Shown in pieces: positions 1 through 64,000 of a stretch of 64,000 nucleotides of DNA. The translations under genes were made by a program, and so were the position numbers. The DNA is from Axinella damicornis (lineage: Eukaryota > Porifera > Demospongiae > Axinellida > Axinellidae). The notes beneath the pieces were generated by a model. The model ran no database searches. It saw only the letters and a program-made list of their open reading frames with translations, and was not told the origin of the DNA. Positions within the stretch are counted from its first letter, which is position 1. Each line of letters opens with the position of its first letter. The stretch spans positions 9,674,508 to 9,738,507 of the forward strand of contig OZ007514.1 in assembly GCA_963931865.1 (NCBI GenBank), written 5' to 3'.

Positions 1-448
1 CCCTTGGCTGTGCCTCTCAACAGTCTCCAAAAAGAATGGTTTACCTGTGCCAACATTTTTATGACTGGAGCTTATGAGGACTAGCCTCGTTCCCAAGCCC
101 CGACCAGCTTTCGTCGCTACTGCAAGTGACGGGAAGCTGGGTGGGGCCTGTGAACGAGGCTATGGGACTCTATTAGAGTTCATTTGGAATAGACAACACA
201 CACACACATTGCACACACATTACACACACACACACACACAGTGTGTGACTGTGAACTGTTCCAGATTGATCTAGATGCCACCCCAAATGTAATGAACGAC
301 CCACTTCACTGGTAGCACTGTTCCCAGGCCTCAACCCAGATCTTGTCTTGCAGCTGTGCAATCTTTGTCCACTGCTGCAAAATACAATCTGGGTGGAGGC
401 CTGGGAACCAGGCTACTCATGTGTACATTCCTCCCGTCAACATGCATA

Positions 449-458
449 CCCCCCCCCC

Positions 459-489
<31 letters not shown>

Positions 490-652
490 ACACTCACCCC
501 CTCCCCCACACACACACTCACCCCCCTCCCCACACACACATCCCATACACACACTCACCCCATACACACTCACCCCCGCACACACACTCACCTCAGTGAC
601 ACACACACACACACTCACCTCAGTGACACACACACACACACACACACATGGT
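449..652. repeat. 27-base C run followed by CA and CACTCAC microsatellite
   Basis: C run 449-475, then CA repeats and ACACTCACC units to 652, within a SCPEP1 intron. The run-plus-CA pattern recurs at 11985-12110 and 35414-35483, and its mirror at 17450-17487 and 61880-61924. Confidence 0.9.
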
Positions 653-695
653 TACTATGATCTGTGCATTCTCAATAATTTATCCATCCTTGCAG

Positions 696-2466
696 GTCAG
701 GTAGGGAGGGTGTGTACCAACGAGAGGACTTCATGAAAGATGTGACATCCACCGGTGATCCTCGGTGATTGGTCAGGTGTATCTCTAGCCTCGTTCCCAG
801 GCCGCGTGGGAGGAGAGAAGACGTCTTCTCTCCTCCCACACGGCCTGGGAGCGAGGCTAGTGTATCTCATGTACAGTAACCTAGCAACACGAGCTTATAT
901 TCGTACCTGGTGTATTCAAACCAATCCCAAGTACGTAATATAGCCTTGTTCCAGTTACTTGATACATACGGTGGGGACAGCGGTGGCACCCAGCTTTGTT
1001 TGTGTAGTGTATGAACAGTGCAGCCTAGGAATGAATGGGGTTACTGGCATGGTGAGGTTCAATGAGGCTCAGTGTGGTATGATGCAACACACACGTGTGG
1101 GTGGTAGAGTATGAAGCATGATGTGTGCTCTTCCCTCACAGTGGATGAGCTGCTACAATGGGAGTGAACGTGACCGTCTACAGTGGCCAGCTTGACCTGA
1201 TTGTGGACACCGTCAGTAACTAAACAGTGTAGGCATTACTCCTTGTCCACATGCCATTCCAGGGAAGAAGACCTGGGTATAGGGCTAGTTACAGTGGCTA
1301 TGAGCAAGCTGCTAGGTACACCTGCTGCATGAGTCCTGAGAATAGTACAGTATGACATGTTATGAAGTATACCACCATGCATGCAAGTCAGTGAGAGTGG
1401 AGAGTGCTGTTGTAGATTTCTTGTGTGCATTCAAGACCTCTGTGTGACCATTCCCCACTCTGTTTGTCCAATGCAGGTACACTGGCCTGGATTGAGAGGT
1501 GTAGAGGAATTCCTCAACGCTGATTGCCGACCACTGTATCCCCCATCTGGCATGGCCACTCTCAACACTGGAGCCTTCGTACAGAGCTACAAGAATCTGG
1601 TCTTCTACTGGATATTGAAGGCAGGGCACATGGTGAGAGGTTGTAGACTTATCTGCCAATAGTTCAGCCTACCTGAGTATCACATTACATACTCCACAAC
1701 ACACAACCCAACCATATAAAGTACTCTATAGCATAATTATGGAAGGATAATGTTCTGACTTATGTATGGTGGGACGAGACTACCATATTTATGGATAAAA
1801 CTGCATCCGCTCTCTGGTGGACTTTGAAGGCAAAAGTGTGTGTAATTACGTGTGCATAGCATAACAGGTAATGCATGCAGGTGTATTTCTTGCATGCTCA
1901 AAACAAATGATCGACTATGGATATCTGGATGATCCAGTCTCATGTAGGCCCAAGCTCATTCTGAAAAGAGGGAAGGGATTTTACATTTTGTCCTTCCATG
2001 CTGTAGGGTATGGCCCATTCACATTGCAGTACCGTATACAGGGATATATTCGTAGGTGCAAAATTTCGAATAAATGGCCATAAGCCCCTCAGCAGAAATT
2101 TTCGTATTCTAATTTTCATATGCGCCTGTGCATTGCCACGCCCCCTAGCACTACGCATACGTAATGTGTCGCCTAGTCGTTTTCGGTTGAGGCAATGCAC
2201 AGTGGTGAGAGGGTACGTCTACAATGCTGATATCTGGGCCTCTGTTAAATTTTGCAGTTTTTATTTTCGTATCTCGAGGCTCCATATGAAATTTACGAAA
2301 ATTATCACCGTACAAAAATTTCCCACTATATGGTACCACACTCATTACTATACATATAATACCAAACTAACAAGCATTACTTTCCCACAAACAGGTCCCT
2401 GCTGATGCTCGGGAAATGGCGCTGGAGATGTTGAAGATGGTGACTGCATGGTTATTACTGAGATAA
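696..2466 (+). CDS. SCPEP1: Serine carboxypeptidase (SCPEP1-like), C-terminal exons
   Basis: Peptidase family S10 enzyme, normally a secreted or lysosomal serine carboxypeptidase. Four exons are visible: 696-754, 1142-1211, 1477-1632 and 2395-2466. In order they read REDFMKDVTS, then VYSGQLDLIVDT, then AFVQSYKNLVFYWILKAGHM, then VPADAREMALEMLKMVT and a TAA stop. GQLD carries the family's catalytic Asp region and GHMVP its catalytic His region; the N-terminal half with the nucleophile Ser lies upstream of the window. Junctions use GT-AG: donors GTGATC at 755, GTCAGT at 1212, GTGAGA at 1633; acceptors before 696, 1142, 1477 and 2395. The second exon has a frameshift, described separately. About ten residues expected between DT and the next exon are missing, so a microexon may be unseen. 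The large last intron holds a foldback-free dispersed repeat (about 2000-2330). The family assignment is from recalled similarity to vertebrate SCPEP1. Confidence 0.9.
786..859. mobile_element. Foldback element, TAGCCTCG family, 9-bp target duplication
   Basis: A 74-bp near-perfect palindrome with ends TAGCCTCGTTCCCAGGCC. It is flanked by the exact 9-bp direct repeat GTGTATCTC at 777-785 and 860-868. It lies in an intron of the SCPEP1-like gene. There is no coding capacity. Confidence 0.9.
1142..1211 (+). CDS. SCPEP1: SCPEP1-like exon with a frameshift
   Basis: This exon completes a split Val codon from the previous exon and reads DELLQ. It then loses frame near 1158 and continues as GVNVTVYSGQLDLIVDT in the next frame. 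Conserved residues on both sides show that both frames belong to the protein. A single missing A in the short A run at 1157-1158 would explain it. Either the copy is damaged or the assembly has an indel; other genes in the window show the same kind of lesion. Confidence 0.8.
2000..2330. repeat. Dispersed repeat, copy 1
   Basis: Matches 50545-50760 in the same orientation: TAGGTGCAAATTTTC-type start, GAGGCAATGCACA, GTGAGAGGGTAC and GGCTGATATCTTGGCCTC blocks. It lies in the last intron of the SCPEP1-like gene. Nature unknown. Confidence 0.65.
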
Positions 2467-2521
2467 CAAAATTTAGACTTCAAATTGCATGCATGTGTTG
2501 CGTTGCCACAATATTTTATGC

Positions 2522-2591
2522 TAGCCTCGTTCCCAGTCCCACGCCCAGCTTTTCGTTGCTGGGCGTGGGACTGGGACTGGGAACGAGGCTA
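2522..2591. mobile_element. Foldback element, TAGCCTCG family, 9-bp target duplication
   Basis: A 70-bp hairpin whose arms include CCCACGCCCAGC and its complement. The 9-bp direct repeat ATTTTATGC flanks it at 2513-2521 and 2592-2600. It sits about 55 bp downstream of the SCPEP1-like stop codon, so it may be in that transcript's 3' UTR. Confidence 0.9.
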
Positions 2592-3149
2592 ATTTTATGC
2601 CTAGACTGTCTCCTCGGATTCTGTACAGTCATTTGAAATGCTCTCTGATGAACGTTCACTGTAGAGTTGCAAGCTGCATAATAATATTGCTTGCACGTTT
2701 CTGGATGGAACAGGCACACCAAATTAAAGGTGGCTCGAGATGAATTCCACAACACACTAGTGCTGGCTTCCTGGCCGATGGCCATAGAGTTCGAGCACTG
2801 TATATATACATTTCTGGGATCATCACAAATTGTAGCCACACCCACAGGCCGGATCAGGGTAATCCATCACCATGACTAGCTATGCATGCACAACTATATA
2901 TTATGTTGTTGGTTATCGGCTTTTATGAATTACCTTCCTATAGAGTTTGCAGTTGCCTTGGATCACCTGGAGGAGCATGCACCTTCAAGTTCAGAAACAA
3001 AGTACGTACTACGTAGCCACATGGTTATTGTATAGCTACCAGCTCACTGTAGTATAGTCTCCTGACTGATCCAAGTCAACTGCAATATAGACTCTATACC
3101 TTCCCCTCCATCTACTTTCTCTTCACTTGAACTGTCACAGGCCGGACTC

Positions 3150-3535
3150 CCAGCACTCTAAACACAGCAACAGGACTCCACTGTCACTCCAGCACTCTCA
3201 ATAAAGCAACAGGACACTAGTCTCGCGGGCCAGTAAAATCGTCTGGGAACGAGGACACCTCTCAAGACACACCCAGCTCTAGCACTCTCAACACAGCAAC
3301 AGGACTCCACTGTCACTCCAGCTCTCCCAAATAAAGCAATAGGACACTAGTCTTGCGGGCCAGTAAAATCGTCTGGGAACGAGGACACCTCTCAAGACAC
3401 ACCCAGCTCTAGCACTCTCAACACAGCAACAGGACTCCCAACTCTCAACACAGCAACAAGACTCCCAGCTCTCTCAACACAGTACAGCTCCCAGCTACAG
3501 CTCTCTGAACACAGCAACAAGACTCCCGGCTCTAG
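3150..3535. repeat. Tandem duplication with CTCTCAACACAGCAACAGGA subunits
   Basis: A block of about 125-130 bp with CTAGTCTCGCGGGCCAGTAA and GTCTGGGAACGAGGACACC is present twice. Its subunit CTCTCAACACAGCAACAGGA occurs at least six times across the array. Confidence 0.85.
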
Positions 3536-3593
3536 CACTCACTAACAAGATCGCCTGGCAGACTAGCCATGGCTTCCTAACTACTTTACAACC

Positions 3594-3990
3594 TCGTTCC
3601 CAGACGCCAAGTTAATTAACCTTATGGAACAAGATTTGGAGCAAACTACAAGGAGGGCCTACAGGACGCCGCCAATGGCACAGGGCCTACTACAGGAGGA
3701 CGCCAATGGCGTCGGTGAACGAAGAAAAACGACAGAGACAGATACACGCACATCACTGTCCACACTGTGCGCGTGCACACGGCGTTTCCCGGCAAAATTT
3801 GTGATACCGCGAGCACCAACCAATCAGATCATAGGGTTACCGGCGCGTGCACGCTTTGGCTGCACGCGTTACTGGCATGCTTCTGCGGGTATATAAAGCT
3901 AGTCCAGTTGCGGCCAAGTCATTCGGGTTAGGTTTAGCTCGGGTGAGGTAAAGGTGAGGTGAGCCCTCACCCTTACCTTACCCTTGCTCA
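3594..3990 (+). promoter_or_regulatory. CCAAT/TATA promoter-like cassette, copy 1
   Basis: Contains CCAAT motifs in GCCAATGGC (twice, near 3672 and 3703) and AACCAATCAG (near 3817), then GGTATATAAAGC (near 3887). About 35 bp after the TATA box is ATTCGGGTTAGGTTTAGCTC and a GC-rich GAGGTGAGCCCTCACC hairpin. The same layout occurs on the other strand at 38868-39290. A G-rich minisatellite starts just downstream. No gene downstream is recognised; it may be the promoter part of an unknown repeat or LTR. The open frame across it is conserved between copies only as DNA similarity. Confidence 0.55.
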
Positions 3991-4019
3991 ATACCTTTCA
4001 CCGCAAGGGTAAGTTCAGG

Positions 4020-4332
4020 GGTAGATAGTGGGCGGGGTGGGAGCATGGGAGGGTTGGAGCATGGGAGGGTGGGAGCATGGGAGCATGGGAGGGTGGGAGT
4101 GTGGGAGCATGGGAGGGGTGGGAGGGTGGGAGCATGGGAGGGTCGGAGTATAGGGGGGGTGGGGCTGGGTTGGGTGGTGGGTGCATGGGGGTGGGGTGGG
4201 GCTGGTTGGGTGCATGGGGGTGGGGCTGGGTGGGTGCATGGGGGTGGGGCTGGACAGGTGCATGGGGGTGGGGCTGGGTGGGTGCATGGGGTGGGGCTGG
4301 GTGGGTGCATCGGTGTGGGGTGGGGCTGGGTC
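4020..4332. repeat. G-rich minisatellite
   Basis: Two related unit types: GGGTGGGAGCATGGGA in the first half and GGGTGCATGGGGGTGGGGCT (about 23-24 bp) in the second. Runs of three or more G recur every few bases on the plus strand, so G-quadruplex formation is possible. Long open frames here are repeat artefacts. Confidence 0.9.
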
Positions 4333-5321
4333 AAGCTGTGTTTGAATAATTGCTGTTGGCAAGCATTCTAAATTCACATCTTTTTTCTCTTTTTGTTCCG
4401 TTAGCAACTACATGTACATACTAGTCTGCCATAAGAAATTACTGTATTATTATTGTTTGCGTGCAGAATCGGCAAATACATAACTAATAAGCAACTAACC
4501 CCAGTCAGGGCACCGCGTATTGCTGTAGCATTTCGGTGCAATGTACTGTTTGCGTGCACTGCGGAAAGTATAATCGTGCGTAACAGATTAATTAGCAATA
4601 ATTCACTCATGAATACTTAATCAATAGCTCCAGAAAATTCGCTGCGCGCAACTCCATGCCTCTTCGGTCTCAAAATCATAGCTACGCCCCAGGTCAGATG
4701 TGGAAAAGCTTCAAGATACAGAGCTAGTGCAAGCGAGGCAACGGCAAATACTATTCGACCATAAGTGGAGCAGGTAGCTTGGAAGGAGGGCGAGGTCAGC
4801 TGTGTTTTCAGGAGCTGTACATATAGGGGGTAGGGACTGCCTGTTGCGTAGCTGCGCCAGTTGTATAAGGGTCAAAGTCCGCTGGCACGCGCAACCAGAA
4901 ATAGCCGGCCGGCTGGGTTTAAATACAAGTTTTTGGCGGGAAGTCGGGATTGCTTGTTGACTGCATGGGGTCTGAATCATTAATGTTTGCCTATACCCAG
5001 TATATAATCGAGTATGAGTCAGGGCCATGCACTCCGTACATACCGATTCTCGACTCCCGGCCTATAAGTAGTGGCCCGAGTACGCTGCTTCACTCGATCC
5101 CTGAAGCTAAAATTTGTTCTGGGCACCAGTCCTGTTGTTTGTACAGCTGGGAGAGGTTCACCCTTATGCATGTGCAAGCCTTCATACACGTACGTATAAT
5201 TATACGTACATAAGTTGAATATTACCAGACAACATCCAGTTGACAAACTCAATGTAAAGGAGTAAACTGATTACAAGTACAAATGAACAATCCACGATTC
5301 ATTACAAATCATCCTCATGAC

Positions 5322-5462
5322 CTAGTCACATGACCAGTCGGGATGAGGGTGTTCATCTGTTCCAATCATCGTGTGCTGTGGCAACATGGGACTGTAGCTG
5401 TAAGATCTTGGAGTTAGCTTTGCATGGAGTTCTGCATTCTCAGCTGATAGGGCATCACGAGT
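5322..5462 (-). CDS. Probable terminal exon of the RasGRP-like gene
   Basis: The acceptor CCCACAG precedes 5462; the exon runs 46 codons to TAG at 5324-5322. It includes a heptad-like stretch SAENAELHAKL, consistent with the C-terminal coiled coil of RasGRP proteins, then a His/Pro-rich tail. The reading phase does not match directly with the upstream exon, so an intermediate exon or an indel is implied. Confidence 0.5.
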   Translation of the reverse strand, partial: TRDALSAENAELHAKLTPRSYSYSPMLPQHTMIGTDEHPHPDWSCD

Positions 5463-7283
5463 CTGTGGGTGTGTGAGTGGGGGGAGGGTTGTGTGTGTGA
5501 GTGTGTGGGGGGTGTGCATAATAATTATGTGTGTGTGTGTATATATATGTGTGTGGTGAGCTGGTATTCATGTGTAGTATGTGTGTCTGTGCAATCAAGG
5601 AGGTGTGGATGTATGCAATACTCAGATCTACAATTGCTCATTCAGGAATCAGTATACTGACGTTTAGAAGTCAGTAATCCTGTTCTCATAAACTGCAGCC
5701 GATCACATACTGTCACTCACAGCATCTGCGTCTCTCCTTCAGTGATATGTCATCATCGCAGTACAGCTCTGGGGCTTGAAGGCTGGTAGGACGCTGCTTC
5801 TTAGCTAGAGGGGTACGAGGGAGGAGGAAGGGGGTTGAGAGGGAGTGGGAGGAAGAAGAGGGATCAAATTCATGATCAGTAACATTTTGCTCACCACTAT
5901 AGTGGTCTAGTCTACAAAAGGTATTAAATTTTTTCTTTACTCTGACAGTATGTGCATGGTCAATTGACAATTGTTACAACGCACATGTGGGAATATAAGG
6001 TGTCTCTCTGCAGGAATTACTTCACAGTTGGATGCAGTATGTGCAAGCACCTCACTACATAGCCTCGTCCCCAGGCCACATACGAGAAATCGCAAAGGGA
6101 TGGGGCCTGGAACGAGGCTACCTCACTACACCAGTATAATATTGTGTGAGCAGATATGAGAAAGGGGTAACTTCACGCATTTTCCAAAAATTGAATTTCA
6201 AATGCCAGAGTGATACTTAATACACTGTAGCTATGGCTATGAAACTTGCTACAAATATTCATACATTATCCTGCTACATTCGATAGGAATTCTGAGCCGT
6301 GCCCACATCTGGTATGGGTGGAACGAATGCACGTCGATCACATTCGAAAGTTGCTGTTTTATGCCTCACTTTGGAGCCTCACCATTCGGGGTAAGAGCCT
6401 TCTTACACTTTCGAATGTTGGGTCTGTGAAGGCCTGATATGCCTACAAACCAAGTGGGAAAGCCAAGGCTCTTCTCAAAACCGCTCACATAATTATAGCT
6501 CACATTTCTTCTCCTTGTGGTTCCGGCAGTCGACCACCACATAGGCCTTACAATGCTTGTGACAGCTGATACCACAGTCCTTACAACAGACACCTTGCTT
6601 CACAATGCCCATCATCTGTGTGTGTGTGTGTTTTGCGTGTGATGTGTTTGTGTGTGCGTGGTGTGTCTGTGTGTGCATGTGTGAGGGTGTGTTGTGTGAG
6701 TGTGAGTATCGCCCACCACGTATCAAGCGCCCACCCCCCTCTTCACGCGGAAGTTACTGCACAGGGTCCAAAAGCAGTGTAGTAAGGGCCCACCCATCAC
6801 AATAGTTTTGAGCAGCACTTCTTAACCTCTGGGAGAGGTTGTACATTCAGAAAGGTGCTTTCTCTGTCTAGCATTTCGTCTCAAGGACTTCGCAAGGATG
6901 CGATCAATTTCCTTGCGTGAAAAATGGACTTATATATTCATAGCCGGTCATTGATATTCACAGCTTACCCCAGCCCCCAGCGCTTGTTGGTTATACAGTG
7001 CTAAATGGGTGGGCGGATACTACATGCCTAAGTAGTCTGAGTACGCATCTAGCGCCCACCCCCCTGTTCAGCAGCGTTCAAATGTCCCCAAACCCTGGGC
7101 GCTTAATACATACTCTACTACGGTACTATGCTGATGTGGTAACTGACCATTCCCTTGCATTGCCCGCAGACCGATGTTCCAATGAAGGTGTGCTTGACAC
7201 AGTTGTGAGTGAATCGTTCTCTGAGGAAAGAATTTGCACTCAAGAAATAGGAGAGCATCTCATTGTAGCTGATGATACCATCA
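5322..7283 (-). CDS. RASGRP: RasGRP-like Ras guanine nucleotide exchange factor, C-terminal exons
   Basis: Read on the minus strand. RasGRP proteins activate Ras/Rap at membranes and bind diacylglycerol through a C1 domain and calcium through EF-hands. Exon 7283-7148 gives DGIISYNEMLSYFLSAN, the end of an EF-hand, and then the start of a C1 domain. Exon 6615-6504 completes the C1 domain (MMGIVKQGVCCKDCGISCHK and on). The join gives exactly the C1 spacing H-X12-C-X2-C-X13-C-X2-C-X4-H-X2-C-X7-C, so the splice is well supported. Exon 5911-5721 encodes a Ser/Pro-rich linker. The last exon, 5462-5322, contains a short coiled-coil-like SAENAELHAKL and ends at TAG. Reading phases between the last two exons and the C1 exon do not join directly, so small exons may be missing. 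The REM and CDC25 domains should lie at higher coordinates; I could not find them. Confidence 0.8.
5721..5911 (-). CDS. Probable RasGRP linker exon
   Basis: The acceptor TTTTGTAG precedes 5911 and a strong donor GTGAGT lies at 5720-5715. The encoded peptide is rich in Ser and Pro (DPSSSSHSLSTPFLLPRTPL) with KKQRPTSLQAPELY after it. No domain is recognised. It is assigned to the RasGRP gene by strand, position and the low-complexity linker usual after the C1 domain; the phase link is unproven. Confidence 0.55.
6060..6120. mobile_element. Foldback element, TAGCCTCG family
   Basis: 61 bp with degenerate arms, flanked by CCTCACTACA at 6050-6059 and 6121-6130, a 9-10 bp target duplication. It is in an intron of the RasGRP-like gene. 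Confidence 0.85.
6504..6615 (-). CDS. RASGRP: RasGRP-like exon: second half of C1 zinc domain
   Basis: The exon begins after a CA-repeat acceptor and encodes KQGVCCKDCGISCHKHCKAY followed by VVVDC, supplying five of the eight zinc ligands of a typical C1 domain (four Cys and one His) plus the final Cys. The donor is GTGAGC at 6503-6498. There is no lesion in this exon. Confidence 0.85.
7148..7283 (-). CDS. RASGRP: RasGRP-like exon: EF-hand end and first half of C1
   Basis: The acceptor TTACTCTCAG lies just above 7283 and the donor GTCAGT occupies 7147-7142. The exon holds DGIISYNEM (calcium loop remnant with D, I and E positions) and the first C1 ligands, His and CGQC. It leaves phase 0 and joins the next exon in frame. 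A GT microsatellite lies within the intron immediately before the acceptor. Confidence 0.85.
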
Positions 7284-7309
7284 CTGAGAGTAAGAGTGTG
7301 AGAGTGAGT

Positions 7310-7313
<4 letters not shown>

Positions 7314-7350
<37 letters not shown>

Positions 7351-7372
7351 TGTGTGTGAGAGAGTGTGTGTG
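7314..7372. repeat. GT/GTGTGA microsatellite
   Basis: On the minus strand this CA repeat lies just upstream of the acceptor of the RasGRP EF-hand exon. Confidence 0.9.
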
Positions 7373-7447
7373 TACTAGGAATAGTCGAAGGGTACAGTGG
7401 TACCATACCCTCACACGCAGAAGTAGGGTCTGGTGCACTTGCATACA

Positions 7448-7810
7448 TAAACTGTTTATGGGATATCCTGACGTACATGTATACAGGTTTCCTGAGTGAT
7501 AATGAAGGTGTTGATTAATATACAAGTAGCTTCAAGAAACTCAAAAGAGCATGCACTCAATTTCTACTGAACCGGCAGCAGCTACAGGCAGTAGACCTTG
7601 CGATCCTTGTCAACTCTGTTCCTGCCAGATCAACGATTGCAAGAACTGACAGAATGTTCTAACTCGGACAGCACTACTGCACCTTTGGACCGATTATACA
7701 GCTGATACCTGGCCCTGTGTGCACAAGATGTTTAGATGTTACCTGATCCAGCACGAGTGCCTTCGGAGGGCTTATGACAACAATCAGTGTGGAGCATCTT
7801 ATCAGTGAAA
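7448..7810 (-). pseudogene. Second copy of the RecQ-like helicase repeat
   Basis: Closely matches 44012-44390 in the same orientation. The minus strand encodes STLIVVISPPKALVLDQ followed by GTAACA. Only motif Ia and about 300 bp downstream are kept. It lies upstream of the EF-hand exon of the RasGRP-like gene and could be mistaken for part of it. Confidence 0.65.
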
Positions 7811-7982
7811 GCAAGAGCGCATAAATAGACTGTGCCCCCGCCACACACACAAACACACACACACACACACACACACACCACAACTCCTCCAATTCCTTAC
7901 ACTCCCTCACCAAACACAGAGAAGAGATACTGTCACTACCAGGGCTGCTGTATTGCTTTCAGTACTCTCTTAGCCAATCTAC

Positions 7983-8053
7983 TAGCCTCATTCCCAGGCC
8001 CCTGCCATTCTTTGTGCAACTGACAGCGGTGTGTGGGCCTGGGAACGAGGCTA
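7983..8053. mobile_element. Foldback element, TAGCCTCG family, no exact duplication
   Basis: Ends match the family (TAGCCTCATTCCCAGGCC and GGCCTGGGAACGAGGCTA) but flanks are not identical, so this is either an older copy or a recombined one. Confidence 0.75.
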
Positions 8054-8183
8054 CAATGGTCTGGTAAATGGGCTTCAGACCATTCTTCAAGTATGAGCAG
8101 GGTTAGGGTTAGGATAACATGTGATCTATACAATTATCGACAGGGGCATACAAAAAGGGGCTGGGAGATACTCTAAAACAGGT

Positions 8184-8583
8184 ATGTACAGAGATTTCTG
8201 GAGTCCTTGCAATTTTCAGGCAAATTGGAAACACTGGAAGTCATGTGAATTCGTGAGTTGCAAAATTGAAATGACATGAATGCTCACGGCAGCAATGAGG
8301 ACTTACGCCAGGTCCTACAGAGGCATCTTGTACACCGATCAGCGGCGTAGATCCAGAAGGCTGACTAAGAAGGTGAGATTGGGCATTTTGTGACCGAATT
8401 GCTTGCTAACTTCCTGTGGTGTAACATTACACTGCATAGTCATAAACGGAGTATGTCACTGACAGCCTAGCTACTGTTGTAGATTGCATGCATCGTGACT
8501 ACAAAATGATGATTGGTCTGAGAACTGCTGTCACGTGACTTCCAATCTACAAATTCAGTTGCAGGACCTCTGTAAAGTGTGTA
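8184..8583. mobile_element. MITE-like repeat, copy 1
   Basis: Shares about 400 bp with 24330-24789 in the same orientation, including TTACGCCAGGTCCTACAG and CTTGTACACCGATCA blocks. Ends are loosely inverted (GTACAGAG and CTCTGTAA), about 50 bp. No gene. Confidence 0.7.
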
Positions 8584-9169
8584 CAAGTTGACATAAGGAC
8601 AATGAACATACTGACCTTTGCCTAATCAGGTTAATTAATTAAACAGCACATCCCAATCCTCAAAATCAGATCAGGTTCCTGCCCCTCTAAGAATTTGAAA
8701 GCGAAAGTCATTGTATAAAGGTAACAGGATAATAATGTGGCAATTTATGAGACCTTGACTGGACATTGCAGGGCCACCATTACTACATGTATCAGTCAAT
8801 TGAGGCCCATGTTTTCAGGTTTGGCATCGCTTCAGAGACTTGAGTGACTCGGTTGAATATTCGCTTATTTGTGGGTGTAGTTAGAGTTGTGTGTCTGTTC
8901 AGGATTGTTGGAAGTACCTCCAGGAGCAGTTTGAGCTCAACAACTGTGGGCTCTAGGGAATGGAAATGACTTCTAGAAAAGCTGCTGGAGGAAACTTTTG
9001 GCCATAAAGCAACCCCAGAGTACACGTAGCATGCAGTCTGACAACCTGTGTCCACAGGAATAGAATGTACCTCGAGAAGTGGGCGGATGCTACCTAGCCA
9101 AGGATTACTTCATTGTATAGTCACACACTGAGCATCAAGGCATCTAATACTCTCCCTCTGCAGAGAGAG

Positions 9170-9337
9170 AGGTAGAGGGGAGAGGGAGGCAGGGAGGGAG
9201 GGAGGGAGGGAGGGATGGAGGGAGAGACGGAGGGAGGGAGGGAGAGAGGGAGGGATGGGGAGGGAGGGAGAGAGGGAGGGATGGGGAGGGAGAGATAAGA
9301 GGGAGAAAGGAGGGAGGGGGGGGGGGGGGGGGGGGGG
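9170..9337. repeat. GGGA repeat ending in a 22-base G run
   Basis: Purine-rich on the plus strand (GGGAGGGAGGGA), with the G run at 9316-9337. No exon follows on the minus strand that I can support. Confidence 0.9.
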
Positions 9338-9714
9338 AGAAGTTGTTATTATAAACACAATTGAACACTGATGCTATATACAATTATTGAGGATTGCAAG
9401 GCCACATTCTCCATTCACGGAAGTAGTTTGTGTGTCCTCTTTGATCGGGGTGAAATGAATACGCAAAAAAAGTACCTGAAATAAATTATGAAGAAATAAT
9501 CACAACCCCTGAGTTCGTCATCATGGTCACACCCCTCAAAGGTTGGGCAGTGTGTCCTATTGTTATACGACCCTATTTCATTGGCAAAAGTCCGTGCCAC
9601 ACAGAGTAAGCTCAAAAGTTCAATCTGGGGTTTAACAGCCAGGCAGCAGAATTGGGGTAGTGAATGTGGAGGGGAACACCGTCTCAGGTCTGGGAACGAG
9701 ACTAGTGGTTCTGT

Positions 9715-9812
9715 GCTGCTAGAGCCTCATTCCCAGCCACCTAGGTCAGGAACGAGGCTGATGCTGGAGCCTCATTCCCAGCCACCTAGGTCAGGAACGA
9801 GGCTGATGCTGG
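9715..9812. repeat. Tandem pair of short foldback-like units
   Basis: Two 46-bp direct copies containing GAGCCTCATTCCCAGCCACC and the complementary GGAACGAGGCTGATGCTG end. They are degenerate relatives of the TAGCCTCG family that have duplicated in tandem. Confidence 0.75.
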
Positions 9813-11033
9813 AGCTGAATGTAAGGTGATTTCCTTTGATCCAACTGCTATTTACGGAATCGACAGTACAGTGAAGTCCATTGCACTGCCACTCCTTCTA
9901 TACAAATACAGCGGGGGGAGGCATGGGAGATCAGGTAGACACATGGCAGACACATACTAGGTTGGTGTCCAACGAAGAATCTTGATGCCTTTTCTTGCAT
10001 TGTACGTCCAAAGGCTGGATGTCAGTGCAGACGATCAGTGCCGTTCGTTGTTCACAACCCTGGAGATTATTCATGACTCAATCTAATGACGTACATCAGC
10101 CGGTGCCCAGCGCCCGCAAGGGTTTAATATGTGCATGAGGATCGATGAATATCATTTTTTTTTTAATTCGGCAGCTATGAATCTCATCAATCTAACCAGT
10201 GGGCTAACGCGTTCAGAGGAAAGGAGAAGACTAGTCGTGTGCTTGGCGTCTCAGGAGGAGCCAGGTGGGCCTGGGCATCGTGGCCCCGGGCATGGTGACC
10301 CCTCCCCCCTCATGGTGGCAGCTCCTCGTTTAGAGGTTTGCCCGAATCAGTTCACTGATTTAGTTGTGGGAGTCAGTACTTCCATTACCCCATGATATGC
10401 ATATATTGCTCGTTGGATGACACCCACCAACATTGCATAAGACCTGCTGACACTGATGAGCGGCTTGCATTATGTGTACGAAGTGTAGCTTGAGCTCCCC
10501 CTTGGCCATGCGTATCACTCCCCCAGCATCCTATGCTCATGAGAATAGGATGCTGCTGGGGGCAATTGAGGCCTGGGGAACATTCCTGCTGTGTCATAAT
10601 TTGTTGAACTGGTGTGCTCAGTCATGATCATGCATATGATGAGTCATTGATGACATCATTGTTGTCATGCACTCTTGGCTCAGTGAACAAGCATTGGTGG
10701 TACGTATATTCCCCTGTAGTGAGGTTCATAGTGATGTAGCCCAGCCAACTAAAGTATGGGTGCACGGTTAACCTAGCAACTATGGATGGACAGTAGCCAG
10801 CATGCAGGGAGCTGTCATTGACACGAGTACCAAGCTAAAAAAACTAACTTACAGTTGGTAATCCAGTTAAACGTCATCAGAGATGGATCTTTTTGCTGCC
10901 TGGAATCGAGCATTTGCTTGCATTTTTAGCGGTAGCGTTAGCTTTAACACAGTGCAGGTTTAAAGACCTCATCGCATAATACCCTAAGTACCCATGATTA
11001 TAATTACCCCATGCAATCAGCACCGCTCTAATG

Positions 11034-11117
11034 TAGCCTCGTTCCCAGGCCTTCCACACCTTTGCATACTGGAAGCGATCAAAAGCTGCAGTTGTGGAAG
11101 GCCTTGGAACGAGGCTA
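11034..11117. mobile_element. Foldback element, TAGCCTCG family, 9-bp target duplication
   Basis: 84 bp with arms through GGCCTTCCACA and an inner loop around GAAGCGATCAAAAGC. The exact duplication GCTCTAATG is at 11025-11033 and 11118-11126. A related loop appears in the copy at 42306-42376. Confidence 0.9.
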
Positions 11118-11984
11118 GCTCTAATGTACACTTTAGGATTTTCTCTCAAGTTTATGGTAGCCTTGTTCCTGGGTCTTCACCACCTCTAATCTTTGATTGA
11201 TTGCAGTGAAAGTGCAAATATGAGGCTTGCTGCACCCGTCTCGTGGTTGCTAAAGTTTGGTTTTATGTTACACAAGGAACACACAATGACATCATGCAGA
11301 GTGGAACGTCATTATGCGCTCCTGTTAACAATGCACTACTAACCTGGATTGCAATCAGGATTTGACTGCAGTATCAACAAACATCAAACCACTGGATTTG
11401 GGCATGGACAATGAGTAGTGCCTGTTGCTAAACTGTGATTACTGAGCAAGGAAGCAGCTGAAGTGGTTCAGCTGCTTCCTAGCAGTTTCTGCTATCAAAA
11501 TCAGCTAGTCCTATTATGGTATGAAGATGTATGAATGTGACAGTCTGTCATCTCACTGGGCAGGTATGGCACCATTACAGGGGGTGACTGTGGGGAGATA
11601 GTCAAGCACTCTTGATGCTACAGTAGTAGGCAATAAAGATCCTCTCAGTTTGCTGCGTTACACAGCCATGAGGTCACGTTATGTCTTTGGAAATTTAGAT
11701 GGTATTAGGGAATTCCTGGCAGCATGTGATACAGTGTATAATTATGGCCTACACTTCATGTTATATATGTGATGTGCAGGCGAACCAGTGAGCTTTTGTG
11801 TGTATGTCATGTGACTTGCAGTGATTGCGACGCTGGACAGACAGCGGGGTGGGATGAAGCCATAATTATGACTACATTTCAACAACCAGGAGAACGAGAT
11901 GCTGTTGCAAGGTGTGTATGTGTGACAGTGGTATGTATTAATTCACTTAGTTATAAACTTGTTTTCAGGGTATTGACTCCGGTT

Positions 11985-11991
11985 CCCCCCC

Positions 11992-12040
<49 letters not shown>

Positions 12041-12056
12041 AAACACACAAACACAC

Positions 12057-12120
<64 letters not shown>
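11985..12120. repeat. 24-base C run followed by CA and GA microsatellites
   Basis: C run 11985-12008, CA repeats to about 12107, then GA repeats. Confidence 0.9.
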
Positions 12121-12276
12121 TTTTTGAGGGGATTCCCCCTTCCTCTGTGTATAGGAGAAGATTTGAAGTAGGCGCGTGTCCCTCCCCCCTCACACTCCAC
12201 ACAGCCTCACACTCCTCCCTTCCTCACATCCTTACATTCCACACTGCCTCACTCTCCACACTGCCACCCCCCACAG

Positions 12277-12351
12277 TGCATATCTATCATCAACGTGTGC
12301 CAGAAGGTGGAAGAAGGTCAGGATAATCAACAGACACCCTTTTATTACCAG
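12277..12351 (+). CDS. Unidentified candidate exon
   Basis: A C/T-rich tract of about 100 bases ends in CCCCACAG; the 25-codon open frame reads CISIINVCQKVEEGQDNQQT and PFYYQ, followed by GTGTGA. Length is a multiple of three and the peptide looks natural. I do not recognise the protein and cannot link it to neighbours. Confidence 0.4.
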
Positions 12352-12984
12352 GTGTGACTGCAGTGGATAGTGCTGTGGATAGTGATGAGAGCTGTACATT
12401 GTGTATGCATGTAAACTGTCCCTTGCTGTTTTAGGGTTAGGCTAGAACCGCCAAATGAAACGTGACACTTAGATGTACAAGTGTCACATACGTACGTAAC
12501 ACAAGATGCGCTTCACCTTGCCTGACTCACAAGTCTCACAGTTCGTGTGTTGTGCATGCGTGTGTGTCATATTCTGTGTAGTAGTCCCTGAGGCTTGCCC
12601 CGCATTGTCATTCATTCCTCTAGTAGAGTACCATTTTCATTCTGTGGGGTTGTGTTTATTCATTAACCCGATATTAATTGCAGTTCTGATGTACTAGGTA
12701 ATGGGAATCTGTACCAACCCACACCTGCCCCTAACTGAGTTTGTTCATGTGTGTTTCTGTGCTAACGAAGTAGCTGGCAAATGCTCACCTTAGCTACAAC
12801 AACTTGAAGTGGACTTAGTTTGTGAAACCTTCCATCCCACCCACTCACATGTACTATGACATGTTTATAGATTGCCAGTGATTACTCTCTTCTGTGCTGA
12901 GAATCAGAGAGTTATAGCTGTCTAGCGGGCGGATCCAGCTACGTACTAACTTGACTTGGAGGTTATGTCTGTGGTAGAAGTCGG

Positions 12985-13108
12985 ATCTGCTACGTCGACT
13001 CAGAGGTTATGCGGTTTATCCTCCTTGGGAAAGTTTAGCTTCAGCTTTGCCTCAGCCAAACTTTCCCGCGGAGGATAAATCGCATAACCTCCACCTCGAC
13101 ATAGTACA
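12985..13108. repeat. Hairpin with GAGGTTATGCGGTTTATCCT arms
   Basis: Arms of about 40 bp (AGGTTATGCGGTTTATCCTC and GGGAAAGTTT) fold back around GAAGCTTAGC-like loop bases. A partial third copy of the arm is just upstream at 12955-12970. Confidence 0.75.
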
Positions 13109-13529
13109 TCCTATACTACTACTACACTTGGTTGGGTATGGTGGGACCTGTGTGATGTAGAGGCACCAGATGCTAGTTTGAACTAGCACACTTTATTCAA
13201 TATTCACAGTATGACAGTCATCCTTGAGGTACGTATGTAGACTTTGTCAAGCAACCTCGAGCAGGGAGCAAGGCAGGTAATCATGCTGCAGGGCAGTTGA
13301 ATCTGGGCTAGTGTATACAAACTCATGATTGCAATACGTAACTCGCTCAGACTTTTGTGGATTTCTGGCCTTCTGAGGTGGTTTCTGATGCAATTGATTC
13401 TTGGCAAAGAATGTGGCGACCGGGGTCTGTATAGATCTGCAGATGTGGGCACAGTGCTTGCTAGCTAGAGCATGGATATCTATGGCTACAGTGATACGTC
13501 GCATGAAGAATCAGCGCTTCCTGTTCGTT

Positions 13530-13632
13530 GTACAACATGCACCTCTAGCACCTCTAGGTTCATTCCCGTCATCGAATCAGCACCTCTAGGTTCATTCCCA
13601 TCATCGAATCAGCACCTCTAGGTTTATTCCCA
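13530..13632. repeat. 33-bp tandem repeat
   Basis: About three copies of a unit containing CAGCACCTCTAGGTTCATTC and ATCGAAT. Confidence 0.8.
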
Positions 13633-14493
13633 GGCCATTCCGATGCCATTACAGTATGCAGTAATCGAGGGGCAGAATGCCTGGTAGAATTATTCGGTCA
13701 ATGACTTGCCAAGATGTTAGGTAGAGGAATGGAGGAGAGGCACATTCCCAGAACAGACTGGTTAGGTAGCTGAGCAGTCAATCACATGATCGATTTCTGT
13801 CAACATCCAGTAAGGTTTGTCTCAGTTTCTGAACGTTACCTGGCGACAGAACTGTGCACACATTAATTTTGTCTTCCTGATGTGTTCAGTTATACCAGGC
13901 CTCCTCCACTAGTGCATACTGATCACGAGCTGGAAGTGGGAAGGGCCTCAGAACGAGGATCCAAAATGTTAGTGTTGTCGCATTTCACATGAACTGAGTG
14001 CACCGATGCCACATTTAAGATTTCTAGTTCCTGATGGCTGCCAGCAGTGGTGCTAGTAGTTCAGTAGATCCAGAGTCTGTCAGTGTGCATGACATTGACT
14101 CCTCTGATATTAAAGTACTGTTGAGCATCCTTTGCTGCCTGAACTGAGAATATTTCAAGAATAATAGGTACTAAATAATGGGAAGTTTAGAGGAATCAAA
14201 TGAAAGAACAATAGGTGGAAACACATGCCCAAGCTACCATGAGATACAAGCAGCTGAAATGGAATGTGACATGTAACTTGGTTCTTCATATAAGAATCAC
14301 TGCATCTGCACTAGTATACTATTATGGTGCCATCAGTTTATAGAGACAGACTGCGTTACTAGAATGGTTTGCTTTTGAACTGATTCTCAGGGGCAACCAC
14401 ACTCCTGCTAGATTGTTTGCAACTCGCTGGTAGGGAAAGTTGAGTATGTCACATATGTCACGTGAGCATCATGCTCAGTTCATCGAATCAGCA

Positions 14494-14547
14494 ATGGTGG
14501 CCAAAGGAAAGACAAATTATTACAGCGCTCACAACTTCACCAGCACG
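14494..14547 (+). CDS. Candidate first coding exon
   Basis: ATG opens a frame MVAKGKTNYYSAHNFTST that ends exactly at the strong donor GTGAGT. No homology is recognised and no promoter was identified, so this could be chance. Confidence 0.25.
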
Positions 14548-15867
14548 GTGAGTTTTGGCATGTAAGCATCAGTGAACGACAGCGACCCTTCATAAGAGCT
14601 GTACTGGCAATGAAAGTTGAAGAGAGTGCTCAAACAATGGCGGCCGACGGCATGACAAAAGCACGCTTGTATCTCCACCTACCGTGCACACCGACATTGG
14701 CAGCAAATTCCAATTATTTGCATGGGCATTCCACACAGCTGCAACAGTTATAAACTAGCTTTTTGCTAACCATCTGTGTGTTTTCATGTAATGATCATCA
14801 GTGAATACAGTACATGTAGGTGATGGAAGACTATATTGCAAGAGAGACATGCACATACACGGAGAGAAGTTTCAACGTTTGTGAAGGCGCTCAAGGACTG
14901 CCGTAGGGCTGAAGCATACTAAAGAGTGCATTGCAAAGCCGGCGCTAGCTGGACCACACTTTGGAGTGCATTTATACTAGCCTCTCTGTACCTGCCTTGC
15001 AGACCACGTCCCGCCACATGCATCCCTCAAAGCACACTGCACCTGCCTCGAGCCACACCCATGGGAACAGCCACTCTGCTCAGCTAGTGCCTGCATGGTG
15101 GTGCTGAGTGCTTGCTGTTGGAATCCTGCGGCAGTCCTTGAGCACTTTGACAAACATCAAACTTGCCTCTGTGAATGTGCTTGTCTCTATTGTAGTGCAG
15201 TCTTGTATCACATACATGTACAAGGTCTGTTGCCACACCAGTGAGTTGTACCAGCTACCAGAAGTGCTGTTTCCACATACTATCGAGGAGTTAGGATATT
15301 TCACTTTATCTCACTTATGTCAAGTCAACACAGAGTTTGGTCGGACATGATCAGACACCAATTTGCGTCAGTGGAATGTCAGTTTCCATGTGATCTGATG
15401 AATAGAATGTGGCGAACCATAACTGCTCATGACCAACTGCTAGTCTCGCACCCACACCCCGTAGTGGCAGCATAGGTATGAGAGCAACCATCTGTAAGCC
15501 ACCGTGCATGGTAACATTCAAATTAGAACAAGGCTGGTGCAGCAGGGTGGGCTGGGTGGACCATGGCGCACCCAACTCTCAGGCCAGATAGGGGTTTTTT
15601 CTTGCCGCTCGATTGCGACATTGAGCATCGAGGCTACATCAAGTGCTCAGTCGAGTGACACTCGCACTCGTAACAAGGCTAATAACAATTAATATGCTGT
15701 GACAATTTGTTCCCAGACATCCTTATTATGTCGTACCCTTGTGTCCACTGCCTTGCTGAGTATGGGGATCGTTGCAAGAAAGCCTTTACACACTGGCCGA
15801 AATTTCGCATTTCCGAAGAAGAAATTTGGTACACGAGAAAGAGTTAATATCAACTGATTGGGTGGGG

Positions 15868-15870
<3 letters not shown>

Positions 15871-15901
<31 letters not shown>
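15871..15901. repeat. 31-base G run
   Basis: Uninterrupted G on the plus strand. Confidence 0.95.
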
Positions 15902-16910
15902 CTAGAGTTTGCGCATGCTTAGTTCTGGCCCACCCTATATCTTTTACATTGATCCAGCCCGGCCTGTAGAACCATGTGTGAAACCAAACTTAAGCATCTG
16001 TTTTAGTAGAATATGCAACGTACAATCACTGCCAGTTACTGCTGACCTTGCAAGTCGTTATAATAGCACCTACCAATCAAATTTCAGTATTGTTTGCTAA
16101 TTGGTTCAATGGTGCCAGTATGAATGTCAGGAACAAAGTGGTGTACTGGGATGTACGAGACTGCCTGTATATAGATTTGAGTGTACACTTCAACCCTTGT
16201 ACCCAGGCTTTCCGTCCCAGTATCCTTTACCTCTAAATCCTCTAGATGTGACGTTCATGGTGGTACCATGTCGTGTACGAAATTTCTCCCTGGCTTTCCT
16301 TCCTGATTTATCTCCAAAGCTGAGGCAAATTCTTGGATGGAAAGCCTGGATACGAAGCTAACCCACAACCCCAGTGGCTACAATACTGCAACCAGACTGT
16401 GTTAACATGAGGATATTGATTAAAAGATGGACTATGTTCCAAGTATTTTCATTGCTAAGTAACTGGCTCTGTGCGTACAATTACTGGTACGATATTTTGT
16501 GTAATTGTTGTATGTGACCAGATTTGGTCTAGCCACAACTGCCAGCCATAGTGCACAAACAGTGGGGTACACGTGCAAATTGACTTTTGTATGAAGGCAG
16601 TCGTGCCAAAAATAACAGTGTGGTGCTGCACACTCCCGACAACAGGCCTACAGCAAGAGCGCTGTGCTTAAGTATCAGTACAGACATGAATTCTCTTGTT
16701 AAGGAGAGGTGCAAAATTAGAGAGTTCAGTGAGCCATTAAGGAGCTATATCCTTTTCTCATCACCCAGTACATTAGGCTCTCCTGGATGTGGAGCATCCT
16801 TGGTGATAGACATTGATGTGCACTTGGTAAGGAGAGGTGGTGGCGGGGAGGTGCAAAATTAGAGAGTTCAGTGAGCAATTAAGCCTTCGTGTTCTCATCA
16901 CCCAGTACTA

Positions 16911-17330
16911 CCGTATGGCGCTTATATTTCGCGGGTCTAAATTTTTGCGAATTGCTCTTCGAGAACATTTTGTTGAAAAAATTTCGCGCATTCGCGGTAA
17001 AACGCCACGCCCACAGAATGGGTGTGGTGTATTATACTGCACTTGCGTGAAGACTCTCGTGCGCGCTGAACTCAACTAGCTACCACAGACCACTTCGTCG
17101 GTGCGTTGTATTCTGCTACACTCTCTTCCCCACTTCAGAGTTCGTTTTCAGATACCTGCCTAGGCGTTTCGCCGGATCGAGCTGGCAGCTTCAGTACTGG
17201 AATACTGTCCACGTAGCTAGCTGTAGGCGCACAACACGTGACAAAATTTTCGTTGAAATAATTTCGCGAATGACCTGTAATTAGCGAAATTCGCGAAAAT
17301 TTAGACCCGCGAAATTTAAGCGCTATACGG
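16911..17330. mobile_element. TA-flanked MITE with 45-bp inverted ends
   Basis: 420 bp; ends CCGTATGGCGCTTATATTTC and the complementary right end with GCGAAATTTAAGCGC. It is flanked by TA on both sides (16909-16910 and 17331-17332), the Tc1/mariner signature. The interior is non-coding. Confidence 0.85.
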
Positions 17331-18020
17331 TATAGGCTCCATGAGACCATCCTGGATACGGTGATAGACATTGATGAGCACTTGGAGAGGGCTACGTACG
17401 TATATCAGAACTCAAGTGGACCAATGGGGAGGAGATGTGAAGTGTGCGTGTGTGTGTGTGTGTTGGGGGGGGGGGGGGGGGGGGGGGCATAAGTGAATCT
17501 GACATGCGCTCCTGTTACCACAACTAAATAATAAACGCTAACTCTTCAACAGGTCATCACACCGCTGGTAGATTACATACCTTAGACGTACTTGAACAGC
17601 ACTGTTACAGCAGCATATGCCTACAGTGCTGCAGTGATCCCTTAACTAGCCAGCCAGTTCAGCTGCCACCATTGAATTTTGACTAGCATATACACTCTCT
17701 CATACACAGGCGTGGAGGGTATAGTGGTGGTCCCACATGTACACCACATCACTGCACCCTCCACAGGACCCTGCTGGTCAGGAGAGCAGCTTTGCAAGAG
17801 ACAGCGGGACTGGTGAGTCTGTTTGTATTTCAATCAGATTTCCAGCCTTACATATTTATTTGGGAGGTGTTAAATGGTGAGCAAATCATCTCTATAGGGA
17901 GCTGCCATGGGGACAGAAACTGATCTGTAACCCTGCAGCTGTGAATAGTTTTGGTCAATTCTTGGGTTGTACGTGTATGGCACTAGGTTTGTTTGTACAT
18001 GCACCACATTTTACCTGTAG

Positions 18021-18113
18021 CAACAAGACACAGGACTAACTTACATTGAGAAGAATGCATGGCGATGATCACTTGGAAACATCCGCTTCATTGGAGAGCT
18101 CTTTAAACTTAAG
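18021..18113 (+). CDS. EIF4G: eIF4G-like MIF4G exon with in-frame TGA
   Basis: The acceptor TTACCTGTAG precedes 18021 and the donor is GTATTT. The last 15 codons, SLGNIRFIGELFKLK, are the highly conserved MIF4G helix. The codon before them, expected Arg as in RRRSLGN, is TGA at 18066-18068; a single A-to-T change from AGA would give it. Confidence 0.8.
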
Positions 18114-18239
18114 GTATTTCTGTGATGCTACCTCTGCAGAAAACAACTAATACCGTTGTGAAGAAAATTATTTTGTACGATTTCTGTGGTGTTTGATCAG
18201 TTGTACATGGGTTGTGACTACATGCTTTTCCTGTGCCAG

Positions 18240-18370
18240 ATGTTGTCAGAAACGATAATGCACGAGTGTGTTGTTGGACTGCTGCGATCTCCTGTTGATG
18301 AGGAGTCTCTCGAGTGCTTTGCAAATTGATCACCACAACTGGCAAGGTCCTGGACCACCCCCAAGCAAAG
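18240..18370 (+). CDS. EIF4G: eIF4G-like MIF4G exon with one-base deletion
   Basis: After the acceptor CTGTGCCAG the exon reads MLSETIMHECVVGLLR, then DEESLECF. The frame is then lost within the T run at about 18327-18330 and continues as KLITTTGKVLDHPQAK to the donor GTGGGG at 18371. Restoring one T makes the exon 132 nt. The intron begins immediately with a 33-base G run (18386-18418). Confidence 0.8.
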
Positions 18371-18383
18371 GTGGGGAGGAGGA

Positions 18384-18385
<2 letters not shown>

Positions 18386-18418
<33 letters not shown>
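18386..18418. repeat. 33-base G run in the eIF4G intron
   Basis: Begins 16 bases after the donor GTGGGG, on the coding strand, so the intron RNA would start with a quadruplex-capable run. Confidence 0.95.
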
Positions 18419-18420
<2 letters not shown>

Positions 18421-18594
18421 GGGGGCTTGTCCAATCACAGTTATTTCACTCATGTTACGACGTGTCTCGTGACTTAGAACATGGCGAACAGACCAGAGTT
18501 GAATGTTCAATGTTTGGATGATGCAGTGGCAGCTGTTGATGAGACCACTCACATGACCCATGGCCACATGACCCAGTGTATTTTATGTGAGGGA

Positions 18595-19190
18595 GCCCAC
18601 GTATATAAATGCATCTTCACATTTATAAATGTGGCATTACATACATAAATGTGTCTTCACATAATATATAAATGTAGGCCTCACATTTACAAATATACTA
18701 GTGCATACGTGGTTGACCACACAGAAATGCCTCGCGGGAAGCTCTGATACAATTTGGCAGTTTCAGAACATAACTAGCTAGCGAGTCTCTGTGAATGGCG
18801 AGCGTCAACTTCATTCTGCCTGCCAAGTCTCTTGCGGTCAGCCGCTCTGGTAGTCTCCCTCCTCGCCTCATCGGTTCTCCATCGATATCGCTGCACTCTT
18901 TACCTTGTCAATCGTCGTCTCCTGTCAGAAACTGACTCGTCCATTTTGTACAGGACAAAGGTTGCGTGTGCGGGTTGTATAATTATGCGCGCGTGGGGGC
19001 CGGGGTCCAACGCGTAATGTACGTGCGGCGTCACTTCAAATGCGTTACAGACAAATATAATTATAATATAGTCGCACTAGCTCAGATTCGACCTCCACAC
19101 TGCATGATTAGTTGCCTCGCTTCCGGCTCGGCAATAAAATGTGGCTTCACATTTATAAATGTAAGCATCACATTTACAAATGTTTTGATA
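18595..19190. repeat. Region bounded by CACATTTATAAATGT repeats
   Basis: CACATTTATAAATGTG-type 16-mers occur three to four times at 18615-18700 and twice at 19148-19190. Between them is an ATG (18795) opening a 45-codon frame without recognised homology. The region stands where eIF4G exons would be expected, so it may be an insertion. Confidence 0.5.
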
Positions 19191-19368
19191 GACTGATTTT
19201 TGGCACAGATGGCACCCCATGCTTATATGGTAGGCATTAATTCAAGGCAACTGATGTCTCCCCCCCTCCTTACTTTTCCTCGCTACAATTACAATTTTGT
19301 CCCCCCCCCCTCTTGTGTTAATTTTGTAAATGAAAGACTCCCTTACGATTCATGTTACTGTTACACAG

Positions 19369-19642
19369 GTCCAGTTCTGGTGGGCAGAAGCAATCCGACA
19401 GGGAGAGAGAGCGGGAGAAAAGCATTGGTACCCGCGGGACCACCTCGGCCCCTGAACACACCCACTCCCAGCCAGGATCACATCTGACTGGAATACCCCG
19501 TCAGAAACCATTTATGCCCGTCCACCCGGTTGTAGATGCTGTTGTGCCCTTACAGCCAGTTGCTGATGCTCTGGATGAGGACACGATTTGCAGGAAGACT
19601 GGGACAATCATTGATGAACTAGCACAGAACAAAGACTTCAAG
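19369..19642 (+). CDS. EIF4G: eIF4G-like linker and MA3 start exon
   Basis: The acceptor TTACACAG precedes 19369 and the donor GTAAGA follows 19642, leaving phase 0. The exon opens with a Ser/Gly and Arg/Glu-rich linker (KQSDREREREKS), then a His/Pro/Val-rich segment. It ends in LDEDTICRKTGTIIDEL and NKDFK, which align with the first helices of the MA3 domain. No lesion is present. Confidence 0.85.
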
Positions 19643-19924
19643 GTAAGAATCAGCCCTGTAGCCTGGATAGCAGGCCGATACACTTGTCACTGCATACTTG
19701 TATTTCCTGTTTATCAGGTAAATGAAATTTTGAAGAAAATGTCTAGATTAATTTTTGTAACCTTGTCTTGCCGATCAGAAGTGCCTCATAAACTATGGGA
19801 ATAGCACTCCCAGCTGGTGTAGCATCGTTGTGGAATTTTAGCCGATAATCCAATAGCTCAAATTGGGCAACAAATATCTGCAGATACCGATCTAAACTTT
19901 GTTGCCAACACCCATTCTGTAATA

Positions 19925-20491
19925 CCGTAGTGTCCCGCTAATACGCCCCCTTCAAAAATATGCCCTCCCCCTTTTTTCGCCCCAAGTTCCTGCGCAGGGT
20001 AGTTTGACTCGTTATAACGCCCCCCCCTGGTGAGCATCTTCTGGAATATCTAAACTACACGTGCGCAACTTTGCAGATCGTCTCTCAGATGATCGAGTAG
20101 TCACCATTGACGCCGACGGTACAAGTCATCTCGCTGCCACTCTTCCGTAGGAAATACCAGGAAATGTTCCGTGGTTCATGACCGACAGTTAGCTTATTGC
20201 CGTTCTTGAGGATGGCTACAGCGAAGTCGTCGTGAATGTTATGGCCCTCGAGTTGAAGTGCAGCTCTTCTCGCCGATGTAGGGAGACCACGCATGATGAC
20301 CACGAACAGTACTGGCGATCGTTTGTACTTTTGTAACTGTGAACATGAGCCTTGGCAGTGTCATAAACGTAGCGAAACTATTTGAGGGGGCCTAATATCG
20401 AGACTAATTGCGTACTCGAAAATACGCCCCCTCCCCTCTTTGGTCTGGATGTAGTGTACAAAATAGGGGGTGTATTAACGGGACACTACGG
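19925..20491. mobile_element. TA-flanked MITE, CCGTAGTGTCCC type
   Basis: 567 bp; ends CCGTAGTGTCCCGCTAATAC and its complement, flanked by TA. The interior repeats TACGCCCCCT blocks. It lies in the eIF4G intron between the exon ending at 19642 and the exon starting at 20652. Confidence 0.85.
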
Positions 20492-20651
20492 TATATGAGA
20501 AAATTTGGCCAACATAGCCGATTGATGTCCATATAGCCGATCCAATTATCGGTCCACCCACCCCGGTAGAGGCCCTGGAGAGCAGTGTTGTGTTAGCTTA
20601 CACTGAAGCTGCTGAGACTCTGTCTTCTCTCTCACTGCCGTTCTATTCCAG

Positions 20652-20720
20652 GTGGCAATAGAGTGTGTGAGGGAGATGAAGTCTCTGGGAACGATGAACG
20701 TGTTGGTACAGGACAGAGGG
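20652..20720 (+). CDS. EIF4G: eIF4G-like MA3 exon ending in a transposon-borne donor
   Basis: Reads VAIECVREMKSLGTMNVLVQ and then DRG, with the donor GTAGGA at 20721. The last six bases of the exon (20715-20720) and the donor itself belong to the terminal inverted repeat of a transposon that starts at 20714. Without the element, the flanking sequence closes up to give a gap-free alignment with MA3 of other animals. Confidence 0.8.
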
Positions 20721-21072
20721 GTAGGAGCAGGGGGGGCAAGGGGTGCAAGTGCACCCCCACTTTTTCCCTGGGGGTGCATTGCACCCCCACTTTTCCTGGA
20801 GAAAAATTATCTATTTAGTAAAGTAATTTTGACAACTCACCAAGCACATGGTCAAATGATAGTGTTTGAAATTTAGATGTTTGTAAAACAACAGTTGTTA
20901 GGTCTCAAAATCGCCCCAGAACCGCTCTCAGAGCACCAAATTTTGCAAAATTTTCTGGGGGGGGCATGCCCCCAGACCCCCCTAGCAGGGCACATTCCTA
21001 CGGAATGTGCACAGACGCTTCACCTCCGGGATTCTTTGCCCCCCCACTTTTTACTACCTTCCTACCCCTCTG
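20714..21072. mobile_element. hAT-like element inserted in the eIF4G coding sequence, forming an intron
   Basis: The element is 359 bp, with 13-bp terminal inverted repeats CAGAGGGGTAGGA and a 5-bp target duplication CAGGA at 20709-20713 and 21073-21077. The interior is non-coding and rich in G and C runs with short internal inverted repeats. The left end provides a GT donor at 20721. The right end plus the target duplication provides a polypyrimidine-CAG acceptor at 21074-21075. hAT assignment rests on the CAG-type ends and is tentative; most hAT families make 8-bp duplications. Confidence 0.8.
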
Positions 21073-21075
21073 CAG

Positions 21076-21188
21076 GAGTCTGTGAACCACACACTTGAGA
21101 AGTCGACACTGGCCAGGGTGTGCATGGGAGAGCTGTTCAATGGACTGGCCAAGTAGCAGCTGCTGACAGAGATGAAATTCACTGCTGG
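21076..21188 (+). CDS. EIF4G: eIF4G-like MA3 exon with in-frame TAG
   Basis: Acceptor CTCTGCAG, donor GTAAGT at 21189. The peptide ESVNHTLEKSTLARVCMGEL continues to GLAK, then TAG at 21154-21156, then QLLTEMKFTAG. Glu is expected at the stop, and the neighbouring duplicate of this exon part has GAG there. The alternative, a natural truncation of MA3, is unlikely because coding continues in frame downstream. Confidence 0.8.
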
Positions 21189-21207
21189 GTAAGTGTGGGT
21201 TTGGGAG

Positions 21208-21276
21208 GTGCATGGCACAGCTGTTCCATGAGCTATCCAAGGAGCGGCTGCTCATGAAGGAGAAATGCATTGCTGG
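21208..21276 (+). repeat. Partial tandem duplicate of the eIF4G MA3 exon
   Basis: This 69-bp segment repeats the 3' part of the preceding exon, starting at CMGELF. It reads CMAQLFHELSKERLLMKEKC then IAG and ends at a matching splice position with its own donor GTGAGG. It has GAG where the first copy has TAG. It lacks the upstream half and a clear acceptor, so it probably cannot replace the first copy as a whole exon. Confidence 0.7.
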
Positions 21277-21514
21277 GTGAGGGGTGGGTATCTTGGTGTC
21301 TGGAAGTAAATGCCTGTCTAAGTAGAGTTGTTTGGCGTGATCCCATCAATCCCGTGACTGAGTTACGCAAGGCTCTTTGAGCACCTCATGCTTGAAGCAA
21401 CACATCTGATCTAGGTAGCTGCATGATCCACATGTGTTCACACAGTGACACACACAGAGTGCATGTAATGGCTACGTATGTGATGCCGACTTCCTCTGCT
21501 TCCTCTCCCTGCAG

Positions 21515-21797
21515 GCTGAATGAGGTTCTAGAATATGTGTGAGGACATAGAAGTAGACATATCCCTAGAATATGGGACTACCTGGGGGAGATCCTCTCTC
21601 AGCCGCCCCTGCCCCTCTGCACCCTTGTGAAGGTGGGGAGAGCAGCAGATCTGGTGGCCAAGACCCTCCTACAGGGTTTGGTGTGGCAGTCAGAGGCGGC
21701 TGCCCTGTCTCTGTGGCCCCAGTCGCAGCTGGATTCAGTGGATTGGACCTCCCTAGGAGTCAAGTCGGAAGATGTTGAGGAGTTTGTTAGTAAGCAG
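21515..21797 (+). CDS. EIF4G: eIF4G-like MA3 C-terminal exon with two frame changes
   Basis: The acceptor CTCCCTGCAG completes a Gly codon; the exon reads LNEVLEYV, shifts by one base at 21540, reads EDIEVDI, and shifts again by two bases at 21562-21563 to PRIWDYLGEIL. The net change is three bases, so the rest (KVGRAADLVAKTLLQGL, ending DVEEFVSKQ) is open to the donor GTGAGT at 21798. A weakly supported next exon may begin at 21999. Confidence 0.8.
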
Positions 21798-24329
21798 GTG
21801 AGTTGGGGTGAGGAGGGAGGGTGGATTGGAGGTGGGTGGGTGTCAAGGAGTGGGTGGGAGATGGGAGGGTGTCTGGGAGTGGATGTGGAGGAAGGGTACG
21901 TAGGAGTGGTTGTGAGGAGAGATGGTGGTGTGAGAGATGTAGTGTGCAGAATGGGAGTGTGAGGGTGGGTTACATGAATGTACTCCTTCCTCCCCCAGAA
22001 ACTGGATCTACCTCACCAGATTACCAAGAACATCTTTTTGGGGTGTTGCCTCTGACCCAAGGTTACCTCAGTAAGTTCCGAATCACATGTCCGAACACCA
22101 AAGTAAAGATTGGAATGAGCAGGAAAGAATATCAGTACTTCGATGTGCAAGTGCGAGATGTCATTTGCAAAACGTGTTTTCTGTGCTGGACAGCTTACAC
22201 AAGATTGTATCTTTTTATCAAGCAGCAGTCGCATCTTGGTCATCCTGTTTGGACAATCAAGATCATCCTCGGTGATAATCACACACATGATGAAGACCCT
22301 GAAAATGGATGCATGGCAGTATGTGTGTTGGCACCTAATGGATCAGACACTAGTGTGTGAGGACCAGCTTTGAACGTTACTTAAATGCTTGCACACAGTT
22401 CAAGGAGCACTAGTGGATATAATATGTGCATTGTCCAACTATACTATAGTGCTTTGTGCCATCAGTTTGCATAAATGACTGTTGTAGATCTCCCTCATTT
22501 TGAGGCTCACTCTGATCATGCAGTGATGTTGTAATCAAAGAATAGTGAATAGTTGGAACACACTTTAGCCTCGTATAACTAGGCCTTCCCACCCCAGCGT
22601 TTGTCGCTTTTCGGGTGCCAATTCACACTGTAAGCAACAAACACTGGCGTGCTGTGAGAGAGCCTGGGTACGATATATAGAAGCAATACACTATAGACCA
22701 GGCACAATTTCGAGATGGTGGGTAGTGAGAAGCCTTGATAATGTTCATCTACCTGAGACTTGATCACAACCTGCCATGGATATCCTCTTATCTGTGTAAT
22801 AAGCAAGAATATAATTATGTCATTGCAGAGAGGAGCTTCATCTAATATAATATTATGGCATGTGGGATAGCGAGCTACATGGGGAAAAAGTGTTGCATAT
22901 GGTGAAAAGGCCACGTCCAAGACCCCCTACAAAGGGCGTGCTTCACACACCATCGTTTTTTACCTCCACTATTTTTGCCTGACCAAAGCTCAAATACTTC
23001 TGCCACCATATTGTCATGCTGTGACTGAATTCCAGTGGGTCAGCCATTATGTCAAACAAATGTGCATATCTCCAAATAGCACTGGACAGGAGTTAGATAT
23101 TAGTCTATCTAAGGTTCCAATCAGAGTTACATAATATGGATGGATACTCTGTGTCAATTTCCTGTTCAAATTAAAATGATCTATCTATCTATCTATCAAT
23201 CTATCTTGAGGTGCATCGTGGGACGAGCCTATGCATCAATGCTCTGCAGGCATTCATAATATACTCATATACGGCTAGCTATAGCTAGTGGGTGGGGCTG
23301 GTTTTAGTGCACGTGCACTAATTATACCGTATGACGTCACAAAGATTCGACAGCTGAGTGGCAGGCATTTCGGCAGCACTGCATCAGGAGTACCCGCCGC
23401 TCCATGGATCCAGGGACCCGTCGTTGTCATGTATATACCCCGAAATAGAAGACGTGGATTTCTGCTGTCGTCCAGGCGAACCGATCTCCCGCTTGAGAGA
23501 GCCTGGGACCGAGGCTAGGAGCCATAGACCACATCCGGTAAGTTAGCTACATGTCTGTGGTTGGGCTGCACAACTTAATAGGCCGTTCGACCCTATGCAG
23601 TATCTATTTTTATCTGCGAAAGAAATCGAAGTCTGGGGTATCCAATTGTGTGATGTGGACTATTTCGGCTGGAAACACCTTCAACGCTACACCTAGTATA
23701 GCTACACATTTCTAGGGTAGTCTCCAGCAGAGCTAGGTAGACTCCCAGGAGAGGAAGTAAATCTCCTATTGTGTGGTGCAATGTAGCACTCCAACCAGCC
23801 ACCCAAGGCTAATAGGCCTTGACCCAGCTATAATTCACATTTCTTGATTACTTGTTGACAGTGTAGCTGCAGGCTACTTTGCGACTAGGAGAGGTGGTTG
23901 ACATACTGTAGGGGGTGTGGTGCTGTGGGTTAGGAGGTGCGGTCAGTTGTGGTTCTTGGCATACTGCACTGAGCTACTGTAATTTAGGTGGTAGCATAGC
24001 ATGGTCCTGCGATATATTGTTGTCTTACATAGGAGGTGTGGTCCTTTGCCATAATGTCATGTTTGGAGGCATGATCCTAGTCTCGATCCCAGACCGTTTA
24101 TCCAGTGCGTGTATTGCTTTCAGTATAACGCGCGTGATCCTTGCCATGCTGTGGTGATTTTGGAGGTGTGGCCTTTTCTGTGCTGCTGTGTTTTATGAGA
24201 CAATGTATGATGCAATTCAGATGTCAACTTGCTGTTCATTTTGTAGTTTTTATTTTGACCATGCCTCATACCCAGTCTTCTTCTGTGTGGCCACGAGGCT
24301 ATTTCTTGCTGTGCATGCTGGAAGCATGC

Positions 24330-24789
24330 CATGTACAGAGGTTTCTGCAATTTTCGGGCCAGAATGAAACACCGGAAGTCACGTGAATGCTGAATGCAAA
24401 TTTTAAATCGCAAGAGCTTGAGCGCTCAAATGGCTTTGTGTGAACCCGGGTGGACAAGCGCTTACAGCAAAAACTACGCCAGGTACTACGATGGTATTCT
24501 GTACACCGATCACCGGTAGATCCAGAACGCTGACTAGTAAGAAGGCGTGATTGGGCAATTTGCGGTCGAATCACTTGCTGAAGCTGTCGAATTAACTTCC
24601 TGCGGTATAGCATTCAACTGTGAGTCGTAAACGCTGCTTGGGAATGACTGAGTCTGCTAGTCTATCTACTGTACTTAGCTCGCATGCTTGAAAACCTGTG
24701 ACTACTATACGCTGATTGGTCAGAAAACTGCTGTAATGTGACTTCCGTTCTACAAATTCAGTTGCCAGATCTTTAAAAACTTCTGTACG
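24330..24789. mobile_element. MITE-like repeat, copy 2
   Basis: Longer and better kept copy of the repeat at 8184-8583, with ends GTACAGAGGTTTCTGCA and CTTCTGTAC and both arms containing CGGAAGTCAC. No gene. Confidence 0.7.
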
Positions 24790-24980
24790 TTTTGTCCCTT
24801 CATAACCAACAAGACTTTAAGGTTTCTTTGTTATAGAACACAATCGTACGTTATTGGGTGAGCAGGCCATTCTGTTTGCTTGCTTCACTGACTGTAGCCA
24901 GGGTGAACATCCCTCCCTCCCTCCCTTCATTCTAATTCCTTGTGGTGCAAAGATTCTGCTTCTGATACAGAGCCATACAG

Positions 24981-25078
24981 AGCTCGTTCCCAGGCCGTTC
25001 CCACCGCCAGTATTTCATCGCTTCTAGTACTGGAAGCAATGAAATACTGGCGTTGGGGACGGCCTGGGAACGAGGCTA
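24981..25078. mobile_element. Foldback element, TAGCCTCG family
   Basis: Arms of about 45 bp (GCTCGTTCCCAGGCCGTTCC and complement, then the CGCCAGTATTTCAT inner arm) surround a short loop. The left terminus is slightly degraded and no clear duplication remains. Confidence 0.75.
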
Positions 25079-25125
25079 CAAAGGGACACTGTGTTTGCTT
25101 CAGTATTCCTCACTACCTGGTAAAC

Positions 25126-25252
25126 CACTATAGACCTCATGGCTGCTGCTATAGACCTCATGGCTGCCGCAATAGACCTCATGGCTACTTCATGTCTGCC
25201 TCAAGAGACCTCATGGCATGCACCTGATATATATAGACCTCATGGCTGCTGA
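25126..25252. repeat. AGACCTCATGGCTGC tandem repeat
   Basis: Five imperfect copies of a 15-18 bp core with irregular spacers. Confidence 0.85.
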
Positions 25253-25347
25253 TTGTAAGACATCTGATCACATGAGCAGATTTATACCTTGCTGTCTGAT
25301 CCCCACACACACACACACACACACTGTATGGGAACCCTGTCAATGCG

Positions 25348-25461
25348 TTAACTGGTCTCATCCCCAGAACAGAGTTTAGTGGTCTGGGAATGGGGCTAGT
25401 ATTACCTGGTCTCATCCCCAGAACAGAGTTTAGTGGTCTGGGAATGGGGCTAGTATTACCT
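25348..25461. repeat. Tandem pair of foldback-like units
   Basis: Two 57-bp direct copies with CTGGTCTCATCCCCAGAACA and GGTCTGGGAATGGGGCTAG. Each copy is itself a short imperfect hairpin. Confidence 0.8.
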
Positions 25462-26344
25462 GGTTCCATCTGTCAGTAGTGAACCACATCATGTTCAGTT
25501 CTGCTTTTCCTCTGCATGCACCATCAAACAATCGCTACCATCGCCCATAAAAGGACGGGCTCTCCTGTGTTGTGTTGTATGCCAGTTTCATAGGTCATTG
25601 GTAATGCTAGCGGAGTGTGGCTAGTGTGGCTGTTGCACATGGCATCCACAGCCATTGTTACAGGTGACAGTCACATGACCAATCCTCGTGTTGCTTGTGG
25701 TGGTCACATGACCAGAGAAGTAATTGAGGGGAAGAATTTTAGCAAGGATCAAAGTTTCATACCTGGACGTAATATCTCAGCAGTTTTTCTTCATTAAACT
25801 ATTGGTGTGCGTATAATAGGACTGTGTTACCTGTGTGTTATACAGTCATCCTGCCCTGTCATTGTCTACTCAACCAGTGATTTTATAGCTGATCTAGAGG
25901 TGCTTAGCAGAGTATGTACCCCGTGCGCTGCTTTTCATTATGGCCATGCATGATGAGATAGCTAGAGCCAACCGATTTCATACAGCATGCCTGCAGAATG
26001 GGATACCTTACATGTAAGTTGTGGCAGTAATGTTACAAACAGGGTGTGGTCAAGTTGTATCAATTATCGTCAACTTCTTTTTCTCAGCCTCTCGAGGGGA
26101 TCTCTGGTCTGTGGGTTATTATTATGACACTTCTATTCTGAACTAAGCCTTCAACAAGGCCTTCACTGCTCAAACTGCATGGACAGACTGACTGATCACT
26201 CTACCCGTGCTGCGTGCATGCACACGGGGTAATGAAAGCCTACTTCGGGTCACAGCCTACTGTTCTAATGCTTGTACAGTGCCAGCTGATCTCACCTTGT
26301 TTGTGTGCGGTGTGTGTGTGTGTGGTAATGTCTTAACAATTCAC

Positions 26345-26520
26345 CCACACACTATCCACCCTCCTCCCTCCCTCCTCCCTCCCTCCCTCCCTACCTCCCT
26401 ACCTCCCTCCCTCTCTCCTTCCGTCCCTCCCATCCCTCTCTGCTTTCCTCCCTCCCTCTTTCCATCCCTCCGTCCCTCCCTCACTCCCATCTCTTTCTCC
26501 TTTCCTCCACTCTCCATCTC
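26345..26520. repeat. Polypyrimidine tract before a candidate exon
   Basis: CCCTCC-type repeat of about 175 bases leading into the acceptor at 26521-26522. Confidence 0.85.
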
Positions 26521-26522
26521 AG

Positions 26523-26644
26523 GTCAGCCCTGAACACCATGAAGCTGCAGACTTTGATGCAGATGGTCACAGAAGTACCATCCGGGATTTGATCGGAAGG
26601 AACTGTGAGGGAAACTATGCAGCACTTGCCATCACAGCTAACTT
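26523..26644 (+). CDS. Unidentified candidate exon after a polypyrimidine tract
   Basis: A CCTCC-rich tract (about 26350-26520) ends in CATCTCAG. The frame starting VSPEHHEAADFDADGHRSTI then RDLIGRNCEGNYAALAITAN is open to the donor GTAAGC at 26645. Splice signals are good; no family is recognised. Confidence 0.45.
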
Positions 26645-26945
26645 GTAAGCTACTATTGGAAAGTGGAGTTAGCAGTGGACGGCGTAGCCTTCATGTTTGT
26701 GCATGTGTTTGTGGACAATGATGGCGTTAGGGTGTTTAAAGGGAAGAGAAGTGAGCATTGGACATGCCAAAACAGGAAGAAAGTTACATAGGACGTTTCG
26801 GCTCGAGAGCCTTCATCAGCTGTGTACACAACTGGGATAAACCGGAAATACTGAACCATAAAACGGGTGGTCACAGGAGGTGGGGGTAAGAAATATTGAA
26901 ATGATAACATGTGAATTCTCAACATCCTAAGAAGGGGTGGGGTTT

Positions 26946-27222
26946 CTAGGCTAGATCAAGAGCTGATTGCCACAGAGGGCTGAGGTGCAGCCCACGGTCC
27001 AGGTTCATTGGATTAGCATGAGACTGGATAGTGATGGCCTCCTGCACCCTCCTCTTCCAGTAGTATGGTTGTAGAGACACTATGCTTGCATTGTCCCAAC
27101 CAATTTGGTGGTCGTGTCGGTGTGCATGGACCGCAATGTCCTTGTTGTTATCAGCCCTTCTCACGGCATACTTGTGTTCCGTGACACGCTTTTGGAGTGT
27201 CCACCCACAGACCTTGCACCAT
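26946..27222 (-). pseudogene. Penelope-like or related retroelement, GIY-YIG-type C-terminal fragment
   Basis: The minus strand reads TLQKRVTEHKYAVRRADNNK, then IAVHAHRHDHQIGWDNASI, YYWKRRVQEAITIQSHANPM and NLDRGLHLSPLW to a stop at 26946. The R-V-x-E-H-K and E-A-I-x-I motifs are usual in the GIY-YIG nuclease tail of Penelope-like polymerases. Downstream, at about 26800-26830, the minus strand has a CTGATGAAGGCTCTCGAGCC motif often seen after such ends. No reverse transcriptase is visible. Confidence 0.65.
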
Positions 27223-27639
27223 TCTATTCAGGTATTATGTGGCCTTATGTGGTGATTGCCTATACTCAGGGTGAACAGAGTGGGAAAGGGCTTGGCTATG
27301 TCACACCTTGCATGGAGTATGTGTCTACTTCAGTTGCGATCAATCGTGGAGCAATTTCTAGGTCTGGGTGTTCATTTATTGCTCTTTCAAAGTTTGCAGA
27401 TGTTGCAGGTAGGGCATTTGGGCACACGAGTGTAGAGAAACAGCGCTATGGAAAATCCCAATAAAAGCAAAGATGAAGTCATGTAAATATTTAGCTATGA
27501 GGGGGGTTGTACCTGAAGGTCAATAATTAATAATAATTAAGTTGTACTGCATGTAGAAAAGACATACTTTACATCTTTACATCTATGTAAAGCTCCAGCT
27601 ACCAAGCATCAGTGCTTAATCCACCACTTCACAGAACCT

Positions 27640-28940
27640 ATAGGTTGTCATTTCCCTGCCTTTTGTTATGCGAGCAAGAAAATTTCCTGATGCACATACA
27701 TACATTATCTGCCCTTTCTGAGTGTCCTGTACTTGCCAACCCAGCTGGTGACGACGTTGTGGCTCCAAAGCTCGACTCCTCTTGGGTGGTCGGGCAAATT
27801 CTGGTGTGGTGTTTCCCCTGACACGTCCGGCAACGGTTAGATGTCCTACAGGTCCTGCTGAAGTGACCCCTTCGCAAGCAGTGTCCTGCCTTCCTGAGCA
27901 ACTGCTTGCGTGCGTCCACTTGAATCACCACTGTACATTCAGTCGGATGATGTTGCTAGTTACAGTAGCAACAGGTTTGGGCAGCAAAAGGTGCGTCCTT
28001 CGTCACAAGGGTACGTAGTGGCAGTTGAGGGAGACTTGTCCTCGCCTCTGCGGGGTGCCTTTGACCAGCCTGGTCTCTCCCTGGCTACAATCTCTTCCTC
28101 AATGGTGGCAAGCGGAGTCGTGAGCTTCCATTCTGCCTCAGGGACCTCCTGCTCACAGTGAGCTGTAAATCAGCTGGGATCTTGTTGATCAAGATGGGGC
28201 ACAGGAGGTTTCCGCACGTCTCCTCCTTCACTTCCAACGAAGCAAGGCTTCTAATGTGAGAGCTGATGTACAAACGTCGCAAGGCCTTCACATTCCGAGA
28301 GTTTGAGACTGCTTCCACTTGTAGTAGTGCCTCCGTGTGTTTGCTGACTATCTGCTGAGTGCCTCCAAATCTCTTCTTGAGTGTAGCCACAGCTTCCCGG
28401 TAGTTAGCCTCGGTGAGCATGAGTCCTGTGATAGCTTCCCTGGCAGCACCCTCACGTAGAGAACAAATAGTTTAACTCGGATTACTGTCGTCAGCTGCTT
28501 CAGACGACTGCCAAAAACTGACCCACTTAGTCGAGTCACCATGTTAGCATCTCAGTTGAAGCTTGGGAAGTGTCACTGCATTGGGCCTGGGAGTAGGGGT
28601 GGCTGTAGCTAGTGGGGGTGTGGCTGAAGCAGAAGGGTAGGTGTGTCCTTGGGTAGCTTGTCAGCTGTGGGACGGATTGAGACTATTGTCGCTGAAGAAG
28701 AACCGGACATAGCCAGATTGACACTACTACGCCTCACGCTGAAGGAGAAGCTGGAAACCATCTCAAGAACCTTGATACAGAGATCATTGACATGATAGAA
28801 GATGAACCTGAGTTGACTGATGACATAGAACGAGCGGACACTTACAAGGAAACTATATTCTCTGCTCTGATCAAGGTTCTTGTCGCAGAAGCCTTGTGGC
28901 CTGATCTTGACCGCTTCTTCTTCGTCAAGGCATCCACCAT
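27640..28940 (-). pseudogene. BEL/Pao retrotransposon gag remnant with internal inversion
   Basis: Minus strand. The N-terminus starts at 28940 with MVDALTKKKRSRSGHKASAT. A middle block (about 28680-28880) is in plus orientation and encodes the next gag part (EEEPDIARLTLLRLTLKEKL, then DDIERADTYKETIFSALIKV). From about 28620 to 27655 the minus strand resumes with LTEANYREAVATLKKRFGG and ends in a run of CCHC-type zinc knuckles (CLRRGHFSRTC, CRTCQGKHHTRIC). Several stops and frameshifts are present; no protease, reverse transcriptase or LTRs were found. The order and motifs match BEL/Pao gag, as recalled for the family. Confidence 0.8.
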
Positions 28941-29106
28941 TGTTGTCGCCTTAGCTAGCTACATGTAGGGTCACAATTGTCAAGTGTACCATGTAGCGAA
29001 GTCAATGAGCTCTCACATGTCATGTGCAGTACAAAGCATCTAAATTAATAAGTAGGTTCAGAGCTGAACGAAATGCCTACTCCCTTGAAAGCTGAAAAGT
29101 TCACAT

Positions 29107-30095
29107 ACTTGTCATTAGTCTTGTTAATACCATTTAGTAGTGTAAATACGGCTATTGCAGATACAATGATATTCTATCTATACTTGCTCCACATCTCTCA
29201 GGTGATCATACCTGCATTTCACTGGACACCAAGAACATCTTCGTGGACATGACTGCCCTTGACCTCACCAAGGTACGTAGGTACTGGTTTCTTAATGCGT
29301 CTTACATAATCGAAAGGATTTGCAATTTAAATTGTATAACTCTACCTAGAGTCATATAAACATTTTCTCCTTGAAGTCCTGCCTTCTCATGAGATGGTAG
29401 CTATAGAACCATTTCCTTAGTTACGTACAGGTGCTGTGTTGTTCTACATTTGGAATGTACGTACACGCTTTTTCATTCCTTTGGTATGGGAGTACTCTAT
29501 TCTTTGCCAGTACTGACTGCACCAAAGGTTGTATTTTTGTCTCGGCATTCTGCTGCCAAATAATAATCACAACTGTAGGTTCACCAGTTGTATGTTCAGC
29601 CACTAGATTGTGCATGGGTAGTTTGTACACACTAGCTACTTGAACTGTATAGCTGAAAGCTCTAAGTCTGTAGAAGGCACAGTAAGAGAGCAGTGAGGCA
29701 ACAATTATGAGTGAGGCAAGTCTGGGGAGCCTTCTTCATGCAGTACGTTGTTGTGTGTGGCAATTGATCGTGAGCAGCACAAATGCGCATACAATTGAAC
29801 TTGTATAATACAGAAACAGCAACATAGATTATAGATGCAACCCACGCTCCTCGGCCTGCCCCTCTACCAACATACTTGATGCTATAGAGTGGAACTTCCA
29901 GGAACATGCTAATGCTTCCCACTCGGAGTCTGGATGTCTATTGTTTTTCTTGGTCCAAGTAGACATTGCCAGATAGACAGTAGAGTAGGCTCAATGCGTA
30001 TACAGAAGCAAGTATAGTCATTGTATCTGCAATAGTTAATGACATGGTACCGTATTTACTATTACTAAAATGGTATTAACAAGACTAATGACATG
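29107..30095. repeat. Inverted repeat pair around the FARSB-like exon
   Basis: About 80-bp arms at 29107-29190 and 30004-30095 share GTCATTAGTCTTGTTAATAC and ATTGCAGATACAATGA in opposite orientation. The FARSB-like exon lies between them, next to the left arm. Confidence 0.75.
29202..29272 (+). CDS. FARSB: Phenylalanyl-tRNA synthetase beta subunit exon (FARSB-like)
   Basis: The cytosolic beta subunit forms the heterotetrameric enzyme that charges tRNA-Phe. One exon is visible: acceptor CATCTCTCAG, then GDHTCISLDTKNIFVDMTAL and DLTK, donor GTACGT at 29273. All 24 residues align without gap to the recalled segment around NTRNIFIECTGTD of human FARSB. No other FARSB exon is recognised in the window. 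The exon is intact and lies inside a pair of inverted repeats (about 29107-29190 and 30004-30095). Confidence 0.75.
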
Positions 30096-30512
30096 GAGCA
30101 CAAACTAGCCAGTGCGTGATATAATACGTCACAAGAGATATGAGTGAAACCCTGTCAACAAGCCTCTGTTCAGTTTCTAGACTTGTGTAGCTACCAGGTG
30201 AAACTCCCCCAAGGGATCAGGGACACAGTATACTTGTCCCATTCAGCATAGTGGGCATCGCCATCCCAGGGTTTGAGGTGGCTATTCCATTGCAGCAGGT
30301 GAGCAATAGAGTACTCACTCGGCACCAGTCTTGAGCCTGCACGGAGAAACAGTGGTGGAGGTATTGAAAAGTGCCATCGTGCATGTACTGTACTTAACAG
30401 CAATTCAGAGAGACAAAGTCAAACTAAATGCACGACCAGGAGTGATGAGGCTATGCCTTTGGGTGCACCCACCTCCCCCTGCCCTGCATACCCTTTGTGC
30501 TCATGTAGAACC

Positions 30513-31103
30513 TAGCCTCGTTCCCAGGCCTACCCCGTTTTTTTCTGTTCTTCGGTTTCCGTTGACAATAATACACGGATGCGGAAGGGCGGCGAAAAAC
30601 GCGGAAGGCCTGGTACGATTCATCACATGAGTGACGTCAAGTGGATGCAAGGGTGGATGTAGGGGGGGCGGGGCCCGTAGTCGTTTCAGCAGGTCCTGAA
30701 GGCTGTTCGTCATCCAGTCGGCTCGGTTCGAACGCTCCGCGACTAATCGGGATTCGCAGACGATCTACACAACTTCTTGGGCGCTTTTAAAACTTATTTG
30801 CGGTTGGGCCAAACCGCAAATAAGTTTTAAAAGCGCCCAAGAAGTTGTGTAGATCGTCTGCGAGTCACGACTAGCCGAGGAGCGTTCGAACCGAGCCGAC
30901 TGGATGACGAACAGCCTTCAGGACCTGCTGAAACGACTACGGGCCCCGCCCCCCCTACGTCCACCCTTGCGTCCACCTGACGTCACTCACGTGATGAATC
31001 GTACCAGGCCTTCCGTGTTTTTCGCCGCCCTTCAGCATCCGTGTATTATTGTCAACGGAAACCGAAGAACAGAAAAAACGGGGTAGGCCTGGGAACGAGG
31101 CTA
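30513..31103. mobile_element. 591-bp near-perfect palindromic foldback element, TAGCCTCG family
   Basis: Each arm is about 295 bp and the two differ at only a few positions; the centre is at about 30809 (TTGGGCCAAACC). It is flanked by the exact 9-bp duplication TGTAGAACC at 30504-30512 and 31104-31112. It contains no transposase. Arms include a CGTTTTTTTCTG tract and a GGGGGCGGGGCCCG motif. The frames open in the arms are mirror copies, not a gene. Confidence 0.95.
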
Positions 31104-31432
31104 TGTAGAACCTATCTCCAGAGGACATTGCCGGAAGTCATATGATGAGGCTGAAAGTATCATGACAGCATATAGTGTCATTGGTTGTTAATGGGTTTAA
31201 TTAGATTATGTTTTGACTATAGTGAAACAAACTTCCATGGCTGTGTTTATATCAAGTGACAAGGAACTGTTCAGAAGTTGTATGCTCTCATGATTATTGT
31301 TTGAAGTGTGCTAAAAATGAAAATCGACCGGCAAAAGTGTCTTAGGTTGTAGATTCAGTCTACCCATTTCAGAGTAGCTTTGGATCTTGTGAATCCAATA
31401 AAGGTGTTCAGGCACCTACTGTCTTGTCTTTG

Positions 31433-31482
31433 CTCCTCCGATCCCAAGGCTTTAGTGGTAACTAAAACCTTGGGATCGGATT
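31433..31482. repeat. Short hairpin, CGATCCCAAGGCTTTAGT arms
   Basis: Arms of about 20 bp with a loop of a few bases. It resembles a terminator hairpin but there is no gene context. Confidence 0.6.
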
Positions 31483-32389
31483 AATCAGACTAGTGAAGTA
31501 ACTAGAGTTGAAAGGCCTTGAGTTCTAGACAACATGTAAGCATGACAGGGTGACCTTTGCACTCCTGTGGTAACAAGCCTGTAACCATAGTATTTTGAAA
31601 GGCTGTTGTTTCCTAGGTTAATTAGAGTGCAATGGCAACTGAGTGTTCTTGTAAAAACTGTCATGCACTTTTAATTAGGTTATGACAATGTCATGCATGA
31701 TCTTTCACACCACACAACACACAGGTACACTGTATGTGCACCCATCGTTTTATGTACATACCCTCTGGCTTCGATCCTGAACTCTGAAAAACCGGATTCT
31801 GGGTACACATCCTAGAAACTCATTGTCGACTATTACATATTCCTAAGTGTACATTCGTGTTAGCACTACACCCGATAGTTCTCTCTTCAGCAGTCTTGTG
31901 AGCCCTCCTAGCAATGTTCACCCGCAATATTTTGGAATCCACTACAAATCATTTTCACAACAAAAATATTGGGGTGGAAGAATTGAGCCTATAAGTTCCA
32001 ATCCAACAGGCTGAGAGGCAGCACTGTTAATAACTAGTCACGAATTCCTAACTCAAGCAAGGATACTAGCCTGGAGTTCATGCTATACCAGCATTCTGCT
32101 GTTAAACTCACACAGGAGTGGTGACAGTGCTTCACACAAACAACTGATGAAGGTGAAATTGACTCAACGAACACAGAGTGAACATACATCATCCGAGATG
32201 GCTTTTTCCATTCATTTTTTTTACACTGCCATTAGCTTTCTCTGCAAACTATATTCATATATCCGTACATTCTCTGTGTAACATTGATACTTACAGGGAG
32301 TTGGATCCGATCCAGAACTGCAGCTTGTCTGTAATGTTGTAGTGTCGCCACAGCTCCAAGTCTGTAACGAATACTCCAATGTCCCATAC

Positions 32390-33075
32390 GTAGGGCAGGG
32401 CTGATCTTCGATTTGAGATATCAAATCAGATGGTGGAATGTGAATGGCGTAGTCAATCAGGCAAGACGGCCTTTGGTAATGTATAGTGCATAGTGATAGC
32501 TTGTCTCACAGCCTGTTGATGAGATTTGGGGGCTTGGAATGAGACCTGAATCACCTCGCTAATGCCCACACACACCCCACATGTTGCACACATATGCAGT
32601 GCTATATTCAAGAGACATGGTGTTAGAATATCCGAGGGAGCATGAGGCAAGATATTCCTCGTGTGGTGTCTGGTGATCATGAGTCAGCCACTCCAGGTAC
32701 AGGTGTGTAGTGGTGAGTTAGTTATAATTAGCTTGGTGTATAGTTTTGAGAGAGATTACGCACCTGGGGACCATTCACCCAGTTGGCAGTAGTGCCAGAT
32801 GCTCCAACTCATAACCAGTGATAGCTTAGGTATGTACGAGAGCATAGCCAGGGTCCACTGAAGAGTGAAAACCCAGGAACCCAACTTGGATCTTCGCTTA
32901 CCAAATGCATGTCTACTGTTGGAGTGCATAAAAGTAGAGTAGAAGTCGGTCAGCATAAGTCAGGCCTTGGCCAATTCCAGCTTGACCTCCTTTCCTTGCA
33001 TGCAGCCATATTTGGTGCAAAGCACACTTTGGTTGGCATAGCTTCACTCCCAAGCTCCGCCCAGTTCTTGTTTGC
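32390..33075. repeat. Segmental duplication, copy A
   Basis: Blocks GAGCCTGTTGATGAGATTTG-like, AGACCTGAATCACC, AATATCCGAGGGAGCATGAG and GCATAGCTTCACTCCCAAGC recur in the same order at about 34915-35800. Copies are diverged with many indels. Confidence 0.7.
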
Positions 33076-33153
33076 ATGCAGTGATGCAAGTCTGGGAATA
33101 TTCATGTGTCTGTGTAGACTTGCTAATCACGTGATCATGTTTCCCTTCCCCAG

Positions 33154-33204
33154 GTGACTGTGGCAGATACCTTTTACCAGCAGAAGAAAGAATGTGGAAC
33201 ATTG
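33154..33204 (+). CDS. Unidentified candidate microexon
   Basis: Acceptor TTTCCCTTCCCCAG, 17 codons reading VTVADTFYQQKKECGTL, donor GTATGT. Phase 0 at both ends. It lies on the same strand as the FARSB-like exon 4 kb upstream but does not match FARSB as I recall it. Confidence 0.4.
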
Positions 33205-34734
33205 GTATGTGGGTGTTTTACACAGTACACTTCTATCCTGTGTGGCCATTTCCAGTTTTCCGTGTTGGCCTGGGAGCAAGACTGCCTCTTTCCCAGGATG
33301 GATTCAGATACCTAACCATCTACCACTCATGCAAACCATGCTGGTTCAGTAGTACCGCAGTGCCTCTAGAACTTCAGTATTATACATGTTTCCATAACCA
33401 AACGTTAACCAGAGTGTGGTATGTTTTGGGGGTAGGATGGGGGAACGGGTGAGATGGGGGGTGACTTTGATGGGGGAGGAGGAAGATGGTGGTGGGGGTG
33501 CGGAGGGGGTGATTGGATACTTCACCAAGTTACGTTTTTCCTTCAAATTGTGAAGAGTGGATCCGGTTCTTGGAAGAGGAGTGAGTTCCATATCTGTTCC
33601 ATAGCAACCTCAATATTGTGCTGTGCAACCACATTGTCAAGTAATTATAGAGCTGTTAGCTAGCCCATCACGTGACGTCACTTAAGCAGCTTTGATTTCG
33701 AGTGAGTTTTGTACACTGATGTAAAAGGACCAACACCCTCCTGCTGAATGCCCACCATCTGTGATCCTAACTGCCTGCACTGCTGAGGGAGGGACTGGAT
33801 AGAGTTCGTGCATGGGCAGTGGAAATGTCCAGGTTTTAGCTAAAGTGGTAGTTTTGGACCCAATAGTCTCGGCCCAAATCCAAACTAACCCCAGTGTGGA
33901 TGCTTCTGGAAGCAATCTGTGCTCGGGTGACTATCCACCTTTGGACTTCCAAGGTGCCTTTTGTGGTCAGGTCAATGGCTTTTGTCTCTTGGTTAGTTTA
34001 GCTACCACTTGAGGGAGGGAGTTATTGAGGGCTTAATTTCCATACTGTATTTATAATTTATAGCTGTGCTAGAGTGTTGTGAATCCCATTATATAACCCA
34101 GAGCTGTGTGGGCTATTTTGAGCGTAAATGGACCTAGGAAATAGTCCTCTCACCTTGTATTGCCTCTATTTCCTGTGCTCAAGGCCGACCTTTTCAGCTG
34201 GAGCTGGTTAGTATTGCCTGAGCAATGTGTGATCCAGTACTTGGGTGTGATTAGAGTCACGATTGTGCTCAGGGTGAACGCTGTCCTGTATGAGGTTTGG
34301 ACCATGAAAACATGTACCTTTGGTGTATTTCAGTGAAGTACTAGCTAAAAGACTGGTTGGTAAGGAGTTAAATGTAAATTGGCATTCCAGTGATTCATTT
34401 TCAAGCCTATATGTCTGGCAGGAGCTTATGAGCACTGCAAAGTGGCATGAAGGAGCATCGGCTAGTGTACAGTAGTCTCAAATGCTTGCAATTCAGACTG
34501 TGAAGGCATGTAGTTGAAATCCGTAGGAGGAGTTTGGGAACTGCTGATTACCAACAGATTGTTATGCTAGTCAGGAGCTCCTTTGTGGTGCTCACACGCT
34601 CATGTTCTCTGGCATCCTGATTGGCTGTATCTGAGCTACAATTTGATGCATACCTCGGACGGTTTCAGTGCTTCGTTCTTGTGTATTTGTGTTCAGTACT
34701 CAGCAGGTGTTCCGGTATCCCTGGCATCCCTGCA

Positions 34735-34835
34735 TGAACACCCCCAGATGGGGGACTTGGAATGAGACCCCTTGAGGTGTGGGAGCCTTGAAATGAGATT
34801 TGGGGGCCTTGGGAATGAGACCTGTTGAGATGGGG
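34735..34835. repeat. Imperfect minisatellite, GGGGGCCTTGGAATGAGACC units
   Basis: Three to four imperfect units of 24-30 bp; more units occur at 35225-35400 and one at about 32525. Confidence 0.7.
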
Positions 34836-34914
34836 GAGGGGAAGGGGGGGGAGCTCATGCCCAGACCCTTCGCACGTACATGTGAAGAGGGTCTGCTGAG
34901 CAACATTTCTTGCC

Positions 34915-35422
34915 ACATTGGGTGGGGATTATCTCGGATTTGAGATCTCGAATGAGATGGCAGAACATGAAATCAGGCAGATGGCCTTTCAAATTGGTAA
35001 TATATAATATCGTGCATAGTGTCTTGCAGCCTGTTTTCGCCTGTCCCAATATACATAGCGGCCATCTCAAGCTTTGCTCAAATGTGCTGTGTAGTAGTCT
35101 ATATGCGCTGAGGCATCCAAAATTCCACTTCTGAATTTAAAATTATCATACTTTACACTGTACGGCCCCGCCCCATGTGGCAAGAAATGTAGCTCAGAAC
35201 ACCAGGGTTTTTCAACAGCCAAGCCCAGACCCACCCCCTTGGGGAGGTTCTGGGCTTGGCTGTTGAGATCTGGGGGCCTTGGAAGGAGGCCTCATGAGAT
35301 GTGGGAGCCTTGGGAATGGGACCTCTTGAGGGGGGGGGGGGGGGGGGGGGGGGGCTTGCTGTTGAAATTTGATTTGGGGGCCTTGGAATGAGACCTGAAT
35401 CACCGCACTAATGCCCCCCCCC

Positions 35423-35453
<31 letters not shown>

Positions 35454-35800
35454 ACACACACATACACACACACACACACACACCATACTCACATACATAT
35501 ATTTGCAGTGTGATATTCAAGCCAGTAATGGTGTTAAGAATATCTAAGAGAGCACGAGCCAAGGTATTCCCTCATGTGCGGCGCCTGGTTGAGCTAGACA
35601 AGGAGAGAATACTGAGTCAGCCACTACTCCATCAGTGATGGCTTGGGTATGTACAAGAGGAGAGAATTCCGGCTTCACCTCCTTTCCTTGCATTTTGGGT
35701 GCATAACATGCTGTGATTGGCATAGCTTCACTCCCAAACTCCGCCCAGGTTTTGTTTGCATACCGTAGTGCAAGCCTGGGAATGATGCTACACTCAGGGT
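34915..35800. repeat. Segmental duplication, copy B
   Basis: Matches copy A at 32390-33075 but is expanded by poly-G, poly-C and CA tracts and by extra GGGGGCCTTGGAATGAGACC units. A plus-strand frame VLRISKRARAKVFPHVRRLV is open here but its counterpart in copy A is broken, so coding is doubtful. Confidence 0.7.
35330..35483. repeat. 25-base G run, 26-base C run and CA repeat
   Basis: G run 35330-35354 and C run 35414-35439 face each other about 60 bp apart and could pair into a long GC hairpin; a CA repeat follows. Confidence 0.9.
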
Positions 35801-36496
35801 TGATGTATTCCGCTATTGGAGCAAAGCCATTAGCATTGACACAGCTCAGCTGAGCTCTTTGGCTGTGTAACTTATGCATGTCTATGTTCAGAGTCCTAAA
35901 TAATTTTAGTTCTACTCATGTTACCCTCAACGAATCAGACGCCTCAGAATCGATCACATGACCTGGTATTTAAATATTACTTATTCATGAGCCTATGACA
36001 TGAAGTGTATTAGCATGTATGTACGCATTGTCCCTCTGTAGGTGGCAGGTGGTTCGGGCCTCGGTTTGTAGACCGGCTTATGAGAGATGGCCATGAGGCA
36101 AGTTAACACTGTCTCTTAGCATCGGCACTAACTAGAAATAACCACTCGTGGTGAACAGCTTGGGCCAAGCATTGCTCCTCTCGCCAATCGAAGATATTTC
36201 CTGCCAGTGAGCAGTGTTTCCCCCCCAAAGGAGAGTACCAGGGTGCTCCCCCCTCCTTTCCTGTCAGCTTTTGGGGAAAGACTGCCAGTACACTTCATTG
36301 TACCAATTAAGGGCGTTTGGTCTCCGGAGATATGGACTCAGTTCAAGAGCTGTTGTTACACATGAAATCTGTGTCTGCCTTTGTATGCTCTTGTTGGCAC
36401 AATCGGAATGGTTCGATCAGCAGGCAGGGTTTCGTTGGGGGTAAGGGGGGCATTCCCTGAATCTTTGCTGCTCCCACCTTGAAGAATACCTATGAA

Positions 36497-36972
36497 CACT
36501 GGCGGATCCCCCCCCCCTGGCTAGAGAAAAAAATTTTTTTATATAACTAGCTAGCACTTACTAACTTGCTGCCGCTACGTTGCAACTCCTGGCCTGGCCT
36601 CCTCAACTCACAATATCGTGGGTTGCCTGAAACCGAACGGCTTGGGAACGAGACCATGATCTAGTATACCCCTCCGTGTACGTACGTATTACGTTCTTGA
36701 GCGAAATTTGAGCAAGGAAGAAGCTCATGGCGGCCCTGTGACCTAGTCTCGGTACCGAGACTACCTGTGACCTGCAGTCCTCGTACATCTGGAACTTGCA
36801 GTGCAAAGCGCGAAGGTGCCACGAGAGCCCATCCTGAGAAGTGAAAAATGAAGGCGAAAAAATTTTTCCCGCTTCACGCAGACTGATCGGCGCTACGCGC
36901 CTCTATGCACTGCCTCCAGCAGCGTTTAATATATGGTGCCCCCCCCTTTCATAAATCCTGTATCCGCCCCTG
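36497..36972. mobile_element. hAT-like element, CACTGGCGGATCC ends
   Basis: Ends CACTGGCGGATCC and GTATCCGCCCCTG. It shares most of its interior with 60551-61110, including a GAACGAGACCATGATCTA stretch and ATCTGGAACTTGCAGTGCAA. Flanks CTATGAA and CTATGAG are similar. No transposase. Confidence 0.75.
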
Positions 36973-38689
36973 CTATGAGTATAATGTATGCAAGGCAACT
37001 TGAACCTCCCCCTTAGTTTGCCACACTATGATTGTGTCCCCCCTTGAATAATATAACACTGTGATAATGTCGTGGTTGATATCATAGGAATGTACTGATG
37101 ATGTCACAATAATGTGGTGAGGTATAGAGGACTCTCCAAATGCATCTATGCAGGTGGTATCAGCAGTGATGAAGAAGGAGAGTACAAGGGATCATGTAGA
37201 CCTGCTGCTTTCATCAAAACACTGACCTGTAGTGTTTGCAGTTGATATGGCGTGTGACGTAGCCGCACATTTAGAGGTGCGGCATCCGAAGCTTGCAACT
37301 GCTCCCTGGCAGGACAGGAGAGTGTGCTTTGAGAAGCCTCATCCGAGAAATGATCCACAGGTTTGTTGTACATATGTAAATGATAGTGGCAGCTGCATAG
37401 TTTTAGCTGTATATTTTTTCAACAGGTAGTTCACCACCAAGAATTTGCGGCTGCTTTGGACATCTCGACTAACATTGTACAAAGGAGAGAGGATGCAACA
37501 AGAGATCACATACTCACACAGCATGGTGCATCCGCTAACAGATTCTGTTGAGCGATACATTGTGGGAGACCAATTTCATGATGGACTGAAGACATCTGGT
37601 CACAAAAAGCCAACTTGCAAATATCATAATAATCTTATGTCCGGATTAACTTGAAGATTGTCCAGAAGCAGTGGCTGCAAATGCACAGGAGAGTGAAGCA
37701 AGGAAAAGTGAGACGTACTTCACAGATTCTGCTATGTATGTAATAAAAGCTTCAAGGGAGGACACACAGCAGCAGATTGCCATCAGTGATGTTACACATA
37801 ATATGATATTATTTCATTTGTTTGGTGTTTTTTTGTTTACTGGTGTACGTACTGGTTAAAAGCATGACACTGATTCCATGGCCAATTGCATGCATGTCCA
37901 AAGAAGCAGTATGGAGGGGAGGGTCATTATGAAGTCCCATGCAATCTTAGGGCATGCCTTTGCCATGTTCGGCATGTTGCCATTTTCTTCTAGTCTATCA
38001 TGATGCTGATGTATCAAGATAATAATATACTGGATGGAATAACGAAAAATTAACAGCTCTATCTCGAAAACTATAGCTATACGAAGAATGAACGTACCGG
38101 ACTTGTACCGTTGTGTTGCTGAGAATTGCTGCACATTCCAGTGATGTCCACATCGTGGCCCCCATGCAAAGCGGTATTGGCGGCGTCCATAATACTAAAA
38201 ATCTACTGTCCGATCAAAGAGGCCGAGACTTGGTCAACATTCCAATGACACCCCTCAGCGCCTGAGGCAGGTATATACAACACCAAAAATCAGGCATGCA
38301 GCAGAAGGGTCTTGGGGCTCCACCATAGATTATAGTCCCTATACCCGGGATTTGAAACTAGGGACTATAAAATGTCATGCATGTATTATCTATGGTTCCA
38401 GAGAGGGACTATACCTGACATTGTATTAAGCTGCAGAGATCCCGCGCCGAAAACTGCTAGGCTTCAGAGGAAGCAACGGAGAGCGGCGTCCGATAATGCA
38501 TACTATTGTCCGATTATAGCTTTCAGAGTTTTGTCTTTAACAGGTCATAACTCCAGAGCCAAACAAGACAGTGTTACTGCTAATTTTGGTGCTTGTGAAA
38601 AGCAAATGAAGTCCACACTTCCCCCAATGAAGTGCACACCATGCACCACTCCCCCCAATGGAGGCAGCACGGCCCCACCCCCCATGGGG

Positions 38690-38862
38690 CCCGGGCCCAC
38701 TGTCCCGCCCCCCAGGCTGCCCCACCCCCCAGGCTGCCCCACCCCACCAGGCTGCCCCACCCCACCAGGCTGCCCCACCCTGCCAGGCTGCCCAACCCCC
38801 CAGGCTGCCCCACCCCCCAGGCTGCCCCACCCCCCCAGGCTGCCCGACCCCCCAAGCAGTGA
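38690..38862. repeat. C-rich minisatellite, CAGGCTGCCCCACCCC units
   Basis: About nine units of 16-18 bp. It lies beside the promoter-like cassette copy 2, at the same relative place as the G-rich minisatellite beside copy 1. The open frames are repeat artefacts. Confidence 0.9.
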
Positions 38863-38867
38863 AAGGT

Positions 38868-39290
38868 AGAGCAAGGGTAAGGTTAGGGTGAGGGCTCACC
38901 TCACTTTAACCTCACCCGAGCAGTACCTAACCCGAATGACTTCGGCAACGCGGGAGCCGCTTTATATACCGGCTGAAGCTGGCCGGCTACGCGCGCGCCG
39001 GTAGGCTCTAATGCTCTCATTTGATTGGTTGGTTCACATTTTGGCGGCAAAATTATACCAGGTGTGCACGCGCAGACGGTAGCCATTGGTGAGCATGTCT
39101 CTGTCTCTGTCGATTTTCGTCGTTCTCCAATGGCGTTGGCCTGAGGCCCTATAGTAGTTTCTGCCAATGGCGTTTCCTCTGTTGCTAGTTGTCTCCGAAT
39201 GCTATTCCGGCAAGTTGGGTCCCACGCCGCCTGGGAACAAGTTTCAAGGCTGGGCGCCGGCGTCTGGGAACGCTAACGTGAACGAGCTGT
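38868..39290 (-). promoter_or_regulatory. CCAAT/TATA promoter-like cassette, copy 2
   Basis: Reverse-strand copy of 3594-3990: CCATTGG/CCAAT motifs, AACCAATCAAATG, GGTATATAAAGCGGC, then CATTCGGGTTAGGTACTGCT and the GAGGTGAGCCCTCACC hairpin. It is followed, in its own direction, by a minisatellite with unit GGGGCAGCCTGGG. Confidence 0.55.
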
Positions 39291-39339
39291 GCCAGTTGAC
39301 TTCAGCTCCATTTCTCCATCTTAGCTCGTTGAAGGTGAG

Positions 39340-39341
<2 letters not shown>

Positions 39342-39376
<35 letters not shown>
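39342..39376. repeat. 35-base G run
   Basis: Longest mononucleotide run in the window. It directly follows the GAAGGTGAGT donor-like site at 39331-39340. Confidence 0.95.
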
Positions 39377-39377
<1 letters not shown>

Positions 39378-39399
39378 GAGGAAGAAAAGCAACTCAGGG

Positions 39400-42300
39400 A
39401 GGAGGGAGGCAGATGTCAACTCTCCTGTAGCTACATTTTATACCGAGAGCTGGCACGACAGATTGTGGGCAAGACTGGGTTCTAGTCGAAATAATACAGA
39501 TGGTCATGCTGGCTAGTTATGAATCTACTCAGGATTGTGCATTCAGGTGACCTGTCTACAGTTGTGATGGGCCTGGCCTCTCACTGAAAATAGAACCCAC
39601 AATAATCAATGTCTTGTGAAGCAAACTGTATTCTACACTTGAGTGTACACTGCGAATGAGTTGTTGCCCTGGGTTTACTGCATGGAATGGCAACTATAAA
39701 TACACAAAATGCAGTGTCCAGTGCAGTGTTGCTAAGTCTCTAATGATCCCAGAAATACAGTACAATGCTGAAGATTGCCTCCCTTTGACAAGGTAGATTA
39801 AAACTTGAGCGAGCAAGTGGGTAGTGAGAAGGGAGGGCCCGGGAGAACTAGTGGTGTTTGTAATCAGATAATCTCTCAGTTTGTGGGGCATGAGCTTTAG
39901 GTGGTTTTGGTTTGTACTTCACACTTATGCATTACGCTTGCTGTATTCACTGGTTTCCTTCATCTGTCATGTGCTCGTTTGCTGAATACTCCTGTTTTGC
40001 CTGTCACCTGTGATATCATCTGCATGTGCTGGTGGAGACGTGGTTTTACCATGGTTTTTGTACTTCCTGTTTGTGTTTGTAGCTGCTTGCTGCCTTGTAT
40101 TCATGCCTTCATTATATTCACCGATAAGATATTCCGAGCTCACTGTGAGAGTTAACCCCATCGCACCGCCGCAACAACACCGCGCTCCGGCAAACTGCTC
40201 GCTGAGCTGTTACACATGCATGGATGATCTAGGCTGAGCAGGTGTGTGGGTAGTATCCCAATGTGTAATTGCTCTAGTGTGCTGGTAACGTTGTGGGAAA
40301 GTGCTTCGAGCCATTTACAAAATGTACACAATCGAAAGATGACAGAAGCGACATAATACATTGTTCCACTCATCACTACCCATTGTATCTTTGGTATGTA
40401 CCCTCTCCCCTCTCCTCTCACATACGTATCTACACACACATGCACACAGCCTCCAGGTATAGTGTGAGGCCTCGAAGAGAGGGTGGAGGAATTAACTGCA
40501 ATTGACCTAGAGACCATTATGCAGGATATCAGTGAGTCTGGTATGGAGTACGCTGCTGCCCACGCCAATTGTATTCAGACAACTGAAGCACTGACTAAAT
40601 AGGACAACGGACTCAGATCTGTGTGCTACCTGTGGATCCACAAATGCTGACACTACGTAGGAAGAGTAAGTCACTAATTGTCTTGTTTGTCAATTCCAGC
40701 TGGGAAATGGCTTAGCCTTGTTCAAAACTGGATGAGGAGTCTGTGAGGATGTGAACTGTGTAAATGTGCACTCCTTGCAGGGGAAAATGTTCCGTGTAAT
40801 GTGACACTGAAGAAACTAATCAAGCATTGCAGCACTCAGGAGAGGTGCACAATGGTTCTAACTAACCTGTGGTGATATTTTCATTGTGCATCGACACTTT
40901 GCAAAAAACCCTTCAAATAACAAAATACCGCCTAATAGTATTTTATCCTTGTATGTAGAAAAACGGGAAATGGATCAGTTGGAACATGTTCAGGATGTCT
41001 ATGAGAAGGAAAGGTCGTCTCCTCACCTTGGCATTGGTCTATGCCACATACTCACCAGACAAAATAAACTTGACTCCATACGCTAAGATGAGAGTTTATC
41101 TAGCGGCACAAGTAGTAATGATGTATAATGCAGCATTATGTAATACTGTGTGTATACATCTCTAGGTGATGAGTTCAACAGTTGCCGATGCATAGACGTT
41201 TTATGACAGTGATGAGACTACTGAAACCCGAGCATTCATTTGACTGGTTGACCAGTTTTTTAAATGTGAGAAGCAAGCTTGAGGAACACTGAATAGGAAG
41301 GGTGCAAGACTTTGTCCCTATATATAAAAGCCAGACCCACATGAAAAATAGGTTTCAGATTAACACAGATTATGCACAAGTCATTATTATTGTGTTGGGT
41401 AAATGTACTAGGTTGCACATTGGAATGTTGCTCATATCTGTCATCTTTAATGTGTTGTCATACTATCAGTTCTAACACCATCTGGTATAAATTCTTATGG
41501 ACTGTATCTTGCCTACTTTATAATACTGCAGTGGCTGAAGGATACATTTCTACAGTGTAGATGATTGGGAGAAATTGCAGCAATTAGTGGAATAAGTACC
41601 AAGAGATACAAAATGAAGGCTTGCATATATCTGGTGAGTGTAGAGTTCTCCACAATACAATGTATACAGCTAAATTCCATTACATGTTTCCCCTACCGTT
41701 TACAGTACTCACTTTCTGTGAACTCGGACCGAAGCTGTTGGAAGGAGATGATGTGGAGTACCTTCTGAGTGAAGCATTTTCCAGAACCCTCTTGAACCAT
41801 AATAATTTATTTTAGTAGGCAAAGGCACAAGGGAGGTGCATGTGATAAATTATTCCTGGTGTGCAACAATAACACAGCATCATTAGTTCAGAGGTGTACG
41901 TATAGGGACCTCAATGTTCACAGTTGGTACATGTGTAGTGACCAGCAACTCAATGTCACCACTCCAAAATGGAAAGGGCATTAACCAAATTTCTTCTTTG
42001 TTGTTTACATTTTGTTGTTCCCTTTGAGAACTTGTCAGACCACCCCTCTGCGAAGGAGTGAACCCTAATACAATGCTAATAGTGCTAATAACAGCTTTGA
42101 GAAGATCAACCATGTCAGTATAATTATTATATCAAGTCCATAATCCAATGAAGCCAACTCCGCCACGACTGCATAATTGCCTCGGTGCCGAGTGCAACCT
42201 CCTCTACATCCTCGCAATTATATGAGGACTTCGTCAATCTGTTCCACCCACAGTTGCATTTAGTCATTCAGAGAATCAATGCTGTCATCAAAATCGGCTT
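39400..42300. other. No gene recognised; scattered open fragments
   Basis: Fragments such as VEELTAIDLETIMQDISESG (about 40480-40600) and VEKREMDQLEHVQDVYEKER (about 40957-41085), and STSSQLYEDFVNLF (about 42210-42300) look protein-like, but splice sites and homology are not convincing. They may be parts of an unidentified gene or decayed transposon. Confidence 0.35.
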
Positions 42301-42305
42301 TATCT

Positions 42306-42376
42306 AGCCTCGTTCCCAGGCCTAGGCCTTCCACACCTCCAGCTTTTGATCGCTTCAAGGCCCATGAGAATGAGGC
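42306..42376. mobile_element. Degenerate foldback element, TAGCCTCG family
   Basis: The left end TAGCCTCGTTCCCAGGCC is intact; the right arm is diverged (CATGAGAATGAGGCT). The inner sequence CCAGCTTTTGATCGCTTC resembles the loop of the copy at 11034. Confidence 0.65.
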
Positions 42377-43328
42377 TGTATGTTACCTGGTCTGCAAAGG
42401 TTATCACGTGACCAGCCCCACCCCCGAGTAGTCTTGCATGCGCTCCTTGCGAAGTCAGGGTCAGGTTAGCGACAGTCAAGCAAACATGCAGCTGACCACC
42501 TCAATGCCTACGTATATTATTCTGCTGTAACTCGTTGTGGAGATATTTATGTCACCACAAAAACAGGCAATATATACACGATCATGGAAGTTATCCAAAC
42601 TAGGCTCCGTAGCTGGGGTTAGCCTCAGAATTCGATCCATGCAGACCCTAGCTTCTCTCTCCCTGCATATGTGAGGGGTCTGGTTATGGGGGGGGGGGGG
42701 GGGGGGGAGAGGAGGACCAATTATTACAGGGTGGCTTACAGCCTGCACTTAATTTGCATGATTGTTCACAGCACCTCCATTCCCTTAGCTACAGGTGCAA
42801 TGTGCCTTTTCCTACAAAGGAGTTGCAATGGAGACGTCTTTTCTATTATGCACACATCCAAAATTAGCACAGACAGCCATATCCTACAACTCCTGGCTGG
42901 CCACACTCCACTCACATGATCGATGACCACATCCTCGAGCTCCTCTTAATGACCAAACCAGCAAACTAGTGGGAATTAACTTTACAAAGTATACTGTGGA
43001 GGAACATCTTGTACTTCAGTTACTAGAGTGTTCTAGCAAGCTAAGCTCCTGTGTAATAATCAATTTCAATTATGCAATTCGTCAGAGTAGCCAACACAAG
43101 AATAATCTTGTTCAAAGTTCTTCCCCCTCCCCTCACATTGGCCACCACAAGGCAGTGCAGTGAGAGAACCGGGTATTTTTCAACAGCCTGGGAGGAAGAG
43201 GAGTGGAGAGGGGTCAATTGGATCAGTGTTCGTAGTTAGTACTATTCTTGGAGAGGGTGTGGCAGTGAGACTAGTAGTCTCGGCACCAGACCCTCACACG
43301 AGGGAGGAGGGTCTGGGGCACATGCATA

Positions 43329-44008
43329 CCGCATATCTTCTACAAATTTGGCATCCCTAATTGTCTTGTCTCGAATGTCGGCAAGGGAATTCCCAGAATT
43401 TAATCTCTAATTGTAACACATTTATGGCAGCTTGCCGTCCTGTCCGAAAGAGATGGCTTATTAAAGCGAGAGATCGGTGAGTTTGGTGCTGTTTAAGCCC
43501 GAACCTGTGAAAGCTCCAAGCTGTCACCCGCCCCTGGAAATCAACCGATCGCGTTTGACGTGCCACATTGACCAGTTCGTCCAATTGGTGAAAGCCCTAC
43601 ACTGAACTACTGTAACACTCGCAAACCTCCGAGTCTTGCCCTGAGCCTGAGAGTCAATACAAATTAATAGAGTATGACACGGGGTGAGTATCGATCATAC
43701 AGCCTGCGGCACAGTTCGAGATCGTTCGCTTCGTACGCCGCCAATTCCGACGCAGGTGCTAGTTGAAAGTATGGAGTGTCACAGTCTGTACACCAAGAGG
43801 AAAGACTACATAGCTTGCCCTACCGGTATAGCTGCTCGATCTTGAGACTTGACTCTCGAGTGGAAAAAAAAAAAACCCGACCGACCACGGGTAGCACTTA
43901 GAATTAGTCAGCACTTTTGCATTTTGGTACAAATTTTGCTCTTTTACTTCGAATTATTTCGGCAAGGCTTATGAATAATTAATAAAAACCTGCCGAAGTG
44001 ATATACGG
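43329..44008. mobile_element. TA-flanked MITE, CCGTATATCTTC type
   Basis: About 680 bp; left end CCGCATATCTTCTACAAATT and right end GATATACGG, flanked by TA. The same element in opposite orientation is at 56281-57716. No transposase is recognised. Confidence 0.8.
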
Positions 44009-44332
44009 TACATAAACTTTTTATGGGATACGCTGACGAATACAGGTTTCCGGAGTGATAATTGAAGGTGTTGATTAATATACAAGTAGGTGCAAGAAAC
44101 TTAAAAGTGCATGCGCTCAATTTTTTTTCTACTGAAACGGCTGCAGCAACAGGCAGTAGACCTTGCGATCTTTGTCAACTCTCCTCCTGGCAGATCGACA
44201 ATTGCAAGAACTGACGGAATGTTCTAACGCGGAGAGCGCTACTGCAGTTTTGGACCGATTATTCAGCGAAGTAGGGCACAACAGAATGCAGCTGATACCT
44301 GGCCCTGAGTGTACAAGATGTTTACATGTTAC

Positions 44333-44564
44333 CTGATCCAGCACAAGCGCCTTCAGAGGGCTTACGATGACAACAATAGAGTGGAACCGCTGTGCAAATA
44401 GTCCAATACAAGTAGCAGACTATACCGTAGCAGAGGGACTTTCCACTGCCATACGGCGTGGAAACAAAGACGTCATTCCCTTTTACAACTACACAGCTTC
44501 CAGCACCTCGGGATTCGCTGTGGGGTATCCAAGCTTGGTGAACGTCATGCAGATGACATAGCAC
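44333..44564 (-). pseudogene. RecQ-like helicase fragment in a dispersed repeat
   Basis: The minus strand encodes KGNDVFVSTPYGSGKSLCYG, a Walker A motif in RecQ context, and after a frameshift IVVIVSPLKALVLDQ, equal to RecQ motif Ia, followed by a donor-like GTAACA. Such helicase genes are common in transposons and expanded families of basal animals. It is truncated on both sides. It lies next to a MITE ending at 44008, and a second copy of this region is at 7.4-7.8 kb. Confidence 0.65.
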
Positions 44565-45363
44565 GTGGAGTTATGCAGATGACATAGCAAAACTATCCAA
44601 GTGTAAACAATGACGTCTATACCACACAACTAAACCACAAAGACATGATCGTAGCTTTCACTCTCACGTTTGGAACTTGGTCTGTCATCAATACCATGAG
44701 GGATGAGACTACAATGACTACACTGTCATCTCGGGCAAGCTTCACATCAAACACAAACGGTATAACACAATGACTTACCAAAACCAGTGCGTAGACAGTC
44801 TCTTCGTATACTCAACTCAAACATGCCCTCTGCTCGGGTCATCGCTGCACACCCAAGTCGCTGAAGGTATGAAACATCCTTGTCTAGATCTTGAATAAAG
44901 TCGCCATTACAGACAAAATACAATTGTGATACGGTTATGAACACGTATCTGACGTCAATAAGCCACAGGAATGACGCAGTCTTACTAGTCCGGAATTCCT
45001 GGAATGTCGGGAAATTAAGCGCATGCTCAAACAGTGGATACCAGGCGCTCTTTTCCCCCTCCTCCGCGCCTGGGTTCGAGGCTATGTGCTTGTGTGTGTG
45101 GTGTGTGACAGTGTGGTGCGGTGTGTGACAGTGTGGTGTGTGTGCGTGTGACAGTGGTGTCCGTGTGTGTAGTTTGAGTGCATGTGTGCATGAGTGTGTG
45201 TGCATGCACGCGTGATAGCAATGTGAGACAGAAATGTGAGGGGGAGAGTGTGTGGTTGTTACATTAATCAAACATTGGCTGCGTGGAAATCAGAGCAACT
45301 CTCTGGGATATCAGGATATGAAGGGACTAAGCCATCTAAATGCATACGTACATACTCGTACCT

Positions 45364-45485
45364 TGACCAGTCCCACGCATGCTCGAGCTCCCCCTGGGGA
45401 CCAGTCCCACGCATGCTCGAGCTCCCCCTGGGGACCAGTCCCATGCATGCTCGAGCTCCCTTGGGGACCAGTCCCATGCATGCTC
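45364..45485. repeat. 34-bp minisatellite, CATGCTCGAGCTCCCC type
   Basis: Four units containing GACCAGTCCCACGCATGCTC and GAGCTCCCCCTGGG; it resumes at 46126-46185 after the inserted Tc1-like element. The long frames through it on both strands are artefacts. Confidence 0.9.
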
Positions 45486-45487
45486 TA

Positions 45488-46123
45488 CAGTAGGAGACAT
45501 GGAAAAGTTCCCGTTCCGTTTGCGTGCAACCGTGCTAGCGTTTCCGTTCAACGATACCCAAACGGTGATACAACGGTACGTTCCGTTCCGTTCCGTTTCG
45601 TACCCGTGCCGTTTTATTTAGCTGACGTCATACCGTCCAAAAACTGCGAGCACGTTTCTTCCCAGAAGCGTTGCCCTTCGCTTTGTTTCCCTCTACTGAG
45701 TGTGCTTCACAGAAGTGTTGCTCTTTGGTTTGCCTCTACTGAGTGTACTGAATGAAGAGTTCGCGAACAGCTCGATGATTGTCGTTGTTGTGTCCCGCAT
45801 GCCCGACTGAGTTCGATGTCATGATGATCGCTCGACGTTCTACGGTCCTTCGATGTCCCGATTCAAGTACACATGTACACGTAGCTTGTTCGATGTTCGC
45901 TCGATATCGCTCTATGTCCTGGTCGTTCGCTCCGTGTTATATTTCCTGCATACAACAGCGACAAAAACGGAACGGTATTTTACCGTTTAAACGCACGTGC
46001 ACACGGTTAATGCAATTTGCACGGTACGTAACGGAACGGAAACGGAACGGAACGGAAACGGTTAATAGCGTTGCACGGCCTTGCAACGCAAACGGAACGG
46101 GAACTTTTCCGTGTCGCCTACTG
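45488..46123. mobile_element. TA-flanked Tc1-like element inserted in a minisatellite
   Basis: 636 bp; inverted ends of about 50 bp beginning CAGTAGG with GGAAAAGTTCCCGTTCCG inside, flanked by TA. It splits a 34-bp minisatellite; an uninterrupted unit at about 46148 (CATGCTCTAGCTCCCC) shows the empty site. The interior has GGAACGGAAAC-type repeats and no gene. Confidence 0.85.
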
Positions 46124-46699
46124 TAGCTCCCCCTGGGGCCCAGTCCCACGCATGCTCTAGCTCCCCTTGGGGACAGTCCCATGCAGACCAATCTCCACCA
46201 CTCCCTCAGGGACTAGTTACAGTGATGATCCTCACACTGCTGCTAGCTTTGTGGCAACGATGACACCCCCGCACTCCACAGCTCTCCAGCAGAGGGTCTC
46301 CCTTCTCCTCCCACCCCTCTCCTCCTGCTCCCAGCATCCTCCTTGAATTGAGGGGATCTCTTCTCTGCAGAGGGTGCTTGCTCAGTGACTCTGCCCACTT
46401 GTGCCCAGCCAACCTGGATTGGAGAGAAGAGAGAGAGGGGCACTATGGACATCAAAGATATCAATCCAAGCTAAGTGTACTGTTACTCACTTTGTGTGTA
46501 TGGTGTGTGTGTATGTGGTGGGAGGGTGGGTGAATAGGTGTGGCATGTGGGATAGGAAAGGGTTCTTCGAGCTATCTGTTCTGTGTTCATCGCCAACGGG
46601 AATAATTAATGGGCTGAGTCTGAGTGAGCCCCACAGTAGATGAAGTGTTATTCTTGTTCTGTTTGTAACAGGCACATGAGTCATCAAGGGCACATCGAG

Positions 46700-47276
46700 C
46701 CGCCGAAGGCGGCGAGAGGGCATGCAACTTTCATAGACGGCAAAATGGTGAGTGTTACTAAATATAGAATTCAAAATTTTGAGTGTATAAGCACATGAAC
46801 CGTAGATGCACGCTCCTTATGCGGTCATGCTTGTACTTACGAGATGGCTGACATTCCATCTGCAGTGTTCGTCTTTGACGAGGGCCTAGCTACCTAGCAT
46901 GAGCTCCTTTCGATGCTATCATTCCCTCCCTCCAACTTACGCAACAGCAAATGTTGAACTGTTCTGCTGTTGTCGAGAGCGGCGAATGTTGGCTAGCATC
47001 CGGCGATACTTTCTCCGAATCTGGGCCTGCAACACTGGTAGGAGAGCTACCCGGACTAGAAGAAGTACTTGGGCTATAGATCGCTTGGATGGCGTTTCTA
47101 TATACCGAAATTGGTAGCACTCATCTTCTTTGCCCAGGAAAAGTTCAATTGAACATCCGTAACCGTACCATGCACGCAATTTCACGTGCTTGATCGGAAA
47201 TGTTATTTTTAGTAACACTAAGCACTATGCCGTCTATACGTGCGCTATAGGAAGTTGCATGCCCTCCTTTGGCGTC
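46700..47276. mobile_element. Terminal inverted repeat element, GAGGGCATGCAAC ends
   Basis: Inverted ends share GAGGGCATGCAACTT, then ATAGACGGCA and AGTGTTACT motifs, over about 60 bp. The interior (about 450 bp) has an open minus-strand frame of 94 codons without recognised homology. Target duplication not determined. Confidence 0.65.
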
Positions 47277-47309
47277 ATATAATTATCGCATGCAAATGAT
47301 GGAGAATTC

Positions 47310-47475
47310 ATTGCGGTCACTTATCAACTTGTGAAAATGTGCCCTGTTATATACTGCTAGATGGTTTGAATTAGCCTGCCTGACTCACAGTTCATGTGTT
47401 GTGTACTTTCTGCGACATTCTGTGGCGCAAGGTTGTGCTAAGCTCAGTTACATAATCTGCTCGCGCATTCGCTCA
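47310..47475. repeat. Dispersed repeat with CTGCTAGATGG core, copy 1
   Basis: About 165 bp nearly identical to 51335-51498 in the same orientation, including TATATACTGCTAGATGGTT and GCCTGACTCACAGTTCATG. A short diverged relative is at about 12514-12560. Confidence 0.75.
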
Positions 47476-47565
47476 GGCTCACCCCACCATTCTTCAGGTA
47501 TGCTATAATCCGATGCAATATTCTGTGGAAACACTGTCACATCTCTACTTAGAGCTGCGCCACGA

Positions 47566-47740
47566 TTGTGACTGGGGTCCACGTGGACGATACTAGGTTG
47601 TTCAGTTTGATATGAAGCCAAAGCGGAAGCTCAGTTCGAGTGAAGCAGAGACCTGATTGTGACTGGGGGTTGACGATATCAGGATTCTTCAGTTTGATAC
47701 GAAGCTGAAGAGGAAGCTTGGTGCCAGTGGAGCAGAGACC
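47566..47740. repeat. 90-bp tandem duplication
   Basis: Two diverged copies start GATTGTGACTGGGG and end GAGCAGAGACC, sharing TTCAGTTTGATA and GAAGCNNAAGNGGAAGCT patterns. One frame of copy 2 is open but no protein is recognised. Confidence 0.75.
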
Positions 47741-47881
47741 ATGATAGGTGAACGACAGCGAGTTCAGCTAGAATCATGTGACTAACTAACATGCACGCAT
47801 GTGTTACACTTATCAGAGTGACCACCCCAGTTGACAAGGTACAGGACCAGGCTATCCAATGCACCTAGGTCTGAGGGTAGG

Positions 47882-47970
47882 TAGCCTTGTTCTCAGGCTC
47901 CTCCCCATCTTTTTGTCGCATACTGTACAGTATGCGACAAAAGCTGGGGAGGAGCCTGGGAATGAGGCTA
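47882..47970. mobile_element. Foldback element, TAGCCTTG variant
   Basis: 89 bp with long arms meeting at GTATGCGACAAAA and its complement. Flanks GAGGGTAGG and AAGGATAGG match at 7 of 9 positions. A second element begins only 8 bp later. Confidence 0.8.
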
Positions 47971-47978
47971 AGGATAGG

Positions 47979-48507
47979 TAGCCTCGTTCTAGCAACTGAA
48001 TAAAGTGTGCATCACACGAGTGTGGAAACGTGGAAACGTTTCCGGAAACAAATGCGCACCCGTCTAATACATACCCTAAGGTCCTGACCATGCCCATCAA
48101 TCAATTAATGAGGCTTGATAATCTACGGTCCCAGGCCCACGCACCGCTTTAGGTTGCATGAAAGAATGCGGAGGGCCTGGTATGTTTCCTCACGTGCGTG
48201 ACGTCGAGGGTAGAAAGGTGGTAGAAAGGACTTAATTGTACGTGGGCGAACTGGGGCTCAGAACAGTAAGAAGAGCGAAGGTACGAGGTAACTTACCACA
48301 CGTATCTAGCTAGCGGGCGGCGACTGCCATACACACCAAGCGTTGAACATGTAGTTGGCTGAACAATACGCAAAACTTCGCTTATTCGTTCTGAAAATTT
48401 TGGCCGTTTTCGATTACGTAATGCCCACGTGGCGAAACATACCAGGCTCTCCCCGCTTACCGTACTGCAAGCGACGAAAAGCTGGGCTGGGCCTGGGAAC
48501 CAGGCTA
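47979..48507. mobile_element. 529-bp composite element with TAGCCTCG ends and 9-bp duplication
   Basis: Starts TAGCCTCGTTC and ends GGCCTGGGAACCAGGCTA; exact flanks AAGGATAGG at 47970-47978 and 48508-48516. Its interior is not a simple hairpin and includes a diverged inner foldback (about 48128-48185). It shows the family can move longer, non-palindromic cargo. Confidence 0.85.
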
Positions 48508-49962
48508 AAGGATAGGTACACCATGCACATTTCACTACACAGAATGTACTTAGGCCTGCAACTAATGCTAGGCCTTCCAAAAATTGTACGAGCTGCTCCT
48601 GCTCTGGGTTAGGCAGAACATGGTAGCCTAGAATAATTATAGCAGACAATAATTGGCTCCACATTTTATACAACCCTACTGGTTGCAACACTTGTGGGGT
48701 TTGTGGTCACTTGGTGGATATTCATAGTCATCATGAATAATACTAGACGAATGCAGAACATTGTGGGGCGAGCCTGAGCGAGTACAGTTGTCAAATGTGC
48801 ATGGAGCAGTTGCATGAGCATGTGTCACTGACAGATGCATGTGCATGACTGTCAGTGCATGTCATCTGAATGTGACGGAGAGCATAGCATGACTTAGAAG
48901 TTATGACACTAAAAGTACACCCATGCACTTCACAGCAACTGCGAATCAGGATAGCCGAAGCAGTCTGGTAGGTAGGCCCAGGAGAACTCTCTTTGTTGTC
49001 GCCACCGGAGGGCGACTTTCTCATTCTCTGCTGATGCCAGATCTGTGTCTTGACAGTGCATGTCACAGTGAGTTACAGTGAGTTAAGTGTTACCGAGCGC
49101 AGACCAGTCAAGTTCCCATCCTCTGGCAATAGCTGAAGCAGCAGTCTAACACACCGTGATGGTTTATAGCTATTAAAACCTGCATGCATGCTAGCTAGCT
49201 CAGTAGCCTAGCTAATGCACACCACGATGTGCTCTGCATGCAGGACATGAGGCACTCTCCCCGTCTTCATGAAATGCTTTAGCCCCTCACCGCGCGCTAT
49301 AGTCTCCATCCTTGTTGAGGTAGACCGTTCATGGTTGGCATGGCTATGTCGTTGACGTTGGCAATGGTGAGTTCGTTTGTGGTTTGAATTAACGCATGAC
49401 GCAATGACACGCAAAATACGAGCAGGAAGTGATTTACGGCACGACGTACGATAGAAATATATAAATATACACAGCAAACTCGTCTATGTGGGGCTCGCTC
49501 AGGCTCGCCCCAATTACTGCGTCCATATCCACACACTAGGCCTTGGCATATAATGCTCAACGTTTATAGAATAATGCTTTGCAGCACTGCTCATTTAGTT
49601 AGCCAATTATGCTCTGATTTAAGGGGAAAATGCTCATGAAAATGCTCATGATATTGCGGAATGACTTGCCCCTGAGTAGCTGAGCCAGGTAATTTTGGGC
49701 AGAAATCTGACTAGGCTCATTCCCAGGTGCCCGAAAGGTGGAGAGGAGCATCTGGTATCCACTTTCTCCATACATTTCGTCAAGATATGTTATGTCAGCT
49801 GAAACAACACGGACAAATGTTTGTACCGAGCCCTCACCAAGTCTGTCAGGTAACATGTGATTGAAAATGATTAAAAGATGCTGGATTGTGCTCAAATAAT
49901 GCTCAGTGCTCACAACTATGCATAATGCTCGTTTTAGTGCTAGCCTTATATGCCAAGGCCTA

Positions 49963-49963
<1 letters not shown>

Positions 49964-50008
<45 letters not shown>
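49964..50008. repeat. CA microsatellite
   Basis: About 22 uninterrupted CA units. Confidence 0.95.
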
Positions 50009-50010
<2 letters not shown>

Positions 50011-50484
50011 CACACTCAGAGGAGGTTGGACACGGTCATGTGACCTACAAATTTATATGTACATGTTGTATACCGAATTGTGTTCTCGGTAGTCTTTATT
50101 AGTATCTCCACAAACTTGGCATCATTCGAAAGCTCCAGTAGAGTAGATTCTGAATATGCCGTCAACCCCGGGTCACTTAGGCTGTACCGTCTCTTGAGAA
50201 GGATCAGCCGCGCGGGATGGCAGAGAAGCCACACTCCCGGTACTCCACCAACTGGAAGCCTTCCCAACCTGCAACATACTCCTACCTTTCAAACTCCCAA
50301 ACTGCAGCTTCACTTCTCGTTGGAAATTTCGATTCCCTTGGTCCCAGGCTTGGGAACGAGGCTGGCGAAACGTAAAACACGCAATTATTTCTGTTCAAGC
50401 GCAGCACATAGTCACGTGCGCAGAAAATGTGTCCGGCCTCTCTGCAACACACTCACAACATACTAGCCCAACATTCTCACATGT

Positions 50485-50485
<1 letters not shown>

Positions 50486-50527
<42 letters not shown>
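50486..50527. repeat. CA microsatellite
   Basis: About 20 CA units. Confidence 0.95.
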
Positions 50528-50529
<2 letters not shown>

Positions 50530-50544
50530 GAAACACATAGTTAC

Positions 50545-50760
50545 AGTATAGCGAGAAATTTGGGTATAGGTGCAAATTTTCATGTAAACAGCTGAAATGC
50601 CTTCAGAAGATGATGCACATTGCCTACTTTTACACAATGATACACATAATGGTGTCGGTCGTTACCTGTTGAGGCAATATGCACAATGGTGAGAGGGTAC
50701 CACATCTACACGTACGTACAAGGCTGATATCTTGGCCTCAGTTTTTGGCGAGGAATTTCG
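50545..50760. repeat. Dispersed repeat, copy 2
   Basis: Shorter copy of the repeat at 2000-2330, with the shared block TTGAGGCAATATGCACAATG and GTGAGAGGGTACC. Confidence 0.65.
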
Positions 50761-51334
50761 ACAAATTGCCGCCTTGCAGGTTGCCGGGATACTTGCCGAT
50801 CATCACTTCATGACGTGTTGCACTTCCCACAGCCATGTTATCATCGCAAGCTAACAGGTGTAGACGGGTCAATTGGAGTCTCCATCTCCCGCAATATCTC
50901 CATCTCCCGCAATATGGTACACACACTCACAGTCTCACACACACTCATACACACAAAAGAGAGGGTGCAAAAACTTGTGGGAGCAGCTGGGATTCAAGAC
51001 CTACGTACATGTAGATCATCTGAATAATTGCCGATGGTCTTGCATATGGCACTACTAACTATCACAAATGCTCACTTTGTGACATCATCGAATGTGGCTG
51101 CAATGTCGATCATCTTCTCCTGTTGTCGGCTGGAATGCATGTGCATGCATTCTGCAAGAGGATCCAGTCCTTTCACCACGCCCCTCTGGAGGTGTGACAG
51201 CAAATGGCACTGCAGAATAGAGGCAGTAAACTTCTATTAACTATGCTCCTCTCAGATTCTAAACCATAATACTGAGGTCAGTGCATTCACTGTACAGCCA
51301 CCCCAAGACTGACTAGCTGTATCACACTCTTATG

Positions 51335-51498
51335 TCATTGCGGTCACTCATCAACTTGTGATAATGTGCCCTGCTATATACTGCTAGATGGTTAGAATTA
51401 GCCTGCCTGACTCACAGTTCATGTGTTGTGTACTTTCTGCGACGTATTCTGTGGCCCAAGGTTGTGCTAAGCTCATGCAGTTACATAATCTGCTCCAC
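51335..51498. repeat. Dispersed repeat with CTGCTAGATGG core, copy 2
   Basis: Second copy; identity over about 160 bp with small indels against 47310-47475. No inverted ends or coding capacity seen. Confidence 0.75.
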
Positions 51499-51720
51499 AT
51501 TCTGCTCGTGTTACATTCCTAGAAACATTACGTCACCATTTCTGCAACCACAAGGAAGGAAAACAGAAAATTCCGTTCACCAGACTATTATTTACCCTCC
51601 GCGTGCAAAAAATGGTCTGGGAAAGAGACTACCCAGACCGCCTGAGGCCTCTTACCTACACTCTGTACTACAGTGGGTAGGAGGTTCAAAGGCACCGCCT
51701 GTGGTTTATATTCCACAGCC

Positions 51721-51838
51721 ATGATGACTCAGTGTTTATGGGATTAGACCATGACTCAGTGTTTATGGGATTAGACCATGACTCAGTGTTTATGGGATTA
51801 GACCATGACTCAGTGTTTATGGAATTAGACCATGGCTG
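51721..51838. repeat. 27-bp tandem repeat carrying TGACTCA and TGTTTAT motifs
   Basis: Four copies of a 27-bp unit built on ATGACTCAGTGTTTATGGGA and TTAGACC. Each unit has a perfect TGACTCA (AP-1 consensus) followed by a forkhead-like TGTTTAT at fixed spacing. Confidence 0.85.
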
Positions 51839-52121
51839 AGCGCATTCTGGAGTGTTGGAACATGCAAGGATCTCTAATTCAGGTAGCTAACTAGCTATAG
51901 TACAAGCCAGTTAGACTATGCCCTTTCGTGATTTATGAGAAATCCCACTCGAGGCTGTGAGGCTGTTCATTTAGACCACTCCGCTGCGCCTCGTGGTCCA
52001 AATAAACAGCCTCCCGTGATTATTTCCCATAAACTCCTCAAGGCCATAGTATAACTATACGTAGACCCACGGTACGTGGCCGTCCCACGGTGGCCAATTG
52101 CAAGTACCCAGGCTCATGGTA

Positions 52122-52492
52122 GTCTCGGAACCAGACCCTTCGTGTGGGGGAGGAGGAAAGGGTCTGGGCACATGCCTACATTCAAGTTGTCCTCACGGAA
52201 TGCAATTATGTGTGGTAATTAGCGATCAACTGCGATACCACGCGTACGATCACAGTCGATCTGCTCAACTTTTGTCAGACACTCGTGGGTAAACGCGGTA
52301 CAGCACAGCGATTTGCCGCGTCTAGTCGCTGGCGACACGGAAAGCCTGGAGAAAAATCATTTCCCTGACGTCATTTGAAATCAACGCTTCTGATTCGTTA
52401 GGTCAACATTCCGACCTGGGGACAACTCGATTGTGAGATGGTGCCCAGACCCTTTCCTCCTCCCCCGCGCGAAGGGTCTGGTTCCGAGACTA
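52122..52492. mobile_element. 371-bp foldback element, TAGTCTCGG subfamily
   Basis: Arms of about 52 bp (TAGTCTCGGAACCAGACCCT and complement) surround about 260 bp of unique-looking sequence. Flanks GGCTCATGG and GGCTCACAG match at 7 of 9 bases. A one-armed relative is at about 43271-43325 and a short one at 60279-60326. Confidence 0.8.
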
Positions 52493-52892
52493 GGCTCACA
52501 GTGGTCCTACATGACCTGCCTGTTGTGGGGTGGATGGCCACCGTGAGTCTGAGTGGGTCGACCGTAGGAAGCCACCGTATGCTCAGGCAAGGATTATTAT
52601 CCTTGGCTCCTGGTATGCTATAGTACTATACCATTTTTATGTATTTTTAATGAACGAGGCTATTGCCACCGACCACTCGGTGGTAATTGAAGCCACGAAA
52701 TATCTGTTGCCGCCGATCGGTGGCAATAAGAAATATGAAATACCTATTGGCACCGATCGGTGGTACTTGGATACCTATTGGCACCGGTGGGCCGTACCGC
52801 TGTGCTGACGCGGCGCGCGCGGATCCGGATATCCAGATCGACGACATTAATTTAGATCACATGACTAGTAACAGCATGCACGCTAGCGAGAG

Positions 52893-53312
52893 ATGGAGGG
52901 CCGGGGAGAAACTGAGCTCGAGCTCAAGGAAGGAGCGAGATTCTATAGTTTTGAAGAGGTTGAGAAGGCCTTGGCTGAACTGAAAGAGAAACATCACCAT
53001 CCGTTTCGAGTGTTCAATAGCCAAACCGTGAAGGATGCTAACCTTCGGCGGTTAAAGGCGAAGAATCCATGTGATCCCATAGATGAGAAATGGCGGTACA
53101 CCTACTACGGTGTTAGGTGTGTCCACTTTGGAAATCCACGTCAAAGAGGTAAGGGATTGAGACCCAATCAACAGCATAGCAAAATGTTTGCCATGGGTTG
53201 CCCTGCCAAGATTACCATTGTGTACGATCGTCTAGCAAAACCGAGCAAAACTGCTTCTGGTGCGGGAGTGTTACCTCGAACATAGCCATCACCAATTCCG
53301 TGCCTTTTCAAG
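52893..53312 (+). pseudogene. ZSWIM/MULE-like transposase fragment, FAR1 zinc domain
   Basis: Starts MEGRGETELELKEGARFYSF and continues through FRVFNSQTVKDANLRRL to RYTYYGVRCVHFG, GLRPNQQ and GCPAKITIVYDRL. The Cys pair and a shifted-frame LEHSHH give the C-C-H-H pattern of FAR1-type domains found in ZSWIM and MULE transposases. The frame breaks near 53250, so LLLVRECYLEHSHH is read in another frame. Confidence 0.65.
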
Positions 53313-53740
53313 GTGGTGTCAGATTTTGAAGTACCAAAGGAGAAACGTGATTCTGTCCGTGACATCCTACACCGAATTGTTCATACAAAGAATGCAGATG
53401 AGTACAGTGATCTAAAAGAGGAATTGCTGGAGGAAATAAATGACAAATTCAAGAACTGGGACACCTGCCAAAGCATGTGGCCATGGGTTTCGTTCCAACG
53501 AGACGAGTTCCTTCATTTTGCCAACAACTAACAATCGGCTCGAGAGCAGTCACAGCAATTCAAGCTGAAACAGACATCTCATCAGTCTGACTCCTTGCCA
53601 GAGATGTTCCAGAAGCTGCTCCTCCAGATTAGTACCTGTGCTTCTGAGTACTCACATACAGCATTTCAAGAAGAGTTTAAAACATCGACCAGTGCTGATG
53701 ACCAGATACCTGGAGTTAAACAGATCAAGTCAGTTTTGTA
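53313..53740 (+). pseudogene. ZSWIM/MULE-like transposase fragment, C-terminal part
   Basis: Reads EKRDSVRDILHRIVHTKNAD and later WPWVSFQRDEFLHFANN, then in another frame NNRLESSH followed by a third frame LKQTSHQSD. The T-N-N-R-x-E-S-x-H motif is typical just after the catalytic domain in ZSWIM-like transposases. At least two frame changes lie at about 53528-53570. Confidence 0.6.
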
Positions 53741-54279
53741 CTAACTATGCTGCTGACCTTATTGTGGAGCAAAGGGACTATGGCTTTGTGGCAAATGTGA
53801 CTGTTAGTGGTTCAACTTTTTTGTGTGGTTTGTGATGCTGCTATGTCATGTTTGTGTTGCTTTGGCGTTTTGCCATGTGTGCAAATATTTCTAAATCGCA
53901 AATTCGGAAATAATATGGTACCAAAATCTAGATTCTAGTGGAGCTAGTATCCCGGACCAGCCTACAGTACGCGTGATCCCTTGTGAAGTTGGACAAGACT
54001 CGACTGCGCAGGTCGGTGTCAATAGGTGAATTGCGGCCGGGTTGCCACCGATCGGTGGCAATAGCGGCTCAGTGGTCTTTGTCACCACCGACCGATCGGT
54101 GTCAATAGCCACTCCGATTTTGAATAATTATACGGACAGGAACCCCAAGCTCACCCTTCTGTCTGAGGTATAGGCAGCTCTGATGCAAATTCACCTGCAA
54201 GCCTCCTCCAGAGTCTTTCAAGAAGAACATTGTAAATATCGCAGAGATACATGTACACGATCACACTTGCACAGATCAC

Positions 54280-54313
54280 TAGTCTCGTTCCCAGACCCCT
54301 GGGAACGAGTCTA
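54280..54313. mobile_element. 34-bp minimal foldback element
   Basis: Only the two ends remain: TAGTCTCGTTCCCAGACC joined directly to the complementary right end. Flanks AGATCAC and TGATCAC are nearly identical. Confidence 0.7.
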
Positions 54314-55619
54314 ACTGATCACAGTCATGTAAGCTTGCATTACGTCATCAAGTTTATCGCCAGAGCTAGAGCTAGAGGTTTATATTCTCCAAGCACGTTG
54401 CGAGAAGAGGCCAGTAGGAGAGAGAGAACAGGTTTGTTGGCTGCCACTAGAAATTAGAATAGGGTGGGTGGCCAGGGTTAGTCTGCTGACTCTGTGATTG
54501 CATGCAATATCCTTGGAAGTTCACGAAGTCCCCCCCACACAAAGGCAGTAGCAGAACTTGTACGTTGTGCATGTATGTTATGACAGAGGCAGTTCATTAA
54601 CTGTCTGTTTCAAGAGTGACAGGTGATCGCTCAGTTTCTTGTATGGGTGCTGGGATGGGATTCTAGGATCATTGCAATATTAAATATTGTTATCCAGGAG
54701 CGCATGATGACATCATTGTTTTTTCACGGCAGAGGAGGAAGAGTGTGTGACTGGCAAAAATTTGAAACAGGTGGAATCTCTGGCGTGTACTAAAAATAGA
54801 ACACGTGAGCTCAACACGTTGGCTTCATCGCGGATATCACGCCACTGTACTCGTAGTAAGTTGCTAGCTAGCTGTAAATGGAAGCGCTCAATTAAAGCTC
54901 GAAGTCTGCATTCTCACAGCCCTTATTGACACAAAGCCATTTGTTCTGCGTTGCTACTCGAGCCTGAAAGTCGAAGATGGGGAGAAACGGTACCGTGGAT
55001 GATTGTTGAAGGGGGTGGCATTGGCCCAGTTCTGTCTCTGACTGATAGTCCTCTGGCTCGAGATCAACCATTTCGCAGCTGTACCGTTTCTCACGCTCTG
55101 TTCTCACCCGCAATCTAGCTACAATGTAACTGGATGTGCTATTATTAGTACATGTGAAAGATTCTGCTTTCACCACGGGAGAATACGAAGTCACACACTC
55201 TTCCTCCTCCACCGTGAAAAAACAATGATGTCATCATGCGCTCTTGTGTTATCCAATGAGTGAGTATGTCAAGGGGACATAAATGTATGGCTTCAGGCAG
55301 TACTTGTACCAAAACACCAAGGATTTAAATGAACCACTGGCACAGCACGACAACCAGATGTCGGTCTTTCACCTTTTTAGGTTACAACTTTTCATTCCCA
55401 AACTGCACACAGGACTGTACTCAGCCATCCTGAGTACATACAGTATGCCTTGTTGCACTACGTACGAGTGTATACCGTATTTCCGTGAATAGACGCCACA
55501 GTGTTTATTAAGTCCTTTTTCTCTTGATACGTGTACGTGTATAATCAAATTAGACTTTATCGACGCTTTCTCTTCTCTCTCCTTTCCTCCTATGCCATCC
55601 CTTCCCCTCTACATTGTAC

Positions 55620-55990
55620 ATAATACATGTATTCTTCCCTCCCTCCCACCATCCTGTCTCTGTCCCCACTCTCTTTTCTTCCACTCTCCCTCCCACCCTC
55701 CCTCTCTCCCTCCCTCCCTCCCTCCCTCCCTCCCTCCCTCCCTCCCTCCCTCCTTCCCTCCCTCCCTTCCTCCCCCTCCCTGACCTAATCCTCCCTCCCT
55801 CTCTCCCTCCCTCTCCACTTCCTCCCTCTCTCCTTTCTCTCTCCTTTCTTCCACTCACCCTCCCACCCTCCTTTCACCCCTCCTTCCCTCCCTCCCTTCC
55901 ACCCCTTCTTCCCTCCCTCACTCCCTTCCACCCCTTCTTCCCTCCCTCCCTCCCTTCTTCCCCCATTCCTCCCTCTGTCATCCATCCCCA
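55620..55990. repeat. Polypyrimidine tract before a MON1 exon
   Basis: Nearly 370 bases are almost pure C and T on the plus strand, mostly CCCT units, ending at the 3' splice site before 55992. Long Pro/Ser or Arg/Gly/Glu frames here are artefacts. Confidence 0.9.
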
Positions 55991-55991
55991 G

Positions 55992-56145
55992 CCTGCTACC
56001 AGATTCTGAGTGTGCTTACCAACACCCAGCTGCAGCAATCGTTTGAGCGCAACCCGGACTTTGACCTCAGATACCTCCTCCAGGGATCTGAGAAGTTCGT
56101 GGATAACATCCTGAACTTGGTGGACACTGACTCCTTCTTGCTGGG
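55992..56145 (+). CDS. MON1: MON1 exon, intact
   Basis: The acceptor CCATCCCCAG ends a polypyrimidine region of nearly 400 bases; the donor is GTAAAT. The exon carries the conserved longin-domain segment with [15 protein letters not shown] and DSFLLG. It leaves two bases of a Gly codon. A partial copy of its 3' end follows directly in the intron. Confidence 0.85.
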
Positions 56146-56203
56146 GTAAATGTATTTGTATTTAGAGGATGTGTATACAATATCCTGAACATGGTGGACA
56201 CCA

Positions 56204-56235
<32 letters not shown>

Positions 56236-58987
56236 CTTGCTGGAGTAAATGTACTTGTATTTAGAGGATGTGTATGACTACCGTATATCTTCTAAAAATT
56301 CAGCAGGTTTTTATTAATTATTCATAAGCCTTGCCGAAATAATATATAAGTATCACCATAGTACCAAGCTACATGTATACCGGAAAATATCACGAGTTTG
56401 TTGCCGTAGTATTGTTACGAGTGCGAAGCAATGCCGAAGGCGACAAACGAGTGATATGTTTCCGGTATAGCTTGGTACTATGGTAATACTGATTTTATCA
56501 TACAAACCTGGAATTTCATTGCACGTTCCTCTACCAATGAACGTAGCGAATGCGCGTTACCATAGCTTGCTTGACGACAATATTATCATTTCTGGTTGCC
56601 AACCCTTCGCGTTAGTACGGCACGCTACAAACGCTTGGGTGAGAAGGCCTGCGTACCGGTACCAAGCCCAAGGCGGAGCCACGCCGATAACTGGCAGCTG
56701 TACGGTCAGTCCACATTGATGACTGGCAGTTGTACGGTCCATTTCAAACGGGATGCCCGAGTATACGAACGAGTTCAACCTCGACTTCCAAAAGTACCGA
56801 GATGTAAGTCAGCCCTCTTCAGGAGCCCAAAAGGTAGTCAGTACCAGCTAGTCCAGGTAGTCTCTGACACGAAACTATCACAGATTTGCTGTAGCGCACG
56901 TGACTTACTGTACATAATACGGATCTCTCGCGTGACCTACAGTACTAATACGGATTTTTCACGTGACCTACTGTACAAAATACGGGTTTTTATCAACTGC
57001 GCTTGCGTACCAGGCTTTCCCATTGACTGCTGTACATTATTCAAACATAGGGGTATGATAATTACAAGTAAAATCGCAAAATTTGTACCAAAATGCAAAA
57101 GTGCCGAATAATTAGAAGTGTTACCCAGTCGGATTTTTTCCACTCGAGATTCAAGTCGCAAGATCGAGCAGCTACACCGGTAGGGCGTCTTTCCTCTTGG
57201 TACAGACTGTGACACTCCATACTTTCGACTAGCACCTGTGTCGGCCCGAATTGTCGGCGTACGAAGCGAACGATCTCGAACTGTGCCGCAGGCTGTACGA
57301 TCAATACCCTGGTAGCTACTCACCCCGTGTCGTTCTGTGTTCATCTGTGTTGACTCTCAGGGTCAGGGCAAGACTCGGAGGTTTGCGAGTGTACTTCAGC
57401 GCAGGGCTTTCACCAATTGGTCAACGTGGCACGCACGTCGAACGCGATCGGTCAAGTCCAGGGGCTCGTGTGCATTGGCGACAGCTAGCTTGGAGCTTTC
57501 ACCGCTTGGGACAGCACCGAACTCACCGATCTCTCTCCTTGCCTGGCTTGTATAAGCCTCTCGGACAGGATGGCAAGCTGCCGAAAACGCATTACAATTA
57601 GAGATTAAATTCCGAAATATTTGGGAATTCCCTTGCCGAAATTAGAGACAATTTTTGCCATTTGCGTGAAGGGGTGCCGAATAATTAGGGATGCCGAATT
57701 TTTGGAAGATATACGGTACCCTAGTTTGACCACTGCCACAGGAGTGTGAGCATATGTACTTGCCTTGCACACTTATAACCTTATCTTCCCCACTCTGATA
57801 TACCATAGTCACGCGTTATAACACCACAGGAAGGAAATTAATGTCAGATGACATTCCTCGAATAGGAAGTGCGCTTCTTTTAGCTTTTTCTGCTCTGTGG
57901 GATTGAAAAGAATTCTGGAAGAAAACTTCTAACAATGAGTAGCTGAGACGAGAGTCAAACCTGCACCTAACAGCGAATATGTGCCTATAAGTGAGCTGCA
58001 CCTGTAAGTGAGCTGCGCCTGTAACTGAGCTGCACCTAATAACGTGCGACTACGGTATTATTTGTCACGCTCATACAGACTGTATGCTATTGCAAAAAAC
58101 CTGTGTAAATTGTTTAGTCGTATCTGAAGTTAACACACTGCCCACACATTTAAACCTCAGGATGTGTTGTTCGTAGTTCTGGCGGCGTGTAAACACCTTA
58201 TCACATACATCGAACCCAAGCAGTACAACCTTCTACCACTTGGTTAGTGCCACTTGGTTAGCGTTTCATTCAACAATTGGTTAGTGACCTGTTCTTTCTT
58301 CTCCCTTGTCCCCCCTCCTTCCACTTTCTCCCCCCTCGGTCCTCCCCCCTTCCTCCCTCCTGCTTCCCCTCCTTCCTCCCTCCTATTTTCCCCTCCCTCC
58401 TTCCTCCTCCCTCCTTCCTCCCACCTCCTTCCTCTTCCCTCCTTCCTCCCACCTCCTTCCTCCCCTTCCTTCCTCCCCTCTCCTTCCTCCCACCTCCTTC
58501 CTCCCCCTCCTTCCTCCCCCCTCCTTCCTCCCCCCTCCTTCCTCCCCCCTTCTTCCTCCCCCTCCTTCCTCCTCCCTCCTCCCCCGTCCCTCCTCCTCCC
58601 CCTCCTTCCTCCTCCTCCCTCCTCCCTCCTTCCTCCCCCCTCCGTCCTCCTCCCTCCTCCCCCTCCCTCCTTCCTCCCCCTCCTCCCTCCTCCCTCCTCC
58701 CCCTTCCCGCCTCCTCCATCCTTTCTCCCCCCTCTACCCCCTCTCCTTACTCCTAAATCACCAGACATTCACCTGATATACAATTTCAAAATTGGTGGAT
58801 GCCTCGACTACTTTCCGGTCTGCAGAGAGCTGGACACCAATTTGTCTCCCAAAGTTCAACGACACGGGATTCCTCCATGCCCACGTGTCCTACCTTCCCG
58901 ATGACTCGCCAGCCTGTCTGCTACTGATTATCAACTGACAAAGAGAAGTTCCTTGCACTTCAAGAGTGTCAGAAGAAGATACTCCAG
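55992..58987 (+). CDS. MON1: MON1, vacuolar fusion protein (Rab7 exchange factor subunit), damaged exons
   Basis: MON1 pairs with CCZ1 to activate Rab7 on late endosomes. Exon 55992-56145 reads [20 protein letters not shown], then [20 protein letters not shown] and [10 protein letters not shown]. Exon 58161-58242 reads [20 protein letters not shown] and QYNLLPL. Exon 58765-58987 reads IHLIYNF, then [39 protein letters not shown] and [17 protein letters not shown]. The latter two exons join in phase; the first does not join exon two directly, so an exon of about 25 residues is missing. The third exon has two frameshifts. A large transposon occupies the first intron. Both the first and third exons follow very long polypyrimidine tracts. 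Identification is by recalled similarity to human MON1A/B. Confidence 0.85.
56103..56277 (+). repeat. Tandem duplicate of the MON1 exon end and intron start
   Basis: The stretch from ATCCTGAAC through the donor to AGAGGATGTGTA occurs at about 56108-56175 and again at about 56181-56275. The second copy has a 29-base C run in place of the coding bases before CTTGCTGG. Both copies keep a GTAAATG donor sequence. Confidence 0.75.
56281..57716. mobile_element. TA-flanked MITE of the CCGTATATCTTC type with a nested insertion
   Basis: Ends CCGTATATCTTCTAAAAATT and GAATTTTTGGAAGATATACGG, flanked by TA. About 57050-57700 matches 43340-43960 inverted; about 56350-57050 is extra sequence that includes a smaller foldback. 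The element fills much of the MON1 intron. Confidence 0.8.
56351..56492. mobile_element. Nested foldback element
   Basis: About 140 bp with inverted arms (ACCATAGTACCAAGCT on the left, complement on the right, then CCGG and TATCAC motifs inside). It sits within the larger MITE at 56281-57716 and therefore inserted later. Confidence 0.7.
57803..58055. mobile_element. TA-flanked MITE, CCATAGTCACGCG type
   Basis: 253 bp; ends CCATAGTCACGCGTTATAAC and the complementary ATAACGTGCGACTACGG, flanked by TA. Near the right end an 18-bp unit with GTGAGCTGC is repeated three times. Confidence 0.8.
58161..58242 (+). CDS. MON1: MON1 exon, intact
   Basis: Acceptor TTTAAACCTCAG, donor GTTAGT. The exon encodes [20 protein letters not shown] plus QYNLLPL and the first base of an Asp codon completed by the next exon. 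It aligns with the SLVFSILLA to FLHPID region of vertebrate MON1. Confidence 0.8.
58300..58757. repeat. Polypyrimidine tract before a MON1 exon
   Basis: About 450 bases of CCTCCTTCCTCCCC-type repeat, plus strand, ending just before the acceptor of the exon at 58765. Frames of up to 216 codons through it are artefacts. Confidence 0.9.
58765..58987 (+). CDS. MON1: MON1 exon with two frameshifts
   Basis: The exon starts in phase with DIHLIYNF. An extra A in the run at 58788-58791 shifts the frame, after which [20 protein letters not shown] reads on. After LLLIIN an extra T near 58935-58936 shifts it again to [17 protein letters not shown]. Each segment is conserved, so both shifts are real in this sequence. 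The donor is GTTAGC. Confidence 0.8.
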
Positions 58988-59094
58988 GTTAGCTAGTAGC
59001 AAGAGTACAATGACGATGATGTCATCATGCATTCTTGCTAGTAGTAACCACCGGCAGATGTATGTGCTGTTGTGACAGTCCTGTGTAGAACGAT

Positions 59095-59526
59095 ATTAAG
59101 GTTACGGGATACTCGTGCGCGCGCAGTGCGAAATGTATAGGGAAATGTATACTTAAGCTCGCTAACCAAAAATCTCTGGTACGAAGACCGCAAGCAACTT
59201 GATTCTGGCGGTGGAGGTGCGCTGTCACAAGGTGCATGGCATGACGGAAGCTTTTTTTGATAGCATAATCCCTGGCAAATTTATCTGCTGTCTCGCTCGA
59301 GAAAAGCGGTAAATACGGCTTTTTGGTAAACTGAACTGCTCGTTTTTGCACGGCTATACAGCGTATCGGTAAAAGCTTCCGTCATGCCCTGCATCTTGTG
59401 ACAGCGCACATCCACCGCCAGAATCAAGTTGCTCACGCTGTTCATACCAGAGATTTTTGGTTAGCGAGCTATACATTTCCCTATACATTTTGCATGGCAC
59501 GCGCACGAGTATCCCGTAACCTTAAT
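59095..59526. mobile_element. 432-bp foldback element with arms of about 180 bp
   Basis: Left arm begins ATTAAGGTTACGGGATACTC, right arm is its complement; the arms continue through CCAAAAATCTCTGGTA and GACGGAAGCTTT. The short centre is unique. Its ends are unlike the TAGCCTCG family. It is about 110 bp downstream of the last MON1 exon seen. Confidence 0.85.
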
Positions 59527-60550
59527 TTACAACTGCACTCCTGGTACGGTCCTTAAAGTTGATGCCAAGATTCTGAAACCATTCCGTCACTGGTCCCGGT
59601 TTCCGTTACAAACACATCTCCGGAAAACCTAAGCACAGCCACGGAAGGCCTAAATGGAGCTCTAGACATTCCATAAGCGATGCTGCACCATTTTTCGGAG
59701 ACTTAGGTACGTACAAAGCCAGCACTTTTTGCCTTCTACATCTTCACAATAAACCTTCCTTCCGATTCTCGTAAGAAGCCTTCTGGTTTTTGGAAGAAGC
59801 CTTCCGGTTTGTGGTAAAGCTGCACAGCAAACGCATATTGGAAAAGCATTCTGAATCTCAGCATCAATTTGAAAGACACATGCTGAAGACACGTAGTACA
59901 ACTCTCTGGTAGGACAGACCCACCTTTCAGAATGATGCCTCAGCTAGGTCTTACTCTCACCTTGCTGCTACTTCAGCACACTCCAATTCCATCCACCAGC
60001 TTGTAATGCAGTTCAAAATTGCAATGCAGATCCCTGCATGGAACTGCCACATATGCTGACTAGTGCATTTGTGAATGGCATAGTATGCCCATTATCAGTG
60101 TCCGTTTCTTCACAGAGATTAGAGAAGCAGAACTGTTTGGATTGCCATCAAGCAGGCTGTTTCTGAATCCCCGTACAACATAGGTATGTTCATATTCAGA
60201 AGGTATACTTCTGTAAACATTCACACTGATTGTGTAGCTGATTGAATTCCTCTTGGACACAGCATTGCCATACCTGTTGCCAGACCCTTTCTTGATTTTC
60301 CGAGGAGGGTCTGGGAACGAGACTAGCATCATCAATAAACGACAGTGAACATTTCTGCTTAATTGGTTTTCATTTTGCTCGTAATGGACCTCCCCCCTCC
60401 CCCGAGTTCATCTGTTTGTTTTCTTCTTGTTGTAGTTGTCGTTGGAGTGGTCGTGTCCAAGAACAACAATCATAATTAGATGTATCGTCATGTCAAAATC
60501 TGATTTTATTCTTGGCATAGTGCAATCCGCTCGCTACACACAAACACACA

Positions 60551-61110
60551 CAGTGGCGGATCCAGGGGTAGTTCGTTGGGTTCGGTCGAACCCCCTTCTT
60601 ATAGTTGAATACAGTTGGTACCTTACTTTCAACCTATAATTTCAAGCGCTTGTTTGCAGCGGTGACGAGCATCGAGGGCTACATCGAGCGCTCAGTTACT
60701 AATTAGCTGCCGTTACATTGCAACTCCTGGCTGAAACCATATCTATGCTCAAACCGAACGGCCTGGGAACGAGACCACGATCTAACTCATATGTAGCCAT
60801 AATATTCATTTCCTGCTCTTTACATTACAGTTATTCGTAGGGAAGAAGAAAAAAAATCTAGGCCTATATTTACGTGTACATAGGTATTACGTTGCGTGAG
60901 CGAAATTTGAGCAAGAAACGGAAGCACATGGTGGCCCCGGGTCCTGCAATCCTTTTACATCTGGAACTTGCAGTGCAAGGTGGTGCCATGAGAACCCATC
61001 CAATAACTGACCAATAAAGGTGAAAAATAAATTTCCGCTCTGCACTGCCTTCGGCAGCAGCTGTGCATATAAAAAAGAAACCCCCTTTCTAAAATCCTGG
61101 ATCCGCCCCT
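60551..61110. mobile_element. hAT-like element, CAGTGGCGGATCC ends
   Basis: Ends CAGTGGCGGATCCAGG and CCTGGATCCGCCCCT, a common hAT-type terminus. Same family and orientation as 36497-36972. Non-coding, AT-rich in the middle. Confidence 0.75.
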
Positions 61111-61869
61111 AGAGCAGTCCGTACCTTGATTCATTCTTGACATTGGATAATATTTCTCACATCCTTACACTTGGTCGTGTATCATGGTGAGATTACTTTC
61201 ACTGCAGAGTTGTGTTTAACCATCAATGCCTTTCAAAATTCGAACAAGACTTAGTACATTAACTTATACATACACGGCCAGAAATGCTCCCAGTTCCAAT
61301 GATGTTAAGTACTCATATTATGCATTGCAATTCTAGCTGTGGAATCATGAATAATTATTGTCAATTAACAGCTAGCTATGGGCAGCATGATTGATTGTGG
61401 GACTGTATAAGACGGTGCTTTCATCTTACTTGTAGATGGCTGCAAAAAAGGGACATCCCTTTTCCACTTCCACAATTTTATAGGCACGCGTGCAGTGGAT
61501 GTATCCCACAGCTTGTATCAAAACTTTAATGCCATTGGCTAGATCACCTAACCACTCCCTAATTATACCAGCTAGCTACTGCTACATGTAAGTCACATGA
61601 CCTTATAAGTAAACCAATCAGATGCAAGCTTTGAAGTGGTACTGTAGGTACTCTGACTCTTCCTTCAGTGTTTCTGATCCCATACTGGTAGTGGCTTCGG
61701 GTAGGTACGTACCCCGGTATAGATATGGTTCGTCCTTGCATGGGGGGTCAATGTCTTCTGTATGCATGACTTATCAGGTAAACTAATGTCTGTCCCAACA
61801 AGGGTCAAGCATATATACTGAGTTTGTGGTATCGCCTGCATGGTCTCTGATATACCTCTGCATGGTCAA

Positions 61870-61881
61870 CAAATTATGTGT

Positions 61882-61912
<31 letters not shown>

Positions 61913-61924
61913 GGGGGGGGGGGG
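61870..61924. repeat. GT microsatellite followed by a 29-base G run
   Basis: TG repeats lead into the G run 61896-61924. Confidence 0.9.
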
Positions 61925-62786
61925 AACAAGGCAGCAATTTGTATGTACCCCATAAGTAGCATTGATTTGAGATTTCCAATTAAAGCGACACAGAAGCACT
62001 TCTGTATTTGCAAGCACTGTATTGCTCGTTGTTGAGGAACTATGCATGGGAGGAGTCATGCTCAATGGTGCATCACAACACCGACTTGTGAACAAGTCTT
62101 TGTGTACCTGGTGTGTACGTCTTTCATGGTAATTAACATGTGATGCCACAACTCAGAAATATTTATTAATAGTGTTGGCTGGTTTACCAGTACACTCCAT
62201 CAGATTGAAGCCAGCAGGCCTCAAGAAGCAGAACCCCCTCCCTCTCTCTCTCCCCCTCCTCACTCTCTCTCCCCTCCACCCTCTCTCTCCCCTCCACCTT
62301 TTTGCCTGAGCCATTCGTCCTTGCTGGTTGATCTTGGACAAAATCAGAAATGCAGTCCGTAATCATCTCCAGACAGTGCAGTTGCTGATGTTGGCAGACA
62401 GCAATTAGCAGGCACATATATACCTAGAGACCACTGGAGTGAAGGTGGCTTTAATTATGTTGCTATGGTGATCCAGATTTTAAAGGAAACCTTAAGCCTT
62501 GCAGTTGACTTTGTCAAAGTTTGGTACAGAGTTCTATGTTGTGTGGTCAAAAGTTGCCAACCACCATTGAAATTTCCCACCACAAAGTTCAAGACTTCCA
62601 TATTTCAGATGGGGGGAGGGGGGTTGGGGTTATCAAAATTAAATTGGCATCACCATGGCGACATAATTGATGTCTTAGTTAGGCTGCTATTCAAGTGTAT
62701 TGCAATTCTAGCTTGTAACGATTAGTCACGATTCTAAGACTCCAAATATTATGGTTGTATATACACAAACACAATGATCCAAGCTG

Positions 62787-62894
62787 TTACAGTTTTCCGA
62801 GTTTTTGTTTCTTGGCTGTGTGAGACCGGAGGTTGTACTCCAGGGAGTGTGAGGAGTTGAGGAGATCACGTGACCTCTTGCGATTACTCTCTCC
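62787..62894 (-). CDS. Candidate C-terminal exon on the minus strand
   Basis: The acceptor TTTTCTTTCAG precedes 62894; the frame reads GESNRKRSRDLLNSSHSLEY then NLRSHTAKKQKLGKL and stops at TAA. The basic tail (RKRSR and KKQK) looks like a nuclear localisation signal. The gene is not identified and no upstream exon is seen. Confidence 0.45.
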   Translation of the reverse strand, partial: GESNRKRSRDLLNSSHSLEYNLRSHTAKKQKLGKL

Positions 62895-63346
62895 CTGAAA
62901 GAAAACGTGAATATGAATATGAATATGAAGAGTGGCTTGAGGGGAAAATGGAGAGAAAAACAAGCACAAAGTTTGTTCCATTCCAGGCCTTCACACACCA
63001 GCGTCATTCCCACGCAGCCTGGGAATGAGGCTGTTTCCAGTTAGTTACATGTACATTCCTGGCATAATGAAATATGGTTCCTTGTAACGTGCCTAATAGC
63101 ACTCAGGAAATCAAGATGAAGAGGTCACTAGAGTTGTGGCAAGCAATGATCTGACAGTAGACAAAAGATTTGACCACTTCAAGTGCATGGTCAGAAATGT
63201 ACTTTGCTTTGCAAAACCTGCTTTAACCCCTGACTTGCAAAACATGCTTTAACCCCTGACTTGTAAAACCTGCTTTTACCCCGACTAGTAAAACGGCAAG
63301 ATTCCGAGTACACTACTGTGATCACTGTCGTGCACTCACAATAATT

Positions 63347-63381
63347 TAGCCTCGTTCCCAGCCCGCGTGGGAACGAGGATA
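63347..63381. mobile_element. 35-bp minimal foldback element with exact 9-bp duplication
   Basis: TAGCCTCGTTCCCAGCC is followed almost at once by its complement. The exact duplication ACAATAATT is at 63338-63346 and 63382-63390. This shows that the ends alone suffice for insertion. Confidence 0.85.
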
Positions 63382-64000
63382 ACAATAATTGTGCTGAACC
63401 ATGAAGCCAGGAGCACCTTGGACTTCCTGTTTGTAGGTTTGTTTATATGTCATCAACCGACTCGTGCCGTAAATCACTTCCGGCTCGTATTTTGCGTGTT
63501 CTTGCAATTTATCATAGAACACCAGTATGAGAGCAATACATGCTGTGCAAGTATGAGAGTAGCTCAGCAGGAGAGATTGGCAGCTGAGACTGATGAACAA
63601 AGAGACGCCAGACTGGAGAGTATGAAACGCTTCAAGCCATCTCGCACTTGGGCAAACCGTGAGCAGCAGAATCTGCGAATAGCATGGACGGTAGAATCTG
63701 CGAATAGCAGGGTGGGCCTGACACCATCTTATGCTGATCAGTGATGCTCTCTCCCTAACGCACACTCACTCACACAAGCCCACATACACACACAGTCACA
63801 TACATACACACACACTCACACACACACCTGACATATCGTGTTGGGGAGGGGTCCCTCTTGTGCTTCCCTTCACAAGTGGGACAATGTGACCCCCCAGGAT
63901 CGGTACAGCCGTGGACAGGGATAGGGAATAGATGGTCATTCAGGACATAGCTGCTAACACCTGTGTTTGTATGTGAGGGTGAGTGGGGGGAGGGTGGGTA

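Follow-up and report, generated by a model that had tools for sequence, protein, structure and literature searches.

The window, by which we mean the whole stretch of 64,000 nucleotides analyzed from the sponge Axinella damicornis (contig OZ007514.1, positions 9,674,508 to 9,738,507), contains an eIF4G-like copy whose MA3 exon is split by a 359-bp element lying between two copies of the pentanucleotide CAGGA (Table 1). To identify the host sequence we relied on a homologous copy, L030, the protein of which had its best match in eIF4G (1ug3, E value of 3e-34, versus 1.1e-5 for eIF4G2 and 1.5e-5 for PDCD4) and matched MA3 in Pfam. Excision of the element together with one CAGGA gives the joined sequence VLVQESVNHTLE, and the L030 protein over the same stretch, VFVRESVNHTLE, aligns without gaps to human eIF4G (1ug3). 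The joined window frame matched the Pfam MA3 profile weakly (58 residues, E value of 0.0071, 16.7 bits for a cutoff of 23.2). The structure given in the preliminary description of this DNA, namely, a 359-bp element with exactly complementary 13-bp ends, a 5-bp CAGGA duplication, the interruption of eIF4G MA3 coding sequence, and a gapless alignment after excision, was borne out, the last point through the L030 protein.

Table 1 Features of the eIF4G-like copy and of the element within it (window coordinates; a slash marks a predicted splice site)
Feature	Position	Strand	Basis or remark
Two MIF4G exon remnants	18035..18397	+	Alignment with L033: 10-bp length difference at ~18053, 1-bp frameshift within 18315-18331
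Upstream MA3 exon LQPVADALDEDTICRKTGTIIDELAQNKDFKV	19550..19645	+	Homology to eIF4G copies
Former MA3 exon, left part VAIECVREMKSLGTMNVLVQ	20652..20713	+	Exon query with 84% protein identity to the L030/L033 exons; Pfam MA3 match of the L030 protein
Target site duplication CAGGA, left copy	20709..20713	.	Single CAGGA at the empty site of L033 and L082
Non-autonomous hAT5-type element (MITE), 359 bp, best reading	20714..21072	+	Perfect 13-bp terminal inverted repeats; family of 53 genomic right ends
Left terminal inverted repeat CAGAGGGGTAGGA	20714..20726	+	Exact match; holds potential donor GGG/GTAGGA, GT at 20721-20722
Right terminal inverted repeat	21060..21072	-	Exact complement of the left end; + strand pyrimidine-rich
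Target site duplication CAGGA, right copy	21073..21077	.	Potential AG acceptor at 21074-21075
Former MA3 exon, right part ESVNHTLEKSTLARVCMGELFNGLAK*...	21078..21188	+	Sequence and comparison with paralogous copies
In-frame TAG stop	21154..21156	+	Aligned codon GAA in L030; GAG in L033, L082, and L084; CAG in L083
Next exon (last part of MA3 plus first part of the domain after it)	21516..21797	+	Contains TGA at 21540-21542
GACATATCCC, 2-bp insertion versus L030 and L084	21556..21565	+	Common to the window copy, L033, and L082

Six copies of the MA3 exon were found in the genome, all of them on C10, and only that of the window is split; because the other five are uninterrupted, the insert represents a gain in the window copy. 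In L033 and L082 the empty site reads GTACAGGAGTC, with CAGGA present once. An ancient intron at this position, containing the transposon or replaced by it, is extremely improbable, given that the five paralogs are intronless there and that coding sequence directly adjoins the element at either end, where the target duplication is found. The window element differs by 1.7% from the majority sequence of its family, and the flanks of the host match those of L082 at 90.2% of 508 aligned columns (25 mismatches, the remainder being gaps), values that are consistent with an insertion later than the duplication of the host. After the MA3 exon, positions 21208 to 21289 repeat the second half of the exon, and L030 and L033 also match there.

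Decay of the host copy

The eIF4G copy of the window is a decayed partial duplicate, a pseudogene. The right part of the MA3 exon carries a TAG about 11 codons upstream of the exon's own donor, and a TGA follows in the next exon; the preliminary description overlooked both, the first of which falls in its spliced frame. These two stops are private to the window copy among the eIF4G copies compared, so they do not date the decay. The 2-bp insertion in the next exon is, as indicated in Table 1, common to three copies, and both L033 and L082 have a TAA in that same exon. Upstream, no match to the MIF4G profile was obtained within the window, and the MIF4G exon located at 4742-4936 of L033 had no window counterpart among the blastn blocks. 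The stops of the window could be assembly errors, against which stand several independent defects, one of them found in three copies. Several full or partial eIF4G-like copies, at least three of them broken, are located on this one chromosome, at C10:1.10-1.26 Mb and C10:8.37-9.70 Mb.

Since the 2-bp frameshift is shared with L033 and L082, which are free of the element, the alignments suggest that the common ancestor of the three copies was already frame-shifted and that decay preceded the insertion. The shared 2 bp could instead have spread by gene conversion. We also considered a live eIF4G paralog that the element hit and, through inefficient or absent splicing, itself inactivated, the other defects being acquired later. 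The private TAG and TGA may indeed postdate the insertion, which would suit such a sequence of events, but a frameshift common to element-free copies, with a stop in their next exon, speaks against it. We infer, as the shared frameshift suggests, that the sub-family broke before the insertion, and we regard an insertion into a live paralog as unlikely.

The element family and its probable mobilizer

The genome searched comprised 226 Mb in 120 contigs. One intact protein encoded in it had at least 120 relatives, most of them without a name; among the matches listed, the three named ones with the highest scores were two Em0017g entries of the sponge Ephydatia and one of Suberites domuncula, and lower-scoring ones included Geodia barretti and Corticium as well as insects, a lancelet, and a bacterium, a pattern in line with a sponge host. 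A whole-genome search for the family, in which the best 40 of 184 candidates were scored, provided at least 53 matching pieces. The exact 17-base left end occurred 30 times and the 26-base right end, with up to three mismatches, 53 times, while the reversed controls of both patterns gave no occurrence. A 14-base right-end pattern (54 matches) was dropped in favor of the 26-base one because its reversed control matched nine times. Exact 5-bp target duplications flanked 39 of the 43 copies in which both ends could be paired; among the remaining four, L035 had one mismatch, L073 and L078 were read as having 6-bp duplications, and L076 had none. Eight additional right ends included six with no paired left end, one doubtful pairing (L091), and one with a variant left end (L092), while L079 consisted of a left end only and L081 was another doubtful pairing. 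The recurrence of the same pair of ends with a 5-bp duplication at dozens of loci indicates that the element in the MA3 exon is not a chance arrangement.

Across the 39 short copies that were aligned, divergence from the majority sequence ranged from 0 to 12.1%. Thirteen of the 14 copies of 290 to 302 bp were at 0.3 to 1.4% (the other, L075, at 12.1%), and part of the family therefore looks young. Two right ends, L080 (C11:9834802) and L088 (C11:9802200), have nearly identical flanks, which suggests that the element was copied as part of a larger duplicated segment.

Three long elements of 2,752 to 2,753 bp (L071, L072, and L073) share the CAGAGGGGTAGGA ends with the window element, and exact 5-bp duplications flank the two of 2,753 bp (L071 and L072). 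A single open frame of 769 amino acids is present in L072, and two shorter frames are present in L071. The L072 product matched DUF4371 and the hAT dimerisation domain in Pfam (PF14291 and PF05699), and its named relatives include proteins annotated as "zinc finger MYM-type protein 1-like" from lancelets, Corticium, and Dysidea. A relative (P0002, 61% identical) had only a weak match to the Hermes transposase (E value of 0.038). With the transposase frame of L072 still open, the family may still be mobile.

Families of hAT elements with 5-bp duplications form the hAT5 group, according to the text available from PMC12730594. The 2,753-bp element fits this group, and the likeness to hAT5 elements and their MITEs lies in the hAT transposase domains of the long partner, the short inverted ends, and the 5-bp target duplications; the placement follows from domains, ends, and duplication length. 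The best assignment for the window element is thus to the non-autonomous elements of hAT5 type, and it was probably mobilized by the enzyme of its 2,753-bp partner, to judge from the shared ends and the length of the duplication.

Overall, we consider that a hAT5-type MITE inserted in the MA3 exon of a duplicated, probably already decaying eIF4G copy and was tolerated there (probability of about 0.9). The duplications and the transposase domains of the partner point to a cut-and-paste reaction in which a transposase, probably the one encoded by its 2,753-bp relative, would have made staggered cuts that left the 5-bp CAGGA duplication. The insertion would have persisted because the host copy had no function to lose.

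Predicted splicing and other exonic insertions

The preliminary description went further and took the element for an apparent introner, a DNA transposon whose insertion gave rise to an intron, its left end providing the donor and the duplicated target the acceptor. For such an intron to be a working spliceosomal one, the eIF4G copy would have remained functional. Computation reproduced the geometry of that splice, from GGG/GTAGGA to CTCTGCAG/GA, which keeps the frame and adds only three residues (DRG). At the window copy, the predicted spliced frame then meets the TAG at 21154-21156. The right end of the element is pyrimidine-rich and has no AG ahead of the target duplication, a point in favor of the introner reading. 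In the predicted RNA fold the two ends of the element pair, leaving the donor inside the stem; this pairing could bring the splice sites together or hinder the donor. On generic weights, the element donor (1.09) scored above the native donor aligned with it in L030, which reached -0.55, but below the exon's own donor (4.68) and another GT of the exon, at 21118 (1.92), on a scale that discriminates poorly because a native donor scores so low on it. Of the 39 target duplications, 5 contained an AG when read on one strand and 14 when read on the opposite strand; given that this total of 19 of 78 is close to the rate expected for random 5-mers, estimated at one in four, we rejected the idea that the family favors AG at its targets. 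Splicing at the ends of the element would be possible on sequence grounds, and nothing in a host copy with stops and frameshifts requires it.

The preliminary description had proposed a genome-wide search for the element inside exons. We surveyed 115 frames of at least 30 residues running through the joined flanks at 40 of the 43 loci, and 82 of these frames were run against Pfam; as recognition relied on Pfam and on paralogs, coding exons lacking a known domain would be missed. Two exonic insertions were recognizable among the 43 copies with joined flanks (several right ends being unpaired), both of them in broken copies, and no intact coding exon with an insertion was recognized by Pfam or paralogs among the copies examined. 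Only one of the 82 scanned frames was above the cutoff, that of L064 (AMP-binding_C, 4-coumarate-CoA-ligase-like). A match of one frame to Keratin_matx (E value of 0.0044) was taken as low complexity. An extra Pfam scan of the frames of L074, L080, L076, and L091 gave a sole match, to Sushi in L091 (E value of 0.0078), which was under the cutoff and came from a doubtful element pairing. The 157-bp copy L074 (C2:4232484) lies just upstream, by eye, of a receptor tyrosine kinase-like exon with no Pfam match; we discarded it as an exonic insertion and read it as intronic, the element being located, also by eye, upstream of the apparent exon acceptor.

The second exonic case, L064 (C9:2711191-2712886), is a young family copy in a broken 4-coumarate-CoA-ligase-like duplicate, close to four intact copies with open frames of 588 to 617 residues. 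Its host lacks the equivalent of residues 302 to 471 of the intact paralog and changes frame at about residues 276 and 486. A predicted splice from the element donor to the first downstream AG would be in frame and of equal length. Both exonic cases thus have a predicted in-frame splice, for an expectation of 32.5% per case (554 of 1,704 positions in the ORF of the L064 paralog), or about one chance in nine for the pair. We counted this against the reading of insertions into dead copies, and it is not significant at two cases.

Part of the introner reading stood, namely, the gain by insertion, the empty paralogs, and the in-frame GT/AG pair; what did not stand is an intron in eIF4G, the host being a broken partial duplicate. 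That the host is broken elsewhere means that the window copy provides no evidence of the element having made a working intron. The in-frame geometry with three added residues, the pyrimidine-rich right end, the pairing of the ends, a donor scoring above the native one of L030, and the resemblance to known introners (PMC9860276, main text) all speak for such an intron, whereas the broken host, the donors of higher score in the same exon, the burial of the donor in the predicted stem, the chance-level AG in the duplications, and the failure to recognize any insertion in an intact coding exon among the copies examined speak against it. We consider it very unlikely that this insertion made a working intron in a functional eIF4G copy.

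Comparison with introners

The main text of PMC9860276 describes introner families with inverted repeats, target duplications, and splice sites coming from the element or from the duplication, one of which adds four residues. The window element resembles them in being a DNA transposon with inverted repeats and a target duplication in coding sequence, with potential splice sites from both element and duplication and a gain of whole codons. Here, in contrast, the host is a pseudogene, the splice is predicted, the duplications show no preference for AG, and among the copies examined no set of introns in working genes was recognized. What defines an introner is splicing in a functional gene; the site was empty in five paralogs within the genome, and interruption of a functional host gene was found neither at the window copy nor at L064. 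Among animals and land plants, introners are reported from only two groups, both of them animals (PMC9860276, main text), and the words "sponge" and "Porifera" do not occur in that main text. Among the matches listed from the open-licence literature there was no paper on sponge introners; the first of these matches, PMC6142364, mentions introner once, alongside sponge terms.

Transposon insertion has been reviewed as a route to introns, and a duplicate or pseudogene may be where an intron is acquired initially (PMC3443670, in the text available). The family might be an incipient introner, with ends that hold a usable GT donor and a pyrimidine tract in both orientations, so that splicing could join any exonic insertion to the first AG beyond it, and with new introns surviving first in broken copies; the in-frame prediction for both exonic cases would fit this idea. 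Because introns may start in duplicates or pseudogenes, we retain this idea, at a low probability.

The preferred reading remains that of a MITE tolerated in a decaying duplicate, and it calls for the integrity of the host gene to be checked before an introner is called. A study of maize Dissociation reportedly combined a hAT-superfamily element in an exon with transcript evidence; the sponge case is alike in the type of element and its exonic position, whereas here the host is broken and the splice is only predicted. The case shows that chance alone can place a neat, splice-compatible insertion in dead sequence. Splicing of the element, if it occurred, would make this the young, datable birth of an intron in an early-branching animal.
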